Assembly: GCA_026394015.1 (NCBI GenBank)
Contig: JAPKZA010000275.1
Coordinates: 1 to 64,000, forward strand
Origin: Acidobacteriota bacterium
GTDB taxonomy: Bacteria; Acidobacteriota; Terriglobia; Bryobacterales; Bryobacteraceae
Reading direction: 5' to 3'
DNA: 64,000 nt
Within the stretch, counting starts at the first letter, position 1; each line of letters begins with the position of its first letter. The notes under the pieces are model-generated. The model ran no database searches. It was not told the DNA's origin and saw only the letters and a program-made list of their open reading frames with translations. Positions 1 through 64,000 of the stretch are shown here, piece by piece. The translations under genes and the position numbers were made by a program.

Positions 1-145
1 GCGGCGGAAGTCGCCCTCCGGGCTCCCCCCGCCGCCCCGGAACCCATTGTGTCTTTCATCTCTTCTGCCATTCCTATTAGTCTCCTTGGATCTCGATCAT
101 TAAGCCAACCTTGTGTCCAAGAAAACCGGGTCCCCTATACGCGCT

Positions 146-373
146 TCACGCGGCGGGCAGTGAGAAAGGTTCGCGGATGACATCCGCGGTGCCAATGGTT
201 TCCTCAGCGAGGACACGATTGGCTTCCATCACCATTGCGGCGGCTTCCTTGAGATTCTCGCGCGCCTCATCGAGAGTTGCGCCTTGGGTGTTGGCACCGG
301 GCAGTTCTTCAATGAAGCCAACAAAACCCTCCGCAACTTTCATGTAGATCGCTGTGAGTTTGAGCGGCGGCAT
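146..373 (-). CDS. HicB-family antitoxin (type II TA)
   Basis: 75 aa, MPPLKLTAIYMKVAEGFVGFIEELPGANTQGATLDEARENLKEAAAMVMEANR; HicB-like fold pattern (E-LPG-x-TQGxTLdEArENLkEA). Confidence 0.8.
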   Translation of the reverse strand: MPPLKLTAIYMKVAEGFVGFIEELPGANTQGATLDEARENLKEAAAMVMEANRVLAEETIGTADVIREPFSLPAA

Positions 374-451
374 GCCTCGATAGTACCTCGGGCCGGTCGT
401 TCGTAATCGTTAGTTGTTTCGCGGGGCTTTAGCCGCTCCTGGGCGAAATAC

Positions 452-506
452 GGGCCTGTGGCGCAGTTGGAAGAGGTCAAGGGTTCGAATCCCTTCAGGT
501 CCACCA
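452..506 (+). pseudogene. internally deleted tRNA remnant (acceptor stem, 5' D-arm, T-arm and CCA retained; anticodon arm missing)
   Basis: GGGCCTGTGGCGCAGTTGG|AAGAGGTCAAGGGTTCGAATCCCTTCAGGTCCACCA: acceptor GGGCCTG/CAGGTCC pairs, T-arm AAGGG-TTCGAAT-CCCTT intact, total 55 nt. Confidence 0.8.
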
Positions 507-631
507 AAATCCCTCAAAGACATGGTACTTGCGGGAAGCGAGTCGGTGGCGCAACCCCCCTCAACGTAATCCTAATCGTAGCTCCAACAACACCTACGTG
601 TGGGAAACTATGAGTAGGAGTCGCGTTAGCC

Positions 632-955
632 TTGAGCCCCGCTGCCAAACAAATCGTCTCGAACTTAATAGGCGTGCTCGTGGAGGCTGCCCACCCCAAA
701 CGCATCATCCTCTTCGGTTCTCAAGCCAGAGGCGATGCCTCTCCTCGCAGCGATTTCGACATCATGGTCGTGGAGGATAAGCCAGCCGACCGGTTCGCAG
801 AGATGGTCCGCCTGAATCGTCTCCTTCGCTCGTTCGATATCGCCGTCGATCTCCTGGTCGTCAGCGGCGATCAGTTTCAATATTGGCGGGAGACTCCCGG
901 CAACGTCTATTACGAGGCCGCCACCGACGGCCAGGTCCTCTATGAAGCGGCGTGA
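632..955 (+). CDS. MNT-type nucleotidyltransferase (HEPN/MNT TA, antitoxin)
   Basis: GSQARGDASPRSDFDIMVV motif; overlaps downstream HEPN ORF. Confidence 0.85.
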   Translation: MSPAAKQIVSNLIGVLVEAAHPKRIILFGSQARGDASPRSDFDIMVVEDKPADRFAEMVRLNRLLRSFDIAVDLLVVSGDQFQYWRETPGNVYYEAATDGQVLYEAA

Positions 956-1274
956 ACAGGCCTTGCTCTTTCTGCGCAAGGCTGGTCAGGATGAATCCTT
1001 GCTGGATGCGGTCCTTGAAAACGGCAGCGTGGGCGACGAGGTCATCGGCTTCCACTGTCAGCAGGCGGCGGAGAAGATGTTGAAGGCATTGCTGTCCGAC
1101 TTGGGGACCATGTTCCACAAGACCCACGAATTAGGCGCCTTGATGGATTCTCACGCACGGTCCGGCGCTCCGTTGCCGGACGAGTTTGAAAATTTGGACA
1201 GGCTCACGCCGTTTGGTACGGTGTATCGGTACGAATACAGCGACGAGAAAAAGATTGGTTCTATTCACGTTTAG
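942..1274 (+). CDS. HEPN domain protein (HEPN/MNT toxin), C-terminus appears short
   Basis: VIGFHCQQAAEKMLKALLSDLG...HKTHELGALM; ends abruptly at YEYSDEKKIGSIHV. Confidence 0.75.
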   Translation: MKRREQALLFLRKAGQDESLLDAVLENGSVGDEVIGFHCQQAAEKMLKALLSDLGTMFHKTHELGALMDSHARSGAPLPDEFENLDRLTPFGTVYRYEYSDEKKIGSIHV

Positions 1275-1298
1275 CCTCCCCCTTAGTGTCAGATTTTA

Positions 1299-1696
1299 TC
1301 AGAAGTAGTTGTGCCACCCGCCAAAACAAGGGCCCCAAATGCTTCTGCCACATCGTTCGGATACCCGCGGAAGGAGTAGGCACTGGAGACGAGACGGAAG
1401 CCCTAGGAAGCGCAGCCGCCCAACAACCGGCTTGCCCAGCTTTAGCTTTGCGGGCTCGCAAAACACCATGAGGTCCGCGTAGGTAAGCATCTCTTGCGAC
1501 CCTGTTTCAAACAGCACGTCGCTTCCTCGCACCACATGTTCGCGTCCGCGGAGAGCCAAGTACAGCCCTCACTGTCTGTGACGAGACCGGCGAAGTACAT
1601 ATGCTTGGTCTCGGAACGCTCTTCTTGCTGTAGGAACTCCTCGACGGAGGTCCAGGGAAGGTGCGGTGCTACCGTAGGTTCTAGTATCCCAGCTTG
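1299..1696 (-). pseudogene. Uma2-family (DUF820) endonuclease-like remnant
   Basis: Minus-strand translation gives PTVAPHLPWTSVEEFLQQEERSETKHMYFAGLVT in one frame, then LALRGREHVVRGSDVLFETGSQEMLTYADLMVFCEPAK in another; intervening segment missing. Confidence 0.65.
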
Positions 1697-2796
1697 ACGA
1701 TGCCCTGCTTGCTACCGCTGACGGCACCGTCGCGGAGCCATTCCAGAGACGCCTGGAAAAGCAGGAGATGGTTCTTTTCCCATAACGCGTTATGCGAAGC
1801 GCAGCCGAGGTCGAGGAAGACTTTGTCTTTGGCTCCGAAGTCGTCGTAGAGGGCCTTCACGCCGGCGGGCAGGGCTTGTTTGTCGAGCGCGGCGGCGACG
1901 AAGAGGGTGGGAGTCTGCATCTTCCTGACTACGGTTTCGTTCCAGCCCCAGGTGGTGACCAGCGGGGCTCGGCGGACGCCGGGGCCCCAGGTGAAGGCTT
2001 GGGGGTCCGAGGCGAGCATGTCAGCCCAGACGGCCTCGCGGGCTTTGGGGTCTACTTGGTCGGGGCAGCCGAGTTGGCGGTTCCAATTGGCGTCGAGCTC
2101 GAGCCGGGATTGGGTGGCGAAGGCGGGGCCTTTGGCCGGGACTTGGGCGGGGGCTTCGAGCGGGGCGCCTCGGCGATAGGCGGGGGCGAGGAGGACGAGT
2201 TTGTTCACTTTGTCGGGATGGTGGGCGGTGTAGCCGCCGGCGCGGGGGCCGCCGAGCGACCAACCGATGAGGTCGACTTTGGCGGCGCGGGTGTGGAGGC
2301 GGAGGTAGTCGACGACGGTGCCGATGTCGTTCCAGTCGGAGGCTAGGGTCGTCATCTGCTGGCCGTAGGTGGGGACGCAGACCTTGTCAAAGAGGGCTTT
2401 TTGTTGGTCTTCAGCCAGGTTGCAGGGATCGTTCATGGCCAGGGGACGGGTGGAGCGGCCGTAGCCGGTCATGTCCATGGCGAAGACGTCGTAGCCGGCG
2501 CGGGCGAGGAAGGCCATCCAACTGTAGTCCTGATAGGGGACGTCGAAGGCGACCTCGGAGGGGGTGCCGGCTCCGTGAATGAACAAGATGACTTTGGCTC
2601 CGCCGCCGCGCATGGGGGTTCCGGCTTGGACCACTTCGCGGACGTAGATCTGCGTGGTTTGGCCGGTGATGGCGGGGACGGTGGATTTCACGGGGACATA
2701 ATGATCGAGCCGCAGGAGCCGGCGGCTGTCGTCGCCGAAGCAGAGGGAGCTGAGGATTAAGCCCAGGATCAAGCCAGAGACGGCCGTGTTACGCAT
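1681..2796 (-). CDS. secreted alpha/beta hydrolase
   Basis: Signal-peptide-like N-term, HGAGTPSEVAFD, GWSLGGPRAGGY nucleophile elbow. Start 2796 or 2826. Confidence 0.85.
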   Translation of the reverse strand: MRNTAVSGLILGLILSSLCFGDDSRRLLRLDHYVPVKSTVPAITGQTTQIYVREVVQAGTPMRGGGAKVILFIHGAGTPSEVAFDVPYQDYSWMAFLARAGYDVFAMDMTGYGRSTRPLAMNDPCNLAEDQQKALFDKVCVPTYGQQMTTLASDWNDIGTVVDYLRLHTRAAKVDLIGWSLGGPRAGGYTAHHPDKVNKLVLLAPAYRRGAPLEAPAQVPAKGPAFATQSRLELDANWNRQLGCPDQVDPKAREAVWADMLASDPQAFTWGPGVRRAPLVTTWGWNETVVRKMQTPTLFVAAALDKQALPAGVKALYDDFGAKDKVFLDLGCASHNALWEKNHLLLFQASLEWLRDGAVSGSKQGIVKLGY

Positions 2797-4222
2797 GGAG
2801 ATACTATACTTTGGTTTGGCACACAATTTATTCGCGTTCGATAACAGCTATGCCCGGGAGTTAGAGGGCTGCTATGCGGCGGGGGCGGCGGCACAGGTTC
2901 CGGCTCCGCGGATGGTGAAGTTGAACCGGGGTTTGGCAGCCGAGTTGGGGCTGGACGCGGAGGCGCTCGACTCGGAGGCCGGGGCCGCGATTTTCGCTGG
3001 CAATACGGTGCCGGACGGGGCGTTCGTGCTGGCGCAGGCTTATGCGGGGCACCAGTTCGGCCATTTCGTGCCGCAGTTGGGCGATGGGCGGGCGCTGTTG
3101 TTGGGCGAGGTGATCGACGTCCATGGCCGGCGGCGGGATCTGCATTTGAAGGGTTCGGGGCGGACGGCGTTTTCGCGGGGCGGAGACGGGAAGGCGGGTT
3201 TGGGGCCGGTGTTGCGGGAGTATCTGCTGGGCGAGGCGATGCATGGGTTGGGGATACCGACGACGCGGGCCTTGGCGGCGGTCACGACGGGGGAGAGGGT
3301 GGTTCGGGAAGTGCCGCTGCCGGGGGCGGTTCTGACGCGGGTGGCGGCGAGCCATATTCGGGTGGGCACGTTTCAGTTCTTCGCTTCGCGCGGGGATACA
3401 GAGAGGCTGCGGCTGTTGGCGGACTATACGATGCGGCGGCACTATCCGGGGGTTACGGGCTACCTGGGGTTGCTGGGGGCGGTGATTGACGCGCAGGCTT
3501 CACTGCTCGCGCGGTGGATGCACGTGGGTTTTATTCACGGGGTGATGAACACCGACAACATGGCGATTTCGGGGGAGACGATTGACTATGGGCCTTGCGC
3601 GTTTCTCGATGGCTACAAGGCGTTGACGGTGTTTAGTTCGATTGATCGGGGTGGGCGGTATGCGTATGGACAACAGCCGGAGATTGCGTTGTGGAATTTG
3701 GCTCGGTTTGCAGAGACGTTGTTGCCGCTGATCGGCGGGGATGTGGAGGCGGCGACGGCGGAGTTGCAGCGGTTTGGGGATCTGTATGAACGCTACTGGG
3801 AGCGGGGGATGCGGGCGAAGTTAGGCTTGTTGACGGAGGAGGCGGGGGACGCGGAGTTGGCGCGGGGGTTGTTGCAGACGATGGAAGCGGGGGGGATGGA
3901 CTATACGCAGACGTTTCGAGGATTGGGGCGGGGGGTTGACGTGGGAGCTTGGGGGGAGAAGTGGCGGGCGCGGTTGGCGCGGGAGGGGGCGACGCCGGAG
4001 GGGCGGGCGGAGGCGATGGAGCGGGTGAACCCGGTGTACATTGCGCGGAATCATCAGGTGGAGGCGGCGTTGGCGGCGGCGACGGAGCGGGCTGATTTGG
4101 GGCCGTTTGAGACGTTGTGCGAGGTATTGGCGGCGCCGTTTACGGAGCGGGCGGGGTGGGAGGGGTATGCGGCGCCGGCGCCGGGGGGGAACGTGGGTTA
4201 CAAGACTTTTTGCGGGACATGA
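2786..4222 (+). CDS. selO: SelO/YdiU (UPF0061) protein adenylyltransferase family; true start probably slightly downstream of 2786
   Basis: YAGHQFGHFVPQLGDGRALLLGEV, HLKGSGRTAFSRGGDGKA, NTDNMAISGETIDYGPCAF. Confidence 0.9.
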   Translation: MLRMEILYFGLAHNLFAFDNSYARELEGCYAAGAAAQVPAPRMVKLNRGLAAELGLDAEALDSEAGAAIFAGNTVPDGAFVLAQAYAGHQFGHFVPQLGDGRALLLGEVIDVHGRRRDLHLKGSGRTAFSRGGDGKAGLGPVLREYLLGEAMHGLGIPTTRALAAVTTGERVVREVPLPGAVLTRVAASHIRVGTFQFFASRGDTERLRLLADYTMRRHYPGVTGYLGLLGAVIDAQASLLARWMHVGFIHGVMNTDNMAISGETIDYGPCAFLDGYKALTVFSSIDRGGRYAYGQQPEIALWNLARFAETLLPLIGGDVEAATAELQRFGDLYERYWERGMRAKLGLLTEEAGDAELARGLLQTMEAGGMDYTQTFRGLGRGVDVGAWGEKWRARLAREGATPEGRAEAMERVNPVYIARNHQVEAALAAATERADLGPFETLCEVLAAPFTERAGWEGYAAPAPGGNVGYKTFCGT

Positions 4223-4247
4223 GGGGTGGTGGGATATCATACGGCTT

Positions 4248-5294
4248 ATGCCGAATTTTCCGATTGCAGTGCTGCCAGGTGATGGGATTGGCCCCGATGT
4301 GGTGGCGGAGGGGTTGAAGGTGTTGCGGGCGGTGGAGGCCAAGCTGACCGGGGTGACTTTTTCGACGAAAGAGTTCTCGGTGGGGGCCGGGGAGTTTTTG
4401 AAGAGCGGGGATCCGCTGCCGCCGGATACATTCGCTCAGATTGCCGAGCATTCGACGATTCTGTTGGGAGCGATGGGGATTCCGAACGTCCGGTGGCCGG
4501 ACGGGCGGGAGATGGCGCCGCAGATCGACATTCGCGAGAAGCTTGACCTTTACTGCGGGCTGCGACCGATTGTGTTGTATCACCCGGACGATACGCCGAT
4601 CAAGGGCAAGACGGTGATCGATTTCGCCTTGGTGCGGGAGTCGACCGAGGGGCTGTTTGTTTCGCGGCTCGATCCGTATTCGTTGGATGCGGACCAGGTG
4701 ACGGACCGGTTGCGGATTACGCGGGCGGGGGCGGAGCGGGTGATCCGATCGGCGTTTCGGATTGCGGCTTTGCGGCGGAAGAAGGTCACCTTGGTGGACA
4801 AGGCGAACGTGCTGCCGACGATGGCTTATTTTCGGAGCATCTTTGACCAGATCGCGGCGGAGTTTCCGGAGATCTCGACGGAGCGGGTTTACGTCGATGC
4901 TTGCGCGCTGTACCTGGTGCAGCGGCCGGAGAGTTTTGACGTGATGGTGACCGAGAACATGTTCGGGGACATTTTGTCAGACCTGGCAGCGGCGCTCGTG
5001 GGGGGGATGGGGATGGCTCCGTCAGCCGATATTGGCGATGAGCACGCGGTGTTTCAGCCGTCGCATGGTTCGGCCCCGGACATTGCGGGGAAAGGGATCG
5101 CGAACCCGGTGGCGACGATTTTGTCGGTGGCTCTGATGCTGGATTGGCTGGACCACCCGGAGACGCGGCGGGGCGGCGACATGATTCGGGCGGCGGTAAG
5201 CAAGGTCTTTGCGGACAGAACCGCCCGCACATCCGACATGGGAGGGACGCTATCGACGACGGCGATGGGCGACCGCGTGGTTGCGGCGCTGTAG
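4248..5294 (+). CDS. isocitrate/isopropylmalate dehydrogenase family protein
   Basis: MPNFPIAVLPGDGIGPDVVAEGL; VTENMFGDILSDLAAALVGGMGMAPSA. Start taken at ATG 4248 rather than ORF-track 4041. Confidence 0.9.
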   Translation: MPNFPIAVLPGDGIGPDVVAEGLKVLRAVEAKLTGVTFSTKEFSVGAGEFLKSGDPLPPDTFAQIAEHSTILLGAMGIPNVRWPDGREMAPQIDIREKLDLYCGLRPIVLYHPDDTPIKGKTVIDFALVRESTEGLFVSRLDPYSLDADQVTDRLRITRAGAERVIRSAFRIAALRRKKVTLVDKANVLPTMAYFRSIFDQIAAEFPEISTERVYVDACALYLVQRPESFDVMVTENMFGDILSDLAAALVGGMGMAPSADIGDEHAVFQPSHGSAPDIAGKGIANPVATILSVALMLDWLDHPETRRGGDMIRAAVSKVFADRTARTSDMGGTLSTTAMGDRVVAAL

Positions 5295-5296
5295 CT

Positions 5297-5557
5297 CTAG
5301 CGACCGAAGTAGTCGGCGTTGATTTTGGTGAACTCGTTCCACTTCTCTGGGAGATCGTCGAGAGCGAAGATAGCCGAGACGGGGCAGACGGGGACGCAGG
5401 CGCCGCAATCGATGCACTCGACAGGGTCGATGTTCAGGATCGTGACTTCCTCGAAACGGGCGTCATCTTTCTTGGGATGGATGCAGTCTACGGGGCAAGC
5501 GTCTACGCAAGCAGAATCCTTGGTGCCCACACAGGGCTCAGCGATCACATATGCCAT
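5297..5557 (-). CDS. 4Fe-4S ferredoxin
   Basis: 86 aa; CVDACPVDCI and CIDCGACVPVCPV cluster motifs. Confidence 0.93.
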   Translation of the reverse strand: MAYVIAEPCVGTKDSACVDACPVDCIHPKKDDARFEEVTILNIDPVECIDCGACVPVCPVSAIFALDDLPEKWNEFTKINADYFGR

Positions 5558-5623
5558 GTTTTGTTTGTACCACAGGCCCCACGGATCTCACAATTTCGTT
5601 AGAGTAGAGAGCTCAGGAATCGC

Positions 5624-6553
5624 ATGAAAATCGTCGTTTTGGATGGCTACTGTTTGAACCCGGGGGACTTGACCTGGACGGGGTTAGAGGCTTGGGGAGA
5701 GGTGACGGTGTACGACCGGACGCCTCCGGAGCTTTTGCAGGAACGGGCGGCGGGGGCGGAGGTGTTATTGACGAACAAGACGCCGTTGGGGCGGGCGGAG
5801 ATGGCGGAGTTGGGGGCGTTGCGGTACATCGGGGTGTTGGCGACCGGATACAACGTGGTGGACGTGGGGGCGGCGGCGGAGCGGGGCGTGGTGGTGACGA
5901 ATGTGCCGACGTACGGGACGGATTCGGTGGCGCAGTTGACGATTGCGCTGTTGCTGGAGCTTTGTCACCAGGTGGGGATGCACAATGCGGCGGTGCGGGC
6001 GGGGGAATGGACGGCGAGCGCGGATTGGAGCTTTTGGAAGTCTCCGCAGGTGGAGTTGGCGGGGAAGACGCTGGGCTGTATTGGGTATGGGCGGATTGGG
6101 GCGCAGACGGGACGAATTGCGGAAGCGATGGGGATGCGGGTGGTGGTGCATCGGCGCTCGGGCGGGATGGCTTTGGAGGGGTTGCTGGAGGAGAGCGATG
6201 TGGTGAGCTTACACTGCCCGCTGTTTCCGGAAACCCGGGGGATCATTCGTGCATCAACTCTACAGCGAATGAAGCCTTCGGCCTTTCTATTGAACACCTC
6301 TCGCGGCCCGCTGGTGGTGGAAGAGGATTTAGCGGATGCTCTGAACGCGGGAACGATCGCCGGTGCAGGTGTTGACGTCCTTAGCGTGGAGCCTCCGGCC
6401 GGGGGCTCGCCGTTGTTTTCGGCTAAGAATTGCGTGATTACGCCGCATATCGCTTGGGCGACCCGCGAGGCGCGGGGGAGGTTGATGGACGTGGCAGTGG
6501 AGAACCTGGCTTCGTTTGCGCGGCAATCGCCGCGGAATGTGGTGTCGCGATGA
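5624..6553 (+). CDS. D-2-hydroxyacid dehydrogenase (glycerate dehydrogenase-like)
   Basis: GKTLGCIGYGRIGAQTGRIA; LHCPLFPETRGIIRASTLQRMKPSAFLLNTSRGPLV. Confidence 0.92.
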   Translation: MKIVVLDGYCLNPGDLTWTGLEAWGEVTVYDRTPPELLQERAAGAEVLLTNKTPLGRAEMAELGALRYIGVLATGYNVVDVGAAAERGVVVTNVPTYGTDSVAQLTIALLLELCHQVGMHNAAVRAGEWTASADWSFWKSPQVELAGKTLGCIGYGRIGAQTGRIAEAMGMRVVVHRRSGGMALEGLLEESDVVSLHCPLFPETRGIIRASTLQRMKPSAFLLNTSRGPLVVEEDLADALNAGTIAGAGVDVLSVEPPAGGSPLFSAKNCVITPHIAWATREARGRLMDVAVENLASFARQSPRNVVSR

Positions 6554-7167
6554 ACCCGATGCTTTTGGTGCTGCTTTCGTTGCCGCCGAGTGCGGGGATG
6601 GAGTTCGACGCGTATGTTACGCGGGCGGAGTCGCAGTTGAGCGAGAGGACGGGGGTGACGCGGGAGGTGAAGGGTGGGCTGATCCACGACTGGTCGGCGG
6701 AGAAGTTCATCGCCAACCGGACGCCGGAGCAGGTGGTGAAGCTTTTGCAGAGTTACGATCGCTACCGGGATGTTTATCCGGAGGTGACGGAGTCGCGGTT
6801 GATTTCTCGGGAGGGGAATCGATTTCGGGCGGCGCTGCAACTGAAGCGGAAGAAGGTGTTGACGGTAATCCTGAACACCGAGTACGAGGTGGATTATCAG
6901 GCGCTGGATGGCGGAGGGTGGCGGGTGATGTCTCGGAGTACGAAGGTGGAGGAGGCGGGCGGGGGCGACCATGGGTTTCTGTGGCGGCTGAATTCATATT
7001 GGACGATCACGCCGGCGCAAGGCGGGGTAAAGGTGCAGTGCCGGTCGATTTCGATGTCGCGCGATGTACCGCATGGGTTGGGTTGGGCGGTAAGGCCACT
7101 GGTGCGGGATATGCCGCGGGAGTCATTGGAAACGATGTTGGCGGCGACGGCGAAAGCGTTAGAGTAG
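6550..7167 (+). CDS. hypothetical, SRPBCC/START-like secreted protein
   Basis: ATGA overlap with upstream stop; LLQSYDRYRDVYPEVTESRLISREGNRFRAALQLKRKKVLTVILNTEYEV. Confidence 0.65.
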   Translation: MNPMLLVLLSLPPSAGMEFDAYVTRAESQLSERTGVTREVKGGLIHDWSAEKFIANRTPEQVVKLLQSYDRYRDVYPEVTESRLISREGNRFRAALQLKRKKVLTVILNTEYEVDYQALDGGGWRVMSRSTKVEEAGGGDHGFLWRLNSYWTITPAQGGVKVQCRSISMSRDVPHGLGWAVRPLVRDMPRESLETMLAATAKALE

Positions 7168-7171
7168 AGGC

Positions 7172-8176
7172 TTGGCCCTTTTTGACCATCCGCATCGTCG
7201 GTTTAACCCGTTAACGGGGGAATGGGTTTTGGTTTCGCCGCATCGGATGAAGCGGCCGTGGCAGGGGCAGGTGGAGACGGTCCCGGTGTCCGCATCGGCA
7301 GTTTACGAGCCGGGGTGCTACTTGTGTCCGGGGAATGAGCGGCTAGGGGGGGCCCGGAATCCGGAATATCGGGGGGCATACGTTTTTGAAAACGACTTTG
7401 CGGCGCTGTATCCGGAGACTCCGGCGGGTAACATGTCGGAGGGGGGGTTGTTGCTGGCGGAGGCGGAGGCAGGGCGATGCCGGGTGGTTTGTTTTTCTCC
7501 GGACCACAGTTTGACGCTGGCGCGGATGGCGGTGGAGGGTGTCAGGGAGGTGGTGGATTTGTGGTGCCGGGAGTTTGCGGCGCTGGGAGCGGAGCGGGAG
7601 ATTGGGGCGGTGCAGATCTTCGAGAACCGGGGGGAGATGATGGGGTGCAGCAATGCGCATCCGCATGGGCAGATTTGGTGCACGGCGAGCGTACCGAATG
7701 AGTTGGCGAAAGAGGTTCGGGCGATGGAGCGGCCGTTGTTGATGGAGTATTTGGCGTTGGAGGTGCGGGAGCAGGTTCGAGTGGTGTGTGCGAACGATCA
7801 CTTTGTGGCGGTGGTGCCGTTTTGGGCGGTTTGGCCGTTCGAGATTTTGTTGTTGCCGCGGCGTCACTTTACGGGGTTCGACGAGATGCGACCGCTGGAG
7901 CAGGGGGCGCTGGCAGGAATTCTAAAAGAAATCGGGCAGCGATATGACGGTCTTTTTGGGGTGCCGTTTCCTTATTCGATGGGGTTCCATCAACGGCCGG
8001 TGGACGGGGGAAGTTATAAAAACTTTACTTGGCACGGGCACTACTACCCGCCGCTGTTGCGGGGGGCTACGGTGCGTAAGTTTATGGTGGGATTCGAGAT
8101 GCTAGGCGGGCCGCAGCGGGATTTAACACCGGAGGCGGCGGCGGAGCGGCTGCGCGGGGTGGCGGTAGGGGGGTAA
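7172..8176 (+). CDS. galT: galactose-1-phosphate uridylyltransferase
   Basis: HRRFNPLTGEWVLVSPHR; NRGEMMGCSNAHPHGQIWCT (HPHxQ motif). Start is TTG. Confidence 0.92.
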   Translation: MALFDHPHRRFNPLTGEWVLVSPHRMKRPWQGQVETVPVSASAVYEPGCYLCPGNERLGGARNPEYRGAYVFENDFAALYPETPAGNMSEGGLLLAEAEAGRCRVVCFSPDHSLTLARMAVEGVREVVDLWCREFAALGAEREIGAVQIFENRGEMMGCSNAHPHGQIWCTASVPNELAKEVRAMERPLLMEYLALEVREQVRVVCANDHFVAVVPFWAVWPFEILLLPRRHFTGFDEMRPLEQGALAGILKEIGQRYDGLFGVPFPYSMGFHQRPVDGGSYKNFTWHGHYYPPLLRGATVRKFMVGFEMLGGPQRDLTPEAAAERLRGVAVGG

Positions 8177-8198
8177 TGTAGGCTCTACCCAACTTTAG

Positions 8199-8266
8199 TA
8201 CTGCAAGGATGCAGAAATTCAGGATGATATCCTGAAGATGCAAGACTTTTGCAGTATTTTTGGAGG
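8199..8266 (+). promoter_or_regulatory. structured 5' leader: nested hairpins followed by T5 and Shine-Dalgarno
   Basis: TACTGCAA (8199-8206)/TTGCAGTA (8249-8256) enclosing TTCAGGAT-GAT-ATCCTGAA (8218-8236), then TTTTT and GGAGG, 9 nt before ATG 8276. Confidence 0.6.
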
Positions 8267-8275
8267 AACGAGAGC

Positions 8276-11200
8276 ATGCCGGTATCGGGTAAATACCTTA
8301 GCGCGTTTGCGCTTTCGGTAGCGGTGACTGTGAGTGCAGCGCCAGGTAAACAAGAGATTCGTCGCGGGATTGATCCTGTCGGCAAAGCGTCGGTGTCCGC
8401 GGGCTTTCCGCGTTCGACGCAAAAGGCATTGGGCGACCTACCGCAGCGCTTTGAATTGAATGAAGGGCAGTTCCCCTCTGCTGTTCGCTACGTGGCGCGT
8501 TCGAGTGGTTACGACATGTATCTGACCGATACGGAATCGGTTTTGGTGATGTATAAGCCGCGGGGCAAAGAACCGAAGGCTGGGATGGACTACACGACGC
8601 TGCGGATGAGCGTGCGGGGCGCGCGACCGGCGCGAGGTTGGGAGTCTGGCAAGGTATTGCCGGGCGTGACCAGCTATTTCCAGGGCCAGGATCCGGCGCA
8701 GTGGAAGCGGAATATTCCGGCTTACGAGTCGGTGACCGCGAAGGGCATTAAGGCCGGCGTGGATCTGGTTTGGTACGGCAAGGACAAGAAGTTGGAGTAC
8801 GACTTAGTGGTGGCGCCTGGCGTGGACGCTTCGAAAGTGGAGATCGCTTGGAACGGCGCACGGTCGATGACGGTAGACGCGGCGGGGAACCTGGTGCTGG
8901 ACACGGTTTATGGGCAAGTGGTGCAGCAGCGCCCGTATGTTTACCAGATGGTGAACGGCCGGGAAGTGAAGATTGAAGCCCGTTATTCTTTGCGGCCGAA
9001 CGAGGGAGCGGGATTTGAGCTAGCGCGTTACGACCGGACGCTTCCGTTGGTGATCGATCCGTCCGTGATGGTTTATTCGACCTTTCTCGGCTCGGCGCAG
9101 AACTCCGGAACTTCGGTGGTGGCCGATGCTGCCGGGAATGTTTATCTGTTAGGGCAATCGTTCACGGCGGCGTTTCCCTTTGTGAAGCCATTTCAGACCG
9201 CCCATGCGGATAGCAGCCTGTTCATGGCGAAGTTGAACCCGACGGGAACGGAATTGATCTATGGAACGTTTCTCGGTGGTTCCTTGTCGGAGATTCCTTA
9301 CGCGTTAGCGGTGGACGCGGCGGGTGCGGCGTATATCCAGGGAGCCAGCAATTCGAGAGACTATCCATTGAAGACGCCGGTGCAGTCGACGCTGGTATCG
9401 ACCAATCCGTTGGCGGGCGATACGGTGGTGACGAAGTTACTACCGGCAGGCAATGACATTGCGTTTTCGACCTATCTAGGAGCGGTTAATGGCTCTAATT
9501 CTCAGGGGATCGCGGTGGCACCGGACGGAAGTGCGGTGGTCGCCGTCTACCAGGGAGGTGCTGCGACATTTACCCCGGCGCCAACGATCTTGAATGCATC
9601 GACAGGCCGGGCGGTGATTTTTCGATTTACTCCAGCCGGGAACGCGTTGCAGTGGGTGACCTATCTGGGAGACATTGTTTTGAGTGGCGTTGCGGCGGAT
9701 GCGTCGGGGGTCTACTTCGGCGGGGACAATCAAGCCGGTCGGCCGACTTACACGGCCATCAATGCGCCGCCAGGGCTGGTGCAGAATCGTTCGGACGACG
9801 GGATTCTGGGCAAGCTGAACCCGAGTGGTACGGCGTTTCTGTACTACACGCACATCGGGGGGTCAGCCGAAGATACAGTTCGGTCGATCGCGATTGACTC
9901 GACGGGCGCGCTGTACGCTGGGGGAGCGACTAGGTCGTCGAACATGACCTTGCAATCACCCTTTCGGAATGCGCTCGGCGGATCGCAGGATGGCTTCGCC
10001 CTGAAGCTATCGCCGGCGGGTAACAGCATTGTCTACTCGACTTACATCGGCGGCTCGCTGGATGACTATATTCAGGCCGTGGCCGTGGATCCGTCGGGCG
10101 GACTGGCGATGGTTGGAACGACTTTCTCAAAAGACATCGTGCAAAAGGACTCGCAGCAGGCCGCGTCGGCGGGGACGTTGCAGGAGGCTTTCGTGATCAA
10201 GCTGACTCCGGCGGGTACTGCGCTGGACTTGTCGACCTACCTGGGCGGAACGGGCGAGGACTATGGCGGAGGAGTTTCGGCAACGGCGGGTGGTCACGTC
10301 TACGTGACGGGCGTAACCGACGGAGTCGGCTTCACGACCAAGAACGCCTTCCAATCGGCGACGCCGGGGGGCTTCATTGCCTACCTGACGAAGTTTACGG
10401 CCAACATTCAGCCGGGAGCGCAGCTTCCAACCGTCACTTCGGCGACGCCGACAGCAACTTCGGGGACGCAGCAGACGTTTAGCTTTACGGTGGCGGATCC
10501 TGATGGAGCGGCTGACCTGGGTATTGTGAACGTGTTGATCAACAACTTCCTGGACGGCCGGAATGCTTGCTACATTGCGTACCAGCGTTCGTCGAATACG
10601 GTTTTTCTGGTGTCCAACGATGGCAGCGGTGCGACGGCGCTTTTGTTGAATGGGTCTGGCACGACTTCGAACGGCCAATGCACAATTGTGGGCGCTGGTT
10701 CTTCAGCGGTGACCAACGGTAACTCCTTAACGCTGACGCTGGTGGTGCAGTTTAACGCGACCGCGTTTGCGGGCCGGAAGATCCTGTATGTGGCGGCGCG
10801 CGATGCGGCCGAGAACAACTCTGGCTGGCAGCCGATGGGTGTTTTTGGTGTAGCGACGCCGCTGGCGACGAATCCGATGGTGGTTTCGTTGTCGCCGGCT
10901 TCCGGCACAGGGTCAACCGCCACGTTGGCGATTACTTATCGAGATGCGACGGCGGGCACTAATCTGCAACCGTCTCAGATCCTGATCGCCAGTGCGCTCG
11001 ATGCTTCGAACGCCTGTTACATCGCCTACGTCAACAACGGTAACCAGCTTTACTTGGTAACCGATACCGGCTTGGACCTGATCACTCCGGGAATCACGCC
11101 CGGGGCAGCATCGGGATTCACGGAAAAGAGCCAGTGTCGAGTGGACGCGGTGGGATCGAGTCGGTCGCTCTCGGGCAACACAATGACACTCACTGTGAAT

Positions 11201-11311
11201 ATCACCTTCTACCCCGGCTTCACTGGGCGGAAGATTATCTACGGCGGTACGCAGACGTTAGGCGGCGCCAATAGCGGATGGCATGCGGTGGGGGCGTGGA
11301 CGATCCAATAG
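8276..11311 (+). CDS. secreted SBBP-repeat beta-propeller protein with two C-terminal tandem Cys-containing domains
   Basis: RFELNEGQFPSAVRYVARSSGYDMYLT N-terminal module; repeated YSTYxGGS..D...A.AVDxxG units; start at ATG with GGAGG RBS. Confidence 0.85.
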   Translation: MPVSGKYLSAFALSVAVTVSAAPGKQEIRRGIDPVGKASVSAGFPRSTQKALGDLPQRFELNEGQFPSAVRYVARSSGYDMYLTDTESVLVMYKPRGKEPKAGMDYTTLRMSVRGARPARGWESGKVLPGVTSYFQGQDPAQWKRNIPAYESVTAKGIKAGVDLVWYGKDKKLEYDLVVAPGVDASKVEIAWNGARSMTVDAAGNLVLDTVYGQVVQQRPYVYQMVNGREVKIEARYSLRPNEGAGFELARYDRTLPLVIDPSVMVYSTFLGSAQNSGTSVVADAAGNVYLLGQSFTAAFPFVKPFQTAHADSSLFMAKLNPTGTELIYGTFLGGSLSEIPYALAVDAAGAAYIQGASNSRDYPLKTPVQSTLVSTNPLAGDTVVTKLLPAGNDIAFSTYLGAVNGSNSQGIAVAPDGSAVVAVYQGGAATFTPAPTILNASTGRAVIFRFTPAGNALQWVTYLGDIVLSGVAADASGVYFGGDNQAGRPTYTAINAPPGLVQNRSDDGILGKLNPSGTAFLYYTHIGGSAEDTVRSIAIDSTGALYAGGATRSSNMTLQSPFRNALGGSQDGFALKLSPAGNSIVYSTYIGGSLDDYIQAVAVDPSGGLAMVGTTFSKDIVQKDSQQAASAGTLQEAFVIKLTPAGTALDLSTYLGGTGEDYGGGVSATAGGHVYVTGVTDGVGFTTKNAFQSATPGGFIAYLTKFTANIQPGAQLPTVTSATPTATSGTQQTFSFTVADPDGAADLGIVNVLINNFLDGRNACYIAYQRSSNTVFLVSNDGSGATALLLNGSGTTSNGQCTIVGAGSSAVTNGNSLTLTLVVQFNATAFAGRKILYVAARDAAENNSGWQPMGVFGVATPLATNPMVVSLSPASGTGSTATLAITYRDATAGTNLQPSQILIASALDASNACYIAYVNNGNQLYLVTDTGLDLITPGITPGAASGFTEKSQCRVDAVGSSRSLSGNTMTLTVNITFYPGFTGRKIIYGGTQTLGGANSGWHAVGAWTIQ

Positions 11312-11314
11312 GGA

Positions 11315-12854
11315 TCACCCCACGCTCTCAAACTCAATCACCTGATCGACCGGCGTAATCGCGGTCACATAAAGACAAGTCCCAGCGAGCTTTGGCAGCG
11401 CCCCGCGTACTTCGACGTAAGTATGCGGGGAGTTGCCGGGCCCGATGCGGAGCTTGTCTTTTCCTTTTGTGTAGGTCGCATGGCCGCGGCGGAGGACCCA
11501 GGCGTCCTTCACGGTGGGGTGCTTCTCCGCGCCTTCGAGCGTGCCGCCTTCGCGGAGGTTGATCTCGACCGTCAGCGGGACTTCCTCGGTACCGGTAGCT
11601 TTGATGTGCAAGCGAAAGCCTTTCGGGGTTTCGGTGAGTTCGGCGACGGTATCGAGATGGCAGATTTCGGTACGGCGGCGTTCTTCGCGGGTATCGTCGT
11701 AGGTTTCGGTGGTGATGAGACGGGGCGGGGAGAAGGGCTGGTAGTACCCGGCTTCGAGTTGTTGGGTCAGGACGAAGGAGCTGCCCTTTTTTTCGAGGGT
11801 TTTGGCTTTGAATTGGCCCTTGCCGAAGAAGGCGGAGGCGAAGCGCACGGTGTTGACGACGGCGCTGCCGTAGCGGAAGGTGAAGAAGTGGTCGCGGCCG
11901 CGGAGAATCGAGACCGAGAGTTTGCCGCGGCGGACGCGGGCCAGGCGCGAGGGCGGCCATTTGGCCGTCGCGGTCTTTCCACGCGAGATAGGCGATGCCG
12001 AGCCAGGAGTTAAACAGGGTGCCACGCTGGTTGAGATCCTGGCGGCGGGAGATTTCGGTGACGACCTCTCCATCGGCATGGATGAGATAGAACATTGCCT
12101 GGATGTTCTGACGGACGGGGTTGAGGAGTTCGGGCCGGTTCAGGGAGTGGGCGCAGATGGTGAGGGCCTGGTTGCAGATGCCGTTGTAGCCGATGGAGCT
12201 TCGCTCGGTGTACTGGCCGTCGGCATCGATGTCGATGGTTTCGGCGAGCCACTGGTCGATGCGGCGGAGGTAGCGGGGATCGGGGTAGAGTTCGTTGAGG
12301 AGGGCGAGGGCGGAGCAGGCGACCCAACGATGGTTCGGGGTGTGCATGCCGCCCCGGATAAGAGCTTCGCCGGCCTTTTTGATGGCGGGAAGGACCAGGG
12401 CTTCGAACGCGGGGAAGCCGTACTGGCGGGCGTTGAGCAGGGTGCGGCCCATGCCCTGGATGATGAAGGCTGTGTCGGGCGGCGAGTTGTAGTTGGTGAT
12501 GGGCAGGTTCCAATTGCCGTCGGGGGTTTGGATGCGGGCGAAGCATTCGGCGGCGAGCTTGAGGCGATCGAGGACGAGGGGGGAATGGAAGTGGCGGGAC
12601 TGGGGATGGAGGTAGGCGGTGGCGAAGGTATCGAGGATACCAGAGGGGGTGCCGCCGTAGAAGAGGCCGTCGGCACCGGCGATGTTCCCGCGGTGGCGGT
12701 GGGTGGGGCTCAACTCCTGGCGCTTGATGAGATCGTCGACGGCTTTGTCGTGTGCGTCGAATTTGGCTTGCGGGAGAGTCGGCGGGGTGGCGGCGGACAA
12801 GGCGGTGGCGGCTGCCGCGAGGGCGGCAGTCTTTAGAGCATTTCGGCGGGTCAT
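11315..12854 (-). pseudogene. heparinase/polysaccharide-lyase-like protein, frameshifted (Tat-type N-terminus)
   Basis: ORF 12854-> (MTRRNALKTAALAAAATALS...LAWKDRDGQMAALA) continues in another frame as ARVRRGKLSVSILRGRDHFFTFRYGSAVVNTVRF...VIEFESVG; switch near 11940. Confidence 0.7.
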
Positions 12855-12856
12855 CG

Positions 12857-14284
12857 TTATCCTTTTCGAACGCTGGCGCGGGCTTCCTTCATGATAGGCC
12901 CGTAGACGAGTTTGTCGAAGGGAGGGCAGCCGCTGGGGAATTGGCCGAGCGGGTGGTTTTTCTGGCGCATCAGGAAGGTGCAGTAGGTGAGCGTTTTGCA
13001 GACGCGGATCTCTTCGAGTTCGCCCTTCTCGACGGCGTCGATGGCGAAATCGGGGTAGGCGAGGGCGTTACGGCCCATGCCGAAGATTTGAATATTGCCG
13101 GCGGCGAGGTTGTGCGCGGCGGCGTTGATCGCGTAGATTTGGAGCCAGCTATAGCCGGTACCGACCATGGGGAGATCGGGGTGGGCGCGCTGGAGTTCGC
13201 CGGCGATGCGGAAGTGGCGGTCGACGCCGTCGAGGGGATGCTCCGGCTCTTCGTAGTTGCCTTCGTCGGCTTTTTCGAATGGCCGACCGATGTGGGGGTT
13301 GTAGTAAGGGCAACCGATGGAGACGTTAAGGAGTTGGACGCCCCATTCTTTGAACCAGCCGATGGCGGTTTTAACTTCGCTGAGTTCGGCGGTAAGCGGG
13401 TCTTGGTCGTTGACGCCCCAGCCCCAGGGATAAGGCGTGGGATAGGGCAGGGGCTCGCCGAGGCCGGTGGCTTCGTTTTTGGTGTACGGCACGCTATCGA
13501 AGCAGCCCAGACGCATGCAGATGGTGAGGGCGGAGCCGAATTCGGCGCGGAGCTTGGCGAGGACGTTGCGGATAAAGCGGGTGCGATTTTCGAGGGAGCC
13601 GGCGTATTCGCCGTCACGCCCGGCGCGGGCGCCGAGCATTTCGGCGAGCAGGTAGCCGTGGGTGACTTTGAGGTCGATGGCGCGGAAGCCGGCCCGCCAG
13701 GCGAGTTTGGCACCGACGATGTACTGGTCTTCGAGGGCCTCCATTTCGGCGTCGGAGAAGACGGGATAGTCGGCGGGGGTGGCGGTCTTCTGGTCGATGA
13801 CGGGGTTGTGGTAGAAGATGATCCGTTTGGGGTAGGAGTAACGGCCGGAGTGGGTGAGTTGGATGGGGATCAGCAGGTCGTCGGTGGAGCCAAACTTGTC
13901 CTGGTGAAGCTGGATCATGCGGGCGTGGAGGCGGGCGTACTCGTCGACGTTGCCTTCGTGGATCCAGAGCTGGCGGGCGTTGGCGCGGCCGTCTTCGCGG
14001 ATGGCGGTGGCTTCAAACCAGATGAGTTTGGCGCCGCCGAGGGCGAAGCGCTCGTAGCGCCGCCAGGTGAGTTCGTCGGGGTTGCCGTCGAGGGTGGAGT
14101 CGCAACCTTCCATGGGATGAATGGCCATGGCGTTGCCCAGGGTGACGGTGTCACTGATCCGGACTTTGCGGCCGAGGACGGCCTTGACGGCTTCCTTGTC
14201 GGTTTCGAAGCGGACGTGCTGGGTGCGGGTCTCGGCTTCCTGTTGGAGTTGACTAAGATTTTTGTACGTGAACTGGCGCGGCAT
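12857..14284 (-). CDS. NADH:flavin oxidoreductase / Old Yellow Enzyme family
   Basis: MAIHPMEGCDSTLDGNPDELTWRRYERFALGGAKLIWFEATAI; DLKVTHGYLLAEML. Confidence 0.87.
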   Translation of the reverse strand: MPRQFTYKNLSQLQQEAETRTQHVRFETDKEAVKAVLGRKVRISDTVTLGNAMAIHPMEGCDSTLDGNPDELTWRRYERFALGGAKLIWFEATAIREDGRANARQLWIHEGNVDEYARLHARMIQLHQDKFGSTDDLLIPIQLTHSGRYSYPKRIIFYHNPVIDQKTATPADYPVFSDAEMEALEDQYIVGAKLAWRAGFRAIDLKVTHGYLLAEMLGARAGRDGEYAGSLENRTRFIRNVLAKLRAEFGSALTICMRLGCFDSVPYTKNEATGLGEPLPYPTPYPWGWGVNDQDPLTAELSEVKTAIGWFKEWGVQLLNVSIGCPYYNPHIGRPFEKADEGNYEEPEHPLDGVDRHFRIAGELQRAHPDLPMVGTGYSWLQIYAINAAAHNLAAGNIQIFGMGRNALAYPDFAIDAVEKGELEEIRVCKTLTYCTFLMRQKNHPLGQFPSGCPPFDKLVYGPIMKEARASVRKG

Positions 14285-15530
14285 TGGTAAAAGCGTGTTT
14301 GGGGAGCAGGAGAATGGCGACCGCGCCGATGAAGGCGAGCACAAAGACGATGTTCAGCGCGGGGCCGTAGCTCGTGTTGGCTGAGCCCTGAGCTTGGCGG
14401 ATCTGGGCGACGAGGTAGGGGAACCAGGTCTGGCCGATGGTGTCGGCCGGGAGAATGATGGCCATGGCGCGGGCCAGGGTGTTGACGCCGAACTGTTCGG
14501 CAGCCATGAGGGGGATGAGCATGTAGTCCGCACCCATGCCGAAGCCGAAGAGGATGGCGAAGACATAGACGTAAGTGGGGTTTTCCGGGGTGGCCAGCAG
14601 GAGCAGGGGAATGGTGCTGGCGACGAGCATGTAGGTGGCGACCATGACCCATTTTTTCGAGAACTTGTCCGCGAGGATGCCCATGACGATGCGGCCGGCG
14701 GTGGAGGAGATCATGATGCAGAAGAGGGCGTCAGCGAAGAGGGCGTCGAGGGTGGCTTGATTGGTAAACCCCTGTTCCTTGAAGACGAACTTCATGTGTT
14801 GATTGATGGAACCAATGGAGCCGATGGAGCAAAGACTTCCGATCATGAGCAGCCAGAAGGAGCGGGACTTGAGCAGTTCGGCGAAGCCGCGGGGCGGTTC
14901 GGGTTTTTCGTTGCTGGCAATCGGTTCGCCGTCCGGGGTTTGGCCCATTTCGGAAGGCTTGTCGCGCATGATGAACCCGGCGATGGGCCATACGAGGAGC
15001 AGGATGAGGCCGGTGATGATGAGCGCGTTTTGGAAGCCGAAGGCCGTGACGAGCGGTTTGGCGATGAACTTAGCCGAGATGGCGCCGAAGATGCCGACGC
15101 CGAGATAGGTGGCGGCCATGGCTTTGCCACGGCTCTTTTTGAACCATGGGGAGATGATGACCTGGTGGGGGATGGGGCCGGAGAAGAGATAGCCGACCAT
15201 GTAGAGAAGCCAATAAGCCCAGTAAACGTAGATGTTTCCGCCCATGGTGCCAAAGCCGATGAAAGAGAGGGCGGTGAGACCGGTGCCGACGATCATGAGC
15301 TTGCGCGGGCTGAAGCGGTGCATGAAGACCGGACCGACCCAGAGGGTCAGGGTGGCGGCGAGCGGGAAGCCGAGGGTAATGTCGGGGCGAGCCCAGCCGA
15401 ACGCCTTTTCGTAATAGTCATAGTAGAAAGGCATTCCGTAGTACGGAATACCGACCGCTAGGCCAAACGTGAAGAAGGCGGCGATGGAGATCCACCAGCC
15501 GTAAAAACTTTTGCTCGGGCTCTTTTCCAT
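14253..15530 (-). CDS. MFS transporter (oxalate/formate antiporter-like)
   Basis: 425 aa, multiple hydrophobic helices, FYGWWISIAAFFTFGLAVGIPYYGMPFYYDYYEKAFGWARPDITLGF. Confidence 0.85.
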   Translation of the reverse strand: MEKSPSKSFYGWWISIAAFFTFGLAVGIPYYGMPFYYDYYEKAFGWARPDITLGFPLAATLTLWVGPVFMHRFSPRKLMIVGTGLTALSFIGFGTMGGNIYVYWAYWLLYMVGYLFSGPIPHQVIISPWFKKSRGKAMAATYLGVGIFGAISAKFIAKPLVTAFGFQNALIITGLILLLVWPIAGFIMRDKPSEMGQTPDGEPIASNEKPEPPRGFAELLKSRSFWLLMIGSLCSIGSIGSINQHMKFVFKEQGFTNQATLDALFADALFCIMISSTAGRIVMGILADKFSKKWVMVATYMLVASTIPLLLLATPENPTYVYVFAILFGFGMGADYMLIPLMAAEQFGVNTLARAMAIILPADTIGQTWFPYLVAQIRQAQGSANTSYGPALNIVFVLAFIGAVAILLLPKHAFTNAAPVHVQKS

Positions 15531-15556
15531 GAATGCACTTTTATACCATATAGCTT

Positions 15557-16375
15557 ATGCGTCTTACCCTTTTGCTCCTTCTCGCCGCTGTTTTGCTGCC
15601 CGCTCAGAACCCCGATTGGTCGGCGCCTTTCCCGGCGCATACGATCGCCGGGAACCTACACTACGTCGGCACGAAGGATCTAGCGTGCTACCTGATCACG
15701 ACGCCGCAGGGCCACATTCTGATCAATACCGGCTTGGCCGATTCGGTGCCGCTGATGCAGGCGAGCGCGAAGAAGCTGGGCTTTGATTTGAAGGACGTGA
15801 AGATTCTGCTGACGATGCAGGCGCACTACGACCATGTGGCGGCGTTTGCGGCGGTGCAGAAGCTTTCGGGCGCGAAGGTCTACGCCACCGAGGGCGATGC
15901 GGCTTATCTCGAAGACGGCGGCAAGAGCGACCCATTGTTTCTGGCCTTCGCGGACCAGGATTTCAGTTTCAAGCCGGTGAAGGTGGATCGGCGGTTGAAG
16001 GACGGGGAGACGGTGAAGCTGGGCGGGACGGAGGTGAAGGTGATCTCGTTGCCCGGGCACACGCGGGGCGCGGCGGGGTATTCGGTGAATGGGGTGCTGA
16101 TCGTGAATCTTCCTTCGGTGGTGATCAAGCTGATGGGCAACAAGGCATACCCGAACATCGTGGCCGACTACGAGGCGACTTTCGTGAAGCTGAAGCAGTT
16201 GCACCCGACGGCGTGGGTGGCGGGTCACGGGTCGCAATATGATTTGGAGGCGAAGTACGCCAAGAAGTCGTTTGTCGACCCGGACGGGTATACGAAGGCT
16301 GTCGTTAGCTACGAGAAGACGTTCAAAGAAAAGCTGGCCCGAGAGAAACTGGCCAACGAGCAGGCTAGCCGTTAA
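15557..16375 (+). CDS. subclass B3-like metallo-beta-lactamase fold protein with Q-x-H-x-D-H metal motif
   Basis: [59 protein letters not shown]; signal peptide. Confidence 0.85.
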
Positions 16376-17109
16376 AGGCTGCGGAGGTGGAAGCCGCCAT
16401 CGACGTTGAGCACTTGGCCGGTGGAATAGTCGAGCAGGCCGTCAGCGATGCCGCGGACGGCTTTGGCGATGTCGGAGGTTTCGCCCATGCGGCGCTGGGG
16501 GAGCAGGCCGTTGGCGATTTTTTCTTCATAGACGGATTCGACGGCGGAGATCATGTCCGTGCGGATGATGCCGGGGCGGATTTCGAAGACCTTGATTCCC
16601 TTCTCCGCGAGGCGCGTCGCGTAGAGCGAGACGGACATGGCGAGGCCGGCCTTGGAAATGCAGTAGTCGGCGCGGTTGACCGAGGCGGTGTAGGCCGAGA
16701 TGGACGTGACGAAAACGATGCGGCCATCGCCCTGTTCGGCCATCCAGTTGGCGGCGGCTTGGGTGAGAAAGTGGGGGCCCTTCAGGTTCGTGTTGATGAG
16801 TTCGTCGAAGCTCTCTTCGGTGGCGACGAGCATGTCGGCGCGGACGCGGGGGGCCATGCCGGCGTTGTTAACAAGCAGGTCGAGGCGGCCGAACTTTTCG
16901 CGGGTGAAGGCGAGGAGGCGGGCGCGATCTTCACCGTTGCCGATATCGCACTGGATGATTTCGGCTCCGGTTTCGGCGCGGAGGGATTCTGCGGCGTCGA
17001 GACGGCCGCGGTAGGTGGCGACCAGGGAGTGGGACTTGGCGAGTTCGGTGGCGATGCCGCGGCCGATGCCTCGGCTGGCACCGGTAATGATGGCGACGGG
17101 TTTACTCAT
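16372..17109 (-). CDS. 3-ketoacyl-ACP reductase-like SDR
   Basis: [40 protein letters not shown]. Confidence 0.92.
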
Positions 17110-17516
17110 TCACTGTCTTGGATAGCACGAATGAGTTCTTCGGCGGTGAACTTTTCGATGAGGACGTGGTTGCCGACGAAGACGGTGGGCGTTTTGGCAA
17201 CACCGCGGGAATGGGCTTCGAGCAGGTCGGCGTCGACCCCGGCGGAGTCGCGGCCGTCGTCGGGAGCCTGGACCCGGCCAATCGAAAAAAGGCAACGGCG
17301 ACGCCAGGCCCATTCGGCCTCAGTGCCTTCGGTGAGGCGGAGAAACTGGGCTTCCTCCGCGAGGCTACGGGCGGCGGGGTGTTTGACGAGAGGGAAATCG
17401 CGACGAACGAACGTGACGGTTTCGCCGAGGGCGGCGAGCAAATGGTCGTCCAGCATGTGTTGCAGGCGGGCGCAGTCGGGGCACTGCAAGTCTTCGAAGA
17501 TTTCGACGGTGACCAT
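17106..17516 (-). CDS. DsbA-like thioredoxin-fold protein
   Basis: [26 protein letters not shown] (CPDC motif); [15 protein letters not shown]. Confidence 0.8.
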
Positions 17517-18401
17517 TTAGGTGGTTTTCCTGAAGCGTTGCATGAGATTGGCGACGACTGTTTTGCCTTTGGCGAGACCTTCGTCGTAGACGTGATGCCG
17601 CTCTTCGCGCGAGAGTTGGCCGCCGAAGCCGTAGAGCTTCTGCAGGCCCCGGCCGACCACCCAGGTGCCGGCGTAGGCAACGGTGGCTTTGCTGACGACT
17701 CCGGCGCCCAAGGGAATTTTGCTGACGAGTTCGCGCGCCAAGGCGCGCCAACCGAACGCCCCGGCGATGACGGAGGCGACTTGCGTTTTTTGTTCGCGGT
17801 AGCCGATGGAGCGGTCATTGGCCCCGGCAAGCATGAAGGCCATACGGAGTTGGTTGGCGGTGATGAAGGCGGTGTCGCTAGCGAATTCGCCGACGGCGAA
17901 GGGCAGCGAGAGAAAGCTGGGGACGATATTGGGCAGCGAGGTGGCGATGGAGAAGAGCGCGTTTTCCTGGCTGGCGGCGTTGATGATTTTTTCGGAGACC
18001 GGCTTGCGGAAGGCGACAAAATGGCGCGCGAGGGCGACACCGAGGTCATCGTGCTTTTCAATGATTTCGCGGACGGTGCGGGCGGGGTCTTGCTTATAGA
18101 ACGTGAACGCGTGGCGAGGCTTGTTCAGCCCTTCTTCCCACAGTTCGAGATCGACGTGAGCCGGCGGGGGCGGCATGGAGGGTAGCCGGGGTCCGAGAGG
18201 ATGGACCAAGCGAACCAGTTCGTTTCTTTTCTTTTCGGAGAGGTGGTCCGGGGCGAGGAAGGACCACATGCGATTGAGCTCGTTTTCGCTACTAGCGGTG
18301 AGGCCAATGTTGACCTCTTTTTCGGCCAAGTTCCGCACTTCCTGAGGGTTCAGGTTTTTGATGGACGTGGCGACGGTTTTGAGGAAGGAGGTGATGGCCA
18401 T
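17517..18401 (-). CDS. hypothetical membrane-associated protein (EcsC/DUF697-like hydrophobic core)
   Basis: Start MAITSFLKTVATSIKNLNPQEVRNL; hydrophobic segments SLPNIVPSFLSLPFAVGEFASDTAFITANQLRMAFMLAG. Confidence 0.65.
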   Translation of the reverse strand: MAITSFLKTVATSIKNLNPQEVRNLAEKEVNIGLTASSENELNRMWSFLAPDHLSEKKRNELVRLVHPLGPRLPSMPPPPAHVDLELWEEGLNKPRHAFTFYKQDPARTVREIIEKHDDLGVALARHFVAFRKPVSEKIINAASQENALFSIATSLPNIVPSFLSLPFAVGEFASDTAFITANQLRMAFMLAGANDRSIGYREQKTQVASVIAGAFGWRALARELVSKIPLGAGVVSKATVAYAGTWVVGRGLQKLYGFGGQLSREERHHVYDEGLAKGKTVVANLMQRFRKTT

Positions 18402-18403
18402 AG

Positions 18404-19921
18404 TTATCCCGGGCGAGCTGCGCCGTGAAGACGGAAGAGCAAGCGAAGTTCCTGGCGCCATTCTAACCCGACGCCCATGCGCTCCACTGCCACTACAGAT
18501 GAAAAATAGCTCAGGATGGTTTCGGTAGTCGGATGGAATTCGAGCGCGGGGGCAACGAGGAGCAGGCGGGGGCGGTCTGCCGAGATGGCGTGGCCAGGGA
18601 AATAGCCGTGGGTGGTGAACTCGTTGCGTTCGGCGTGCCAGGCGACGCGCATCCAATAGTCGAGGGCTTGGAGGGGGAGGTGGATATCCTCGGTGGCCTT
18701 GATTTCCAGGACGACGAGGCGTCCCGAGCGTTCGATCGCGAGCAGGTCGGCGATACCGCGGTCGAGGCCGGCGAGGGCGGGAACCTGGCCGTAGATGGGT
18801 TCAGGGCAGAGGCGGGCGTCGAGGGTGGTGATGGATTCGCGAACGCGCATTTCGAGCCAGGCTTCCGGCCCGCGTTGGTGCAGGATGCTGCCGTGTTCGC
18901 TGCGGAGGTTGACGAGTTCGGCGACGAGGGAGCGCAATTCGGGGAGGTTATTGGGATGGAGGACGCGCTTATCATCGATGCCGCCGCGGAGTTCGCCGTT
19001 GCGCCAGCGGGCGAATTCGAGGCCGAAGACGCGGAAACTGGCGGTGCCGCCGGCGAGGGAAACGCGTTCGACGTGGGGCCAGGCGGCGAGTTGGGCAACC
19101 CAGTCCGGCAGGGCGAGGATGGAGTGTTGGCAGCGCTCGAGGCTGGTTTGGAGGTTGCCGCAATCGGCGGGGTCGAGCGGAATCGCGTGGCCGTCGGGCG
19201 AGTAGGCGAAGAGGGTGAAGAGCGCTTTGGCGGGGTCGAGCCAGCGGAGACGCAGGGCGATGGCTTGCGTCTCGTGGGCGGGCAGGAAGAGGGCGAGGCC
19301 TTCGACGGTGACCTTGGGCTGGCGACGGCTACGGACGTAGTCCAGCCAGATGAGCCCGAAGGAGAGGGCGTGGGGGGCTTCGGGGGGCGCAAGGATGGCG
19401 GCCCAGGCGCGTTTGCCCTGGCGGATGACGGCGCGGGGATAGTTGGCGGAGAGGGTGTGTTGGAGGTCGCGTTCGGTGGAGAGATCGTCGAGTTCCCAGC
19501 CGACGAACCAGCGGCGAAGCATCAAGCGGAACTGTTCACGGACGATCATGCGGTCGCCTTGGCGGTCCCATTGGAGGGCTTCGGGGCGGTCGGAGTCAAA
19601 GATCCAGGCTTCGGCTTGTCGGCCACCGAATTTCTCGATGACGAGAGTGAGGCGGCCGGTTTGATGGTGGGCGACGGCGAGGATGCGACGGTTCCAGTTG
19701 CGGACGTCGTCCCAGGCGGAGAGCATGAGGCGGCCGGCGCTGAGGCCGTATTGGTGGCGGTCGGGGAGGAGGGGGAAGGCTTCGTCGCCGGGTTCCTGGA
19801 CGACGGGTTGCTTGCACCGGTCGACGAAGGCTCGGATGGCTATTTCGAGGTGTTCACGGTCAACCGGGGCGACCGGGCGGCGGGGCTTGGGCATCGGAAC
19901 ATACGTTGGGTTAGGCCGCAC
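18404..19921 (-). CDS. hypothetical protein with PD-(D/E)XK-like C-terminal nuclease pattern
   Basis: GIADLLAIERSGRLVVLEIKATEDIHLPLQALDYWMRV resembles D...ExK core; directly abuts the next gene. Confidence 0.65.
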   Translation of the reverse strand: MRPNPTYVPMPKPRRPVAPVDREHLEIAIRAFVDRCKQPVVQEPGDEAFPLLPDRHQYGLSAGRLMLSAWDDVRNWNRRILAVAHHQTGRLTLVIEKFGGRQAEAWIFDSDRPEALQWDRQGDRMIVREQFRLMLRRWFVGWELDDLSTERDLQHTLSANYPRAVIRQGKRAWAAILAPPEAPHALSFGLIWLDYVRSRRQPKVTVEGLALFLPAHETQAIALRLRWLDPAKALFTLFAYSPDGHAIPLDPADCGNLQTSLERCQHSILALPDWVAQLAAWPHVERVSLAGGTASFRVFGLEFARWRNGELRGGIDDKRVLHPNNLPELRSLVAELVNLRSEHGSILHQRGPEAWLEMRVRESITTLDARLCPEPIYGQVPALAGLDRGIADLLAIERSGRLVVLEIKATEDIHLPLQALDYWMRVAWHAERNEFTTHGYFPGHAISADRPRLLLVAPALEFHPTTETILSYFSSVVAVERMGVGLEWRQELRLLFRLHGAARPG

Positions 19922-20014
19922 AAAATCTCAGATAATGCTGGGTTGTAGCGGCCTTCGAGGCCAGGATGCCGGTTGGGGTGTTGGTTGAGGGACCGCGGTG
20001 GACTGAGGCGGGGG

Positions 20015-20080
20015 CTAGCGGGCGGTCTGGTTGTGGTTTAGGCTGACTCCGCCGACTTTGATCTTGCTCTTGATGTTCAT
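20015..20080 (-). CDS. 21-aa small peptide MNIKSKIKVGGVSLNHNQTAR
   Basis: ATG preceded by AGAGG with 8-nt spacing; C-terminus matches the second decayed copy at 21973-22059. Confidence 0.6.
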   Translation of the reverse strand: MNIKSKIKVGGVSLNHNQTAR

Positions 20081-20229
20081 TCTATTGTCCTCTTCGGTTT
20101 ATTGAGCCGCTCAGCTGCTCTCAATTTGGACGAGCGCAGAAGAGTTCAAGAAATGCTCATTCGTCGAAAAGAAATTGCAGATGTTTTTCTGGCGGCCCGT
20201 CCCAGTGAAGTCGCGTAAACTTTCAAGTA

Positions 20230-20898
20230 ATGCAGGATAGTTTGCGGGAACGATGGGACGCGGTGCGGGAGCGGATCAGCGCGGCATGCGCAAAGGCGGG
20301 TCGGGCGGAAAGCGAGGTGTTGTTGCTCGCGGTGACCAAGGTCTTTCCGTCAACCGTGATCGAAGAGGCGTATGCCCTGGGGATGCGCGAATTCGGCGAG
20401 AATTACGTGCAGGAGTTCGAACGAAAGCGGCCGTTGCTGCCGGAGCTGCCGGGGGCGCGGTTTCACTTGATTGGGCATCTGCAATCGAACAAGGCGAAGA
20501 AGGCCGGGGAGCTGTTCGATGTCGTGCAGACCATCGACGGGCCGAAGTTGGCGCGGCGGCTGGACGAGTTGGGGAAGCCGATGGAAGTGATGGTGGAAGT
20601 GAAGTTGTCGGAGGAAGAGGCCAAGCACGGGTGCGACCCGGCGGAGCTTGCGGCGGTGGTGGAGGCGATCCGAGGGTGCGCGAACCTGACGCTAACGGGG
20701 TTGATGACGATACCGCCCTGGGATGAGGACGCCGAGAAGTCGCGGCCGTATTTTGCGCGACTGCGGGAGTTAGCGGCGACGCATGGATTAACGGGGTTGT
20801 CGATGGGGATGTCGAATGATTTAGAGGTGGCGATTCAGGAAGGGTCGACCATTGTGCGAGTGGGAACGGCGCTGTTTGGTCGTCGGCAGAAGGCATGA
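20230..20898 (+). CDS. YggS-family pyridoxal phosphate-dependent protein
   Basis: LLAVTKVFPSTVIEEAYALGMREFGENYVQEF; FHLIGHLQSNKAKK; LSMGMSNDLEVAIQEGSTIVRVGTALFG. Confidence 0.93.
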   Translation: MQDSLRERWDAVRERISAACAKAGRAESEVLLLAVTKVFPSTVIEEAYALGMREFGENYVQEFERKRPLLPELPGARFHLIGHLQSNKAKKAGELFDVVQTIDGPKLARRLDELGKPMEVMVEVKLSEEEAKHGCDPAELAAVVEAIRGCANLTLTGLMTIPPWDEDAEKSRPYFARLRELAATHGLTGLSMGMSNDLEVAIQEGSTIVRVGTALFGRRQKA

Positions 20899-21920
20899 CG
20901 GTTGGGTTCTTCTCGCCCCTGCCGCCGGCGAAGTCCGGGGTGGCGGACTACGCGGCGGATCTGTTGCCGCTGCTGCCGGCGCGGGTGAACCAGTCGGGCG
21001 ACGTGAACCTCTATCACATCGGGAACAATCAACTGCACCGGGAGATTTACAGCCGGGCGTTGCGGGAACCGGGCGTGGTGGTGCTCCATGATGCGGTGCT
21101 GCACCATTTTTTCCTGGGGTCGATGGGAGAGGGGGAGTATGTGGACGAGTTTGTCTACAACTACGGTGAGTGGGCGCGGGAGTTGGGGCGGGAGCTTTGG
21201 CGGGGGCGGTCGGGGTCGGCGACGGATCCGCGGTATTTTCGCTACGGGATGTTGCGGCGGTTGGTGGAGCGGTCGCGAGCGGTGATTGTGCATAACGCGG
21301 AGGCGGCGCGGCGGGTGGGGGAGAAGGCGCGGGTGATTCCGCATTACTTCAAGGCGCCGGTGTTGCCGGAGGGTTGGGAGGTGGAGCGTTGGCGGGCGGA
21401 GCGGGGGTTGCGGCCTTCGACGACGTTGTTTGCGGTGATGGGGTATTTGCGGGAGTCGAAGCGGGTGATGGCGGTGGTTCGGACGTTTCGGAAGTTGCGG
21501 GCGGAGCGGGGGGACGTGGCGCTGTTGTTGGCGGGGGAGATCGGGTCGACGGATTTGGCGAGGGCGCTGGATTGGGAGGGGGTGCTGCGGGTGGGGCACA
21601 TGACGGAGCGGGAGTTTTGGCTGGTAGGGAGTGCGGTGGATGTGGTCGTGAATTTGCGGTATCCAGCGAGCGGGGAGACGTCGGGGATTGGGTTACGGAT
21701 GATGGGGATTGGGAAGCCGGTGTTGACGAGCGACGGGGAGGGGTTGGAGGTGCCGGCGGGGGTGGGGGAGGAGGAGAGGTTGGCGGAGACGATGCGGGAG
21801 TGCGCGGATCGTCCGGGGCGGGTGCGCGAGTATGGGTTAGCGGTGCGGGAGCGGGTGCGGCGGGAGCATGATTTGGGGGTGGTGGCGGAAAGGTATATGG
21901 CGGTGTTGCGGGAGGCCTGA
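20895..21920 (+). CDS. glycosyltransferase (GT4-like)
   Basis: MTVGFFSPLPPAKSGVADYAADLLPLL; VVVNLRYPASGETSGIGLRMMGIGKPVLTSDG. Confidence 0.85.
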   Translation: MTVGFFSPLPPAKSGVADYAADLLPLLPARVNQSGDVNLYHIGNNQLHREIYSRALREPGVVVLHDAVLHHFFLGSMGEGEYVDEFVYNYGEWARELGRELWRGRSGSATDPRYFRYGMLRRLVERSRAVIVHNAEAARRVGEKARVIPHYFKAPVLPEGWEVERWRAERGLRPSTTLFAVMGYLRESKRVMAVVRTFRKLRAERGDVALLLAGEIGSTDLARALDWEGVLRVGHMTEREFWLVGSAVDVVVNLRYPASGETSGIGLRMMGIGKPVLTSDGEGLEVPAGVGEEERLAETMRECADRPGRVREYGLAVRERVRREHDLGVVAERYMAVLREA

Positions 21921-21949
21921 GGCACCGTTTGGGGGGACGGTCTCAGGCC
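21914..21949. terminator. hairpin GGCCTGAG-gc-ACCGT / ACGGT-CTCAGGCC spanning the GT stop codon, between convergent units
   Basis: 13 paired bases with a 2-nt bulge; no T-run, so terminator function is tentative. Confidence 0.4.
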
Positions 21950-21972
21950 GGGAATGAGGGTGTGGGTTAGCG

Positions 21973-22059
21973 GGCTGTTTGCTTGTGGTTGTTCTTCGTG
22001 CCACCTGCTTTGACGGCGCTCTTGAGGGGGGAGGGCGGCCTGGTTGTGGTTAGCTTTCG
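21973..22059 (-). pseudogene. decayed copy of the K-x-GG-xxx-NHxQTAR small-peptide gene (two repeat units, frameshifted)
   Basis: Minus strand: SKANHNQAALPP in one frame, then KSAVKAGGTKNNHKQTAR* in another, with the frame change in a C-rich tract (CCCTCCCCCCTC). Confidence 0.5.
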
Positions 22060-22338
22060 AATGTTGTCGCCAACCCAACCGTTGTCGTCGAGGTCCTCTC
22101 TCCCACCACCGAAGCCCTTGACCGTGGAGTAAAATCCCGCGAATATCGCTTAAGCCCCTCCATCTGTCAGTACGCCCTGGTGTCCCAGGATCGGCCCCTC
22201 ATCGAGATCCACACCCGCGCCGCCGACGGCCACCGGCGGATCAGCGAAGTGGCCGGCCTCGACGCCGACTGCGTCTTCTCCTCCCTCGACTGCACCATCC
22301 CCATGGCCGCCCTATACGAAGGGGTTCTTGAGAAGTAG
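22054..22338 (+). pseudogene. Uma2-family C-terminal fragment, no N-terminus or start
   Basis: Translation from 22060: NVVANPTVVVEVLSPTTEALDRGVKSREYRLSPSICQYALVSQDRPLIEIHTRAADGHRRISEVAGLDADCVFSSLDCTIPMAALYEGVLEK*. Not in the ORF track. Confidence 0.75.
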
Positions 22339-22460
22339 TTACGGCTCTGCCTCCTCCTCCTCCCCCAGCACCAGAAGAAGCGAAGCCAACGAGGACCGAC
22401 GCTAACCTCCGCCGACAACGGGCAAATGCGCTGGGGCCCTCGATCCTGTGCGCCACCGCA

Positions 22461-22466
22461 TATAAT
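22461..22466 (+). promoter_or_regulatory. candidate -10 element TATAAT upstream of hicA
   Basis: Exact TATAAT 15 nt before ATG 22482; no good -35 box. Confidence 0.35.
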
Positions 22467-22481
22467 CAGATTACCGAATGA

Positions 22482-22679
22482 ATGCCGAGGAAAATCCGGG
22501 AGTTGATAGCGGAATTGGAGAAGCACGGCTTTGTCGGTCGCGGCGGCAAGGGTAGCCATCGCAATTTCGCTCACCCGCGAGTCACTCGCCCAGTTACGAT
22601 CTCCGGGGATACCGGAGATGATGCCAAGCTATAGCAAGAAAAGGCCGTCAAGGCCGCTATCGAGGAGGCGACACGATGA
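22482..22679 (+). pseudogene. HicA toxin with premature TAG (22632-22634)
   Basis: MPRKIRELIAELEKHGFVGRGGKGSHRNFAHPRVTRPVTISGDTGDDAKL*QEKAVKAAIEEATR*; reading frame past the TAG continues to an ATGA overlap with hicB. Confidence 0.85.
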
Positions 22680-22915
22680 AAGAGAGCGCGCACTACGTAA
22701 AGATCGTCGAGTGGTCCGATGAGGACGGGTGCTTCGTCGGCCGTTGTCCTGGGTTGCTCTACGGTGGTTGCCATGGTCAGCATGAGGTGGCGGTGTTCGA
22801 GCAGTTATGTGCCGCGGTCGACGAAGTGATTGATCTCTATAACCGCGACGGCAAACCGCTGCCCCCTCCCACCAGTGGGCGGGATTACGCGAGCAAGATG
22901 CTCAACGTGGCGTAG
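22676..22915 (+). CDS. hicB: HicB-family antitoxin
   Basis: MKESAHYVKIVEWSDEDGCFVGRCPGLLYGGCHGQHEVAVFEQLCAAVDEVIDLY; coupled to hicA. Confidence 0.8.
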   Translation: MKESAHYVKIVEWSDEDGCFVGRCPGLLYGGCHGQHEVAVFEQLCAAVDEVIDLYNRDGKPLPPPTSGRDYASKMLNVA

Positions 22916-23133
22916 TTCCCTTCGCGGAAGTACCAAAGTGAAAGCGACCCGGGACTCGGACAAAAACAACTGTCAGCATACGGGGCTCGTCGCGGCAGAT
23001 CGAGCCTCGAGTACGAACACAATCTCCCATCCCTGTCATTTGGACTCGTCACTGTTCATGTCGCGCGGAACAAGAGCGCTTTCAAATAACCGCTCTTCCA
23101 ATGCGCCCGCCAACCTCGCACTACGATAAGGAC

Positions 23134-23538
23134 ATGCCAACCCCGCCCCCGAGCCAACCCCTCTCAGCCCCAGAGCTCATCTCCACAAAACTCGCCGAAC
23201 TCGGCGACTGGCGCGGCCAAGCCCTTGCCAAAATTCGCCAACTCATCCAAGAAGCCGTCCCCGACGTCCTCGAAGAATGGAAGTGGAACACTCCCGTCTG
23301 GTCCCACCACGGCATCCTCTGCACCGGCGAATCCTACAAAAAGGTCGTCAAGCTAACCTTCGCCAAAGGTGCCTCCCTTCCCGATCCAACCCGTCTCTTC
23401 AATGCAAGCCTCGAAGGCAACGTCCGCCGCGCCATCGACATCCCCGAAGGCGTCCAACTCGACGAGTCCGCCTTCAAAGCGCTAATCCGCGCCGCCGTCG
23501 CCCGAAACCGCCCTCCCTCACCGCCCTCCGGCCGGTAA
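23134..23538 (+). CDS. DUF1801 domain protein
   Basis: WRGQALAKIRQLIQEAVPDVLEEWKWNTPVWSHHGILCTGESYKKVVKLTFAKGASLPDP. Confidence 0.85.
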   Translation: MPTPPPSQPLSAPELISTKLAELGDWRGQALAKIRQLIQEAVPDVLEEWKWNTPVWSHHGILCTGESYKKVVKLTFAKGASLPDPTRLFNASLEGNVRRAIDIPEGVQLDESAFKALIRAAVARNRPPSPPSGR

Positions 23539-25695
23539 ATGCTCCATCAAATACCGCCCCATCAACGCATGAATATGCAGCGACGTCCCCTTCCCCTCAT
23601 TAATCGAGTGAGACCGATTCGGATACGCCATCATGTCAAACGGCTTCCCCAACTCCACCAGCCGATTCGCCAATCTCTCCACACCCTGATAATGGCAGTT
23701 ATCATCCCCCGTCCCGTGCACAATCAATAACTTCCCCGCCAACCCCTCCGCAAAGTTGATCGGCGACCCATCCTTGTACCCCTTCGCGTTATCCTTCGGC
23801 ACCCCCATGTAGCGCTCCTGATAGATCGTGTCGTAAAGCTGCTGATCCGGCACCGGCGCCACGCTCATCCCCACTTTATACAACCCCGGCGTCCGAAACA
23901 TCGCATTCAAAGTATTCGATCCGCCCCCGCTCCATCCCCAAATCGCCACCCGCTCCCCATCTAAATACGACCGCATCGCCAGCAAAGCCTTCAACCCCGC
24001 CGCCTGCTCCGCCGCCGAAAGCACCCCCACCGACCCGTACACCACCTTCCGCCAAGCCCGCCCCTTCGGCGCCGGCGTTCCCCGATTATCCATGCTCACC
24101 ACCACATATCCCTGGTCCGCGATCGCCCGATGATACAACCCCCGCGCCCCCTGCCAGCTATCCGTTACCGTCACCCCCGCCGGCTCCCCGTACACATACA
24201 CGAGCACCGGATACCGCCGCGAAGCGTCAAAATTCGCCGGCTTGATCATCCAGGCATCCATCTCCACCCCGCCCCCAATCGCAATCTTCAAAAACTCCGT
24301 CGCCGCCCCCTTCGTCTCCACCTTGTTCTCCGCCAACACCCGCACCCGCCGATGCTCCGGCAAACTCACAAGCTCCGTCGTGGGCGGCGCATCGATCGTC
24401 GAGTAAGTATGGAACGCAAACGCCCCTGAACCCGCAATGTCGTAACTATGCGTCCCGCCCCCCTGCGAAAGCCGTTCCGCCGCCCCGCCCTGCAGACTCA
24501 CCCGATACAAATGCCGCTCCGTCGCCCGCTCCGGCGAAGCGACATAGTAAACGTGCTCCTTCGTCACCCGCGCCAACCGCATCACGTCCACCCCTGCCGG
24601 CGTCACTGCCGTCGGAACCCCACCCACCACCCGATACGCCCGCCGCCACCCATCCCGCTCGCTCAGCACCACGAAAGACCCATCGGCCAAAAACTCCGGC
24701 TCATGGTGGTCGACCCAAGTCTCGTCCTTATCTTGAAAAACCTGTTTCACCTGTCCGGTCTTCGCATCGGCCACCAGCAAATCTTGGCGATTCTGCAGCC
24801 GGTTCAAATGCTGCAAAACCAAACTCTTCCCCTCCCACCGCATCCCCGCGATGTAGTTCTCCCGCGGGTCGCCCGGCACCGCCATCCACTTCGTCTTCCC
24901 CCCCGCCGCCGGCACCACCCCCACCCGCACTGCCGAATTCGCCGTCCCCACTTTCGGATACGGAATCGGAATCAGCTTCGGATACGTCGCGTCCGTATTG
25001 TTGATCAGGTGGAACACCCCCACTCCGCTCGAATCAAACTGCCAGTAAGCGATGGACTGGCTATCCGGGCTCCATCGATACCCGTCTCGAATCCCGAGCT
25101 CTTCCTCGTACGCCCAGTCGGAGGTGCCATTGATCAAGGTGGCGCTTCCGTCCATCGTCAACTGCCGGACCTTCCCCGTCTCGACGTCCTCGCGATAGAG
25201 GTTATTCCCCCGCACGAAAGCGACACTCTTGCCGTCCGGCGAGAACTTAGCGAACAGCAACGAGGCCTCTTCGCCCTTGCCGCCCACCTGCCGTAGCTTG
25301 CCGCTCGTCCGATCGAGAATCCAATAATCGCCCCGCGTATGCAAGCGCCAAACCTTCCGCGTGTTCGTAAACACCAGCAGCCGCTTCTGATCGGCTGTCC
25401 AAGAGTAACCCGCGACGGTCAAAGGCTTAGTCTTCCCTTCCGGCGTCAACTGCTTCGCCGAGACCATCACCTCCCGGGCACCCGTCGCCGTCGCGTAGCG
25501 AACGATCTCGCCGTTCTCAAGCGTCGTATACGCCGCCCCGCTGTCGATCCAAGCCGCCGGCCCGAAGCTCTTCATCCGCGACGCCCCCGGCCCAAAAATC
25601 TCCGCCAGTCGGCCATTCAGAGCGCCCTCCTGCGCCGAGATCGAGACCGCCGAACAAATCAGGAAAAGGGCCAACAGGAATCGAGTAGGAATCAT
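23518..25695 (-). CDS. S9 family peptidase (dipeptidyl peptidase IV-like)
   Basis: DPP-IV propeller motifs (DWAYEEELGIRDGYRWSPDSQSIAYWQFD) and GWSGGGSNTLNAMF catalytic Ser; Asp/His in GTGDDNCHYQ...NRSHSI. Confidence 0.93.
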   Translation of the reverse strand: MIPTRFLLALFLICSAVSISAQEGALNGRLAEIFGPGASRMKSFGPAAWIDSGAAYTTLENGEIVRYATATGAREVMVSAKQLTPEGKTKPLTVAGYSWTADQKRLLVFTNTRKVWRLHTRGDYWILDRTSGKLRQVGGKGEEASLLFAKFSPDGKSVAFVRGNNLYREDVETGKVRQLTMDGSATLINGTSDWAYEEELGIRDGYRWSPDSQSIAYWQFDSSGVGVFHLINNTDATYPKLIPIPYPKVGTANSAVRVGVVPAAGGKTKWMAVPGDPRENYIAGMRWEGKSLVLQHLNRLQNRQDLLVADAKTGQVKQVFQDKDETWVDHHEPEFLADGSFVVLSERDGWRRAYRVVGGVPTAVTPAGVDVMRLARVTKEHVYYVASPERATERHLYRVSLQGGAAERLSQGGGTHSYDIAGSGAFAFHTYSTIDAPPTTELVSLPEHRRVRVLAENKVETKGAATEFLKIAIGGGVEMDAWMIKPANFDASRRYPVLVYVYGEPAGVTVTDSWQGARGLYHRAIADQGYVVVSMDNRGTPAPKGRAWRKVVYGSVGVLSAAEQAAGLKALLAMRSYLDGERVAIWGWSGGGSNTLNAMFRTPGLYKVGMSVAPVPDQQLYDTIYQERYMGVPKDNAKGYKDGSPINFAEGLAGKLLIVHGTGDDNCHYQGVERLANRLVELGKPFDMMAYPNRSHSINEGKGTSLHIHALMGRYLMEHLPAGGR

Positions 25696-25808
25696 CGCTC
25701 CATCCTACAACGCGCTCCCCCAACAGATACGAAACGATTTTCCACTTTTGACATCTAACACCTAGTGGACATGCCCTTCGTGGACATCGAACAGAGGAGA
25801 TAAAGATC

Positions 25809-26111
25809 ATGTTGATTCGAAATAAATTGGTTGTTGCAGGCGTCCTGGCCCTGTCCGCCCTCTCGGTTGGCTTCGGCCAGCAGTCAGCGAAAGAGGATAT
25901 GAAGGACGCCGGCAGGGCCTCGAAGGAAGCCGCCGTGAAGACCGGCCGGGCGACCAAAAAGGTGGCGGAGAAGACCGCCGATGCTACTGTGGACGGTGCA
26001 AAAGCAACCGGCAAAGCCGTCAAGCGAGGTACCAAAAAGGTAGTCTACAAGTCGGCGAACGCGATCGAAAAAGGTGCCGATAAGGTGGGAGACAAAACCA
26101 AACCAAACTAA
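25809..26111 (+). CDS. small secreted Lys/Ala-rich protein
   Basis: Signal peptide then repetitive K/A/T-rich amphipathic sequence (KTGRATKKVAEKTADATVDGAKATGKAVKRGTKKV). Confidence 0.7.
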   Translation: MLIRNKLVVAGVLALSALSVGFGQQSAKEDMKDAGRASKEAAVKTGRATKKVAEKTADATVDGAKATGKAVKRGTKKVVYKSANAIEKGADKVGDKTKPN

Positions 26112-26359
26112 GCCGGTTTGACGTCACCAGCGATGATCGCGACTAGCTCCATTCGCTGGTCGCGGTCCTCGTTCCAACCCTTCCGCCCGATACCCAAACC
26201 CCACCGCCGAAAGACCGCCCAGCCGTTATCCTCTGTCACTGTCGCCACCATCCAAAGGCCTTCAGGATCGGCACCACCACCACCGGAGTCATTATCCCAC
26301 CCGACCGGCGTCACCTCTTGTTGACCCCGCTTTCGCGCGGTTCTCGCATTTGACGCCAT
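26108..26359 (-). CDS. hypothetical protein
   Basis: 83 aa from MASNARTARKRGQQEVTPVGWDNDSGGGG; convergent with the 25809 gene; weak support. Confidence 0.35.
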   Translation of the reverse strand: MASNARTARKRGQQEVTPVGWDNDSGGGGADPEGLWMVATVTEDNGWAVFRRWGLGIGRKGWNEDRDQRMELVAIIAGDVKPA

Positions 26360-26813
26360 GTTGATGCCCAAAATCGCGTTTACCCGCCCGGAGTGCGTCG
26401 CTCTCAATCGTCAGGGGGAGCTGTCGCCAAACCAGCGTCGCAAGTACTTGCTGGAGTCGCTACTCTTCATTTCCATCGCCGTGGTATCACTCGGTGTCGC
26501 CGGCGTTTGTCTCTACGGAGGTAAGTACGCCATGGCAGCCGTCTTCACCTTCGTCGCGGTGCTGATGGCGTTCCTGACGAAGGAGTCGTGGCTGATTTCT
26601 CACCACACCAAAGCCGAGTTCTTGGTGCTCAGCGGGGTACTCCACCAAGTCGAACGGATTGCGCCGGGCAAGGGCGGTACCGTGGGCATCGGGAAGAACA
26701 AGGTTTACCTGACCAGAGAAAAATACCGCGAGGTCCGGTACGGAAACAGCTACGACATATTCGTCATCTTGCCCTATCACACCGCCATCTCGGCCCAAGA
26801 GATCGACATCTAG
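26358..26813 (+). CDS. hypothetical membrane protein
   Basis: Two hydrophobic helices (LLESLLFISIAVVSLGVAGVCLYGGKYAMAAVFTFVAVLMAF) plus a soluble C-terminal part. Confidence 0.55.
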   Translation: MLMPKIAFTRPECVALNRQGELSPNQRRKYLLESLLFISIAVVSLGVAGVCLYGGKYAMAAVFTFVAVLMAFLTKESWLISHHTKAEFLVLSGVLHQVERIAPGKGGTVGIGKNKVYLTREKYREVRYGNSYDIFVILPYHTAISAQEIDI

Positions 26814-27069
26814 CGGATCTCATCCGCAATGGCCACGGCCGTGCAGAACCGCGCGCAACCTTGGAGGCTTCGGCCCGGTCGCCCGCGGCGAAAATAGGCC
26901 CATTACTGATTTTCTCGTCGAACTGTCCTACTCAGTCCCCCGAATAATACCTTCCGCGAAGCCCACCCGCCGAAGCAGAACGGATTTGTACCTCAGTCAA
27001 CCCCCGAACCATCCCACAACGCACCACTGACGGCCTCCCCGTCTTGCCACGATTCCAACGGGCCAAACA

Positions 27070-27644
27070 CTACTTCATACCCATCGCTCGCTCGTAGAGT
27101 GCGGCTAACCCCATCACCCGCGCCCACCGTTCGAGATAGTCCAGATCCAATTGCCCGTCGGAAGCCGCAAGGATACCCCCGATGTCCCGCCACTGACGGT
27201 CCGATACCGCACCGCCTTCCCGATACCAGCGCAACTTAGCCAGGATCGTGTCTTCCGCGGAGATCACCGGCACCGGTTCCGTATCCAACCCAGGCAGCGC
27301 TACCGCCAACCGCCGCCCCAGTTCAGAATCTCCGTGGCTATCCACTACACTGGGAAAAATCGAACTTGTAACCAAGCTTTTGATGGATGGTGTTGAACGA
27401 ACGCCCATAACGCAGTGCTTCCTCCGCGGACTCGAGGTCGAAATAAAAACCCTCACCCAGAGCCTCCAGAAACCGGCGCGCTCTCTGCCTGTCAAGGTTC
27501 GTCACAAAGTCAATATCGTTGGTATGCCGAGGCTCGCCGTGCACCAAACTTGCCCCAATCCGCAAATGATCCACAAATGGCGTACGTGACCCCGCCAGCA
27601 GCTACCGCCCTTCGGATCTGTTGAAAAGCCTCCGAGAGCGTCAC
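27070..27644 (-). pseudogene. nucleotidyltransferase (AbiEii/DUF6036-like) with at least two frameshifts
   Basis: GTG start (GTGA overlap): VTLSEAFQQIRRAVAAGGVTYAICGS / GASLVHGEPRHTNDIDFVTNLDRQRARRFLEAL...YKFDF / PSVVDSHGDSELGRRLAVALPGLDTEPVPVISAEDTILAKLRWYREGGAVSDRQWRDIGGIL. Confidence 0.75.
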
Positions 27645-27877
27645 GCCGACCGACCGTATACCTGCCTCGCAAGCTCCTTCCCATACTTCGCCCGCAGGAG
27701 CTGATACTCGGACTCCTCCGCGCCCGCTTCAGGAAACCGCAACCGAATCCCCGCGCGGAGAAGGCCGTCGGTCACCGCGATAATCTCCATGCACATCGAA
27801 ACCCGTTCTGCGGGCGTCACGGCGCGGATCGCTGCTTCGTAAACGCGTTGTGCCTCAGGCGTCGTGTCGCTGATCAT
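27641..27877 (-). CDS. small partner protein of the nucleotidyltransferase
   Basis: MISDTTPEAQRVYEAAIRAVTPAERVSMCMEIIAVTDGLLRAGIRLRFPEAGAEESEYQLLRAKYGKEL; stop overlaps the downstream GTG. Confidence 0.65.
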   Translation of the reverse strand: MISDTTPEAQRVYEAAIRAVTPAERVSMCMEIIAVTDGLLRAGIRLRFPEAGAEESEYQLLRAKYGKELARQVYGRSA

Positions 27878-27888
27878 GAAACAAACCT

Positions 27889-29101
27889 CTATCGTACCTC
27901 CCCCAACCGCCGCCACGGATCCACCATCGCAAACGCCACCCCGCCCACCACCAACATCCCCACCAACGGCATCAACGCCCGGTCATAACTCCCCAACCCC
28001 TCCACCAAATACCCAAACGCCACCGCCGAAACAAACGATCCCAACTGCCCCGCCGTATTCATCGCCCCGGAAACGGCCCCCGTATGCTCCCCGCCCACGT
28101 CCGCGCACACCGCCCACGCCACCGGCAACATCATGTTCAAAACCCCCATCCCTACCGCCAACAACCCCACCGCCCAGGCATTATCCTTCGGCCATCATCA
28201 ACACCCCCGCCAAAATCAACGACGGAGCCCCCACCGCGCACCGCCCCACCCGTAGCCCATACCGCCGCGACAACCCATCACTCAAAAAGCCACCCGTCAA
28301 GATCCCCGCCATCCCCAACAACGGCGGCAGCGCCGAAGCAAACTTCATCTGCTCTTCCGTCAACCCCCGCCCCGTCTGTAAGTAAGTGTAAATCCACGAT
28401 AAGTAGAAGTAACCGCCCCAGCAGTAACAGTGATACATAATCAGCACCCATCGAAAGTTCCTGTCCCGTAACATCACCCCCCACGGCGCCGCCTTCCGCT
28501 CCACCGTCCCCCCCGGGTCCAGATACCAACTCTGCCAAACCACCGCCCAGACCACCCCGAGCACCGCAAACACCACAAACGGCACCCGCCATCCATAGGC
28601 CTTCAGCATCGGCACCACCACCAGCGGCGTCATCACCCCGCCCACCGAAGTCGCAATCCAAAAGGCGGAACTCGCCCGCGCCCGTTCCCCCGCCGGAAAC
28701 CACCGCGCCACCACCCCCGTCGCATTCGGAAACGCCCCCGCCTCCCCCGCCCCAAACAGAAACCGCACCCCCAGCAACTGCCCCAGCCCCGTCACCGCCC
28801 CCGTCAGCGCCGTAAACGCGCTCCACCAAACCACAATCCGCGTCAACACCGTCCGCTGGCCATTCCGATCCCCTAGCGCCCCCGAAGGCATCTCAAACGC
28901 CGCATACGCCAACGTAAACGCCCCGATCACCCAGCCCCACTGCCCCGGCGTCAAGCCAAGCTCCGCCTGCATCCGCGGCGCGGCCACCCCGATCGCCAGC
29001 CGATCCAGATACATGATCAGGACCATCAAAAACAGCATCCCCAGTACAAGACGGCGTTGCGGCAATCGATACCCTCCGGCACAAGCATACTCGATAAACA
29101 C
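27889..29101 (-). pseudogene. MFS transporter, single frameshift near 28180
   Basis: ORF 28181-29101 ends ...LILAGVLMMAEG*; continuation NAWAVGLLAVGMGVLNMMLPVAWAVCADVGGEHTGAVSGAMNTAGQLGSF in 27889-28170. Confidence 0.8.
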
Positions 29102-29246
29102 CCTGGTACTCCTCGGTACTTAGTACCGGTGCCCCTCTCGCCTAATTTCCGTTCACAACGAAAAAAACTTATTTCTCCCTTGTTTGCAACACTCGGTTTT
29201 TTCAAATGCCCAAAACCCTTGACACCCCCCGTATAGTGAAAGCAAG

Positions 29247-29286
29247 AAAAGCCTGCTGCGCCCCTCCCGGCCCAGTGGGCTTTTTC
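29247..29286 (+). promoter_or_regulatory. terminator/attenuator-like inverted repeat upstream of the STGPRT gene
   Basis: GAAAAGCCTGCTG...CAGTGGGCTTTTTC imperfect stem ending in T5, about 25 nt before ATG 29311. Confidence 0.45.
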
Positions 29287-29310
29287 ATTTCCCAACCCAG
29301 GAGCACGAAA

Positions 29311-29955
29311 ATGAACAGCGAACTGCCCAAATACGACCGGACGGCCACCAATCAGCGCAATGCGCGGCTCTCCACCGGCCCACGGACCGCCGAAGGCAAG
29401 GCGACCTCGAGCCAAAACCGTCTCGCCCACGGCCTCTGCGCCACGTCGCTCTTGATTTGTGGCGAGTCCGCCGAAGATTTCGAGGCGCTCCGCGAATCGA
29501 TGATCGAGGCCTATCAGCCCGCCACGCTCGAAGAGCGCATGATGACCGACCAACTCGCCGAGGCCCAATGGCGCCTGAACCGGGCGCGAGCCGCCGAAAC
29601 CAAAGTCTTCGATCTCATCACCGGGGACGCCCTGATTCGCCTCAGCTCCGACGGCGGCGAAGTCGAAGACAGCCCCAACCATCTATTAGGCTGCGCGATG
29701 CTCAACTTCGACAATCATCGCGTGATGGCCAATCTCAACCGTTACGTCACGGCCGCCGAGCGCACGCGTCAGAGAGCCTTAAAGGAACTGCAAGCTGCCC
29801 AACGGAACCGTCCTGCCGTAGCTGCCCCTGCTCCGCAGCCAGAGCCAGAAATCGCCGTCGCCGCCGGCCAACCGATGCCGCCAATTCCAAAGCTGCCCCG
29901 GACTGGCTTCGAATCGCAATTCTCGGGCACCCCGGCTTACACCGACCGCTGCTGA
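29311..29955 (+). CDS. conserved hypothetical protein with NARxSTGPRTxEGKAxSSxNxxxHGL N-terminal motif
   Basis: MNSELPKYDRTATNQRNARLSTGPRTAEGKATSSQNRLAHGLCATSLLICGESAEDFEALRES. Confidence 0.75.
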   Translation: MNSELPKYDRTATNQRNARLSTGPRTAEGKATSSQNRLAHGLCATSLLICGESAEDFEALRESMIEAYQPATLEERMMTDQLAEAQWRLNRARAAETKVFDLITGDALIRLSSDGGEVEDSPNHLLGCAMLNFDNHRVMANLNRYVTAAERTRQRALKELQAAQRNRPAVAAPAPQPEPEIAVAAGQPMPPIPKLPRTGFESQFSGTPAYTDRC

Positions 29956-30172
29956 CCACCCGCCCAGCGGAGAACAAGGCAGCCTACGAACCCCCTCGCT
30001 CTTTGACACCTGAATACCCGGTACGCCCGAAGTATGCCCAATCGCCCAACCAAAAGCTCGCCTCAGACCGAGTTCCGCCCACCGAGTGGCTTCGTTTCGA
30101 AAAATGCCAGCGCCAGCCAAGAACGGTGGCTTCGAACCGAAAAGAGGCCACCTCATCACAATTGGTTGGGAA

Positions 30173-30394
30173 TCAAGCGAAGTCGACATTATTGCGGAGA
30201 CCCGTCTCTCCCGCGCTCTCGTCTGCCCGCGTTCTACGCGGGATGACAATCACGATGCCCTGATGCGCCTGCGCAGAAGCAAGCTGAAGGAAGTCTTCGG
30301 GCAGCGCCTTACGCCCAAACACCACTTCGTGCCCGAGCTGTTCCAGCAAATAGCTCAGATCGTCCGGTACGTCGTGATCCAGCAGGAACCTCAC
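30173..30394 (-). CDS. DUF5615 PIN-like toxin, probably internally deleted
   Basis: MRFLLDHDVPDDLSYLLEQLGHEVVFGRKALPEDFLQLASAQAHQGIVIVIPRR; segment between HEVV and DFL appears too short for the family. Confidence 0.6.
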   Translation of the reverse strand: MRFLLDHDVPDDLSYLLEQLGHEVVFGRKALPEDFLQLASAQAHQGIVIVIPRRTRADESAGETGLRNNVDFA

Positions 30395-30708
30395 AAGAAA
30401 GGCGCGGACATCTGCCTGGCAACAAGAACGTCGATCTCCCGGCGGTGATCGTCATAGTAAGCGAGGCACTCGTAAACCTGAGATCTCGTCAGTTGCGGGA
30501 AACAATTGGTCCTCACCGTCTCGATCGTCTCGCCGTTCTGAAGCAAGCCGATAACGTCGTGCACGGCGACCCGGGTCTTCTCCACGATCGGGTTGCCGCC
30601 CCGCACGCCCGCCGAGCGGACGATACAGCGCCAAGTTTCCGAACGCGGAATCATGCTTGCATGGTACGGCTCCTCTTTAGGGCTGTCAACCCTGGTCAAC
30701 AGCCGCAT
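30391..30708 (-). CDS. DUF433 domain antitoxin
   Basis: GVRGGNPIVEKTRVAVHDVIGLLQNGETIETVRTNCFPQLTRSQVYECLAYYDDHRREID. Confidence 0.85.
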   Translation of the reverse strand: MRLLTRVDSPKEEPYHASMIPRSETWRCIVRSAGVRGGNPIVEKTRVAVHDVIGLLQNGETIETVRTNCFPQLTRSQVYECLAYYDDHRREIDVLVARQMSAPFL

Positions 30709-30770
30709 CCCATATCCAAGTGGCCCCCAATTGCGCGCCAGCCGTTCGGTAACCTAAAGAGACACACCCG

Positions 30771-30923
30771 ATGAGCACACCGGAGAACTACGGCAGTGTT
30801 TGGGACGCCATCGCGGACACCCCACAGCAAGCCGCCAACCTCAGATCACGCGCGGAACTGATGCAAAAGATCGCCGCGCGCGTAAAACAACACGGCTACT
30901 GGACGCAATCCGAAGCCGCCTAA
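30771..30923 (+). pseudogene. truncated XRE/HTH antitoxin (HigA-like), stops within the HTH
   Basis: MSTPENYGSVWDAIADTPQQAANLRSRAELMQKIAARVKQHGYWTQSEAA*; stop overlaps the end of the convergent DUF1501 gene. Not in the ORF track. Confidence 0.6.
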
Positions 30924-32305
30924 GCCAAAATCTCCCGAATCACCCGCCCGCCGATATCCGTCAGCTTCTTATACCGCCCCGCGTGCAGATACGTCAGCCG
31001 ATCCTGCTCCAACCCCATCAAATGCAGCAGCGTCGCATGCACATCCCGCACCGGCACCGGTGCCCCCTCCGCCCGTACCGAAAAGTCATCCGTCGCCCCA
31101 AACGTAGCCCCCGCCTTCACATTCCCCCCCGCCATCCAAACCGCCAACCCATACTGGTTATGGTCCCGACCCGGCTTATCCGTCACCAGGTTATTGTCAA
31201 ACGGCGTCCGCCCCATCTCACTCGCCCACACCACGAGCGTATCCTCCAACAACCCCCGCGCCTTCAAATCCTGAATCAACCCACCCACCGGCTGGTCAAC
31301 CTCCTTGCAATGCTTCGGAATCCGCCCCTTCACGTCCCCATGGTCGTCCCACCGGTCTCCCCCCGCCCCGTGCAACGTCATCACAAACCGCACCCCTCGC
31401 TCCACCATCCGCCGAGCCAGCAAACACTGCCGCCCAAACGGCTCTGAAATCGGGTCGTCCATCCCATAAAGCTTCTTCGTCGCCGCCGTCTCCCCACTCA
31501 AATCAACCAACTCCGGCGCCTTCGCCTGCATCCGAAACGCCAGCTCATACGCCGCAATCCGTGCCTCCAACTCCCCGGTATTCGTCCGCCCCGCCCGATG
31601 CTGCTCGTTCTGCCATTGCAGCAAGTCCAACTCCGCCCGCTGCTGCTTCTCGCTCATCCCCCCCGGCCGCTTCAAATCCACCATCGGCGTATCCCCATTC
31701 CGAAACAGCGTCCCCTGATACGCCGCCGGCAAAAACCCGTTCCCCCATACCCCCGTCCCGCCAATCGTCGCGCCCCGCCGATCCCCCAACACCACAAACC
31801 CCGGCAGATCCTGATTCGCCGACCCCAGCCCATACGTCATCCACGCCCCCACCGACGCCGATCCCGGAAACTGGTTCCCCGTCAACGTGTGATACACCGC
31901 CGGCCCATGGTTGTTGTTGTCCACTTTCACCCCATGGACAAACGCCAACTCATCCGCCACCCCGCCCAACGCCGGCATCAACTCCGTAATCCAACGCCCG
32001 CTCTGCCCCCACTGCCGCAACGGTGCCACCGGCGGAATAATCCGGTTCGGCGCCGCCGAAAACGTCGCAATCTCCCCCTCCGTGTTCCCCGCCTGCGGCA
32101 TCCGCTGCCCCGCCCGTTTCACGAGCTCCGGCTTGTTCTCAAACAGGTCCATCTGGCTCACGCCGCCTTCCATGAACAGAAAGATGCAGCTCTTCGCCCG
32201 CGCCGGCCAATGCGCCTTCTTCGGCGCCAACGGGTTCTCCTGCGCCGCCAGCGCAATCCCGCCCAATCCCAAATACGACTGCAATAGCAAATCTCGTCTC
32301 GTCAT
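30920..32305 (-). CDS. DUF1501 domain-containing protein
   Basis: SCIFLFMEGGVSQMDLFENKPEL; VWASEMGRTPFDNN; GRDHNQYGLAVWMAGGNVKAG. Confidence 0.93.
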   Translation of the reverse strand: MTRRDLLLQSYLGLGGIALAAQENPLAPKKAHWPARAKSCIFLFMEGGVSQMDLFENKPELVKRAGQRMPQAGNTEGEIATFSAAPNRIIPPVAPLRQWGQSGRWITELMPALGGVADELAFVHGVKVDNNNHGPAVYHTLTGNQFPGSASVGAWMTYGLGSANQDLPGFVVLGDRRGATIGGTGVWGNGFLPAAYQGTLFRNGDTPMVDLKRPGGMSEKQQRAELDLLQWQNEQHRAGRTNTGELEARIAAYELAFRMQAKAPELVDLSGETAATKKLYGMDDPISEPFGRQCLLARRMVERGVRFVMTLHGAGGDRWDDHGDVKGRIPKHCKEVDQPVGGLIQDLKARGLLEDTLVVWASEMGRTPFDNNLVTDKPGRDHNQYGLAVWMAGGNVKAGATFGATDDFSVRAEGAPVPVRDVHATLLHLMGLEQDRLTYLHAGRYKKLTDIGGRVIREILA

Positions 32306-32309
32306 TGAC

Positions 32310-34880
32310 CTAGTCCACGTATAGAAATTCGTTCGCGTTCAGCAAAACCCGGCAAATCGCTTCCAAATTGCCAGAAAAACCCAAATACCGCCCCAATTCC
32401 GCCTCGCTCGGCGCCCGCCCCAACACAATCCCAAACGCCCGCTTCACCTGCACCGCCCTGTCCCCGCTCTCCGCCGCCACCCGTTTCGCCAAATACCCCG
32501 CTTCTTCGTGCATCAGGTTCCCGTTCATCATCGCGAGCGCCTGCAACGGCGTCGTCGTCGCCGACCGCCGCTCGCAGGATTCGCTAAACACCGGCGCATC
32601 AAACGCCGCCATCATCGGCAACGGCATGCTCCGCCGCTGGAACGTATAGATCGACCGCCGCCGCCCCTCTTCGTCCTTCTCGTTCGGCTCCCACATCGCC
32701 GCGCCGCCCCGTCCATACCGCGCAAAATCGGCCAAATCCGCCGGCAACGCCGGAAACACGCTCGGCCCTCCGCGCTCGGCGTTCAACCGCCCACTCAGAT
32801 ACAGAATCGAATCCCGCAGCTCTTCCCCTTCCAACCGCCGCCGAGGAAACCGCGACAGCAGCTTGTTCTCAGCATCCTTTTCCCACCCCGCATTCTCCCC
32901 GCTCTGCCGATACGTCGCCGACAGCATCATCTTCCGGTGCATCGCCTTGATGCTCCATCCGCTCTCCACAAACTCATGCGCCAGCCAATCCAGCAGCTCC
33001 GGATGCGTCGGCCGCTCCCCGTTCACCCCGAAGTCGCTCGGCGTCGCCACAATCCCCGTCCCGAAGTGATACTGCCAAATCCGGTTCGCCATCACCCTGG
33101 CCGTCAGCGGATTCTCCTTGCTCGCAATCCACTTCGCCAGCGTTAACCGATGCCCCCGCGTCGGGAACTGCCGATACCGGTCAATCTCCATCACCGCCGG
33201 CTCCGCCTTTCCGGTAAAGGCCGTCGGAAACCCCGCCTCCACCGGCTCACCCGGCAGCCGATAGTCCCCCCGCAGCAGCACCCGTACCGGCGCAATCGCC
33301 GGCCCGTTCGGCGGCCCCGGCACGTTCTTCACCGTCAACGTCACCGGCTGCCAACGCCCCAACCGCCGCCGCCAAACGTCCAGCGCCTCACTCAAATCCC
33401 CGTGTTTATCCCGCTCCACCTCGCTGAAAACCTTGGACTGCCGATTCCCCATCTCCTTCCGCAGATCCTCCACCTCCAGCACCTCAAACCGCGCCGGATC
33501 CAGCCGTAACCGCCCCATCAACTCTTTCTCTAAACGGTTCAGCGCCCCCTGCTCCTCCGGATCTTGCGTCCGGTCCGCGTCTTCTTTTACGAGCTCATAC
33601 TGCCGCCGCTCGGCCTTGGAAAACTGGCTCGCGTCCTTTCGCCGCATCTCCAGCCGAAGATCCGTGAGCGTCTTCCCCACCGCCAACTCCCGCCGTTTTG
33701 CCACCAGCTGCGGCAGCATGGCCTTTTCGTAAGCCCCCAATGCCGCCTTCTCCGGCCCGTCCTTCAGCCGCGCTTCGATCTCCTTGATCTTCGCCGTCGC
33801 CTTCGCCGCGAACTCCTCATCGGCGTAGGGAACCGTCACGTTCTCCACCTGCACCGTGTTGAAGAACGCCTGCCACCGGTAGTAATCCTTCTGCGGAATC
33901 GGGTCGTACTTATGGTCGTGGCAACGAGCGCAGCCAACGGTCAGCCCCAGAAACACCGAGCTCGTAGCCGCCGTCACCTCGGCCAAATAATTGGCTCTAA
34001 CCTCATCCGCCACCAAGTTCGACCGGTCCCAGGGAGCCAGCCTTAAAAACCCCAATGCGACATGCCCCTGCACATTCGGAGCGTAGTTATTCCGCGACTT
34101 CGAATGCTCGTCCGCCCCGCCCAACTGCTGCACGATGAACTGGTCATACGGCAGATCCTTGTTGAACGCGTCGACCACCCAATCCCGATACCGCCAAGCG
34201 TTCCCGATCGCCCCGTCCCCTTCGAGCCCGCTGGTCTCCCCATAGCGAGCCAAGTCCAACCAATGCCGACCCCAGCGTTCCCCATACCGAGGGTCCGCCA
34301 GCAACTTTTCCACGAGCTTCGGAAAGTCCCCTTCGGCCACAAATGCCGCGGTCTCTTCCGCCGTCGGAGGCAGTCCAATCAGGTCAAAGTAAGCCCGTCG
34401 AGCCAGAGTCCGCCGATCCGCCTCCGGTGCCAGACCCAACCCCTTCTCCCGCAGCTTAGCCAGAACAAACTCATCCACCGAACGCCCCTGTGGCTTCACC
34501 GGCTTTTCGTAGGGCCAACGCCAAGTGGTCTTCGCCGTCGGCGCATCGCTCGGCAGAGCCTTCACCCAAGCTTCCAAAGTCTCGACGTCTTTAGCCGCCA
34601 GCGACTTGCCCATCGGCATCTGCGGAGCTAGCATGCCCTTCACCATCTGGATCAGAACACTCTGTTCCGGATGCCCTCCGACCACGGCCTTGCCGTGCTT
34701 CTTCCCGCCAGCCAGCACGAAGGAAAGCTTCTCCACGGAGAACCCGCTAGCCTTGGAGAGGCCAGCATGGCAAGCCGAGCAGTTAGCCGTCAAAATCGGT
34801 GCCACATCCCGCTCGAAGTCAGGAACGATCGCCAAAAATAAAAAAGCCCAAGACCACATGGTGACCTTGAGTGTATACAA
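32310..34880 (-). CDS. DUF1549/DUF1553 (PSCyt1-PSD1) domain protein
   Basis: CSACHAG haem motif; FDLIGLPPTAEE; ENPLTARVMANRIWQYHFGTGIVATPSDFGVNGERPTHPELLDWLA; TTPLQALAMMN. Confidence 0.93.
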   Translation of the reverse strand: MYTLKVTMWSWAFLFLAIVPDFERDVAPILTANCSACHAGLSKASGFSVEKLSFVLAGGKKHGKAVVGGHPEQSVLIQMVKGMLAPQMPMGKSLAAKDVETLEAWVKALPSDAPTAKTTWRWPYEKPVKPQGRSVDEFVLAKLREKGLGLAPEADRRTLARRAYFDLIGLPPTAEETAAFVAEGDFPKLVEKLLADPRYGERWGRHWLDLARYGETSGLEGDGAIGNAWRYRDWVVDAFNKDLPYDQFIVQQLGGADEHSKSRNNYAPNVQGHVALGFLRLAPWDRSNLVADEVRANYLAEVTAATSSVFLGLTVGCARCHDHKYDPIPQKDYYRWQAFFNTVQVENVTVPYADEEFAAKATAKIKEIEARLKDGPEKAALGAYEKAMLPQLVAKRRELAVGKTLTDLRLEMRRKDASQFSKAERRQYELVKEDADRTQDPEEQGALNRLEKELMGRLRLDPARFEVLEVEDLRKEMGNRQSKVFSEVERDKHGDLSEALDVWRRRLGRWQPVTLTVKNVPGPPNGPAIAPVRVLLRGDYRLPGEPVEAGFPTAFTGKAEPAVMEIDRYRQFPTRGHRLTLAKWIASKENPLTARVMANRIWQYHFGTGIVATPSDFGVNGERPTHPELLDWLAHEFVESGWSIKAMHRKMMLSATYRQSGENAGWEKDAENKLLSRFPRRRLEGEELRDSILYLSGRLNAERGGPSVFPALPADLADFARYGRGGAAMWEPNEKDEEGRRRSIYTFQRRSMPLPMMAAFDAPVFSESCERRSATTTPLQALAMMNGNLMHEEAGYLAKRVAAESGDRAVQVKRAFGIVLGRAPSEAELGRYLGFSGNLEAICRVLLNANEFLYVD

Positions 34881-35530
34881 CTTTTTTAATGTTGGCGACT
34901 AACCTAAGCGCTGCGGTCGAGCCAGACGGCTGGCAGAATCTCAAGCGGTTCACATGGGACCGTCTCTACACGGTGGTCTTCAGCGATTTCCGGTGCGTCA
35001 AAGGGATCATCAGTTCAGTCGGTCCTGACGACCTCTCGCTACAGGTCGATTCCATGACTCACATCGTCATCTCCCGAATCCAGATTCTGCAAGTCTCGGA
35101 TAGACTGCATCAGGGAGTCTTCAGCAATCGAAGCTCCTGGAAGGACGTCACTGATGCGAATCCAGCAGGAATTTCCGAAGACCTACTGATCGTGACGAAA
35201 GACCGAACGCGCTTCCGTTGGCACAAACCATCCGTGACTCAAAACTCCGTCATTGGTCCAAGGAGCACAATCGAAAAAGCAGACATTCGCTTCGTTTCGA
35301 GCGTTCGCACCACTCCTTTAGCCGAAGGAGAAGAATACGTCGTTGAAGAAAACGTACCACTTCTTGCGCCACGTACTTGGTTCCATTCGGCGTTTCTCCC
35401 CAAGATCACGGTGACCCTCTACGACTCTGAACGAATCGACGCCGGTGACGCAATGAGATGCCACAGTATGGCGTGGGACGGTTCCAATCTACGTGGCATA
35501 AAAACCAACCTACCGAGTAGACGGCCTTAG
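34871..35530 (+). CDS. hypothetical protein with a possible LSM-like N-terminal strand pattern
   Basis: DFRCVKGIISSVGPDDLSLQVDSMTHIVISRIQILQVSD; start probably 34889. Confidence 0.55.
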   Translation: MYTTFLMLATNLSAAVEPDGWQNLKRFTWDRLYTVVFSDFRCVKGIISSVGPDDLSLQVDSMTHIVISRIQILQVSDRLHQGVFSNRSSWKDVTDANPAGISEDLLIVTKDRTRFRWHKPSVTQNSVIGPRSTIEKADIRFVSSVRTTPLAEGEEYVVEENVPLLAPRTWFHSAFLPKITVTLYDSERIDAGDAMRCHSMAWDGSNLRGIKTNLPSRRP

Positions 35531-35541
35531 CCGGAACAGTT

Positions 35542-35619
35542 TGGCGACCCCAGAGGGATTCGAACCCTCGTTGACGCCGTGAAAGGGCGGTGTCCTAGGC
35601 CGGGCTAGACGATGGGGTC
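35542..35619 (-). tRNA. tRNA-Glu (TTC), CCA encoded
   Basis: GACCCCATCGTCTAGCCCGGCCTAGGACACCGCCCTTTCACGGCGTCAACGAGGGTTCGAATCCCTCTGGGGTCGCCA; acceptor, T-arm and CTTTCAC loop recognisable. Confidence 0.93.
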
Positions 35620-35691
35620 GCGTCGGGCGAACATCTAATAGAATACCGGGCGAGTGGACCTAACGTCAACTCGCCCCAATATTTACCGAGC

Positions 35692-36003
35692 CTACAGCGT
35701 CTTCAAATATGCCAAAAGATCAGCGAACTGATCCTTCTCGAGCTGCTCTTCGTAAGGCGGCATCCCGTTGCCACCCTTCTTGATCTTCTCGACGACCTTC
35801 GCCTCGGTCATCCCTTCTTTTTTGTACAAGGCCTTCAGAGCCGGCGTATTCCCGCGCTTCTCGTCCGTGTCCGTGTTGTGGCAGCCCATGCAGGCCGAGT
35901 TCTCAAATACTTCCTGGCCCTTCTTGGCATCCGCGGCCATCGCCGCTCCAGCCAATAGGATCGCCGGAATCGTCAAAGCAAATAGGCGCTTACTGATAGT
36001 CAT
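35692..36003 (-). CDS. c-type cytochrome (single haem)
   Basis: Signal peptide, CMGCH, GNGMPPYE. Confidence 0.9.
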   Translation of the reverse strand: MTISKRLFALTIPAILLAGAAMAADAKKGQEVFENSACMGCHNTDTDEKRGNTPALKALYKKEGMTEAKVVEKIKKGGNGMPPYEEQLEKDQFADLLAYLKTL

Positions 36004-36053
36004 GGATCTCCAAACTCCTCACTCAATCTAAACCGTTATTCTACAATCTGCCC

Positions 36054-37100
36054 ATGCCCCCCGTCATCTTGCTCTTCGCGAAGGCTCCGGTGCCAGGCCG
36101 TGTCAAAACTCGTCTCGCCGTTGGAATCGGCCCTATCCAAGCAGCCGATCTCCATAAACTCTTCGTCGATACGATGCTCGCCCGACTGCCAAAGTTTGCG
36201 GAATGCGAGCTCCATCTTGACATCCACACAGACGATTTCACCGCCCCAAACGTTTCTATCGCCCTCCAATCTTCCGGTGACCTCGGCCACCGCATGCTCC
36301 ACGCCCTCACCCCCCGCCTACCCGCCCTCCTCCTCGGCTCCGACTCCCCCACCGTCCCCGACGCCCACATCCAAACCATGCTCTCGACCACCGCCGATGT
36401 CACCCTCGCCCCCACCGAAGACGGCGGCTACTGGGCCATCGCCGCCCATCGCACCCATCCCGAAATGTTCTCGGGCGTCCGCTGGTCCACCGCCGATACC
36501 CTCACCGACACCGAAGCCGCCTGCCGCGCCGCCGGCCTTTCCACCGCCCGCGGCCCCGCCTGGTTCGACATCGACGAACCCGAAGATCTCTCGAAAATCG
36601 CCGAATTCTTGGAGCACAATCGCTTCCTAATACATCCTAACCCTATGTCCCTCACAGTTGGCAGCAATGCCCCCGATCTCGACCTGACCGACGAAACCGG
36701 CCAACCCTTCAAGCTCTCCGCTCTGCAAGGCAAAACCGTCGTCCTCTACTTCTACCCCAAGGCCGATACACCTGGATGCACCCTCGAAAGCTGCGAATTC
36801 CGCGATAACACCGCCGACTTCGTCGCCAAAAACGCCGTTATCATCGGCATCTCCCCCGACGTCGCCAATGATCAGCTCAAGTTCAAATCGAAGTTCGATC
36901 TCCCCTTCTCCCTCCTCGCCGATTTCGACCACGCCGGCGCCGAAGCCTATGGCGTTTGGAACGAAAAAATCAGGGACGGAAAAACCTTCATGGGCATCAG
37001 CCGGACCACCTTCATCATCGGACCCGACGGCAAAATCGCCAAGATCTTCGAAAAGGTGCAGCCAGTCGGCCACGCCGCCGAAGTCCTCGCCGCCCTCTAA
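36054..37100 (+). CDS. fusion ORF: DUF2064/TIGR04282-like glycosyltransferase + peroxiredoxin (BCP-like)
   Basis: N-part AKAPVPGRVKTRLA...LGSDSPTVPDAHI...EDGGYWAI; C-part from M36644 SLTVGSNAPDLDLTDETGQPF...FYPKADTPGCTLESCEFRD; no stop between. Confidence 0.85.
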   Translation: MPPVILLFAKAPVPGRVKTRLAVGIGPIQAADLHKLFVDTMLARLPKFAECELHLDIHTDDFTAPNVSIALQSSGDLGHRMLHALTPRLPALLLGSDSPTVPDAHIQTMLSTTADVTLAPTEDGGYWAIAAHRTHPEMFSGVRWSTADTLTDTEAACRAAGLSTARGPAWFDIDEPEDLSKIAEFLEHNRFLIHPNPMSLTVGSNAPDLDLTDETGQPFKLSALQGKTVVLYFYPKADTPGCTLESCEFRDNTADFVAKNAVIIGISPDVANDQLKFKSKFDLPFSLLADFDHAGAEAYGVWNEKIRDGKTFMGISRTTFIIGPDGKIAKIFEKVQPVGHAAEVLAAL

Positions 37101-39472
37101 ACCTTCAACTCCGCAATCGTGGCGCCGGTCCCACCCTCGGCCGGCGTCGCCGCGTAAAAGTCGGTCACGTGCGGGCTCTTCTTCAAGTAGTCCGCCACCG
37201 CCCGCTTCAAAATCCCCATCCCGTGCCCGTGCACAATTCGTACCCGGTCCACGCTCGCCAGCGCCGCCCGATCCAGAAACTGGTCCACCTCGTCCATCGC
37301 CTCTTCCGCCCGCTTCCCAATCAGGTTCAACTCCCGCGTCACCGTCTCAAACGACGGCCCCTGCTGGAACGTCACCCCACTCGGCAACTTCGCGTCCGCC
37401 CCGCCCCCCGGCATCACCTCCAACACATCGCCCACCCCCACCTTCATCTTCATGAAGCCGATCATCACCTCAAGCTCCCCACTCGGCAAAACCCGCCGTA
37501 CCCGCGCGATATCCCGCACCCCTTTCAGCTTCACCCGCCCACCTTCCACAATCGGCCCCATCGCCGCCGCGCCGCCTACCGGCCCCCGCAACGAGTCCAC
37601 CTCGTCCTTCAACTCCGCCCGGGTCCGCGCCACTTTCCGGATCGCGTTCTCCGCCTGCTTCTTACTCGCTAAGCCCGCCAACACCCCTTCAATCGTCTCC
37701 CGCGCCTGCCCCTCGAACTGCGCCAGCGCTGCGTCGCTCCGCCGCTCGACTTCCCGCAGCTTTAACTCATACGCCCGCTTCGCCGCCTCCCGCTCCCTCA
37801 CCGCCTCCACCTCAAACGCCGCCCGCGCCCCTTCCAACTCCGCCTTCTCCTTGTTCACCTCGTCCAACCGCCGATGCAGCTCGCTCAGAAAGCTCGCAAT
37901 GTCCCGCTCGGTCGAAGTCATCGCCTGCTTCGCCCGTTCAATCAACGCCGGCGGCAACCCCAGCTGCGAAGCGATCGCCAACCCCGCGCTCCGCCCCGGC
38001 GCCCCCGTCTGCAGCAAGTAAGTCGGCTTCAAAGTTGCATCGTCGAATCCCATCGACGCCTGCACTACCCCCACCGTATTCGCCCCCCAAACCTTCAACG
38101 CCGTCAAATGCGTCGACGCCATCGTTAACGCCCCATACTCCCGGAACTTCTCCAGAATTGCGATGCCCAGCGCCCCGCCCTCTTCCGGATCCGTCGCCCG
38201 CCCCAACTCATCGAGAAGCACCAGCGAATCCGGCGTCGCCTGCTCCAACATCTCCGAAATATGCCGTATGTGCGAGCTAAACGAGCTCAGCGACTCCGCA
38301 ATCGACTGGTTATCCCCAATATCGGCCAAAATCTCCTGAAAAATCGGGAACTCGGCTTCTCGCGCCGGCACCGGCATCGCCGATTGCGCCATCAGCGCCA
38401 GCAACCCCGCCGTCTTCATCGTCACCGTCTTGCCGCCCGTGTTCGGCCCCGTAATCAACAACGTCCGGTTGATCGGATCAATCCCAAACGACACCGGCAC
38501 CGGCCTCCGCCGCTCTCGCCGCAGCACGTCCGCCAGCAATGGATGCCGCGCATCGACAAGCCGCATCGCCTCCCCAAACGTCGGAATCACCCCACCCAAA
38601 TGCGCCTTCGCGAACGTCAGCTCCAACCCCGCCATCGTCCCGATCGTCTCGCGAATCGACCCCGCATGCACCCGCAGAACCTCCGTCAACTCCCGCAGAA
38701 TCCGATGCACTTCCCGCATCTCCTCCTCGGTCATCCGGACCAGCTCGTTGTTCAGCTGGATCGTCTCCATCGGCTCCACGAACAAGGTCGCCCCCGTCCC
38801 CGACGCCGCATGAATCACCCCGTCCACTTTCTTGTGTTGCCCCGCCACCAGCGGCACCACGAACCGCTCGTTCCGAATCGTGACGTACTCGTCCTGCAGC
38901 ACGCCCTCGTCCCGATGCAGCCGCAGAAACTTCTCGAGCGAAGCCTGTATATGCTCCTTCTGCTTCCCCATCCCCCGCCGCAGTCGCGACAGCGCCACGC
39001 TCGCATCATCCGCCACCGACCCATCCGGCAACAGCTTCCCGCTGATCTCCCGCAGCACCACCCGGAAGTCGCCCAGCTTCTGCGCGCGCCGCCCCAGCAG
39101 CGGATACCGATCCACCACGAGGAAGATTGCCGCCCGCATGTCCCCGCTCCGGTCCAGCCATTGGATCAGGTCGTACAGCTCTTTGCCATCCAGCCCCGCG
39201 CCTTCAATCCGCAAGCGACCCACCGCCTGCTCCACGTCCGGCAGCCCCGTAAACCGCACCGCCGAACCCTTCGCCGCGTTGCCCGGCGAATTCGCTTCTC
39301 CCAACCAGCGCATCGCCTCGGCTACCTCGGCCAGTGCCGCCTCTAACTCTTCGCGGTCAACCGAAGGCCCCAACGCCTCCAACAGCCGCCGCGCCGGACC
39401 CGTCGAGACATTCCTCCCGACGATCTCCTTCAGCGACGCGTACTCTAACAGCTCAAGACTTGCGGGACCCAT
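37097..39472 (-). CDS. mutS2: endonuclease MutS2
   Basis: LLITGPNTGGKTVTMKTAGLLALMAQ; LVLLDELGRATDPEEGGAL; C-terminal Smr (VDRVRIVHGHGMGILKRAV). Confidence 0.95.
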   Translation of the reverse strand: MGPASLELLEYASLKEIVGRNVSTGPARRLLEALGPSVDREELEAALAEVAEAMRWLGEANSPGNAAKGSAVRFTGLPDVEQAVGRLRIEGAGLDGKELYDLIQWLDRSGDMRAAIFLVVDRYPLLGRRAQKLGDFRVVLREISGKLLPDGSVADDASVALSRLRRGMGKQKEHIQASLEKFLRLHRDEGVLQDEYVTIRNERFVVPLVAGQHKKVDGVIHAASGTGATLFVEPMETIQLNNELVRMTEEEMREVHRILRELTEVLRVHAGSIRETIGTMAGLELTFAKAHLGGVIPTFGEAMRLVDARHPLLADVLRRERRRPVPVSFGIDPINRTLLITGPNTGGKTVTMKTAGLLALMAQSAMPVPAREAEFPIFQEILADIGDNQSIAESLSSFSSHIRHISEMLEQATPDSLVLLDELGRATDPEEGGALGIAILEKFREYGALTMASTHLTALKVWGANTVGVVQASMGFDDATLKPTYLLQTGAPGRSAGLAIASQLGLPPALIERAKQAMTSTERDIASFLSELHRRLDEVNKEKAELEGARAAFEVEAVREREAAKRAYELKLREVERRSDAALAQFEGQARETIEGVLAGLASKKQAENAIRKVARTRAELKDEVDSLRGPVGGAAAMGPIVEGGRVKLKGVRDIARVRRVLPSGELEVMIGFMKMKVGVGDVLEVMPGGGADAKLPSGVTFQQGPSFETVTRELNLIGKRAEEAMDEVDQFLDRAALASVDRVRIVHGHGMGILKRAVADYLKKSPHVTDFYAATPAEGGTGATIAELKV

Positions 39473-39887
39473 AGCATCTTTCAATTACTTCCAGGGTACC
39501 CTCCGTCAGCCGTATCCCGCTGAGTTCTTCCAACCCGAACCACCGCACCGCCGCCGAATCATCCCCCGCCTGCAACTCGCCGCCTACCACCCGGCACTCG
39601 TAATCGAGCAATACGTAGTGGTACTCGCACCGCCCTTCCTCATCCGCCATCAGCCGTTCGAAGATCTCCGCCACCCGCACGATCTCCACCTCCAGGCCCG
39701 TCTCCTCCCTCACTTCTCGCCGCATCGCGGCCTCCAACCGTTCCCCCGTCTCCACGCCGCCGCCCGGCAGCGACCACCATCCCTTCAACGGCTCGTTCCC
39801 GCGCTCCACGAGCAGCACCTTGTTCCCCTCGAAGATCATCGCCCCCACGCCCAATACGGGCCGCTCCGGGTACCGCCTAGTGGACAA
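39453..39887 (-). CDS. NUDIX hydrolase
   Basis: GGGVETGERLEAAMRREVREETGLEVE. Confidence 0.95.
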   Translation of the reverse strand: MSTRRYPERPVLGVGAMIFEGNKVLLVERGNEPLKGWWSLPGGGVETGERLEAAMRREVREETGLEVEIVRVAEIFERLMADEEGRCEYHYVLLDYECRVVGGELQAGDDSAAVRWFGLEELSGIRLTEGTLEVIERCYGSRKS

Positions 39888-40758
39888 TGTGCCCCTTAAC
39901 TCCGAGCCGAATCCGATACACGCTCTTGAGCGCCGTCACATACAACGTCTGGTAGTCCGGGTCTCCAAACGCCAGGTTCCGCGGCGGCTCCGGCATCTCC
40001 ATTCTTCCCGTCATCTTCCCGTCTTCTCCATAAACCACTACGGCATTGCACGCCACCCAAATGCCGCCCTTCTCATCCGTTCGGATGCCATCCGGCGGCC
40101 CGTCGATGCCCGAAATCAACACCCGCCCGTTCCCCGCCTTTCCCGCCCGGTCCACATCGAACACCCGAATCAACCGCTCGTCCGAATCGGCCACGTACAA
40201 CCGATCCCCCTTCGGCGATAACGCAATCCCATTCGGCCGCCCCGGCGTCTTGGCCACCAACTCCAACTCCCCCTTCGGCCCAATCCGATACACCCCGTAA
40301 AAATCCAGCTCCCGTCCGGTCGCCTGCCCCCCGAACGCCGGATCCGTGAAGTACAAATTCCCGTCCTTCCGCGCCACCACGTCGTTCGGCGCGTTCAGAC
40401 GCTTGCCTTCAAACCGCTCCGCCAGCACTTCAATCTTCCCCGCCTTATCCGTCCGCGTCACCCGCCTGCTCTTGGATTCACAAGTAATCAGCCTGCCCTG
40501 CGCATCAAACGTGCTGCCATGCGCCCCGTGCGAATCCGCCCGAAAAACAGACACCGGCAATCCGCCCACCAGCTTCAAAATCTTGCCGCTCGGCACCTCC
40601 GAAAACAGCAGAAAGCCGTCCTTGCTCCACAACGGGCCCTCCGTGTATTGGTACCCCCCGGCCACCTTTTCGATCTGCACTTTCGAGAAGTCCTGCGCCC
40701 CTAACGACGCCGCCCACGCCATCACCCATAGCATTCGCATGTTTTTGCACGATATCAT
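39877..40758 (-). CDS. SMP-30/gluconolactonase family protein
   Basis: EGPLWSKDGFLLFSEVPSGKI; NAPNDVVARKDGNLYFTDPAFGG; GRPNGIALSPKGDRLYVADSDERLI. Confidence 0.9.
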   Translation of the reverse strand: MISCKNMRMLWVMAWAASLGAQDFSKVQIEKVAGGYQYTEGPLWSKDGFLLFSEVPSGKILKLVGGLPVSVFRADSHGAHGSTFDAQGRLITCESKSRRVTRTDKAGKIEVLAERFEGKRLNAPNDVVARKDGNLYFTDPAFGGQATGRELDFYGVYRIGPKGELELVAKTPGRPNGIALSPKGDRLYVADSDERLIRVFDVDRAGKAGNGRVLISGIDGPPDGIRTDEKGGIWVACNAVVVYGEDGKMTGRMEMPEPPRNLAFGDPDYQTLYVTALKSVYRIRLGVKGHIVH

Positions 40759-40763
40759 GTGCC

Positions 40764-43532
40764 ATGCGCGCCCGCTGCTTTTTTCTCCTCGCTCTTCCCC
40801 TGCTCGCCGCCGACCCGCTTACCGACAAGGTCACCGCCTGGCGGACGAAGTATGAAACCGGACTCAAGAGTAATACCGGTTGGCTCTCCGTCGCCGGCCT
40901 CTATTGGCTCGAAGAAGGTCCCAACTCCGCCGGCACCGACGCCTCCAACAAGCTCGTCCTCCCCGCCGGACCCGCTCGCGCCGGCGTCTTTGAACGCAAG
41001 CGCGACCAGATCACCTGGCGCCCCGCCGCCGGCCCCGCGAAAGTGCTCCAGTCCGACAAGGACCAAGCCACCCCGGATCTCCTGACCATCGATCGCCTCA
41101 CCCTCTTCGTCATCTATCGCAACGGCAAAATCGGCATCCGCCTCCGCGATCCCCAATCCAAAATGCGCCGCGAGTTCCACGAGACAAAGTGGTTCCCCAT
41201 CCGTCCCCAATATTCCCTCACCGGCCAGTTCAAACCGTATCCGCAGAAGAAGACCGTCATGATCCCCGACGTCACCGGCAACACGCTCAAATACGAAAGC
41301 CCCGGCGAAGTCGAGTTCAACCTCAACGGCCAGAAGCTCTCCCTCGAACCCGTCCTCGACGAAGGCCAACTCTTCTTCGTTTTCAAAGACAAAACCTCCG
41401 GCAGGCAGACCTACGGCGGCGGCCGCATGCTCTACGCCCCCCTCCCCGGCCCGGACAACAAAGTCGAACTTGAACTCAACATTGCCAAGAACCCGCCCTG
41501 CGCGTTCACCCCCTACGCCACCTGCCCCATCCCCATCAAGCGCAACGCGCTCAGCGTCTCCATCGAGGCGGGCGAACTCGTTCCCCCCGGCTGCATTAGC
41601 GCTACGTTTACCGCCGAGCCGATCCAGCCGGTCTTGGAATTCTGGGCTCGCCAACTCGGCGAGCCTTGGCCTATTGAGTTCGCCCCCTACAACCAGGTCC
41701 TCCAAACCGTCCTCGATCCCACCGGTCCCTTCGCCCAAAACCGCGACGGGGCTAACGTCCTCCTCGTCCGCCCGTCGGACCTCGCCCAGTTCGAAGGCTC
41801 CACCTCCGCCGACCACGACGCCCGCCTCGCCGAACTCCTCTCGACCCTCGAAGCCCAGCGCTTCGCCGTCCCCACCCTCCTCGCCCTCTGCCCGCCTTAC
41901 CAGGCCCAACTCCAATCCCGCCCCAATCTCTACATCGTCGATACCTCCGCCTACCCCGTCTCTGACTGGGCCGACGAAGCCGCCGAACGCCTCGGCCGCA
42001 TCCCCTACACCCCCGCTTATTTCACGGCCCTTGGCACCGCCATCGCTCGCCTCACCCACGCCCTCAAACGCCCGCCGTTCAAGCTCATCGCCCTCGATTG
42101 TGACAACACCCTCTGGGCCGGCGTCTGCGGCGAAGACGGCCCCACCGGTGTCACGATCGACGAACCCCGCCGCCACCTCCAAGAGTTCCTCCTCGCCCAA
42201 CGCGAAGCCGGCATGTTGCTGGCCCTTTCGTCCAAGAACAACCCCGACGACGTCTGGCAAACCTTCGCCGCCAACCCGTCCATGATCCTGAGCCGCGAAC
42301 ACATCACCGCCCATCGCCTCTCCTGGCTCCCCAAGTCCGCCGGCCTCCGCCAAATGGCCGCCGAACTCTCGCTCGGCGCCGATTCCTTCCTCCTCCTCGA
42401 CGACAACGCCAAAGAGATCGCCGAACTCGCCGAAGGCGCCCCCGAAGTCCTCGGCCTCACCCTCCCCGAAACCGACATCCCGCACTACCTCGATCACGTC
42501 TGGGCCTTCGACCACCCCGTCATCACCGATGCCGATCGTGGTCGCGCCGCCAGCTACCACCTCCAGCAGTCCTTCGCCGCCGCCGCCAGCCTCGAACACT
42601 TCTACGAAACCCTCGCCCTCGAAGTCGGAATCGCTCCCCTTCATCCCGACGACCTCCCCCGCGCCGCCCAACTTACCCAGCGCACGAACCAGTTCAACTT
42701 CTCGACGCGCCGCCGCACTGAGCCCGAACTCGCCCCCCTCAACGCCTACTCCATCCGCGTCGCCGACCGTTTCGGCGACTACGGCCTCACCGGCCTCCTC
42801 GTCCTCGACGAAAACGTTCTCGACACGTTCCTGCTCAGTTGCCGCGTCCTCGGCCGCGGCGTCGAACACGCCGTCGCCCGCTGGCTCGGCCAGCAGCACG
42901 AAACGCTCTCCGTCGAACTCCTTCCCACCCCCCGCAACGCCCCCGCGCAAAGCTTCTTCCAGGAGCTAACCGGCCAAGCCGAAGGCTCTGCCACCCTCAC
43001 CGCCGCCCAACTCCAAGCGGCGGCCTTCTCCAGCCCCAAAGCCGCCCCTGTCGCCGCGCCCGCGGAAGCCGCTCCCACCCAGCGCTTCCACGACTACCAG
43101 CACATCGCCACCCACCTCTCCACCGTCGACCAAATTCAAGCCGCTCTCCGCGCCGACCAACTCGACGCCGCCCCCGTCCGGGAAGTCCAGAATCCACCCG
43201 TCACTAACACCGAAATCCGCCTGGCCGCCATCTGGGCCGACCTCCTCGCCCAACCCGCCATCTCCACCGACGACAACTTCTTCGACCTCGGCGGCCACTC
43301 GCTCCTCGCCGTCCTCCTCGTCACCCGCGTCCACGACGAGTTCGCCATTGAACTCTCCATGGACGACGTCTACTCCGCCGACACCACCCTCGCCAAGCTA
43401 GCGCAACTCCTCGAAACCCAGCATCTGAACCAGTACGACCCCGCCGAAGTCTCCGCCCTGCTCGCTGAAATCGCCTCCCTCTCGGATGAAGAAGTCCGCT
43501 CGGAAATCTCCCGTCTATGCGCGTTCTCCTAA
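40764..43532 (+). CDS. three-part polypeptide: secreted-type DUF1684 + FkbH-like HAD-IIIC/acyltransferase + carrier protein (PCP/ACP)
   Basis: DUF1684: GWLSVAGLYWLEEGPNSAGTD...; FkbH: LIALDCDNTLWAGVCGEDG, LLLDDNAKEIAEL, QRTNQFNFSTRR; carrier: DNFFDLGGHSLLAVLLVTRVHDEF. Confidence 0.85.
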   Translation: MRARCFFLLALPLLAADPLTDKVTAWRTKYETGLKSNTGWLSVAGLYWLEEGPNSAGTDASNKLVLPAGPARAGVFERKRDQITWRPAAGPAKVLQSDKDQATPDLLTIDRLTLFVIYRNGKIGIRLRDPQSKMRREFHETKWFPIRPQYSLTGQFKPYPQKKTVMIPDVTGNTLKYESPGEVEFNLNGQKLSLEPVLDEGQLFFVFKDKTSGRQTYGGGRMLYAPLPGPDNKVELELNIAKNPPCAFTPYATCPIPIKRNALSVSIEAGELVPPGCISATFTAEPIQPVLEFWARQLGEPWPIEFAPYNQVLQTVLDPTGPFAQNRDGANVLLVRPSDLAQFEGSTSADHDARLAELLSTLEAQRFAVPTLLALCPPYQAQLQSRPNLYIVDTSAYPVSDWADEAAERLGRIPYTPAYFTALGTAIARLTHALKRPPFKLIALDCDNTLWAGVCGEDGPTGVTIDEPRRHLQEFLLAQREAGMLLALSSKNNPDDVWQTFAANPSMILSREHITAHRLSWLPKSAGLRQMAAELSLGADSFLLLDDNAKEIAELAEGAPEVLGLTLPETDIPHYLDHVWAFDHPVITDADRGRAASYHLQQSFAAAASLEHFYETLALEVGIAPLHPDDLPRAAQLTQRTNQFNFSTRRRTEPELAPLNAYSIRVADRFGDYGLTGLLVLDENVLDTFLLSCRVLGRGVEHAVARWLGQQHETLSVELLPTPRNAPAQSFFQELTGQAEGSATLTAAQLQAAAFSSPKAAPVAAPAEAAPTQRFHDYQHIATHLSTVDQIQAALRADQLDAAPVREVQNPPVTNTEIRLAAIWADLLAQPAISTDDNFFDLGGHSLLAVLLVTRVHDEFAIELSMDDVYSADTTLAKLAQLLETQHLNQYDPAEVSALLAEIASLSDEEVRSEISRLCAFS

Positions 43533-46500
43533 CCTCCAACGCCTCCTACGAACCGCCCCGTGGCGGCTCCACGCGCAGCAATCTCATCTGGCTCGAAGCC
43601 CTCGTCGCCGCCGGTCATCAGGTCCGCGTCGTCTGCCCTGCGCACAACGAAGCCGGCGAAACCACCCGCCGCGGCATCACCATCGTCCGCGTCCCCGAAC
43701 TCACCCGCCACGTCCACCACCTCGCCGCTGAAATCGAACGCTTCAAGCCCGACTGGGTCCTCGTCTCCTCGGAAGACTTGAGCCACGTCCTCCTCCGCGA
43801 AGCTTTTCGCCTCGCTCCCGGCCGACTGATCTTCATTGCGCATACGCCCCAGTTCCTCCCCTTCGGCCCCGAAAGCTGGTACCCCGATGCCGCCGCCACG
43901 GCGCTCGTCAAACAGGCCCGCGGCATCGTCGTCATCGGTCATCACATGGCCGACTACGTCAAGGAACACCTCGGCGTTCAGCCCGTCGTCATCCATCCAC
44001 CCATCTACGGCCAAGCCCCCTGGAAGCATCTCGGCAGCTTCGCCAACCGCTACATCCTGATGGTCAACCCCTGCATCGTCAAGGGGGTCACGGTTCTCGC
44101 CGGCCTCGCCCGCCGCCTGCCCCATCTCGAATTCGCCGCCCTCGCCGGTTGGGGCACCACCTCCGCTGATCGCCGCCTCCTCGCGGCCCTGCCGAACGTT
44201 ACCATCTTCGAATCCGTCCCCCACATCGAAGATGTCCTGGCCCAATCCCGCCTCCTGTTGATGCCGTCGCTCTGGTACGAAGGCTTCGGGCTGATCACCA
44301 TGGAAGCCATGCTCCGCGGCCTCCCCGTCGTCGCCTCCAACTCCGGCGGCCTCGCCGAAGCCAAGTCCGGAACCGGCTACGTTCTTCCCGTCCAGCCCAT
44401 CACCCGTTACCAATCCGACTTCGACGAAAACCACATGCCGAAGCCGGTCGACGTCGAGCAGGACCTGGAGCCCTGGGTCGCCGCCCTCACCGAACTGACC
44501 ACTGACGAAGCCGCCTGGACTGCCGAGTCCGCCCGCTCCCGCCAAGCTGCGGAATCGTTCGTTTCGACGCTCGATGCCAGCGACCTCGCCCACTACCTCG
44601 CCGAACGCCGCCATCTCCGCATTCTTCTCGCCCACAACTCGCTCTACTACCCCTCCGCCGGCGGAGGCGATAAATCCAATCGGCTGCTGATGGAAGCCCT
44701 CGCCGCCCGCGGCCACCAAGTCCGCGTCGTCACCCGCGTCGAGTCCTTCGGCGACGCCGACCACGAGCGTTACCTCAACGCTCTCTCGACCCGTGGCATC
44801 TCCCCCGCCATCAACCCGGACGACGTCATCTTCTCGCTCCACAACGTCGACGTCCGCACCCTCACGCGCTCCCCGCTCTGGCGTCCCTACTTCCAGCGCC
44901 AGATCGACGATTTCGACCCCGACCTGATCGTCACCTCCACCGACGACCCCGCCCAACTGCTCTTTGACCTCGCCGTCCGCGCTCCCCGCGCCCGAGTGGT
45001 TTATCTCATCCGCGCCACCATCGCTGTCCCCTTTGGCCCCGATTCCAGCGGCATCCACGCCGAAAGAACCCAGCTTCTCCAGCAAGCCGATGGAGTCGTC
45101 GGCGTCTCTCACTACGTCGCCAACTACGCCCGCCAACATGGCGAACTCCACCAGGCCATCCACGTCCCCATCTCTCTGCTTGAACCCGGCCCCGCGCCAC
45201 TGCTCGGCAAGTTCGATAACCCCTACGTGCTCATGGTCAACCCCTGCGCCGTGAAGGGCCTCGCCATCCTCCTCGGCCTCGCCGATGCCATGCCCGCAGT
45301 GACGTTCGGAGCCGTCCCTTCCTGGGGCACCACCCACGACGATCTCGCCCAACTCGAAAAGCGCCCCAACATCGCGATTCTTCCGCGGACGGACAACATC
45401 GACGACCTTCTCGCCCAGTCCCGCGCCACGCTCGTCCCCAGCGTCTGGGCCGAAGCGCGGAGCCGCATGGTGCTGGAGTCGCTCTCCCGCGGAGTCCCCG
45501 TTCTGGGTGCCGACGTCGGCGGATTGCACGAAGCGATGCTCGGTGTGCCCCACCTCCTCCCCGTCAACCCTGTTGTGACTTATCAAGGCGCTGTGGACGA
45601 GCACATGGTGCCCATCGCTGACGTCCCGCCGCAGAACCTTGGGCCGTGGATTGACGCTCTCCGGCGCCTCACGACGGACCGCCCCTACTGGGACAAACTC
45701 GCTGCTCTCTCCCGCGAAAAGGCCCTCCGCTACATGGAGCATTTGAACGTGCTGCCGTTTGAAGCCTACGTCGAGAGCTTGCTGCATCAGCCGAAGCGAG
45801 GCGCGGCGGCCCGCCTGGCCGCCGCCGGGCCTTTGGCGCAGCTATCGCCGGAACGCCGCCGCCTGGTCGAACTCCGCTTGAAGGAGCGCGCCACCTGGTT
45901 CCCGACGGTGCCAAAGACCGGCCGCCGCATTTTCTGTTTCCCGTGGGCCGGTGCCGGGCCCTTCGCCTATCGAGGTTGGCAGGAGAAGCTCGGCCCCGAA
46001 TTCGCGTTGATCCCGGTCCGTCTCCCGAACCGCCCGTGGAAGAGCATCGAGGATCTCCTTGATCAACTGGCGACGCAGATCCGGCCCCTGCTCCAAGCCG
46101 AACCGGCGATCTTCTTCGGCCATTCGATGGGCGCCGGCCTGGCGTTTGAGACCGCCCGTCGAACGAACCCATCGGCCCTGATCGTCTCCGCCGCCCGAGC
46201 CCCGAAGTTCCGCCTCAACTACGTCCCCCCGCCCGAGCCGTCGGACGAGGAGCTACTAGGCCAACTAGAGCGTCTAGGAGGAGCCCCGCGCAACCGTCTC
46301 CAAGCGCTCCTGCCCGCCTTCCGCGCCGACACCCGTCTCTTCCGCAACTGGGTCTATCATCCGACAGAGCCCCTACAGATCCCGGTAACGGCCATAGGAG
46401 GCGCTGAAGACCCCCAAGTCCGCCCCGACCACCTCGACCCCTGGTCCGAAGTCACCACCGGCCCGTTTAACCGCCTGGAGTTCCCCGGGGGCCACTTCTA

Positions 46501-46573
46501 CTTCCAGACCCACGCCGACTTCTTCACGGCCCTCGCGGCAGCGTTCAAGGCACCTCAAAAAGACGCCCCTTGA
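43517..46573 (+). CDS. tandem GT4-like glycosyltransferase domains fused to a type II thioesterase domain
   Basis: Two repeats with matched motifs (ILMVNPCIVKGVTVLAGLA / VLMVNPCAVKGLAILLGLA; EGFGLITMEAM / EARSRMVLESL), then FCFPWAGAGPFAYRGW...IFFGHSMGAGLAFETARR...GGHFYF. Confidence 0.88.
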   Translation: MRVLLTSNASYEPPRGGSTRSNLIWLEALVAAGHQVRVVCPAHNEAGETTRRGITIVRVPELTRHVHHLAAEIERFKPDWVLVSSEDLSHVLLREAFRLAPGRLIFIAHTPQFLPFGPESWYPDAAATALVKQARGIVVIGHHMADYVKEHLGVQPVVIHPPIYGQAPWKHLGSFANRYILMVNPCIVKGVTVLAGLARRLPHLEFAALAGWGTTSADRRLLAALPNVTIFESVPHIEDVLAQSRLLLMPSLWYEGFGLITMEAMLRGLPVVASNSGGLAEAKSGTGYVLPVQPITRYQSDFDENHMPKPVDVEQDLEPWVAALTELTTDEAAWTAESARSRQAAESFVSTLDASDLAHYLAERRHLRILLAHNSLYYPSAGGGDKSNRLLMEALAARGHQVRVVTRVESFGDADHERYLNALSTRGISPAINPDDVIFSLHNVDVRTLTRSPLWRPYFQRQIDDFDPDLIVTSTDDPAQLLFDLAVRAPRARVVYLIRATIAVPFGPDSSGIHAERTQLLQQADGVVGVSHYVANYARQHGELHQAIHVPISLLEPGPAPLLGKFDNPYVLMVNPCAVKGLAILLGLADAMPAVTFGAVPSWGTTHDDLAQLEKRPNIAILPRTDNIDDLLAQSRATLVPSVWAEARSRMVLESLSRGVPVLGADVGGLHEAMLGVPHLLPVNPVVTYQGAVDEHMVPIADVPPQNLGPWIDALRRLTTDRPYWDKLAALSREKALRYMEHLNVLPFEAYVESLLHQPKRGAAARLAAAGPLAQLSPERRRLVELRLKERATWFPTVPKTGRRIFCFPWAGAGPFAYRGWQEKLGPEFALIPVRLPNRPWKSIEDLLDQLATQIRPLLQAEPAIFFGHSMGAGLAFETARRTNPSALIVSAARAPKFRLNYVPPPEPSDEELLGQLERLGGAPRNRLQALLPAFRADTRLFRNWVYHPTEPLQIPVTAIGGAEDPQVRPDHLDPWSEVTTGPFNRLEFPGGHFYFQTHADFFTALAAAFKAPQKDAP

Positions 46574-46824
46574 CCGTCCACCTGGAAATCCCGGAGTCCA
46601 TCGCCAACAGCGTCCGCCTCCCCGCCGCTGATATCGAACCTCGTCTCCTCGCCGAACTCGCCCTCACCCTTTACGCCCAGGAAATCCTGCCCTTCGCCAA
46701 GGCCGCCGAACTCGCTCGCCTCTCCCGTTTCGCGTTTGCCGAACTCGTTACCACCCGCAGCATCCCCCGCCACTACGGCGAAACAGAGCTGACCCAAGAC
46801 CTCGACTATGCTCGCGGTCAGTAA
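46570..46824 (+). CDS. UPF0175 family antitoxin
   Basis: ALTLYAQEILPFAKAAELARLSRFAFAELVTTRSIPRHYGETELTQDLDYA. Confidence 0.85.
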   Translation: MTVHLEIPESIANSVRLPAADIEPRLLAELALTLYAQEILPFAKAAELARLSRFAFAELVTTRSIPRHYGETELTQDLDYARGQ

Positions 46825-47288
46825 CACCTCCCCAATCTCAAATCTAGCGTCCATCGGCCGATTGGATCTCCTCTTCTACCAATTTCCCGAACTCTGGATT
46901 CCTCCCGCCGTGGCCGAGGAACTTGCCGCTCATTCCGAGCCGGCGTCCATCAAAAACGCGATCGATCTAGGCCAGATCCAGATCGCTCCGCCTCCGCCCC
47001 TAGCCCTCGTCAAGATCCTGTCAATGCAACTTCACCTCGGCGAGGCCGAAGCAATCGCCCTCGCCTCTGAGCGCCAAGCTGGCATCCTGTTAATCGACGA
47101 GCAAGAGGGGCACGTGTCGCCACCGAGATCGGCCTGAAGTCGACGGGCGTCCTCGGCGTCCTTCTGCGGGCCAAGGAACTCGGCCAGATCAACGCCATCC
47201 CCCCGAAATCCTCGCCCTCCGCGTCAAAGCCCGCTTCTTCATCTCCCCGAAACTTGAAGCAAAAGTCCTCGCCGCCGCCCACGAATAA
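46808..47288 (+). pseudogene. DUF3368 PIN-domain toxin with two frameshifts
   Basis: MLAVSNTSPISNLASIGRLDLL...LHLGEAEAIALASERQAGILLIDEQEG / RVATEIGLKSTGVLGVLLRAKELGQINAIP / PEILALRVKARFFISPKLEAKVLAAAHE*. Confidence 0.82.
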
Positions 47289-47307
47289 TCACCGCTATAC
47301 TCATCCC

Positions 47308-48597
47308 ATGCGCCCCCTGCTCCTCGCCATACTCCTCGCCCTCCCCTGTGCCGCCGAAGTCATCGCCCTCAAAGCCGCTCGCCTCTTTGATGGCCAATCT
47401 AACGCCCTCCTTACCCCCGGCCTCCTCATCATCAACGGCACCCGCATCGAATCCGTCTCCCCTAACGCCACCATCCCCGTCGGCGCCCGCATCATCGACC
47501 TCGGCGACGCAACCCTGCTCCCCGGCTTCATGGACGCCCACACCCACCTCCGCGGTGGCACCACCGGCGACTCCTCCGCCCGCCAACTCTCCGGCCTCAC
47601 GCAAACCATTCCCGAGCGAACCCTAGCCGCCGTCCCCAATGCCAAGATCACCCTCCACGCCGGCTTCACCACCATCCGCGACCTCGGCGGCTCCCAGTTC
47701 ATGAACATCGGCCTCCGCGAAGCCATCAACAAACGCCACATCGAAGGCCCCCGCATGCTCACCGTCGTCAACTCCATCGGCACCACCGGCGGCCACTGCG
47801 ACTCCACCAACGGCTACATCGCCGGAGCCCTCTCCGAGTCCAACGAAAACCCTGCCATCGGCAACGGACCCGACGCCATGCGCGCCGCCGTCCGCTGGAA
47901 CGTCAAGTACGGCGCCGACGTCATCAAGGTCTGCGCCACCGGCGGCGTCATGTCCCTCAACAACGACGTCGACTCCCCGCAGCTCACGCAAGAGGAAATG
48001 AACGCCCTCGTCGACCAAGCCCACAGCATGGGCAAGAAAGCCGCCGCCCACGCCCACGGCCCCGAAGGCGCCAAACGGGCCATCCGCGCCGGCATCGATT
48101 CCATCGAACACGGCTCCTTCCTCGACGACGAAGGCCTGAAGCTCATGGTCGCCAAAGGCACCTACTACGTCCCCACCCTGATGGCCTATGAAGGCGTTCG
48201 CGAAGGCATCGCCGGCGGCCGTCTTGACCCCCGCGTCGTCCGTAAAGGCCGCCTCGCCCTTGATGCCATCGATCTCACCGTCCGCCGCGCCATCGCCGCC
48301 GGCGTCAAAATCGCCTTCGGCACCGACGCCGGCGTCTACCCCCACGGCCGCAACGCTGGCGAGTTCCGCCTCCTCGTCGACCACGGCATGAAGCCCCTCG
48401 ACGCCCTCAAATCCGCCACCAGCGTGACCGCCGATCTCCTCGGCATCGCCGACCGTCTCGGCACCCTCACCGCCGGCAAACTCGCCGACGTCATCGCCGT
48501 CCCCGGCGATCCCACCGCCGATATCCGCCAAACCGAAAAGGTCTTCTTCGTCATGAAGGAAGGCACCGTCTATCGCAACGACCGCGCCGCTAAGTAG
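47308..48597 (+). CDS. amidohydrolase family protein (secreted; imidazolonepropionase/prolidase-like)
   Basis: LLPGFMDAHTHLRGG; HAGFTTIRDLGG; AHAHGPEGAKRAIRAGIDSIEHGSFLDDE; FGTDAGVYPHG. Confidence 0.93.
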   Translation: MRPLLLAILLALPCAAEVIALKAARLFDGQSNALLTPGLLIINGTRIESVSPNATIPVGARIIDLGDATLLPGFMDAHTHLRGGTTGDSSARQLSGLTQTIPERTLAAVPNAKITLHAGFTTIRDLGGSQFMNIGLREAINKRHIEGPRMLTVVNSIGTTGGHCDSTNGYIAGALSESNENPAIGNGPDAMRAAVRWNVKYGADVIKVCATGGVMSLNNDVDSPQLTQEEMNALVDQAHSMGKKAAAHAHGPEGAKRAIRAGIDSIEHGSFLDDEGLKLMVAKGTYYVPTLMAYEGVREGIAGGRLDPRVVRKGRLALDAIDLTVRRAIAAGVKIAFGTDAGVYPHGRNAGEFRLLVDHGMKPLDALKSATSVTADLLGIADRLGTLTAGKLADVIAVPGDPTADIRQTEKVFFVMKEGTVYRNDRAAK

Positions 48598-49186
48598 CCG
48601 CCTTGTACGGCTCGCACAACTGCGCCAGACTATCCCGCCCCACCCGCTTCGCGGCCCGCAGCAGCCGCAGAAACACGTGCGCCGTCAGCAGCGCGTCCCC
48701 GCCCGCCGTGTGCCGATCGTGCGGCTTGATCCCGAACATCTCGCACAGCCCGTCTAGCGAAAACCCTGCCGCCATCGGCCGTCCCGCAAACGCCCCGGCA
48801 TCGTCCAGATGCAGCGCCAGGTCCATCGTATCCAGCGACCGGTTCGGCATCGTCGTCCCAAAATGCCGTTCGCACGCGTAATTCAGTGCCTGAATATCAT
48901 GCCCAATGTGGTGGCCCACAATCACCCCATCCCGCAAATATTCTAGAAATAACGTCAACGCCTCCCGCTCCTCCATCCCCGCCACCGCCTCGTCGCGAGT
49001 GATTCCGTGCACCATCACCGACGAGTTGTTGTAGGCCATCCGCAGCAGCACCTCGAACGAGTCATCCAGTAGAATCTCCCCGTCCACCACCGCCACCGCG
49101 CCTATCGTGATGATCCGATCCCGCCGCGGGTCCAGCCCCGTCGTCTCCGTATCCAACACAACGAAACGAACCCCCTCGCTCTTCAT
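48590..49186 (-). CDS. DnaQ/PolC-type 3'-5' exonuclease
   Basis: FVVLDTETTGLDPRRDRIITIGAVAV; VGHHIGHDIQALNYA; HRTAGGDALLTAHVF-type ExoIII motif. Confidence 0.92.
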   Translation of the reverse strand: MKSEGVRFVVLDTETTGLDPRRDRIITIGAVAVVDGEILLDDSFEVLLRMAYNNSSVMVHGITRDEAVAGMEEREALTLFLEYLRDGVIVGHHIGHDIQALNYACERHFGTTMPNRSLDTMDLALHLDDAGAFAGRPMAAGFSLDGLCEMFGIKPHDRHTAGGDALLTAHVFLRLLRAAKRVGRDSLAQLCEPYKAAT

Positions 49187-50874
49187 GAAACCTCCGCCGT
49201 GGCAAACGTCGCATAGGTGTACTCGAGAAATCGCTGGATCGAACCAAACGCCGTCTTCAGCACCCGTTGCTCAAACTTGCCCAGCTTCACCGGCTCGATT
49301 CGCCCACCTTCTTCGATCGCCTGATAGTACAACCCCACTCGAAACGCTTGCGCCGCCTCCCGCAGAACCGCTGCCCCGTCCGGAAAATCCACCATCGCGG
49401 CATCAAACCGCTCCAACGTGCCGGCCACCTCCAACCGCCCCTTCGCCATGGCAAACACCCTGACCGCGTTGGCCAGCGGCCGAATCATCGTTTCGTCCAC
49501 ATCGAAGCTCGCCCGGGCCTCCCCGCCGATCTCCATCACCATACCGCCGAAGAACGTCAACGGCGGCAACTCCCGCAGCGTATCGTGGGCCAGCATTTCG
49601 ATCGCCTGGCGCTGCTCCCGCAACTGCTCCAACACATGGGCCCGTAGCCCTTGCAGTATCGAGCCGTCGCCGCTCACTGGCGCCAAGTCAAAGAACAACC
49701 GCCGCGTGTAGAGATCGTAGCCCTCCGGATTTCGAATCGTCTCGCCGTATAGTCGCTTCCATTGCCCCAGCGGCATGCTCGGCAACGCCCCGGGCATCCA
49801 GTAGAACCCCCCACCTTCGAGTTGGAACTCGTGCAATTGGCCCGCCACACTACCCACCATGGCCGTGAAGTAAAGGCTGTCCTGCTCCGAAAATGCCGTG
49901 TCGCTATCGTCGTAGATCACAGACAGGGTCGGGAACGGCGGGGTCAACAAGTCCGCCCGCGCGGCCGTCCCGAAAACCACCCAACAGTGCGGCAACCTCG
50001 CTGCCGCAATTCCCTCGCGCACCATCTCCTCGCCCGCAATCCGGATGCACGCTTCCATCAATGCGGCCATCACCGCCGTCGCCATCGCGCGGCAATCGTC
50101 CACGTCGTGCAACTGCGCCAGCCCCTCGCGGACCATCTGCCCCGCCCGTCGCAGCAGCGGGCCCAACTCCGCCGTCGATCCCGCCTCCCGAATCGCCCTT
50201 ATCAATCCCGCCGGGTCATACCCGCAGAACATCGCCAACTCCGCCGCCGTGATCCCCACCCTCTCTTCCCGCCCCCGCAGCATCGCCCGCACCGCCGCCC
50301 GCGTCGTGAGTTCCTCCACCTCTCGCCCCCTGCGAGCCCGAAAGAAAGCCGCCGGAGGCAACTCCGCCTCCAGCCACGAAGTCCGGCTGAACTCCAGATT
50401 CCCCCCCACTGTCGAGTGCGCCGACAAAAACCTCGCCATCGCCGGATACCGCTCGAGCGCCGCTTCAAACAACGGTGCAGCCACCCCGTACAGAATCACG
50501 TCTGTAGCCGTGCGCGCCGAATACCCCGCCGTGCCCTCGCCCACCAACTGCTCCAACCCCAACAGATCCCCTTCACCCCGCAAATCCAGCAACCGCCCCG
50601 CTGCATCCACCAGTTCCACCCGCCCCTGCTGGATCATCCAAATAAACAGCCCCTTCCGGTCGCCCTGGCGAAAGACATACTCCTCCGACTCATGAAACTT
50701 CACCTTCCCGCTGCTCGCCATCTCCAGCAGATCCGGCTCTGAAGGCGCATCAAAAGGGGCGTGCCGCTGCAGGAAGTCAGCCACGCGCTGACGAATGAGA
50801 GAGGTTTTCACTTCGTCATAGGTTAACCCTTCTGTAACGGTGGTAACTTCCCCGCCAGGTTCGCCCACGTCCAC
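49183..50874 (-). CDS. cNMP-binding + DUF294 nucleotidyltransferase-like protein
   Basis: cNMP-like VFRQGDRKGLFIWMIQQGRVELVD; HCWVVFGTAARADLLTPPFPTLSVIYDD. Confidence 0.85.
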   Translation of the reverse strand: MDVGEPGGEVTTVTEGLTYDEVKTSLIRQRVADFLQRHAPFDAPSEPDLLEMASSGKVKFHESEEYVFRQGDRKGLFIWMIQQGRVELVDAAGRLLDLRGEGDLLGLEQLVGEGTAGYSARTATDVILYGVAAPLFEAALERYPAMARFLSAHSTVGGNLEFSRTSWLEAELPPAAFFRARRGREVEELTTRAAVRAMLRGREERVGITAAELAMFCGYDPAGLIRAIREAGSTAELGPLLRRAGQMVREGLAQLHDVDDCRAMATAVMAALMEACIRIAGEEMVREGIAAARLPHCWVVFGTAARADLLTPPFPTLSVIYDDSDTAFSEQDSLYFTAMVGSVAGQLHEFQLEGGGFYWMPGALPSMPLGQWKRLYGETIRNPEGYDLYTRRLFFDLAPVSGDGSILQGLRAHVLEQLREQRQAIEMLAHDTLRELPPLTFFGGMVMEIGGEARASFDVDETMIRPLANAVRVFAMAKGRLEVAGTLERFDAAMVDFPDGAAVLREAAQAFRVGLYYQAIEEGGRIEPVKLGKFEQRVLKTAFGSIQRFLEYTYATFATAEVS

Positions 50875-52055
50875 AACACCGCCGTCACCGCCGTCATCCC
50901 CCCGGCCACCAGCCCCACCAAGCGAATCGGATAATGGTCCACCGCCACCGCCGCCGCCGTCATCGAAACCATCATCGACACGTTCATCAACATCTCCACC
51001 GTTGCAAACACCCGCCCCCGATACTCATCCGGCACATACAGCAACAGCATGCTCCGGTTGAGTACATTGTTCGCCCCCATCGCAATGCGCGACAACGTGA
51101 TGAACCCGACCGCCCCCCACATCGTCCCCATCTGCGTGAACGCCATATACGCCCCGCCAATCACGAAAAAACATCCCGCAATCGCCCACTTATACTGCGC
51201 AAACGTCAACGCCTGCCCGGCCCGCAACCCCACAATCCCACCCAGCACCAACCCCACCCCTGCGAACCCCCAGATGATCCCCACCCCCCCCGGCCCGGCC
51301 TTAAACACCACCTCCCCGAACAACGTGAACAGGATCTGCGCCGCCCCGCCCCCGGACGCCCAACCCACCCCCGCCAGCGCGATCGCCAGCAGCAAGGGAG
51401 TCCGCCACAGCAGCCGCAACCCATCCAGAAACTCCTTCACCCCTTCGTCCTTCTTCGCCCCGCCCTCGGCCCGAAACGTCCCCCGCATTCGAGAGATCGA
51501 CCACGCGCTAAACAAAAACGCCGCCGAATTGAACACAAACGCGTAGCCGTATCCGAAGGCCGCCACCGCCGCCCCGCCCATCATCGTCCCCAACGATAGC
51601 GTCAACCACGACGTCGTCTGCGTCATCGCGTTTGCCGTGTGCAACTGCTCCCCTTCCGCCAAATCCGGCAGGATCGACGATCGCCCCGCCGTGAAAAACG
51701 GCGTCGCCACCATCAACAGCGCGCTCAACCCGTACAGCAAACCCGTCATCGGCCACTCCAGAATCAACAGGAACGAAAGTGCGATGGCCGCCCGAAATAG
51801 CTCGCTCGCCATCATCACCCGCCGACGATCCAGCCGGTCTAAATACACCCCCGCCATCGGGGCCACTAGAATCGCCGGTAGCGTCCGTGCGATCATGACC
51901 GCACCGACCGTCGATCCCGATCCCGTCAGATGCAGCGACAGCGACAGCGCGGCGATCGAGTTGAAATGATACCCCGTCTCGCTCACCAGTTGACCGACCC
52001 ACAGCGAGCGGTAGTTAGGGTTCTGCCGCAGCAGCGCCAAAAATTGCACTTCCAT
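50823..52055 (-). CDS. MFS transporter (EntS-like)
   Basis: MEVQFLALLRQNPNYRSLWVGQLVSETGYHFNSIAAL; ARTLPAILVAPMAGVYLDRLDRRRVMM. Confidence 0.9.
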   Translation of the reverse strand: MEVQFLALLRQNPNYRSLWVGQLVSETGYHFNSIAALSLSLHLTGSGSTVGAVMIARTLPAILVAPMAGVYLDRLDRRRVMMASELFRAAIALSFLLILEWPMTGLLYGLSALLMVATPFFTAGRSSILPDLAEGEQLHTANAMTQTTSWLTLSLGTMMGGAAVAAFGYGYAFVFNSAAFLFSAWSISRMRGTFRAEGGAKKDEGVKEFLDGLRLLWRTPLLLAIALAGVGWASGGGAAQILFTLFGEVVFKAGPGGVGIIWGFAGVGLVLGGIVGLRAGQALTFAQYKWAIAGCFFVIGGAYMAFTQMGTMWGAVGFITLSRIAMGANNVLNRSMLLLYVPDEYRGRVFATVEMLMNVSMMVSMTAAAVAVDHYPIRLVGLVAGGMTAVTAVLWTWANLAGKLPPLQKG

Positions 52056-52062
52056 TCATAGT

Positions 52063-53025
52063 ATGCAAATCCTCTCCGACTGGTTCCTCTGGGCCATCGT
52101 CACCATGGTGGCGACCGCCAGCTTTTTCCCCCATCTCTCCGGCACCCTCCATGCCAATCAGGTCTCCGACTACGGCATCTTCGCGATCTTTTTCCTCTAC
52201 GGCGTCAACCTCTCCGTCGAAAATCTCCGCACCGGCCTCGTCAACTGGCGCCTCCACTTGCTCGTCCAACTCTCCACGTTCGTTCTCTTCCCCGCGCTCT
52301 TTATCCCCTTCCGCGCCCTCTGCGGACCCTGGCTCCCCGCCGATCTGCAACTCGGCTTCTTCTACCTCTGCGCCCTCCCCTCCACCATCTCCTCCTCCGT
52401 CGCCATGACCGCCATCGCCCGCGGCAACGTCCCCGCCGCCATCTTCAACGCCACCCTCTCCAGCCTCCTCGGCGTCTTCCTGACGCCCGCCCTCGTCAGC
52501 CTCGTCGCCCAAACTACCGGCCAAGCCCCGCCCCTCGCCCAAACCGTCACGAAGGTCGCCACGCTCCTCCTCCTCCCCTTCGCCCTCGGCCAACTCCTCC
52601 GTCCCTTCGCCGGCAAGTTCTTCGGCCGCTACAAGAAATACACCGCCATCTCCGACAAATGCATCATCCTGATCCTCGTCTTCGCGGCCTTCTCTGACTC
52701 GGTCAACGCCGGCCTCTGGACCACCTACGGCCCCCCCGTCCTCGCCCTCACCTTCGTCTGCACCGGCGCCATTCTCGCCATCGTCCTCACCATCACCACC
52801 ACTCTCGCCCGGCTCCTGAAATTCTCCACCGCCGATGAAATCGTCGCCGTCCTCTGCGGCTCCAAGAAAACCCTCGCCTCCGGTGCCCCTATGGCCAAGC
52901 TCATCTTCGTCGGCTCCACGAGCCTCGGTCCCATCCTCCTGCCCATCATCCTCTACCACCAAATCCAACTCTTCGTCTGCAGCGTCCTAGCCCGCCGCTA
53001 CGCCGCCCGCCCAGAGCTCTCCTAA
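52063..53025 (+). CDS. bile acid:sodium symporter family protein (SBF-like)
   Basis: 320 aa polytopic; FFLYGVNLSVENLRTGLVNWRLHLLVQL; LCALPSTISSSVAMTAIARGNVPAAIFNATLSSLLGVFLTP. Confidence 0.92.
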   Translation: MQILSDWFLWAIVTMVATASFFPHLSGTLHANQVSDYGIFAIFFLYGVNLSVENLRTGLVNWRLHLLVQLSTFVLFPALFIPFRALCGPWLPADLQLGFFYLCALPSTISSSVAMTAIARGNVPAAIFNATLSSLLGVFLTPALVSLVAQTTGQAPPLAQTVTKVATLLLLPFALGQLLRPFAGKFFGRYKKYTAISDKCIILILVFAAFSDSVNAGLWTTYGPPVLALTFVCTGAILAIVLTITTTLARLLKFSTADEIVAVLCGSKKTLASGAPMAKLIFVGSTSLGPILLPIILYHQIQLFVCSVLARRYAARPELS

Positions 53026-54387
53026 CATCTCCAAGGCCACCCCCACCACGATGTCTTCCGTCTCCGGCCCGTACAGCGCCGTGTCCACCTCATAGCCCCC
53101 CTCGGCAAACGCGGCCCGCGTCGGCATGTAGCCGAACGTCCCATTCGAATACCCCGAGACCAGCGTATGCCGGAACGGCGACCCCGCCACGATCCGCGCC
53201 CCAATCTCTCCAAACGGCTCGTCCTGCATCGATACCATCACCACGTCTCCGATCCGCAACACCTGCATCTGCCGCTCCACCACCGCCGCCCCCCGGACCA
53301 TCCGCGCCCGCTCCTCCTTCATCGTCGCCCTCGTCAACAAGGCCGTCGCCTCGCGAACTCCCACCCCGCTCCTCCGCGCCGCCTCCAACTCCGCCCGCAG
53401 TCGACTCACCGCCCCCACCAACTCCTCATGCGGCGGAAACACGTTCGCCGGCAACCGCAGCGTCCGGCTCCGCATCGCAAACGCGACCGGCCCGTCCGCC
53501 GCCGGAACGTCCTCGTACAATGCAATCGGCGCTCCCGATTCCATCACTCCCACCAATCGCTCCGTCCGCCCCCGCGTATCAATCTCCAGCGCTACCTTCG
53601 CCGCTTCCAGCCCCAAGATCCGCCCCAACCGTCGATACACGCTCCGGTCCCCCGTGAACCCCCGCACCGGCCCCACTGACCCCGTTGCCCCCTGCAAATA
53701 CAAGCACAATCCCCCTATCTCCCGCTCCACCACCTCTCGCACCACCCCCGGAAAGTCTGGCGTGAACCATTCGTTCTCCCACGCCATAATCGTCGGGTGG
53801 CAAGCGTAGTGGACGATCACCGCCATCGGCTTTTCATCCAGATCATCCACCCGCACCACGCGCACCGTCCGGTCCACCGGCCCCGCCCAATTCCGCCCCA
53901 CTACCACCCGCCCATCCTCCATCGTCACCCGCCGATTGACGTTGATCCCACATGCCCCCTCCCCAGCCGCCACCCGCACCGGCCGTAGGTTCTGCAACGC
54001 CTGCCACCCCGCCCCCGCGATCCGTCGCGGCAAACTTTCCAAATACTCCAACCCCATCTCCAACCCCTCCGAAACCACCTCCAGCCGCAACGTCTTCGGC
54101 CCCGAATGCGTATGCGACGCCGACACCCGCACACACTCCGGCCCCAATCCCGTCAGCTCCACCACCGCCGCCATCACCTTCCCCGCCCACTCCTCATTGA
54201 ACCCAATCACGTCGACATCAATCACGAGCGCCGTCGTCTCGCCGTCGGTCATCGCCAGCGCGGTCGCGTAGAGAGGCATGTCCGCCCCCACCCCGCGTTG
54301 ATGCAGTTGCGCCCCCCAAATCCCCTGCGGTGTCCCCGGTGCCGGCGTGATATCGCTCCGCCCCGTTCCTGCTCGTAAATGGCCCAT
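52987..54387 (-). CDS. neutral/alkaline ceramidase N-terminal-like protein
   Basis: RAGTGRSDITPAPGTPQGIWG; VSASHTHSGPKTL; HYACHPTIMAWENEWFTPDFPGVVREVVER. Confidence 0.85.
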   Translation of the reverse strand: MGHLRAGTGRSDITPAPGTPQGIWGAQLHQRGVGADMPLYATALAMTDGETTALVIDVDVIGFNEEWAGKVMAAVVELTGLGPECVRVSASHTHSGPKTLRLEVVSEGLEMGLEYLESLPRRIAGAGWQALQNLRPVRVAAGEGACGINVNRRVTMEDGRVVVGRNWAGPVDRTVRVVRVDDLDEKPMAVIVHYACHPTIMAWENEWFTPDFPGVVREVVEREIGGLCLYLQGATGSVGPVRGFTGDRSVYRRLGRILGLEAAKVALEIDTRGRTERLVGVMESGAPIALYEDVPAADGPVAFAMRSRTLRLPANVFPPHEELVGAVSRLRAELEAARRSGVGVREATALLTRATMKEERARMVRGAAVVERQMQVLRIGDVVMVSMQDEPFGEIGARIVAGSPFRHTLVSGYSNGTFGYMPTRAAFAEGGYEVDTALYGPETEDIVVGVALEMLGELWAGGVAAG

Positions 54388-54477
54388 GCCGCTCAGCTTA
54401 CCGCTTTTACAAACCCCTTACAAAACCCGGACAGTCGTTTGCTCTCCCCCTGCGCGCTATCAGTCAGGAGCAAGCAA

Positions 54478-56034
54478 ATGACACTCAAAACAATCTTCAC
54501 CACCCTGATTTTCTCGACCGCCCTCACGGCCCAAAAGGGTTTCGACACTTTCGGCCCCACGGTCCTCCGGGTAGCCTTCATGGGCGACTCCTTCGCCGCC
54601 GGCGAAGGCTCCCCCAACCTGACGGGCGACAAGTGGACCAGCCCCCATACCGCCTGCCACAACTCTGACGAGAACGGCCGTTCCGCCGCCGCCCGCCGCA
54701 TCCAAGCCGCCCTCGGACCCTCTTCCAACTTCTTCGGCCGCCGCCTCGAGTTCATCGACGTCGCCTGCTCCGGAGCCACCATCAACGGCTCCGTCATCGG
54801 CGAAAACTACCGTGGACCCACGCCGCTCACCCCCTCCGGCCCCGGCCCCGTCGGGCCCCCGATCCCCTCCCAAGTCAGCCAGGTCCGCCAGTGGCTCAAC
54901 GGCAAGGAACTTGATCTACTCATCATCTCCGTCGGCGGCAACGACATCGGCTTCGGCGAAATCGTCGCCAAGTGCATGACCCCGCTCACGAGCTGCAAAG
55001 ACGATCCGGCCCTCGAAACCATCATTCGCCGAGGCAAACAGGGCAACACCGAGTTCGTCGGCCTCGATTTCCTCGCCGGTGCCTACACCACCATGAAGAA
55101 CCGCATCGATGCCGATCTCAAGCCCAAGGCCGTCGCCATCATCGGCGTCCCCAACCCGGTCCGCGACCAGGATAACCGCTACTGCCACCGCTACGAAGAC
55201 GGCGTCGGCATCCTGCCCTCCAACCTCCTCGACCCCTTCAACCACCCCTTCGTCCAGATGGTGGGCCTCTCCACCATCGGCACCCTCAGCCCCGCCGAAG
55301 TCGACCGCGGCGAGTCCGAATGGATCGAAGCGACGGTCATCAACCCCCTCAACGCCAAGCTCGAACAGATCGCCAACAACTTTCGCACCTCCAACTGGTC
55401 CTACATCGACATCGACTACATGACCAAGCTCCACGGCATCTGTTCCGACGACGCCTGGTTCAACACCTTCAAAACCTCCCTGGCCACGCAAGGCGACTTC
55501 AACGGCGTCGCCCATCCGAAGCGCGCCGGCTACAAGGTCTACGAAGCCTTCACCTTCCGCCTCCTCGCCCGGCACTTTAACGTCCGCGTCTCCGCCGCCC
55601 CCCGCATCGACCAGGAGAATATTCATCTCTCGTACGTCATCAACGGCGACACCAAAACCATGCCGCCCAGCGAGTACAACCTCAACCCGGACCGCGTCTT
55701 CGTCGGCAACAACTTCTCACTCCGCTTCCGCTCGCTGGTCTTCCCCAGCCCCGACGTGATGACATCTCTGACGCTGCAAATTTCACGAAAGCCTTTCGCC
55801 GATTCCACTGCCGCCGACATCTCGAACTTCCCGATCGATATCAGCTCGGCCACCATCGGCAACTTCTCGAAAAACGTCGCGGCCAGCAACTTCTCTGACG
55901 GAGCCACCCGCCACGTCCGGTGGCGCTCCATCACCCGCCTCTACTACGATGCCGACGCCGAGACCACCACGAGCTTTTCCAGCACCGTCCGCATCAAGGT
56001 CAAAGACGGTATCAACTCCGCCCGCAAACTCTAA
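54478..56034 (+). CDS. secreted SGNH/GDSL hydrolase
   Basis: RVAFMGDSFAAGEGSPNLTGDKW; ISVGGNDIGFGEIV; NGVAHPKRAGYKVY. Start at ATG 54478. Confidence 0.88.
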   Translation: MTLKTIFTTLIFSTALTAQKGFDTFGPTVLRVAFMGDSFAAGEGSPNLTGDKWTSPHTACHNSDENGRSAAARRIQAALGPSSNFFGRRLEFIDVACSGATINGSVIGENYRGPTPLTPSGPGPVGPPIPSQVSQVRQWLNGKELDLLIISVGGNDIGFGEIVAKCMTPLTSCKDDPALETIIRRGKQGNTEFVGLDFLAGAYTTMKNRIDADLKPKAVAIIGVPNPVRDQDNRYCHRYEDGVGILPSNLLDPFNHPFVQMVGLSTIGTLSPAEVDRGESEWIEATVINPLNAKLEQIANNFRTSNWSYIDIDYMTKLHGICSDDAWFNTFKTSLATQGDFNGVAHPKRAGYKVYEAFTFRLLARHFNVRVSAAPRIDQENIHLSYVINGDTKTMPPSEYNLNPDRVFVGNNFSLRFRSLVFPSPDVMTSLTLQISRKPFADSTAADISNFPIDISSATIGNFSKNVAASNFSDGATRHVRWRSITRLYYDADAETTTSFSSTVRIKVKDGINSARKL

Positions 56035-56046
56035 CCCCCAACCCTG

Positions 56047-56077
56047 CGCCGCTCTCCCTCGAGAGCGGCGCGTTTTT
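56047..56077 (+). terminator. rho-independent terminator
   Basis: CGCCGCTCTC-CCTC-GAGAGCGGCG perfect 10-bp stem followed by CGTTTTT, 13 nt after the 56034 stop. Confidence 0.9.
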
Positions 56078-56113
56078 GCTTTTGGCCCCGCCCCTGTCGC
56101 ATCCTAGTCCTTC

Positions 56114-57859
56114 GTGACCCGCCCCATCCAAATCCAAACCCGCCGATACCGCAGCTCCGAATGGTTCTACGGCCGCGATGAACTCGGCTTCCAAAACCGC
56201 TCCGCCCTCCGTTCGATCGGCGTCGATGTCGACCGCTACCAGGGCCGCCCCGTCATCGGCATTGCCAACTCCTGGTCCGAACTCAACAACTGCAATATCA
56301 CCCTCCGCGACGTCGCCGAAGCCGTCAAACGCGGCGTCCTCGCCGCCGGTGCCCTCCCCCTCGAATTCCCCACCATCTCCCTCGGCGAAGAATTCACGAA
56401 ACCCTCCGCCATGCTCTACCGCAACCTCATGGCCATGGACGTCGAAGAGATGCTCCGGTCGAATCCCATCGACGCCGTCGTACTTCTATCGAACTGCGAC
56501 AAAACCGGCCCCGCCCAGCTCATGGGCGCTGCCAGCGCCAACCTCCCCGCCATCCAGGTCAACGCCGGCCCCCGCGCCCCCTTCGAATGGCGCGGCGAAC
56601 AGATCGGCTCCGGCACCGACCTGTGGAAGTATTGGGACCAGTTCCGCACCGGCCAAATCTCGGAAGAGCAGTGGCGCGAACTCGAACATTGCATGTCGTG
56701 TTCTCAAGGCGCCTGCAACGTCATGGGCACCGCCTCCACCATGTCCGCCATGGCCGAAGCCCTCGGCATGATGCTCCCCGGAACGTCTACCATCGACGCG
56801 ACCGACCCCGACCGCCTCATCGCCGCCGAAGCCGCCGGCCGCCGCATCGTCGCCCTCGCCGAAACCAACCTCCGCCCGTCTGACATCATGACCCCTGCGG
56901 CCTTCGATAACGCCGTCCGCGTCCTCCTGGCCATCGGCGGCTCCACCAACGCGATCCTGCATCTCATCGCCATCGCCGGCCGCCTCGGCTACACCCTCCC
57001 CTTGGCCCGCTTCGACGAACTCGGCTCGACCACCCCCTGCCTGGCGAACCTGAAGCCATCGGGCGTTCATCTCGTCCGCCAGTTCCATCTCTCCGGAGGC
57101 GTCCCCGCCCTCATGCAGACGATCGAGCACCACCTCGATACGACCTGCCTCACCATCACGAGCCAAACCGTCGCCGCCAACCTAGCAAACGCTAACGTCA
57201 CCGACCCCGACGTCATCCGGCCTCTAACGAATCCCGTCCTCGGAGCCGGAGCCCTCGCGGTCCTCACCGGCAACCTCGCCCCCCTCGGAGCGGTCATCAA
57301 GGTCAGCGCGGCCTCCCCCAACCTCCTCGTCCACGAAGGCCCGGCGCTCGTCTTCTCCGACTACGAAGATATGCTCGCCCGCATTGAGTCCCCCGACCTC
57401 GAAGTCGCCGCCGACACGGTCTTAGTCCTCCAGAACTGCGGCCCCCGAGGAGTGCCCGGCATGCCCGAATGGGGAGCGATCCCCATCCCTGCCAAGCTCC
57501 AGCGCCAGGGAGTCACCGACATGGTCCGCCTCTCCGACGCCCGCATGTCCGGCACGAGCTACGGAACGGTCGTCCTCCACGTCTGCCCCGAAGCCGCCGC
57601 CGGTGGCCTTCTCGCCCTCGTCCAAACCGGAGACCGCATCAAACTCGACGTCCCCAACCGCCGCCTGGACCTCCTCGTCGCCCCCGAAGTCCTAGCCACC
57701 CGCCAGCCGAAGCCCCGGCCCCGAACCCATCTCCGAGGCTACCCCCGCCTCTACACCGACCACGTCCTCCAAGCCGACGAAGGCTGCGACTTCGACTTCC
57801 TCCGCCCCCGGACGGAAGAAGAATTAGTCTTCGTCCCGCCCATCGTCGGCCGCAGCTAA
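56114..57859 (+). CDS. IlvD/Edd family dehydratase
   Basis: LLSNCDKTGPAQLMGAASANLPAIQVNAGP; CMSCSQGACNVMGTASTMSAMAEALGMMLPG. Confidence 0.93.
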   Translation: MTRPIQIQTRRYRSSEWFYGRDELGFQNRSALRSIGVDVDRYQGRPVIGIANSWSELNNCNITLRDVAEAVKRGVLAAGALPLEFPTISLGEEFTKPSAMLYRNLMAMDVEEMLRSNPIDAVVLLSNCDKTGPAQLMGAASANLPAIQVNAGPRAPFEWRGEQIGSGTDLWKYWDQFRTGQISEEQWRELEHCMSCSQGACNVMGTASTMSAMAEALGMMLPGTSTIDATDPDRLIAAEAAGRRIVALAETNLRPSDIMTPAAFDNAVRVLLAIGGSTNAILHLIAIAGRLGYTLPLARFDELGSTTPCLANLKPSGVHLVRQFHLSGGVPALMQTIEHHLDTTCLTITSQTVAANLANANVTDPDVIRPLTNPVLGAGALAVLTGNLAPLGAVIKVSAASPNLLVHEGPALVFSDYEDMLARIESPDLEVAADTVLVLQNCGPRGVPGMPEWGAIPIPAKLQRQGVTDMVRLSDARMSGTSYGTVVLHVCPEAAAGGLLALVQTGDRIKLDVPNRRLDLLVAPEVLATRQPKPRPRTHLRGYPRLYTDHVLQADEGCDFDFLRPRTEEELVFVPPIVGRS

Positions 57860-58389
57860 CGCTTTGCCTTCACATCCGGATGCACATCCGGCACAAACCC
57901 GTCCCGGTTCGGCATCTTCACCTCCGGTAGCGTCTTCTGGTCCAACTCCTGCCCCGCCGGCACGATCCCATTCAAATGCAGCACAAACGCCGTAATCGAA
58001 TACACCTCGTCCGCCGTCAACGTCCCCGGCTGATCGTACGGCATCGCCCGGGCAATCGTGTCGAACACCGTCGTCGCATACGGCCAATAACTACCTACCG
58101 TCTTCTTCGGCGATTTCGCCGTCAACGTCCCAGTCCCCCCCACTAGCGCCGGCCACTGCTTATCCCGTCCCTCGCCCGCCTCGTTGTGACACTCGGCGCA
58201 CTTCGTCTTATACAGCCCCCGTCCGGCTTCCACGCTACCCTTGCCCACCGGCAAGCCCCGGCCATCCGCCATCACCGTCTTATCGGCCGCCTTCACCCGC
58301 TCGGCCGACGCTGCCTTCCCCACGCCCGGAAACTTGGTCTGTCCAAACGCTGCCGTCACGGCAAGTAGAAATAGCACGATTCTAAACAT
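57856..58389 (-). CDS. c-type cytochrome (SorB-like)
   Basis: CAECHNEAGEGRDKQWPALVGG; adjacent to a sulfite-oxidase-like gene. Confidence 0.87.
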   Translation of the reverse strand: MFRIVLFLLAVTAAFGQTKFPGVGKAASAERVKAADKTVMADGRGLPVGKGSVEAGRGLYKTKCAECHNEAGEGRDKQWPALVGGTGTLTAKSPKKTVGSYWPYATTVFDTIARAMPYDQPGTLTADEVYSITAFVLHLNGIVPAGQELDQKTLPEVKMPNRDGFVPDVHPDVKAKR

Positions 58390-59560
58390 TCGTCACACTC
58401 CCATCCGCCTTCACCGTCCACGCCTTCACCCCATGATAGTGGTAGTTATACGCTACCCCGCGAGCCTCCACGATCTCCTCCCGCGTCGGCTGCAGATACC
58501 CAGTCTCGTCCGTACACCGCGACTGAATCACCGTATCCTTCCCGTCCCAAACCCACGGAATCCGAAACCGCGTCAACGCCTTCGGCAGCACCGGCTCTTC
58601 GAGCACCGCATCCCCCCAAGTCTTCCCCCCATCCGTCGAAACCTCCACCCGCTTCACCTTCCCGTTCCCGCTCCACGCAATCCCGCTGATCTCCACAAAC
58701 CCCGCCCCACCGCTCACCTTCTGCCCGCCCGATGGCCGCGTGATCAACGAATTGGCGTCCTGATGAAACGTGAACTGGCGCGCCTTCCCATCCGGCAGCA
58801 AGTCGGTGTAATGCGCCGTCTCCTGGTTCGATTGCGCCGGCGCCTCGGTCACATGCAGCCGATCCAACCACTTCACATTCGCGTTCCCTTCAAAGCCAGG
58901 CAACAGCAGTCGCAGCGGGTAGCCCTGCCCCGGCCGCAGCGCCTCGCCGTTCTGCGCGTAAACGATCAACGCATCGTCCAGGCACTTCGCCATCGGAATG
59001 CTCCGCGCCATCCGGCACGCGTCCGCCCCCTCCGCAATCACCCACTTCGCTTCCGGCTTCAACCCCGCCTGCGCCAACACATGTTTCAGCGGCACCCCTG
59101 TCCACTCCGAGCAACTCAGCAGCCCATGGCTCGCCTGCGCCGTCGCGCCCGGCGTCCCGCGCAACTCGCCGCCGCCGTTCCCGGAACACTCCACAAAATG
59201 CACCCGCGTCGCCGCCGGCAGCCGCTTCAAATCGTCGAGCGAAAATTCAATCGCCTGGTCCACCAACCCATGCACGAGCAGCGTATGCTTCGCCGGGTCG
59301 ATCTTCGGCACTCCCGCGTGATGCCGTTCAAAGTGCAGCGAAGACGGCGTAATCACCCCGTGCAAATCCTGCAGCGGCGTGCGGCTCGATCCTACGCCCA
59401 CGCTCGCCGTCGATTCGCCCACCGTCCGCGCAATCGTCTCCGTCGCCGCCCGCTCCCCGTAAGGAGTCATCGACTGCTCCACCACGCTCGGCGCCTTCGT
59501 AGACTTCGTACAAGCCGCCAGCGCCGCCGCCAATCCCAGGAATGCTCGTCTGTCTGCCAT
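58382..59560 (-). CDS. SoxC/SorA-like molybdopterin sulfite dehydrogenase
   Basis: MADRRAFLGLAAALAAC; VHFVECSGNGGGELRGTPGATAQASHGLLSCSEWTGVPLKHVL; KRVEVSTDGGKTWGDA. Confidence 0.9.
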   Translation of the reverse strand: MADRRAFLGLAAALAACTKSTKAPSVVEQSMTPYGERAATETIARTVGESTASVGVGSSRTPLQDLHGVITPSSLHFERHHAGVPKIDPAKHTLLVHGLVDQAIEFSLDDLKRLPAATRVHFVECSGNGGGELRGTPGATAQASHGLLSCSEWTGVPLKHVLAQAGLKPEAKWVIAEGADACRMARSIPMAKCLDDALIVYAQNGEALRPGQGYPLRLLLPGFEGNANVKWLDRLHVTEAPAQSNQETAHYTDLLPDGKARQFTFHQDANSLITRPSGGQKVSGGAGFVEISGIAWSGNGKVKRVEVSTDGGKTWGDAVLEEPVLPKALTRFRIPWVWDGKDTVIQSRCTDETGYLQPTREEIVEARGVAYNYHYHGVKAWTVKADGSVTNV

Positions 59561-59571
59561 GTCCCAATCTC

Positions 59572-61047
59572 CTACTGATTCTTCAGCCAAGTCTCGTACG
59601 AATGCTTCTTCGGTCCCGTGTACTGAATCGTGTCAAAAAACGCCGCGTTGCCGTTCATCCGCGGATCCCCTTCTTCCTTCAGAATCCGCTCCATCTTATC
59701 CCGTAAAGTCCGCTTCGTCATCGTCATCCCCGGCTCCGCGAACAGGTTCTTCATACAACCCGGATCCGCCTCAATATCGTACAACTCCTCTGCCGCCCGC
59801 TTCCCAAACGAAAGCTTGTAGTACTGATCAAAGCTCGAAATCAACAGCGTCTTCGTCGGGCTATCGTCCACATCCCGATACCCCGTCTCCGGCATCCCCG
59901 CCGGCCAAACATCCGGCATATAGTTCCGAATATAGAGGTATTGCCGCGTCCGAATCGCCCGCACCGGATACCCCGCATCGTTCGGCCGCCCAATGTCGTG
60001 CCGCTCTTTGGCCACCATCACGTACTCGCGCGAAGGGTCCACGACACCCTCTCTCCCGCTCTTCAAAATGTCGACGAAACTCTTGCCGGTTATGGTCTCC
60101 GGCTTCGCCACCCCCGCCGCTTCCAGAATCGTCGGCGCAAAGTCCCGCGTCGTGATGAAGTCGTTGATCACCCGGCCGCCCTTCATCGCATTGCCCCACC
60201 GCACGGCCAGCGGAATGTGGAACCCGTCCTCGTAGATCTGCCCTTTCACCCGCGGAAAGGGCATCCCGTGGTCCGAGGTCACGATCACGAGCGTATTCTC
60301 AAGCTCTCCAATCGCCGCCAGCTTGTCCAAAGCCTTCGTGATGTAAGCGTCGGCATACTCCACTTCGACCGCGTAGTCGAGCATGTCGCTCCGTACTAAC
60401 TTCACGTCCGGGTAGTAAGCCGGCACCGTAACGTCCGCCAGCTTCTTCCCGCTCCGCACCCCTGATCCCTCTTCGTAAACCCGATGCGGCTCCGCAAAAC
60501 CCATCCAAAAGCAGAACGGAGTATCCTTCGGCCGCGCACTCAAGAAGTCTTCGAAATTCCCCGTGTAGTCGTTCGGCCCCATCCCCGAATACGGTGGCTT
60601 CGTCTTCTTCGCATCATACGATTTCCCCGCCGGATTATGCGGCCAACCTGTCGACTTGAAGTCCCCCGGCCCCCAACCCTTCCCCGTCAGCCCCACAAAA
60701 TATCCGGCCTTCTCCATCGCCGCCGGGTACACCGCAAACTCGTTCGGAAACAAGCTCTGGTGGCTCACCGCTTCCCGCGTCTGCCACGAATTCCGTCCCA
60801 TCAAAATCGACGCCCGACACGGACTGCACTTCGGGTTCGAAGTGAAGGCGTGCGTAAACAGCGCGCCCTCCTTCGCTACCCGATCAAACCCTGGCGTCTT
60901 CACCCATTTCGCCCCGTAGGCGCTCGCATGCCCAAATCCCCAATCGTCGAAAATAATGAACAACACGTTCGGACGCTTCGCCGTCTGTGCACCCGCCGTC
61001 ATCGCCGCCGCCGCCGCGGCGCTCAGGAACTTTCTTCGATTCATCAT
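59572..61047 (-). CDS. sulfatase (arylsulfatase family)
   Basis: MNRRKFLSAAAAAAMTAGAQTAKRPNVLFIIFDDWGFGHASAYG; SNPKCSPCRASILMGRNSWQ (C-x-P-x-R-type site); TSDHGMPFPR. Confidence 0.93.
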   Translation of the reverse strand: MMNRRKFLSAAAAAAMTAGAQTAKRPNVLFIIFDDWGFGHASAYGAKWVKTPGFDRVAKEGALFTHAFTSNPKCSPCRASILMGRNSWQTREAVSHQSLFPNEFAVYPAAMEKAGYFVGLTGKGWGPGDFKSTGWPHNPAGKSYDAKKTKPPYSGMGPNDYTGNFEDFLSARPKDTPFCFWMGFAEPHRVYEEGSGVRSGKKLADVTVPAYYPDVKLVRSDMLDYAVEVEYADAYITKALDKLAAIGELENTLVIVTSDHGMPFPRVKGQIYEDGFHIPLAVRWGNAMKGGRVINDFITTRDFAPTILEAAGVAKPETITGKSFVDILKSGREGVVDPSREYVMVAKERHDIGRPNDAGYPVRAIRTRQYLYIRNYMPDVWPAGMPETGYRDVDDSPTKTLLISSFDQYYKLSFGKRAAEELYDIEADPGCMKNLFAEPGMTMTKRTLRDKMERILKEEGDPRMNGNAAFFDTIQYTGPKKHSYETWLKNQ

Positions 61048-61946
61048 GAAAATTCAAGATATCGCAAAAGCTCCACCCGCACCGCTCCCCGCCTCTCCGG
61101 CTCATACCCCGGCTCGTCCACGGCCACCCGCTCCCCCGTCTCCAAATCCACCAAATACCGCGTCCCCCGCGCCCATCGGATCACCTCGCGCACCGTCCCC
61201 GCTTCGCCCACCTCCCCCAGCCGCGCCTCCCGAAACGCCCGTCCATCCCGCAAAACCTGCCACCCAAAAAACTCCGCCGCCGCCCGCGTCGCCGGGGCCG
61301 CATAAAGCTCCCCCGCCGTCCCCACCTGCTCCACCCTTCCCCCCAGCAACAACACGATCCGATCCGCCACCAGCGACGCCTCCTCCTGGTCGTGCGTTAC
61401 AAACACCGTCGTCGTCCGCAAGCTCCGCTGCAACTCCCGAACCAAACTCCTCATCTCCCCCCGCAGCGCCTCGTCCAAGGCCGAAAACGGCTCGTCGAGA
61501 AGCAACACCTTCGGCTTCGTCACCAGCGCCCTAGCCAACGCCACCCGCTGCTCCTGCCCCCCACTCAACGTCCCCACCCGTCGCCCCGCCAACTCGCCAA
61601 TCCCCACCATCGCCATCATCCCGTCCACATCCCCGGTCCGCCCCCGCATCTGCAACCCAAACTCCACATTCCCCCGCACATCCCGATGCGGAAACAGCAG
61701 CGGCTTCTGAAACACCATCGCCACCTCTCGCTTCTCCGCCGCCATCCCGCCCACGTCCACTTCGTCAAACAGCACCCGCCCCGTTGCCGGATGCAACCCC
61801 GCCAAGACCTTCAGCAGCGTCGTCTTCCCACATCCCGACGGCCCCAGCAAAGCCGTCATCTCCCCCGCCCGAAACTCCGTCGTCACCCCCCGCAGCACCG
61901 GATTCCCATAGCCAGCCTCGACGTCCACCACATCCACCCGAGTCAT
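61044..61946 (-). CDS. ABC transporter ATP-binding protein
   Basis: LLGPSGCGKTTLLKVLAGLHP; LSGGQEQRVALARALVTKPKVLLLDEPFSALDEALR. Confidence 0.95.
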   Translation of the reverse strand: MTRVDVVDVEAGYGNPVLRGVTTEFRAGEMTALLGPSGCGKTTLLKVLAGLHPATGRVLFDEVDVGGMAAEKREVAMVFQKPLLFPHRDVRGNVEFGLQMRGRTGDVDGMMAMVGIGELAGRRVGTLSGGQEQRVALARALVTKPKVLLLDEPFSALDEALRGEMRSLVRELQRSLRTTTVFVTHDQEEASLVADRIVLLLGGRVEQVGTAGELYAAPATRAAAEFFGWQVLRDGRAFREARLGEVGEAGTVREVIRWARGTRYLVDLETGERVAVDEPGYEPERRGAVRVELLRYLEFS

Positions 61947-62995
61947 GGTTTCAGCAGCATCTCAGCCCGCCACGCCTGTTCAAACTTCACCAGCTCATCC
62001 GCGTCCGGCTCCGGCAAAAAATGCTTCCGCAAAACCTCCAGCGGCAGCGTCGCCACCCCCCGCTCCAAACCCGCCGGCTCCCCCTTCTGCGGAAACGAAT
62101 TCCCCAGCGTCTTGGCCATATCGAACACCCGCTCGAACGAGGTCAAATCTCGAATCAGCGTCAACCCCGCCTCCTGGTCGTTCGCATTGAACGGCACCGC
62201 CAAATAGTTATAGTTCCCAATCGTCCCACTCTCAAAAACAAACGTCCGCACCGTCTTCGCAAAGGAACCCCGCGCAATCCGCTCGCTCGCAAAGCTCGGC
62301 CCATAGCTCATTGCAAAATCGATCTCATTGTTCGCAAACAGCCGATCCACCTCGGCCACCGTCCCCGGATACGTCTCGCCCTTCTTCCACAAGTACGGCT
62401 TCATCTCCCGCAGGTCCGCCAAGCCCCCCGCGAACCCCTTCGCCAGCAGAAAATGCCGCGTAAACACACTCCCCGAAAACTCCGGCGGAGCCGGATACGT
62501 AAACCGCCCCGGATGCGCCTTCACCCATGTCTTCAGTTCCTCCAACGTCCGCGGCGGCTCTGCAAACCGCGCCGTATCCCACGCCATAACAAACTGCGCC
62601 GATTGCCACGGCGTCTCCAGCCCTTCAATCGGCGTCCCAAAGTCCTTCTCGTAAGCCGCCTCTGGATACAGACGCGGCATCACAATCGGCCCCCACAGAA
62701 CCCCCGCCCGCTTCGCCGCCCGAAAGTTTTCTCCGTTGATCCAAACTACGTCCACAGAGCCGCCGCTCACCTTCCCGGCCCCCTTCTCCGTCACGAGCTT
62801 ACTCACCACCTCCCCCGTATGCCCATACGGCACAATCCGCAGCTCCAGGCCATATTTTACCCGCACCTGCTCCCGCACGGTGGTCTCGAAGTACCGGTTC
62901 CGCGCCTCGTCCCCCGCCCACATCGCGAAGCTCACCTCGTGCGGCTTCCCGCACCCCGCCAGCAGCAAAACTATTCCCAGCCACGCTCGACCCAT
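61943..62995 (-). CDS. ABC transporter substrate-binding lipoprotein (YnjB-like)
   Basis: MGRAWLGIVLLLAGCGKPHEVSFAMWAGDEARNRYF; VDVVWINGENFRAAKRAGVLWGP. Start at 62995 rather than the long ORF start. Confidence 0.85.
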   Translation of the reverse strand: MGRAWLGIVLLLAGCGKPHEVSFAMWAGDEARNRYFETTVREQVRVKYGLELRIVPYGHTGEVVSKLVTEKGAGKVSGGSVDVVWINGENFRAAKRAGVLWGPIVMPRLYPEAAYEKDFGTPIEGLETPWQSAQFVMAWDTARFAEPPRTLEELKTWVKAHPGRFTYPAPPEFSGSVFTRHFLLAKGFAGGLADLREMKPYLWKKGETYPGTVAEVDRLFANNEIDFAMSYGPSFASERIARGSFAKTVRTFVFESGTIGNYNYLAVPFNANDQEAGLTLIRDLTSFERVFDMAKTLGNSFPQKGEPAGLERGVATLPLEVLRKHFLPEPDADELVKFEQAWRAEMLLKP

Positions 62996-63672
62996 AAAGA
63001 AAGCATAACCGGAGCCCCCAGGAACACGAGTGCCACCGCCGCCGCCACCGCCTCGTCCCCACTTCGCTGATACCCAACTAAAGCCATCGGCAGCGTCAAC
63101 ACCCGCCCCCCGCCGATCAACGCCGTCAGCACGTACTGGCTCCACGAAATCACGAACGCGAACGCCGCCCCCGTCGCAATGCCCGGCAGCAGCGCCGGGC
63201 CCTTCACATACCGCCACACCTGCCACCCGCTCGCCCCCAACGTCCGCGCCTGCGCCGCCAGGTCTTCGTCGAATCGCGACAAACTGCCCGCCACCGCCAT
63301 CACCGCATACGGCGTCGCCGGTAGCAGATGCACGAGCGCCACCCCCCACCACGAATCCGTCAGCCCCAGCCGCAAGAACAACCCATGCAAGCCCACCCCC
63401 ATCGCCAGCGGCGGCAGCAGCGCCACCGTCAACACCGCCCACCGCACCCCAGCCGACCGTCGAAACGCCCCCGCCAAAGCGATCCCCAGCAGCACCGCCC
63501 CCACCATCGCCACCACCGCCAACCCCAACGAGTTCACGACCGGCTCCACCCGCACCGCCCCCCACGCCCGCCCGCTCCACTCCGTCGGCAGTACGTCCGG
63601 CCAAAGCCAACGCCCCGCCAAGCTCCGGACCAGCAGGAACACCACCGGCACCCAAACGACGTATCTCACCAC
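62971..63672 (-). CDS. ABC transporter permease
   Basis: Polytopic; EDLAAQARTLGASGWQVWRYVKGPALLPGIATGAAFAFVISWSQY (EAA-loop pattern). Confidence 0.9.
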   Translation of the reverse strand: MVRYVVWVPVVFLLVRSLAGRWLWPDVLPTEWSGRAWGAVRVEPVVNSLGLAVVAMVGAVLLGIALAGAFRRSAGVRWAVLTVALLPPLAMGVGLHGLFLRLGLTDSWWGVALVHLLPATPYAVMAVAGSLSRFDEDLAAQARTLGASGWQVWRYVKGPALLPGIATGAAFAFVISWSQYVLTALIGGGRVLTLPMALVGYQRSGDEAVAAAVALVFLGAPVMLSLWVERGWE

Positions 63673-63998
63673 TCCGTCCTCAGCCGCACGTAAAGTCCCG
63701 CCAGCCCCGCGCTGAACAATCCCATCCCCGCCGAAATCCCCAACGCCACCTCCCGGTCACTCACGAAGTACCGCTGCGCCACCACGCTGAGCGCCGCCGG
63801 ATGTGTCCGGCCCAACAGAAACGGAACATCAAAACTCGCGAAAACGAACCCAAACACGAGCAGCGCCGCCGGCACCATCGCCGGGGCCAACAGCGGCAAA
63901 GTCACAAACCGCAACCGCTGCCACCGTCCCGCCCCCAACGTCGCCGCCACCGCGTCATACTCCCCGCTCAGCCGCCGCAACACCGTCATCGCCATCAA
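63666..63998 (-). CDS. ABC transporter permease, partial at window end
   Basis: SGEYDAVAATLGAGRWQRLRFVTLPLLAPAMVPAALLVFGFVFASFDVPFLLG; EAA loop; likely continues past 64000. Confidence 0.85.
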   Translation of the reverse strand: MMAMTVLRRLSGEYDAVAATLGAGRWQRLRFVTLPLLAPAMVPAALLVFGFVFASFDVPFLLGRTHPAALSVVAQRYFVSDREVALGISAGMGLFSAGLAGLYVRLRTEW

Positions 63999-64000
63999 AG

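Follow-up and report, generated by a model that had tools for sequence, protein, structure and literature searches.

Short acidobacterial peptides with a common leader-like start, probably exported, encoded near C39-ABC exporters and kinase/sigma gene pairs

Comparison with described systems

In the AMS/PCAT (C39) systems for double-glycine peptides, such as ComA/CSP, LahT and PCAT1, the peptide gene lies upstream of a C39-ABC exporter, the leader ends in Gly and the catalytic C39 residues are present. The same is found at the acidobacterial loci described here, and the PDB relatives of their exporter include 'ABC-type bacteriocin transporter' entries, for example 4ry2. However, the acidobacterial leader is basic and only about 10 residues long, far shorter than the double-glycine leaders, it has KAG instead of a strict GG, and leader and core are tandemly repeated. 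The Leu-12/Glu-8/Leu-7 pattern reported for ComA (PMC6363468) is absent from the acidobacterial leader. Double-glycine leaders end in GG, GA or GS and have hydrophobic residues at -4, -7 and -12, and the leaders of the single-unit genes are too short to have a position -12.

The gene order of HlyD, peptidase-ABC and second ABC is shared with NHLP (NHLM) bacteriocin export (TIGR03794/03796/03797), but the acidobacterial peptides have no nitrile-hydratase or Nif11 leader. Their exporter proteins also score far below the curated NHLP cut-offs, at 164.9 bits against 853.3 for the peptidase-ABC (TIGR03796), 61 against 156.2 for HlyD (TIGR03794) and 121 against 709 for the second ABC.

Some of the loci recall the pairing of an ECF43 sigma factor with a transmembrane Hanks kinase, exemplified by PknS/EcfK. 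ECF43 members carry a QTTA/QATE 2.2 motif, and PknS, the partner kinase of EcfK, has periplasmic TPRs and directly phosphorylates the ECF43 sigma factor (PMC13147305). The acidobacterial kinases likewise have C-terminal TPRs, and the sigma factors, which we call ECF43-like, a Thr in a non-acidic 2.2 motif. Unlike PknS/EcfK, the acidobacterial loci have peptide genes between sigma factor and kinase, and we met no peptide partner of ECF43/kinase pairs in PMC13147305 or in the literature searched.

Comparison of the precursors with Pfam and NCBIfam gave scattered matches and no coherent family, the strongest coming from repeat proteins that weakly match unrelated families. Literature searches for NHNQT, NHNQ, PQPDPP and VKAGG, which covered few subscription papers, returned nothing relevant. 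The peptides form an acidobacterial family that is without a description in Pfam, NCBIfam or the literature searched, although an earlier description is possible.

Peptide copies in the window and their surroundings

The window, by which we mean the whole 64,000-nucleotide stretch of DNA that was analysed, lies on contig C508 of a 7.9-Mb genome in 574 contigs. Its relevant features are as follows.

19935..20234, no strand assigned: peptide-carrying segment of about 300 bp, missing from three aligned congeners, where only some 26 bp separate the two flanking genes
20015..20080, minus strand: intact single-unit precursor MNIKSKIKVGGVSLNHNQTAR, 21 aa, with ATG and stop
20088..20093, minus strand: Shine-Dalgarno-like sequence AGAGGA, 7 nt upstream of the ATG
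20230..20898, plus strand: YggS-family PLP protein (TIGR00044, 193 bits, above the cut-off); context, not a partner
20895..21920, plus strand: group 1 glycosyltransferase-like gene, located between the intact and the decayed copy and also conserved in peptide-free genomes; context, not a partner
21967..22026, minus strand: unit 2 of the decayed copy, LKSAVKAGGTKNNHKQTAR followed by a stop, in an open frame without a start codon
22028..22060, minus strand: remnant of unit 1 of the decayed copy, SKANHNQAALP, in the other frame; the frame switches in the C run at 22026-22031

A preliminary description of this DNA had recognised two related tiny peptides, one intact with a good ribosome-binding site and one decayed, and both sequences are as described there and have homologues. 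The intact peptide MNIKSKIKVGGVSLNHNQTAR splits into a leader-like MNIKSKIKVG and a core GVSLNHNQTAR. In the second copy (21967-22060, minus strand), PLKSAVKAGGTKNNHKQTAR with its stop is read in one frame and SKANHNQAALPP in another, and the change of frame falls within a run of six C, in agreement with the proposed two-unit tandem with a frameshift in a C-rich tract. The open frame of unit 2 contains no ATG, GTG or TTG, and in unit 1 the residues that should separate KA from NHNQ are gone. Because of the missing start codon, the shortened unit 1 and the frameshift, this copy is a pseudogene of a two-unit precursor.

The YggS gene and the gene for a 505-aa protein on the other side of the peptide are about 26 bp apart in three congeners (G015, G016 and G009), where the window has the 300-bp segment. 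A fourth genome, G011, has the segment too, with a peptide copy that lacks a start codon; a gain in the ancestor of the two genomes and a loss elsewhere both fit this pattern. The 505-aa protein (18404-19921, minus strand) has only a weak MmcB-like match (E 0.08) and is conserved beside YggS in the genus. The glycosyltransferase, whose co-occurrence the preliminary description had proposed to check, is ruled out as a partner by synteny, since it is conserved together with YggS in genomes without the peptide.

Neither exporter, kinase nor sigma gene was found in the window, where ABC matches at about 61.3-61.9 kb reflect generic ATPase domains, and all three are likewise absent near the other peptide loci examined in this genome. 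Both copies in the window are orphans, dispersed from the exporter, one intact and one a pseudogene. Further along the window, an ORF at 22482-22634 (plus strand) resembles a HicA toxin (Pfam 3.7e-9), and a 79-aa ORF without a Pfam match occupies the place of a HicB antitoxin (22676-22915, plus strand).

The peptide family, its units and its cores

The shared C-terminus of the two copies had been taken to argue against chance ORFs, and homologues in related genomes had been proposed as the check; both points are borne out by the searches. A search of the same genome with the intact 21-residue peptide recovered the two window copies and a third, the two-unit MKTKTAVKAGAITANHSQGLVVKTRVKAGALSNNHNQG on contig C560, and further units, including multi-unit tandem proteins, occur in four congeners and one genome of another family. 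The units follow the consensus [VIL]K[TS]x[VIL]KAGGxxxNHN[QE] and are found across Acidobacteriota in proteins of one to about 16 units, the longest at locus L081. A profile built from 25 units (A1) detected them in 19 of the 257 genomes of the order and in 10 of 399 genomes sampled from the class. Per genome, profile E-values ranged from 7e-9 to 7e-7.

An exact scan of 85,462 GTDB species genomes for the strict DNA pattern K[TS]x[VIL]KAGx4NHN[QE] gave 28 stretches, all in genomes titled Acidobacteria or groups therein, so that within this exhaustive scan the family is restricted to Acidobacteriota. Viral contigs yielded no match to the same pattern, and a viral origin was rejected on this ground; the only match on a plasmid runs antisense to an annotated gene and was judged spurious.

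Over the 98 distinct unit DNAs, mean entropy is 0.77 bits at the first codon position, 0.65 at the second and 1.33 at the third, and several synonymous codons are used for the conserved residues; in three near-identical single-unit genes from different genomes the differences are mostly synonymous. Since variation at third positions is about double that at the first two, the units are under selection at the protein level and appear to be translated, the substitution pattern being that expected of coding sequence, which the preliminary description had named as a further check.

The precursors begin with a ten-residue element, M-K-[VIL]-[KQ]-[TS]-x-[VIL]-K-A-G, that is followed by several unrelated cores. 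These include GVSLNHNQTAR in the window, NVIWGD, SAAWGT, FNPQPDPPGRR, KKANR, LAPTCGCGARGKGDHKPSYLGRHTR, mixtures such as GAIWVGDGRGNHNETIVG, and Cys-rich cores; another leader-bearing precursor of the same genome, MKIKTNVKAGKCRKAGGDQQ, lies on contig C131. A DNA pattern for the leader alone gave clustered matches in 17 of 257 genomes, far above the reversed-pattern control. Among 41 precursors, neither Gly10 nor the Thr/Ser at position 5 is ever missing and 37 have Ala9, figures that describe a hand-picked set rather than an independent test, as the motif was among the selection criteria. KAG is followed by G in 15 of these, by A in 8 and by another residue in 18, so that KAG(G) does not amount to a strict Gly-Gly site, which counts against the cleavage proposed below.

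Neighbouring genes and possible functions

The genes that recur beside the peptides encode HlyD, a C39-peptidase-ABC protein, a second ABC protein, a TPR protein, an ECF sigma factor and a Ser/Thr kinase. The peptides lie directly upstream of HlyD or TPR-HlyD genes at L083, L097, L081, L088, L094, L160, L164, L151, L152 and other loci, and the same adjacency extends to other classes of the phylum, with two families beyond the order represented by L229 and L231. Of the 36 genomes of the order that have the exporter, 15 are among the 19 with peptides and 21 among the remaining 238 (Fisher p 2e-11 and an odds ratio of 39, in a test that ignores shared ancestry), and part of the 21 exporter-only genomes have leader-bearing peptides with other cores (L150-L152, L155). 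In the genome of the window the exporter genes are found on contig C514, whose start truncates the HlyD gene. The C39 peptidase forms the N-terminal part of the ABC protein (Pfam Peptidase_C39, 1.1e-17), and Q11, C17, H97 and D113 are invariant in an alignment of six proteins, indicating that its catalytic residues are intact as far as sequence can tell. At the single-unit genes of L106 and L124, a terminator-like hairpin and T run immediately follow the peptide stop, ahead of the HlyD gene.

At other loci an ECF sigma gene adjoins a Hanks-type kinase gene. Within 3 kb of 46 peptide loci there is a sigma gene in 19 cases, a kinase gene in 20 and either in 22, whereas about 3% of loci would be expected to have such a sigma gene by chance, given the 47 genes of the ECF43-like family in the 11.9 Mb of genome G520. 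At seven loci of that genome (L079, L080, L087, L203, L205, L209 and L210) the peptide genes are interleaved with those for sigma factors and kinases, in the order sigma-peptide-kinase-peptide-kinase-peptide at L079 and similarly at L080, L087, L203, L209 and L210. In the kinases, an N-terminal kinase domain is followed by a hydrophobic stretch, predicted to be a transmembrane helix, and by TPR matches in the C-terminal part, and the neighbouring sigma factors have a Q[PAT]TA 2.2 motif (QPTA in 18, QATA in 2, QTTA in 1).

We consider it likely that the intact peptide of the window is a single-unit precursor belonging to a family of ribosomally made, exported and leader-cleaved short peptides under kinase/sigma control. 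The family peptides are probably exported signals or effectors, because they share a ten-residue start and adjoin a peptide-cutting exporter and kinase/sigma genes. The exporter would bind the MKxKTxVKAG element, and its C39 domain would cut at or beside KAG(G), releasing the core, which in the window would be approximately VSLNHNQTAR, about ten residues, while tandem precursors would give a series of units of about 20 residues. The kinase/sigma pair may control the peptide genes or sense the peptides, and the intact orphan might be served by the exporter of contig C514. Counting against this reading are the looseness of the KAG(G) site, the short leader that lacks the ComA pattern and the absence of exporter, kinase and sigma genes near the peptide loci examined in the genome of the window. 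A signalling peptide, as proposed in the preliminary description, or a secreted one is possible, whereas a leader peptide for transcription attenuation is unsupported, being incompatible with free-standing genes and tandem repeats of up to 16 units. If this reading is true, it defines a secreted-peptide family in Acidobacteriota, which are abundant soil bacteria, with precursors (many of only 15-27 residues) short enough for gene callers to miss. The pairing of such peptides with exporter and kinase/sigma modules would also make the activator of TPR-bearing Hanks kinases and ECF43 sigma factors addressable.

What the exported core does can be read in several ways. It may, as we tentatively suggest, be the ligand of the kinase TPR region, the kinase then phosphorylating the ECF43-like sigma factor and so switching on the peptide genes. 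The strict alternation of genes at L079 and its likeness at five other loci point to this, as do the putative transmembrane stretch between kinase domain and TPRs, the same architecture in the published PknS/EcfK pair (PMC13147305) and the sigma 2.2 motif; however, neither such a sigma gene nor such a kinase gene is present within 3 kb at 24 of the 46 loci, G520 encodes its exporter away from the kinase modules, and the kinase may merely regulate expression. That C39-trimmed KAG-NHNQ cores are sensed by the TPRs of transmembrane Ser/Thr kinases, leading to ECF43-type sigma activation and giving this sigma class a ligand, is a proposal that we regard as possible but doubtful. It is somewhat unlikely that the NHNQ, IWGD and PDPPG cores are instead toxic, in the manner of bacteriocins, or bind metal, with the kinase/sigma pair governing their production: C39 ABC exporters commonly carry bacteriocins, paralogous arrays with variable cores (10 peptide ORFs at L094 of G057) resemble diversification and the one His per unit is invariant (98/98), but no recurring immunity gene was found at the loci, and the NHN[QE] core is short, polar and scarcely diversified.

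Leader conservation, together with core variability and a C39 exporter, is typical of modified natural products (strict RiPPs), and the conserved Thr/Ser and Asn/His could be modification sites. Yet no enzyme family recurs near the peptides or exporters, and the maturase that the preliminary description had suggested looking for is not a recurrent gene at the peptide loci; a RiPP with its maturase gene in another part of the genome is in our view improbable. The tandem units of about 20 residues, for which an AlphaFold2 model gives a regular but weak strand pattern, might also suggest a structural or amyloid-like repeat protein such as a curli-like surface fibre, but single-unit free-standing genes are common, the exporter's C39 peptidase looks active and the confidence of the model is very low (mean pLDDT 44), so that this reading is very improbable; as evidence for a folded repeat protein the model is uninformative. 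Chance ORFs or repetitive non-coding DNA could account for the very short ORFs and for the decay of copies in this lineage, but against the codon-position entropies, the conserved ATG and stop and the homologues in dozens of loci, such an origin is close to negligible.

Several loci deserve mention for their peptide genes. In G057, the exporter operon is immediately preceded by a series of about ten NHNE peptide genes of one or two units each (L094, 9843-11637). The IWGD/AVWGT core class has precursors of about 16 residues (L198, L199, L151 and L152), those of L151 and L152 being directly upstream of an exporter operon. The FNPQPDPPG class is found at L200 and L155, with three neighbouring genes in G648. 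In G013, a Lysyl oxidase domain (Pfam 1.1e-26; L150, 8374-9135) is encoded just downstream of the Lys-rich 15-residue precursor MTIKTNVKAGKKANR.
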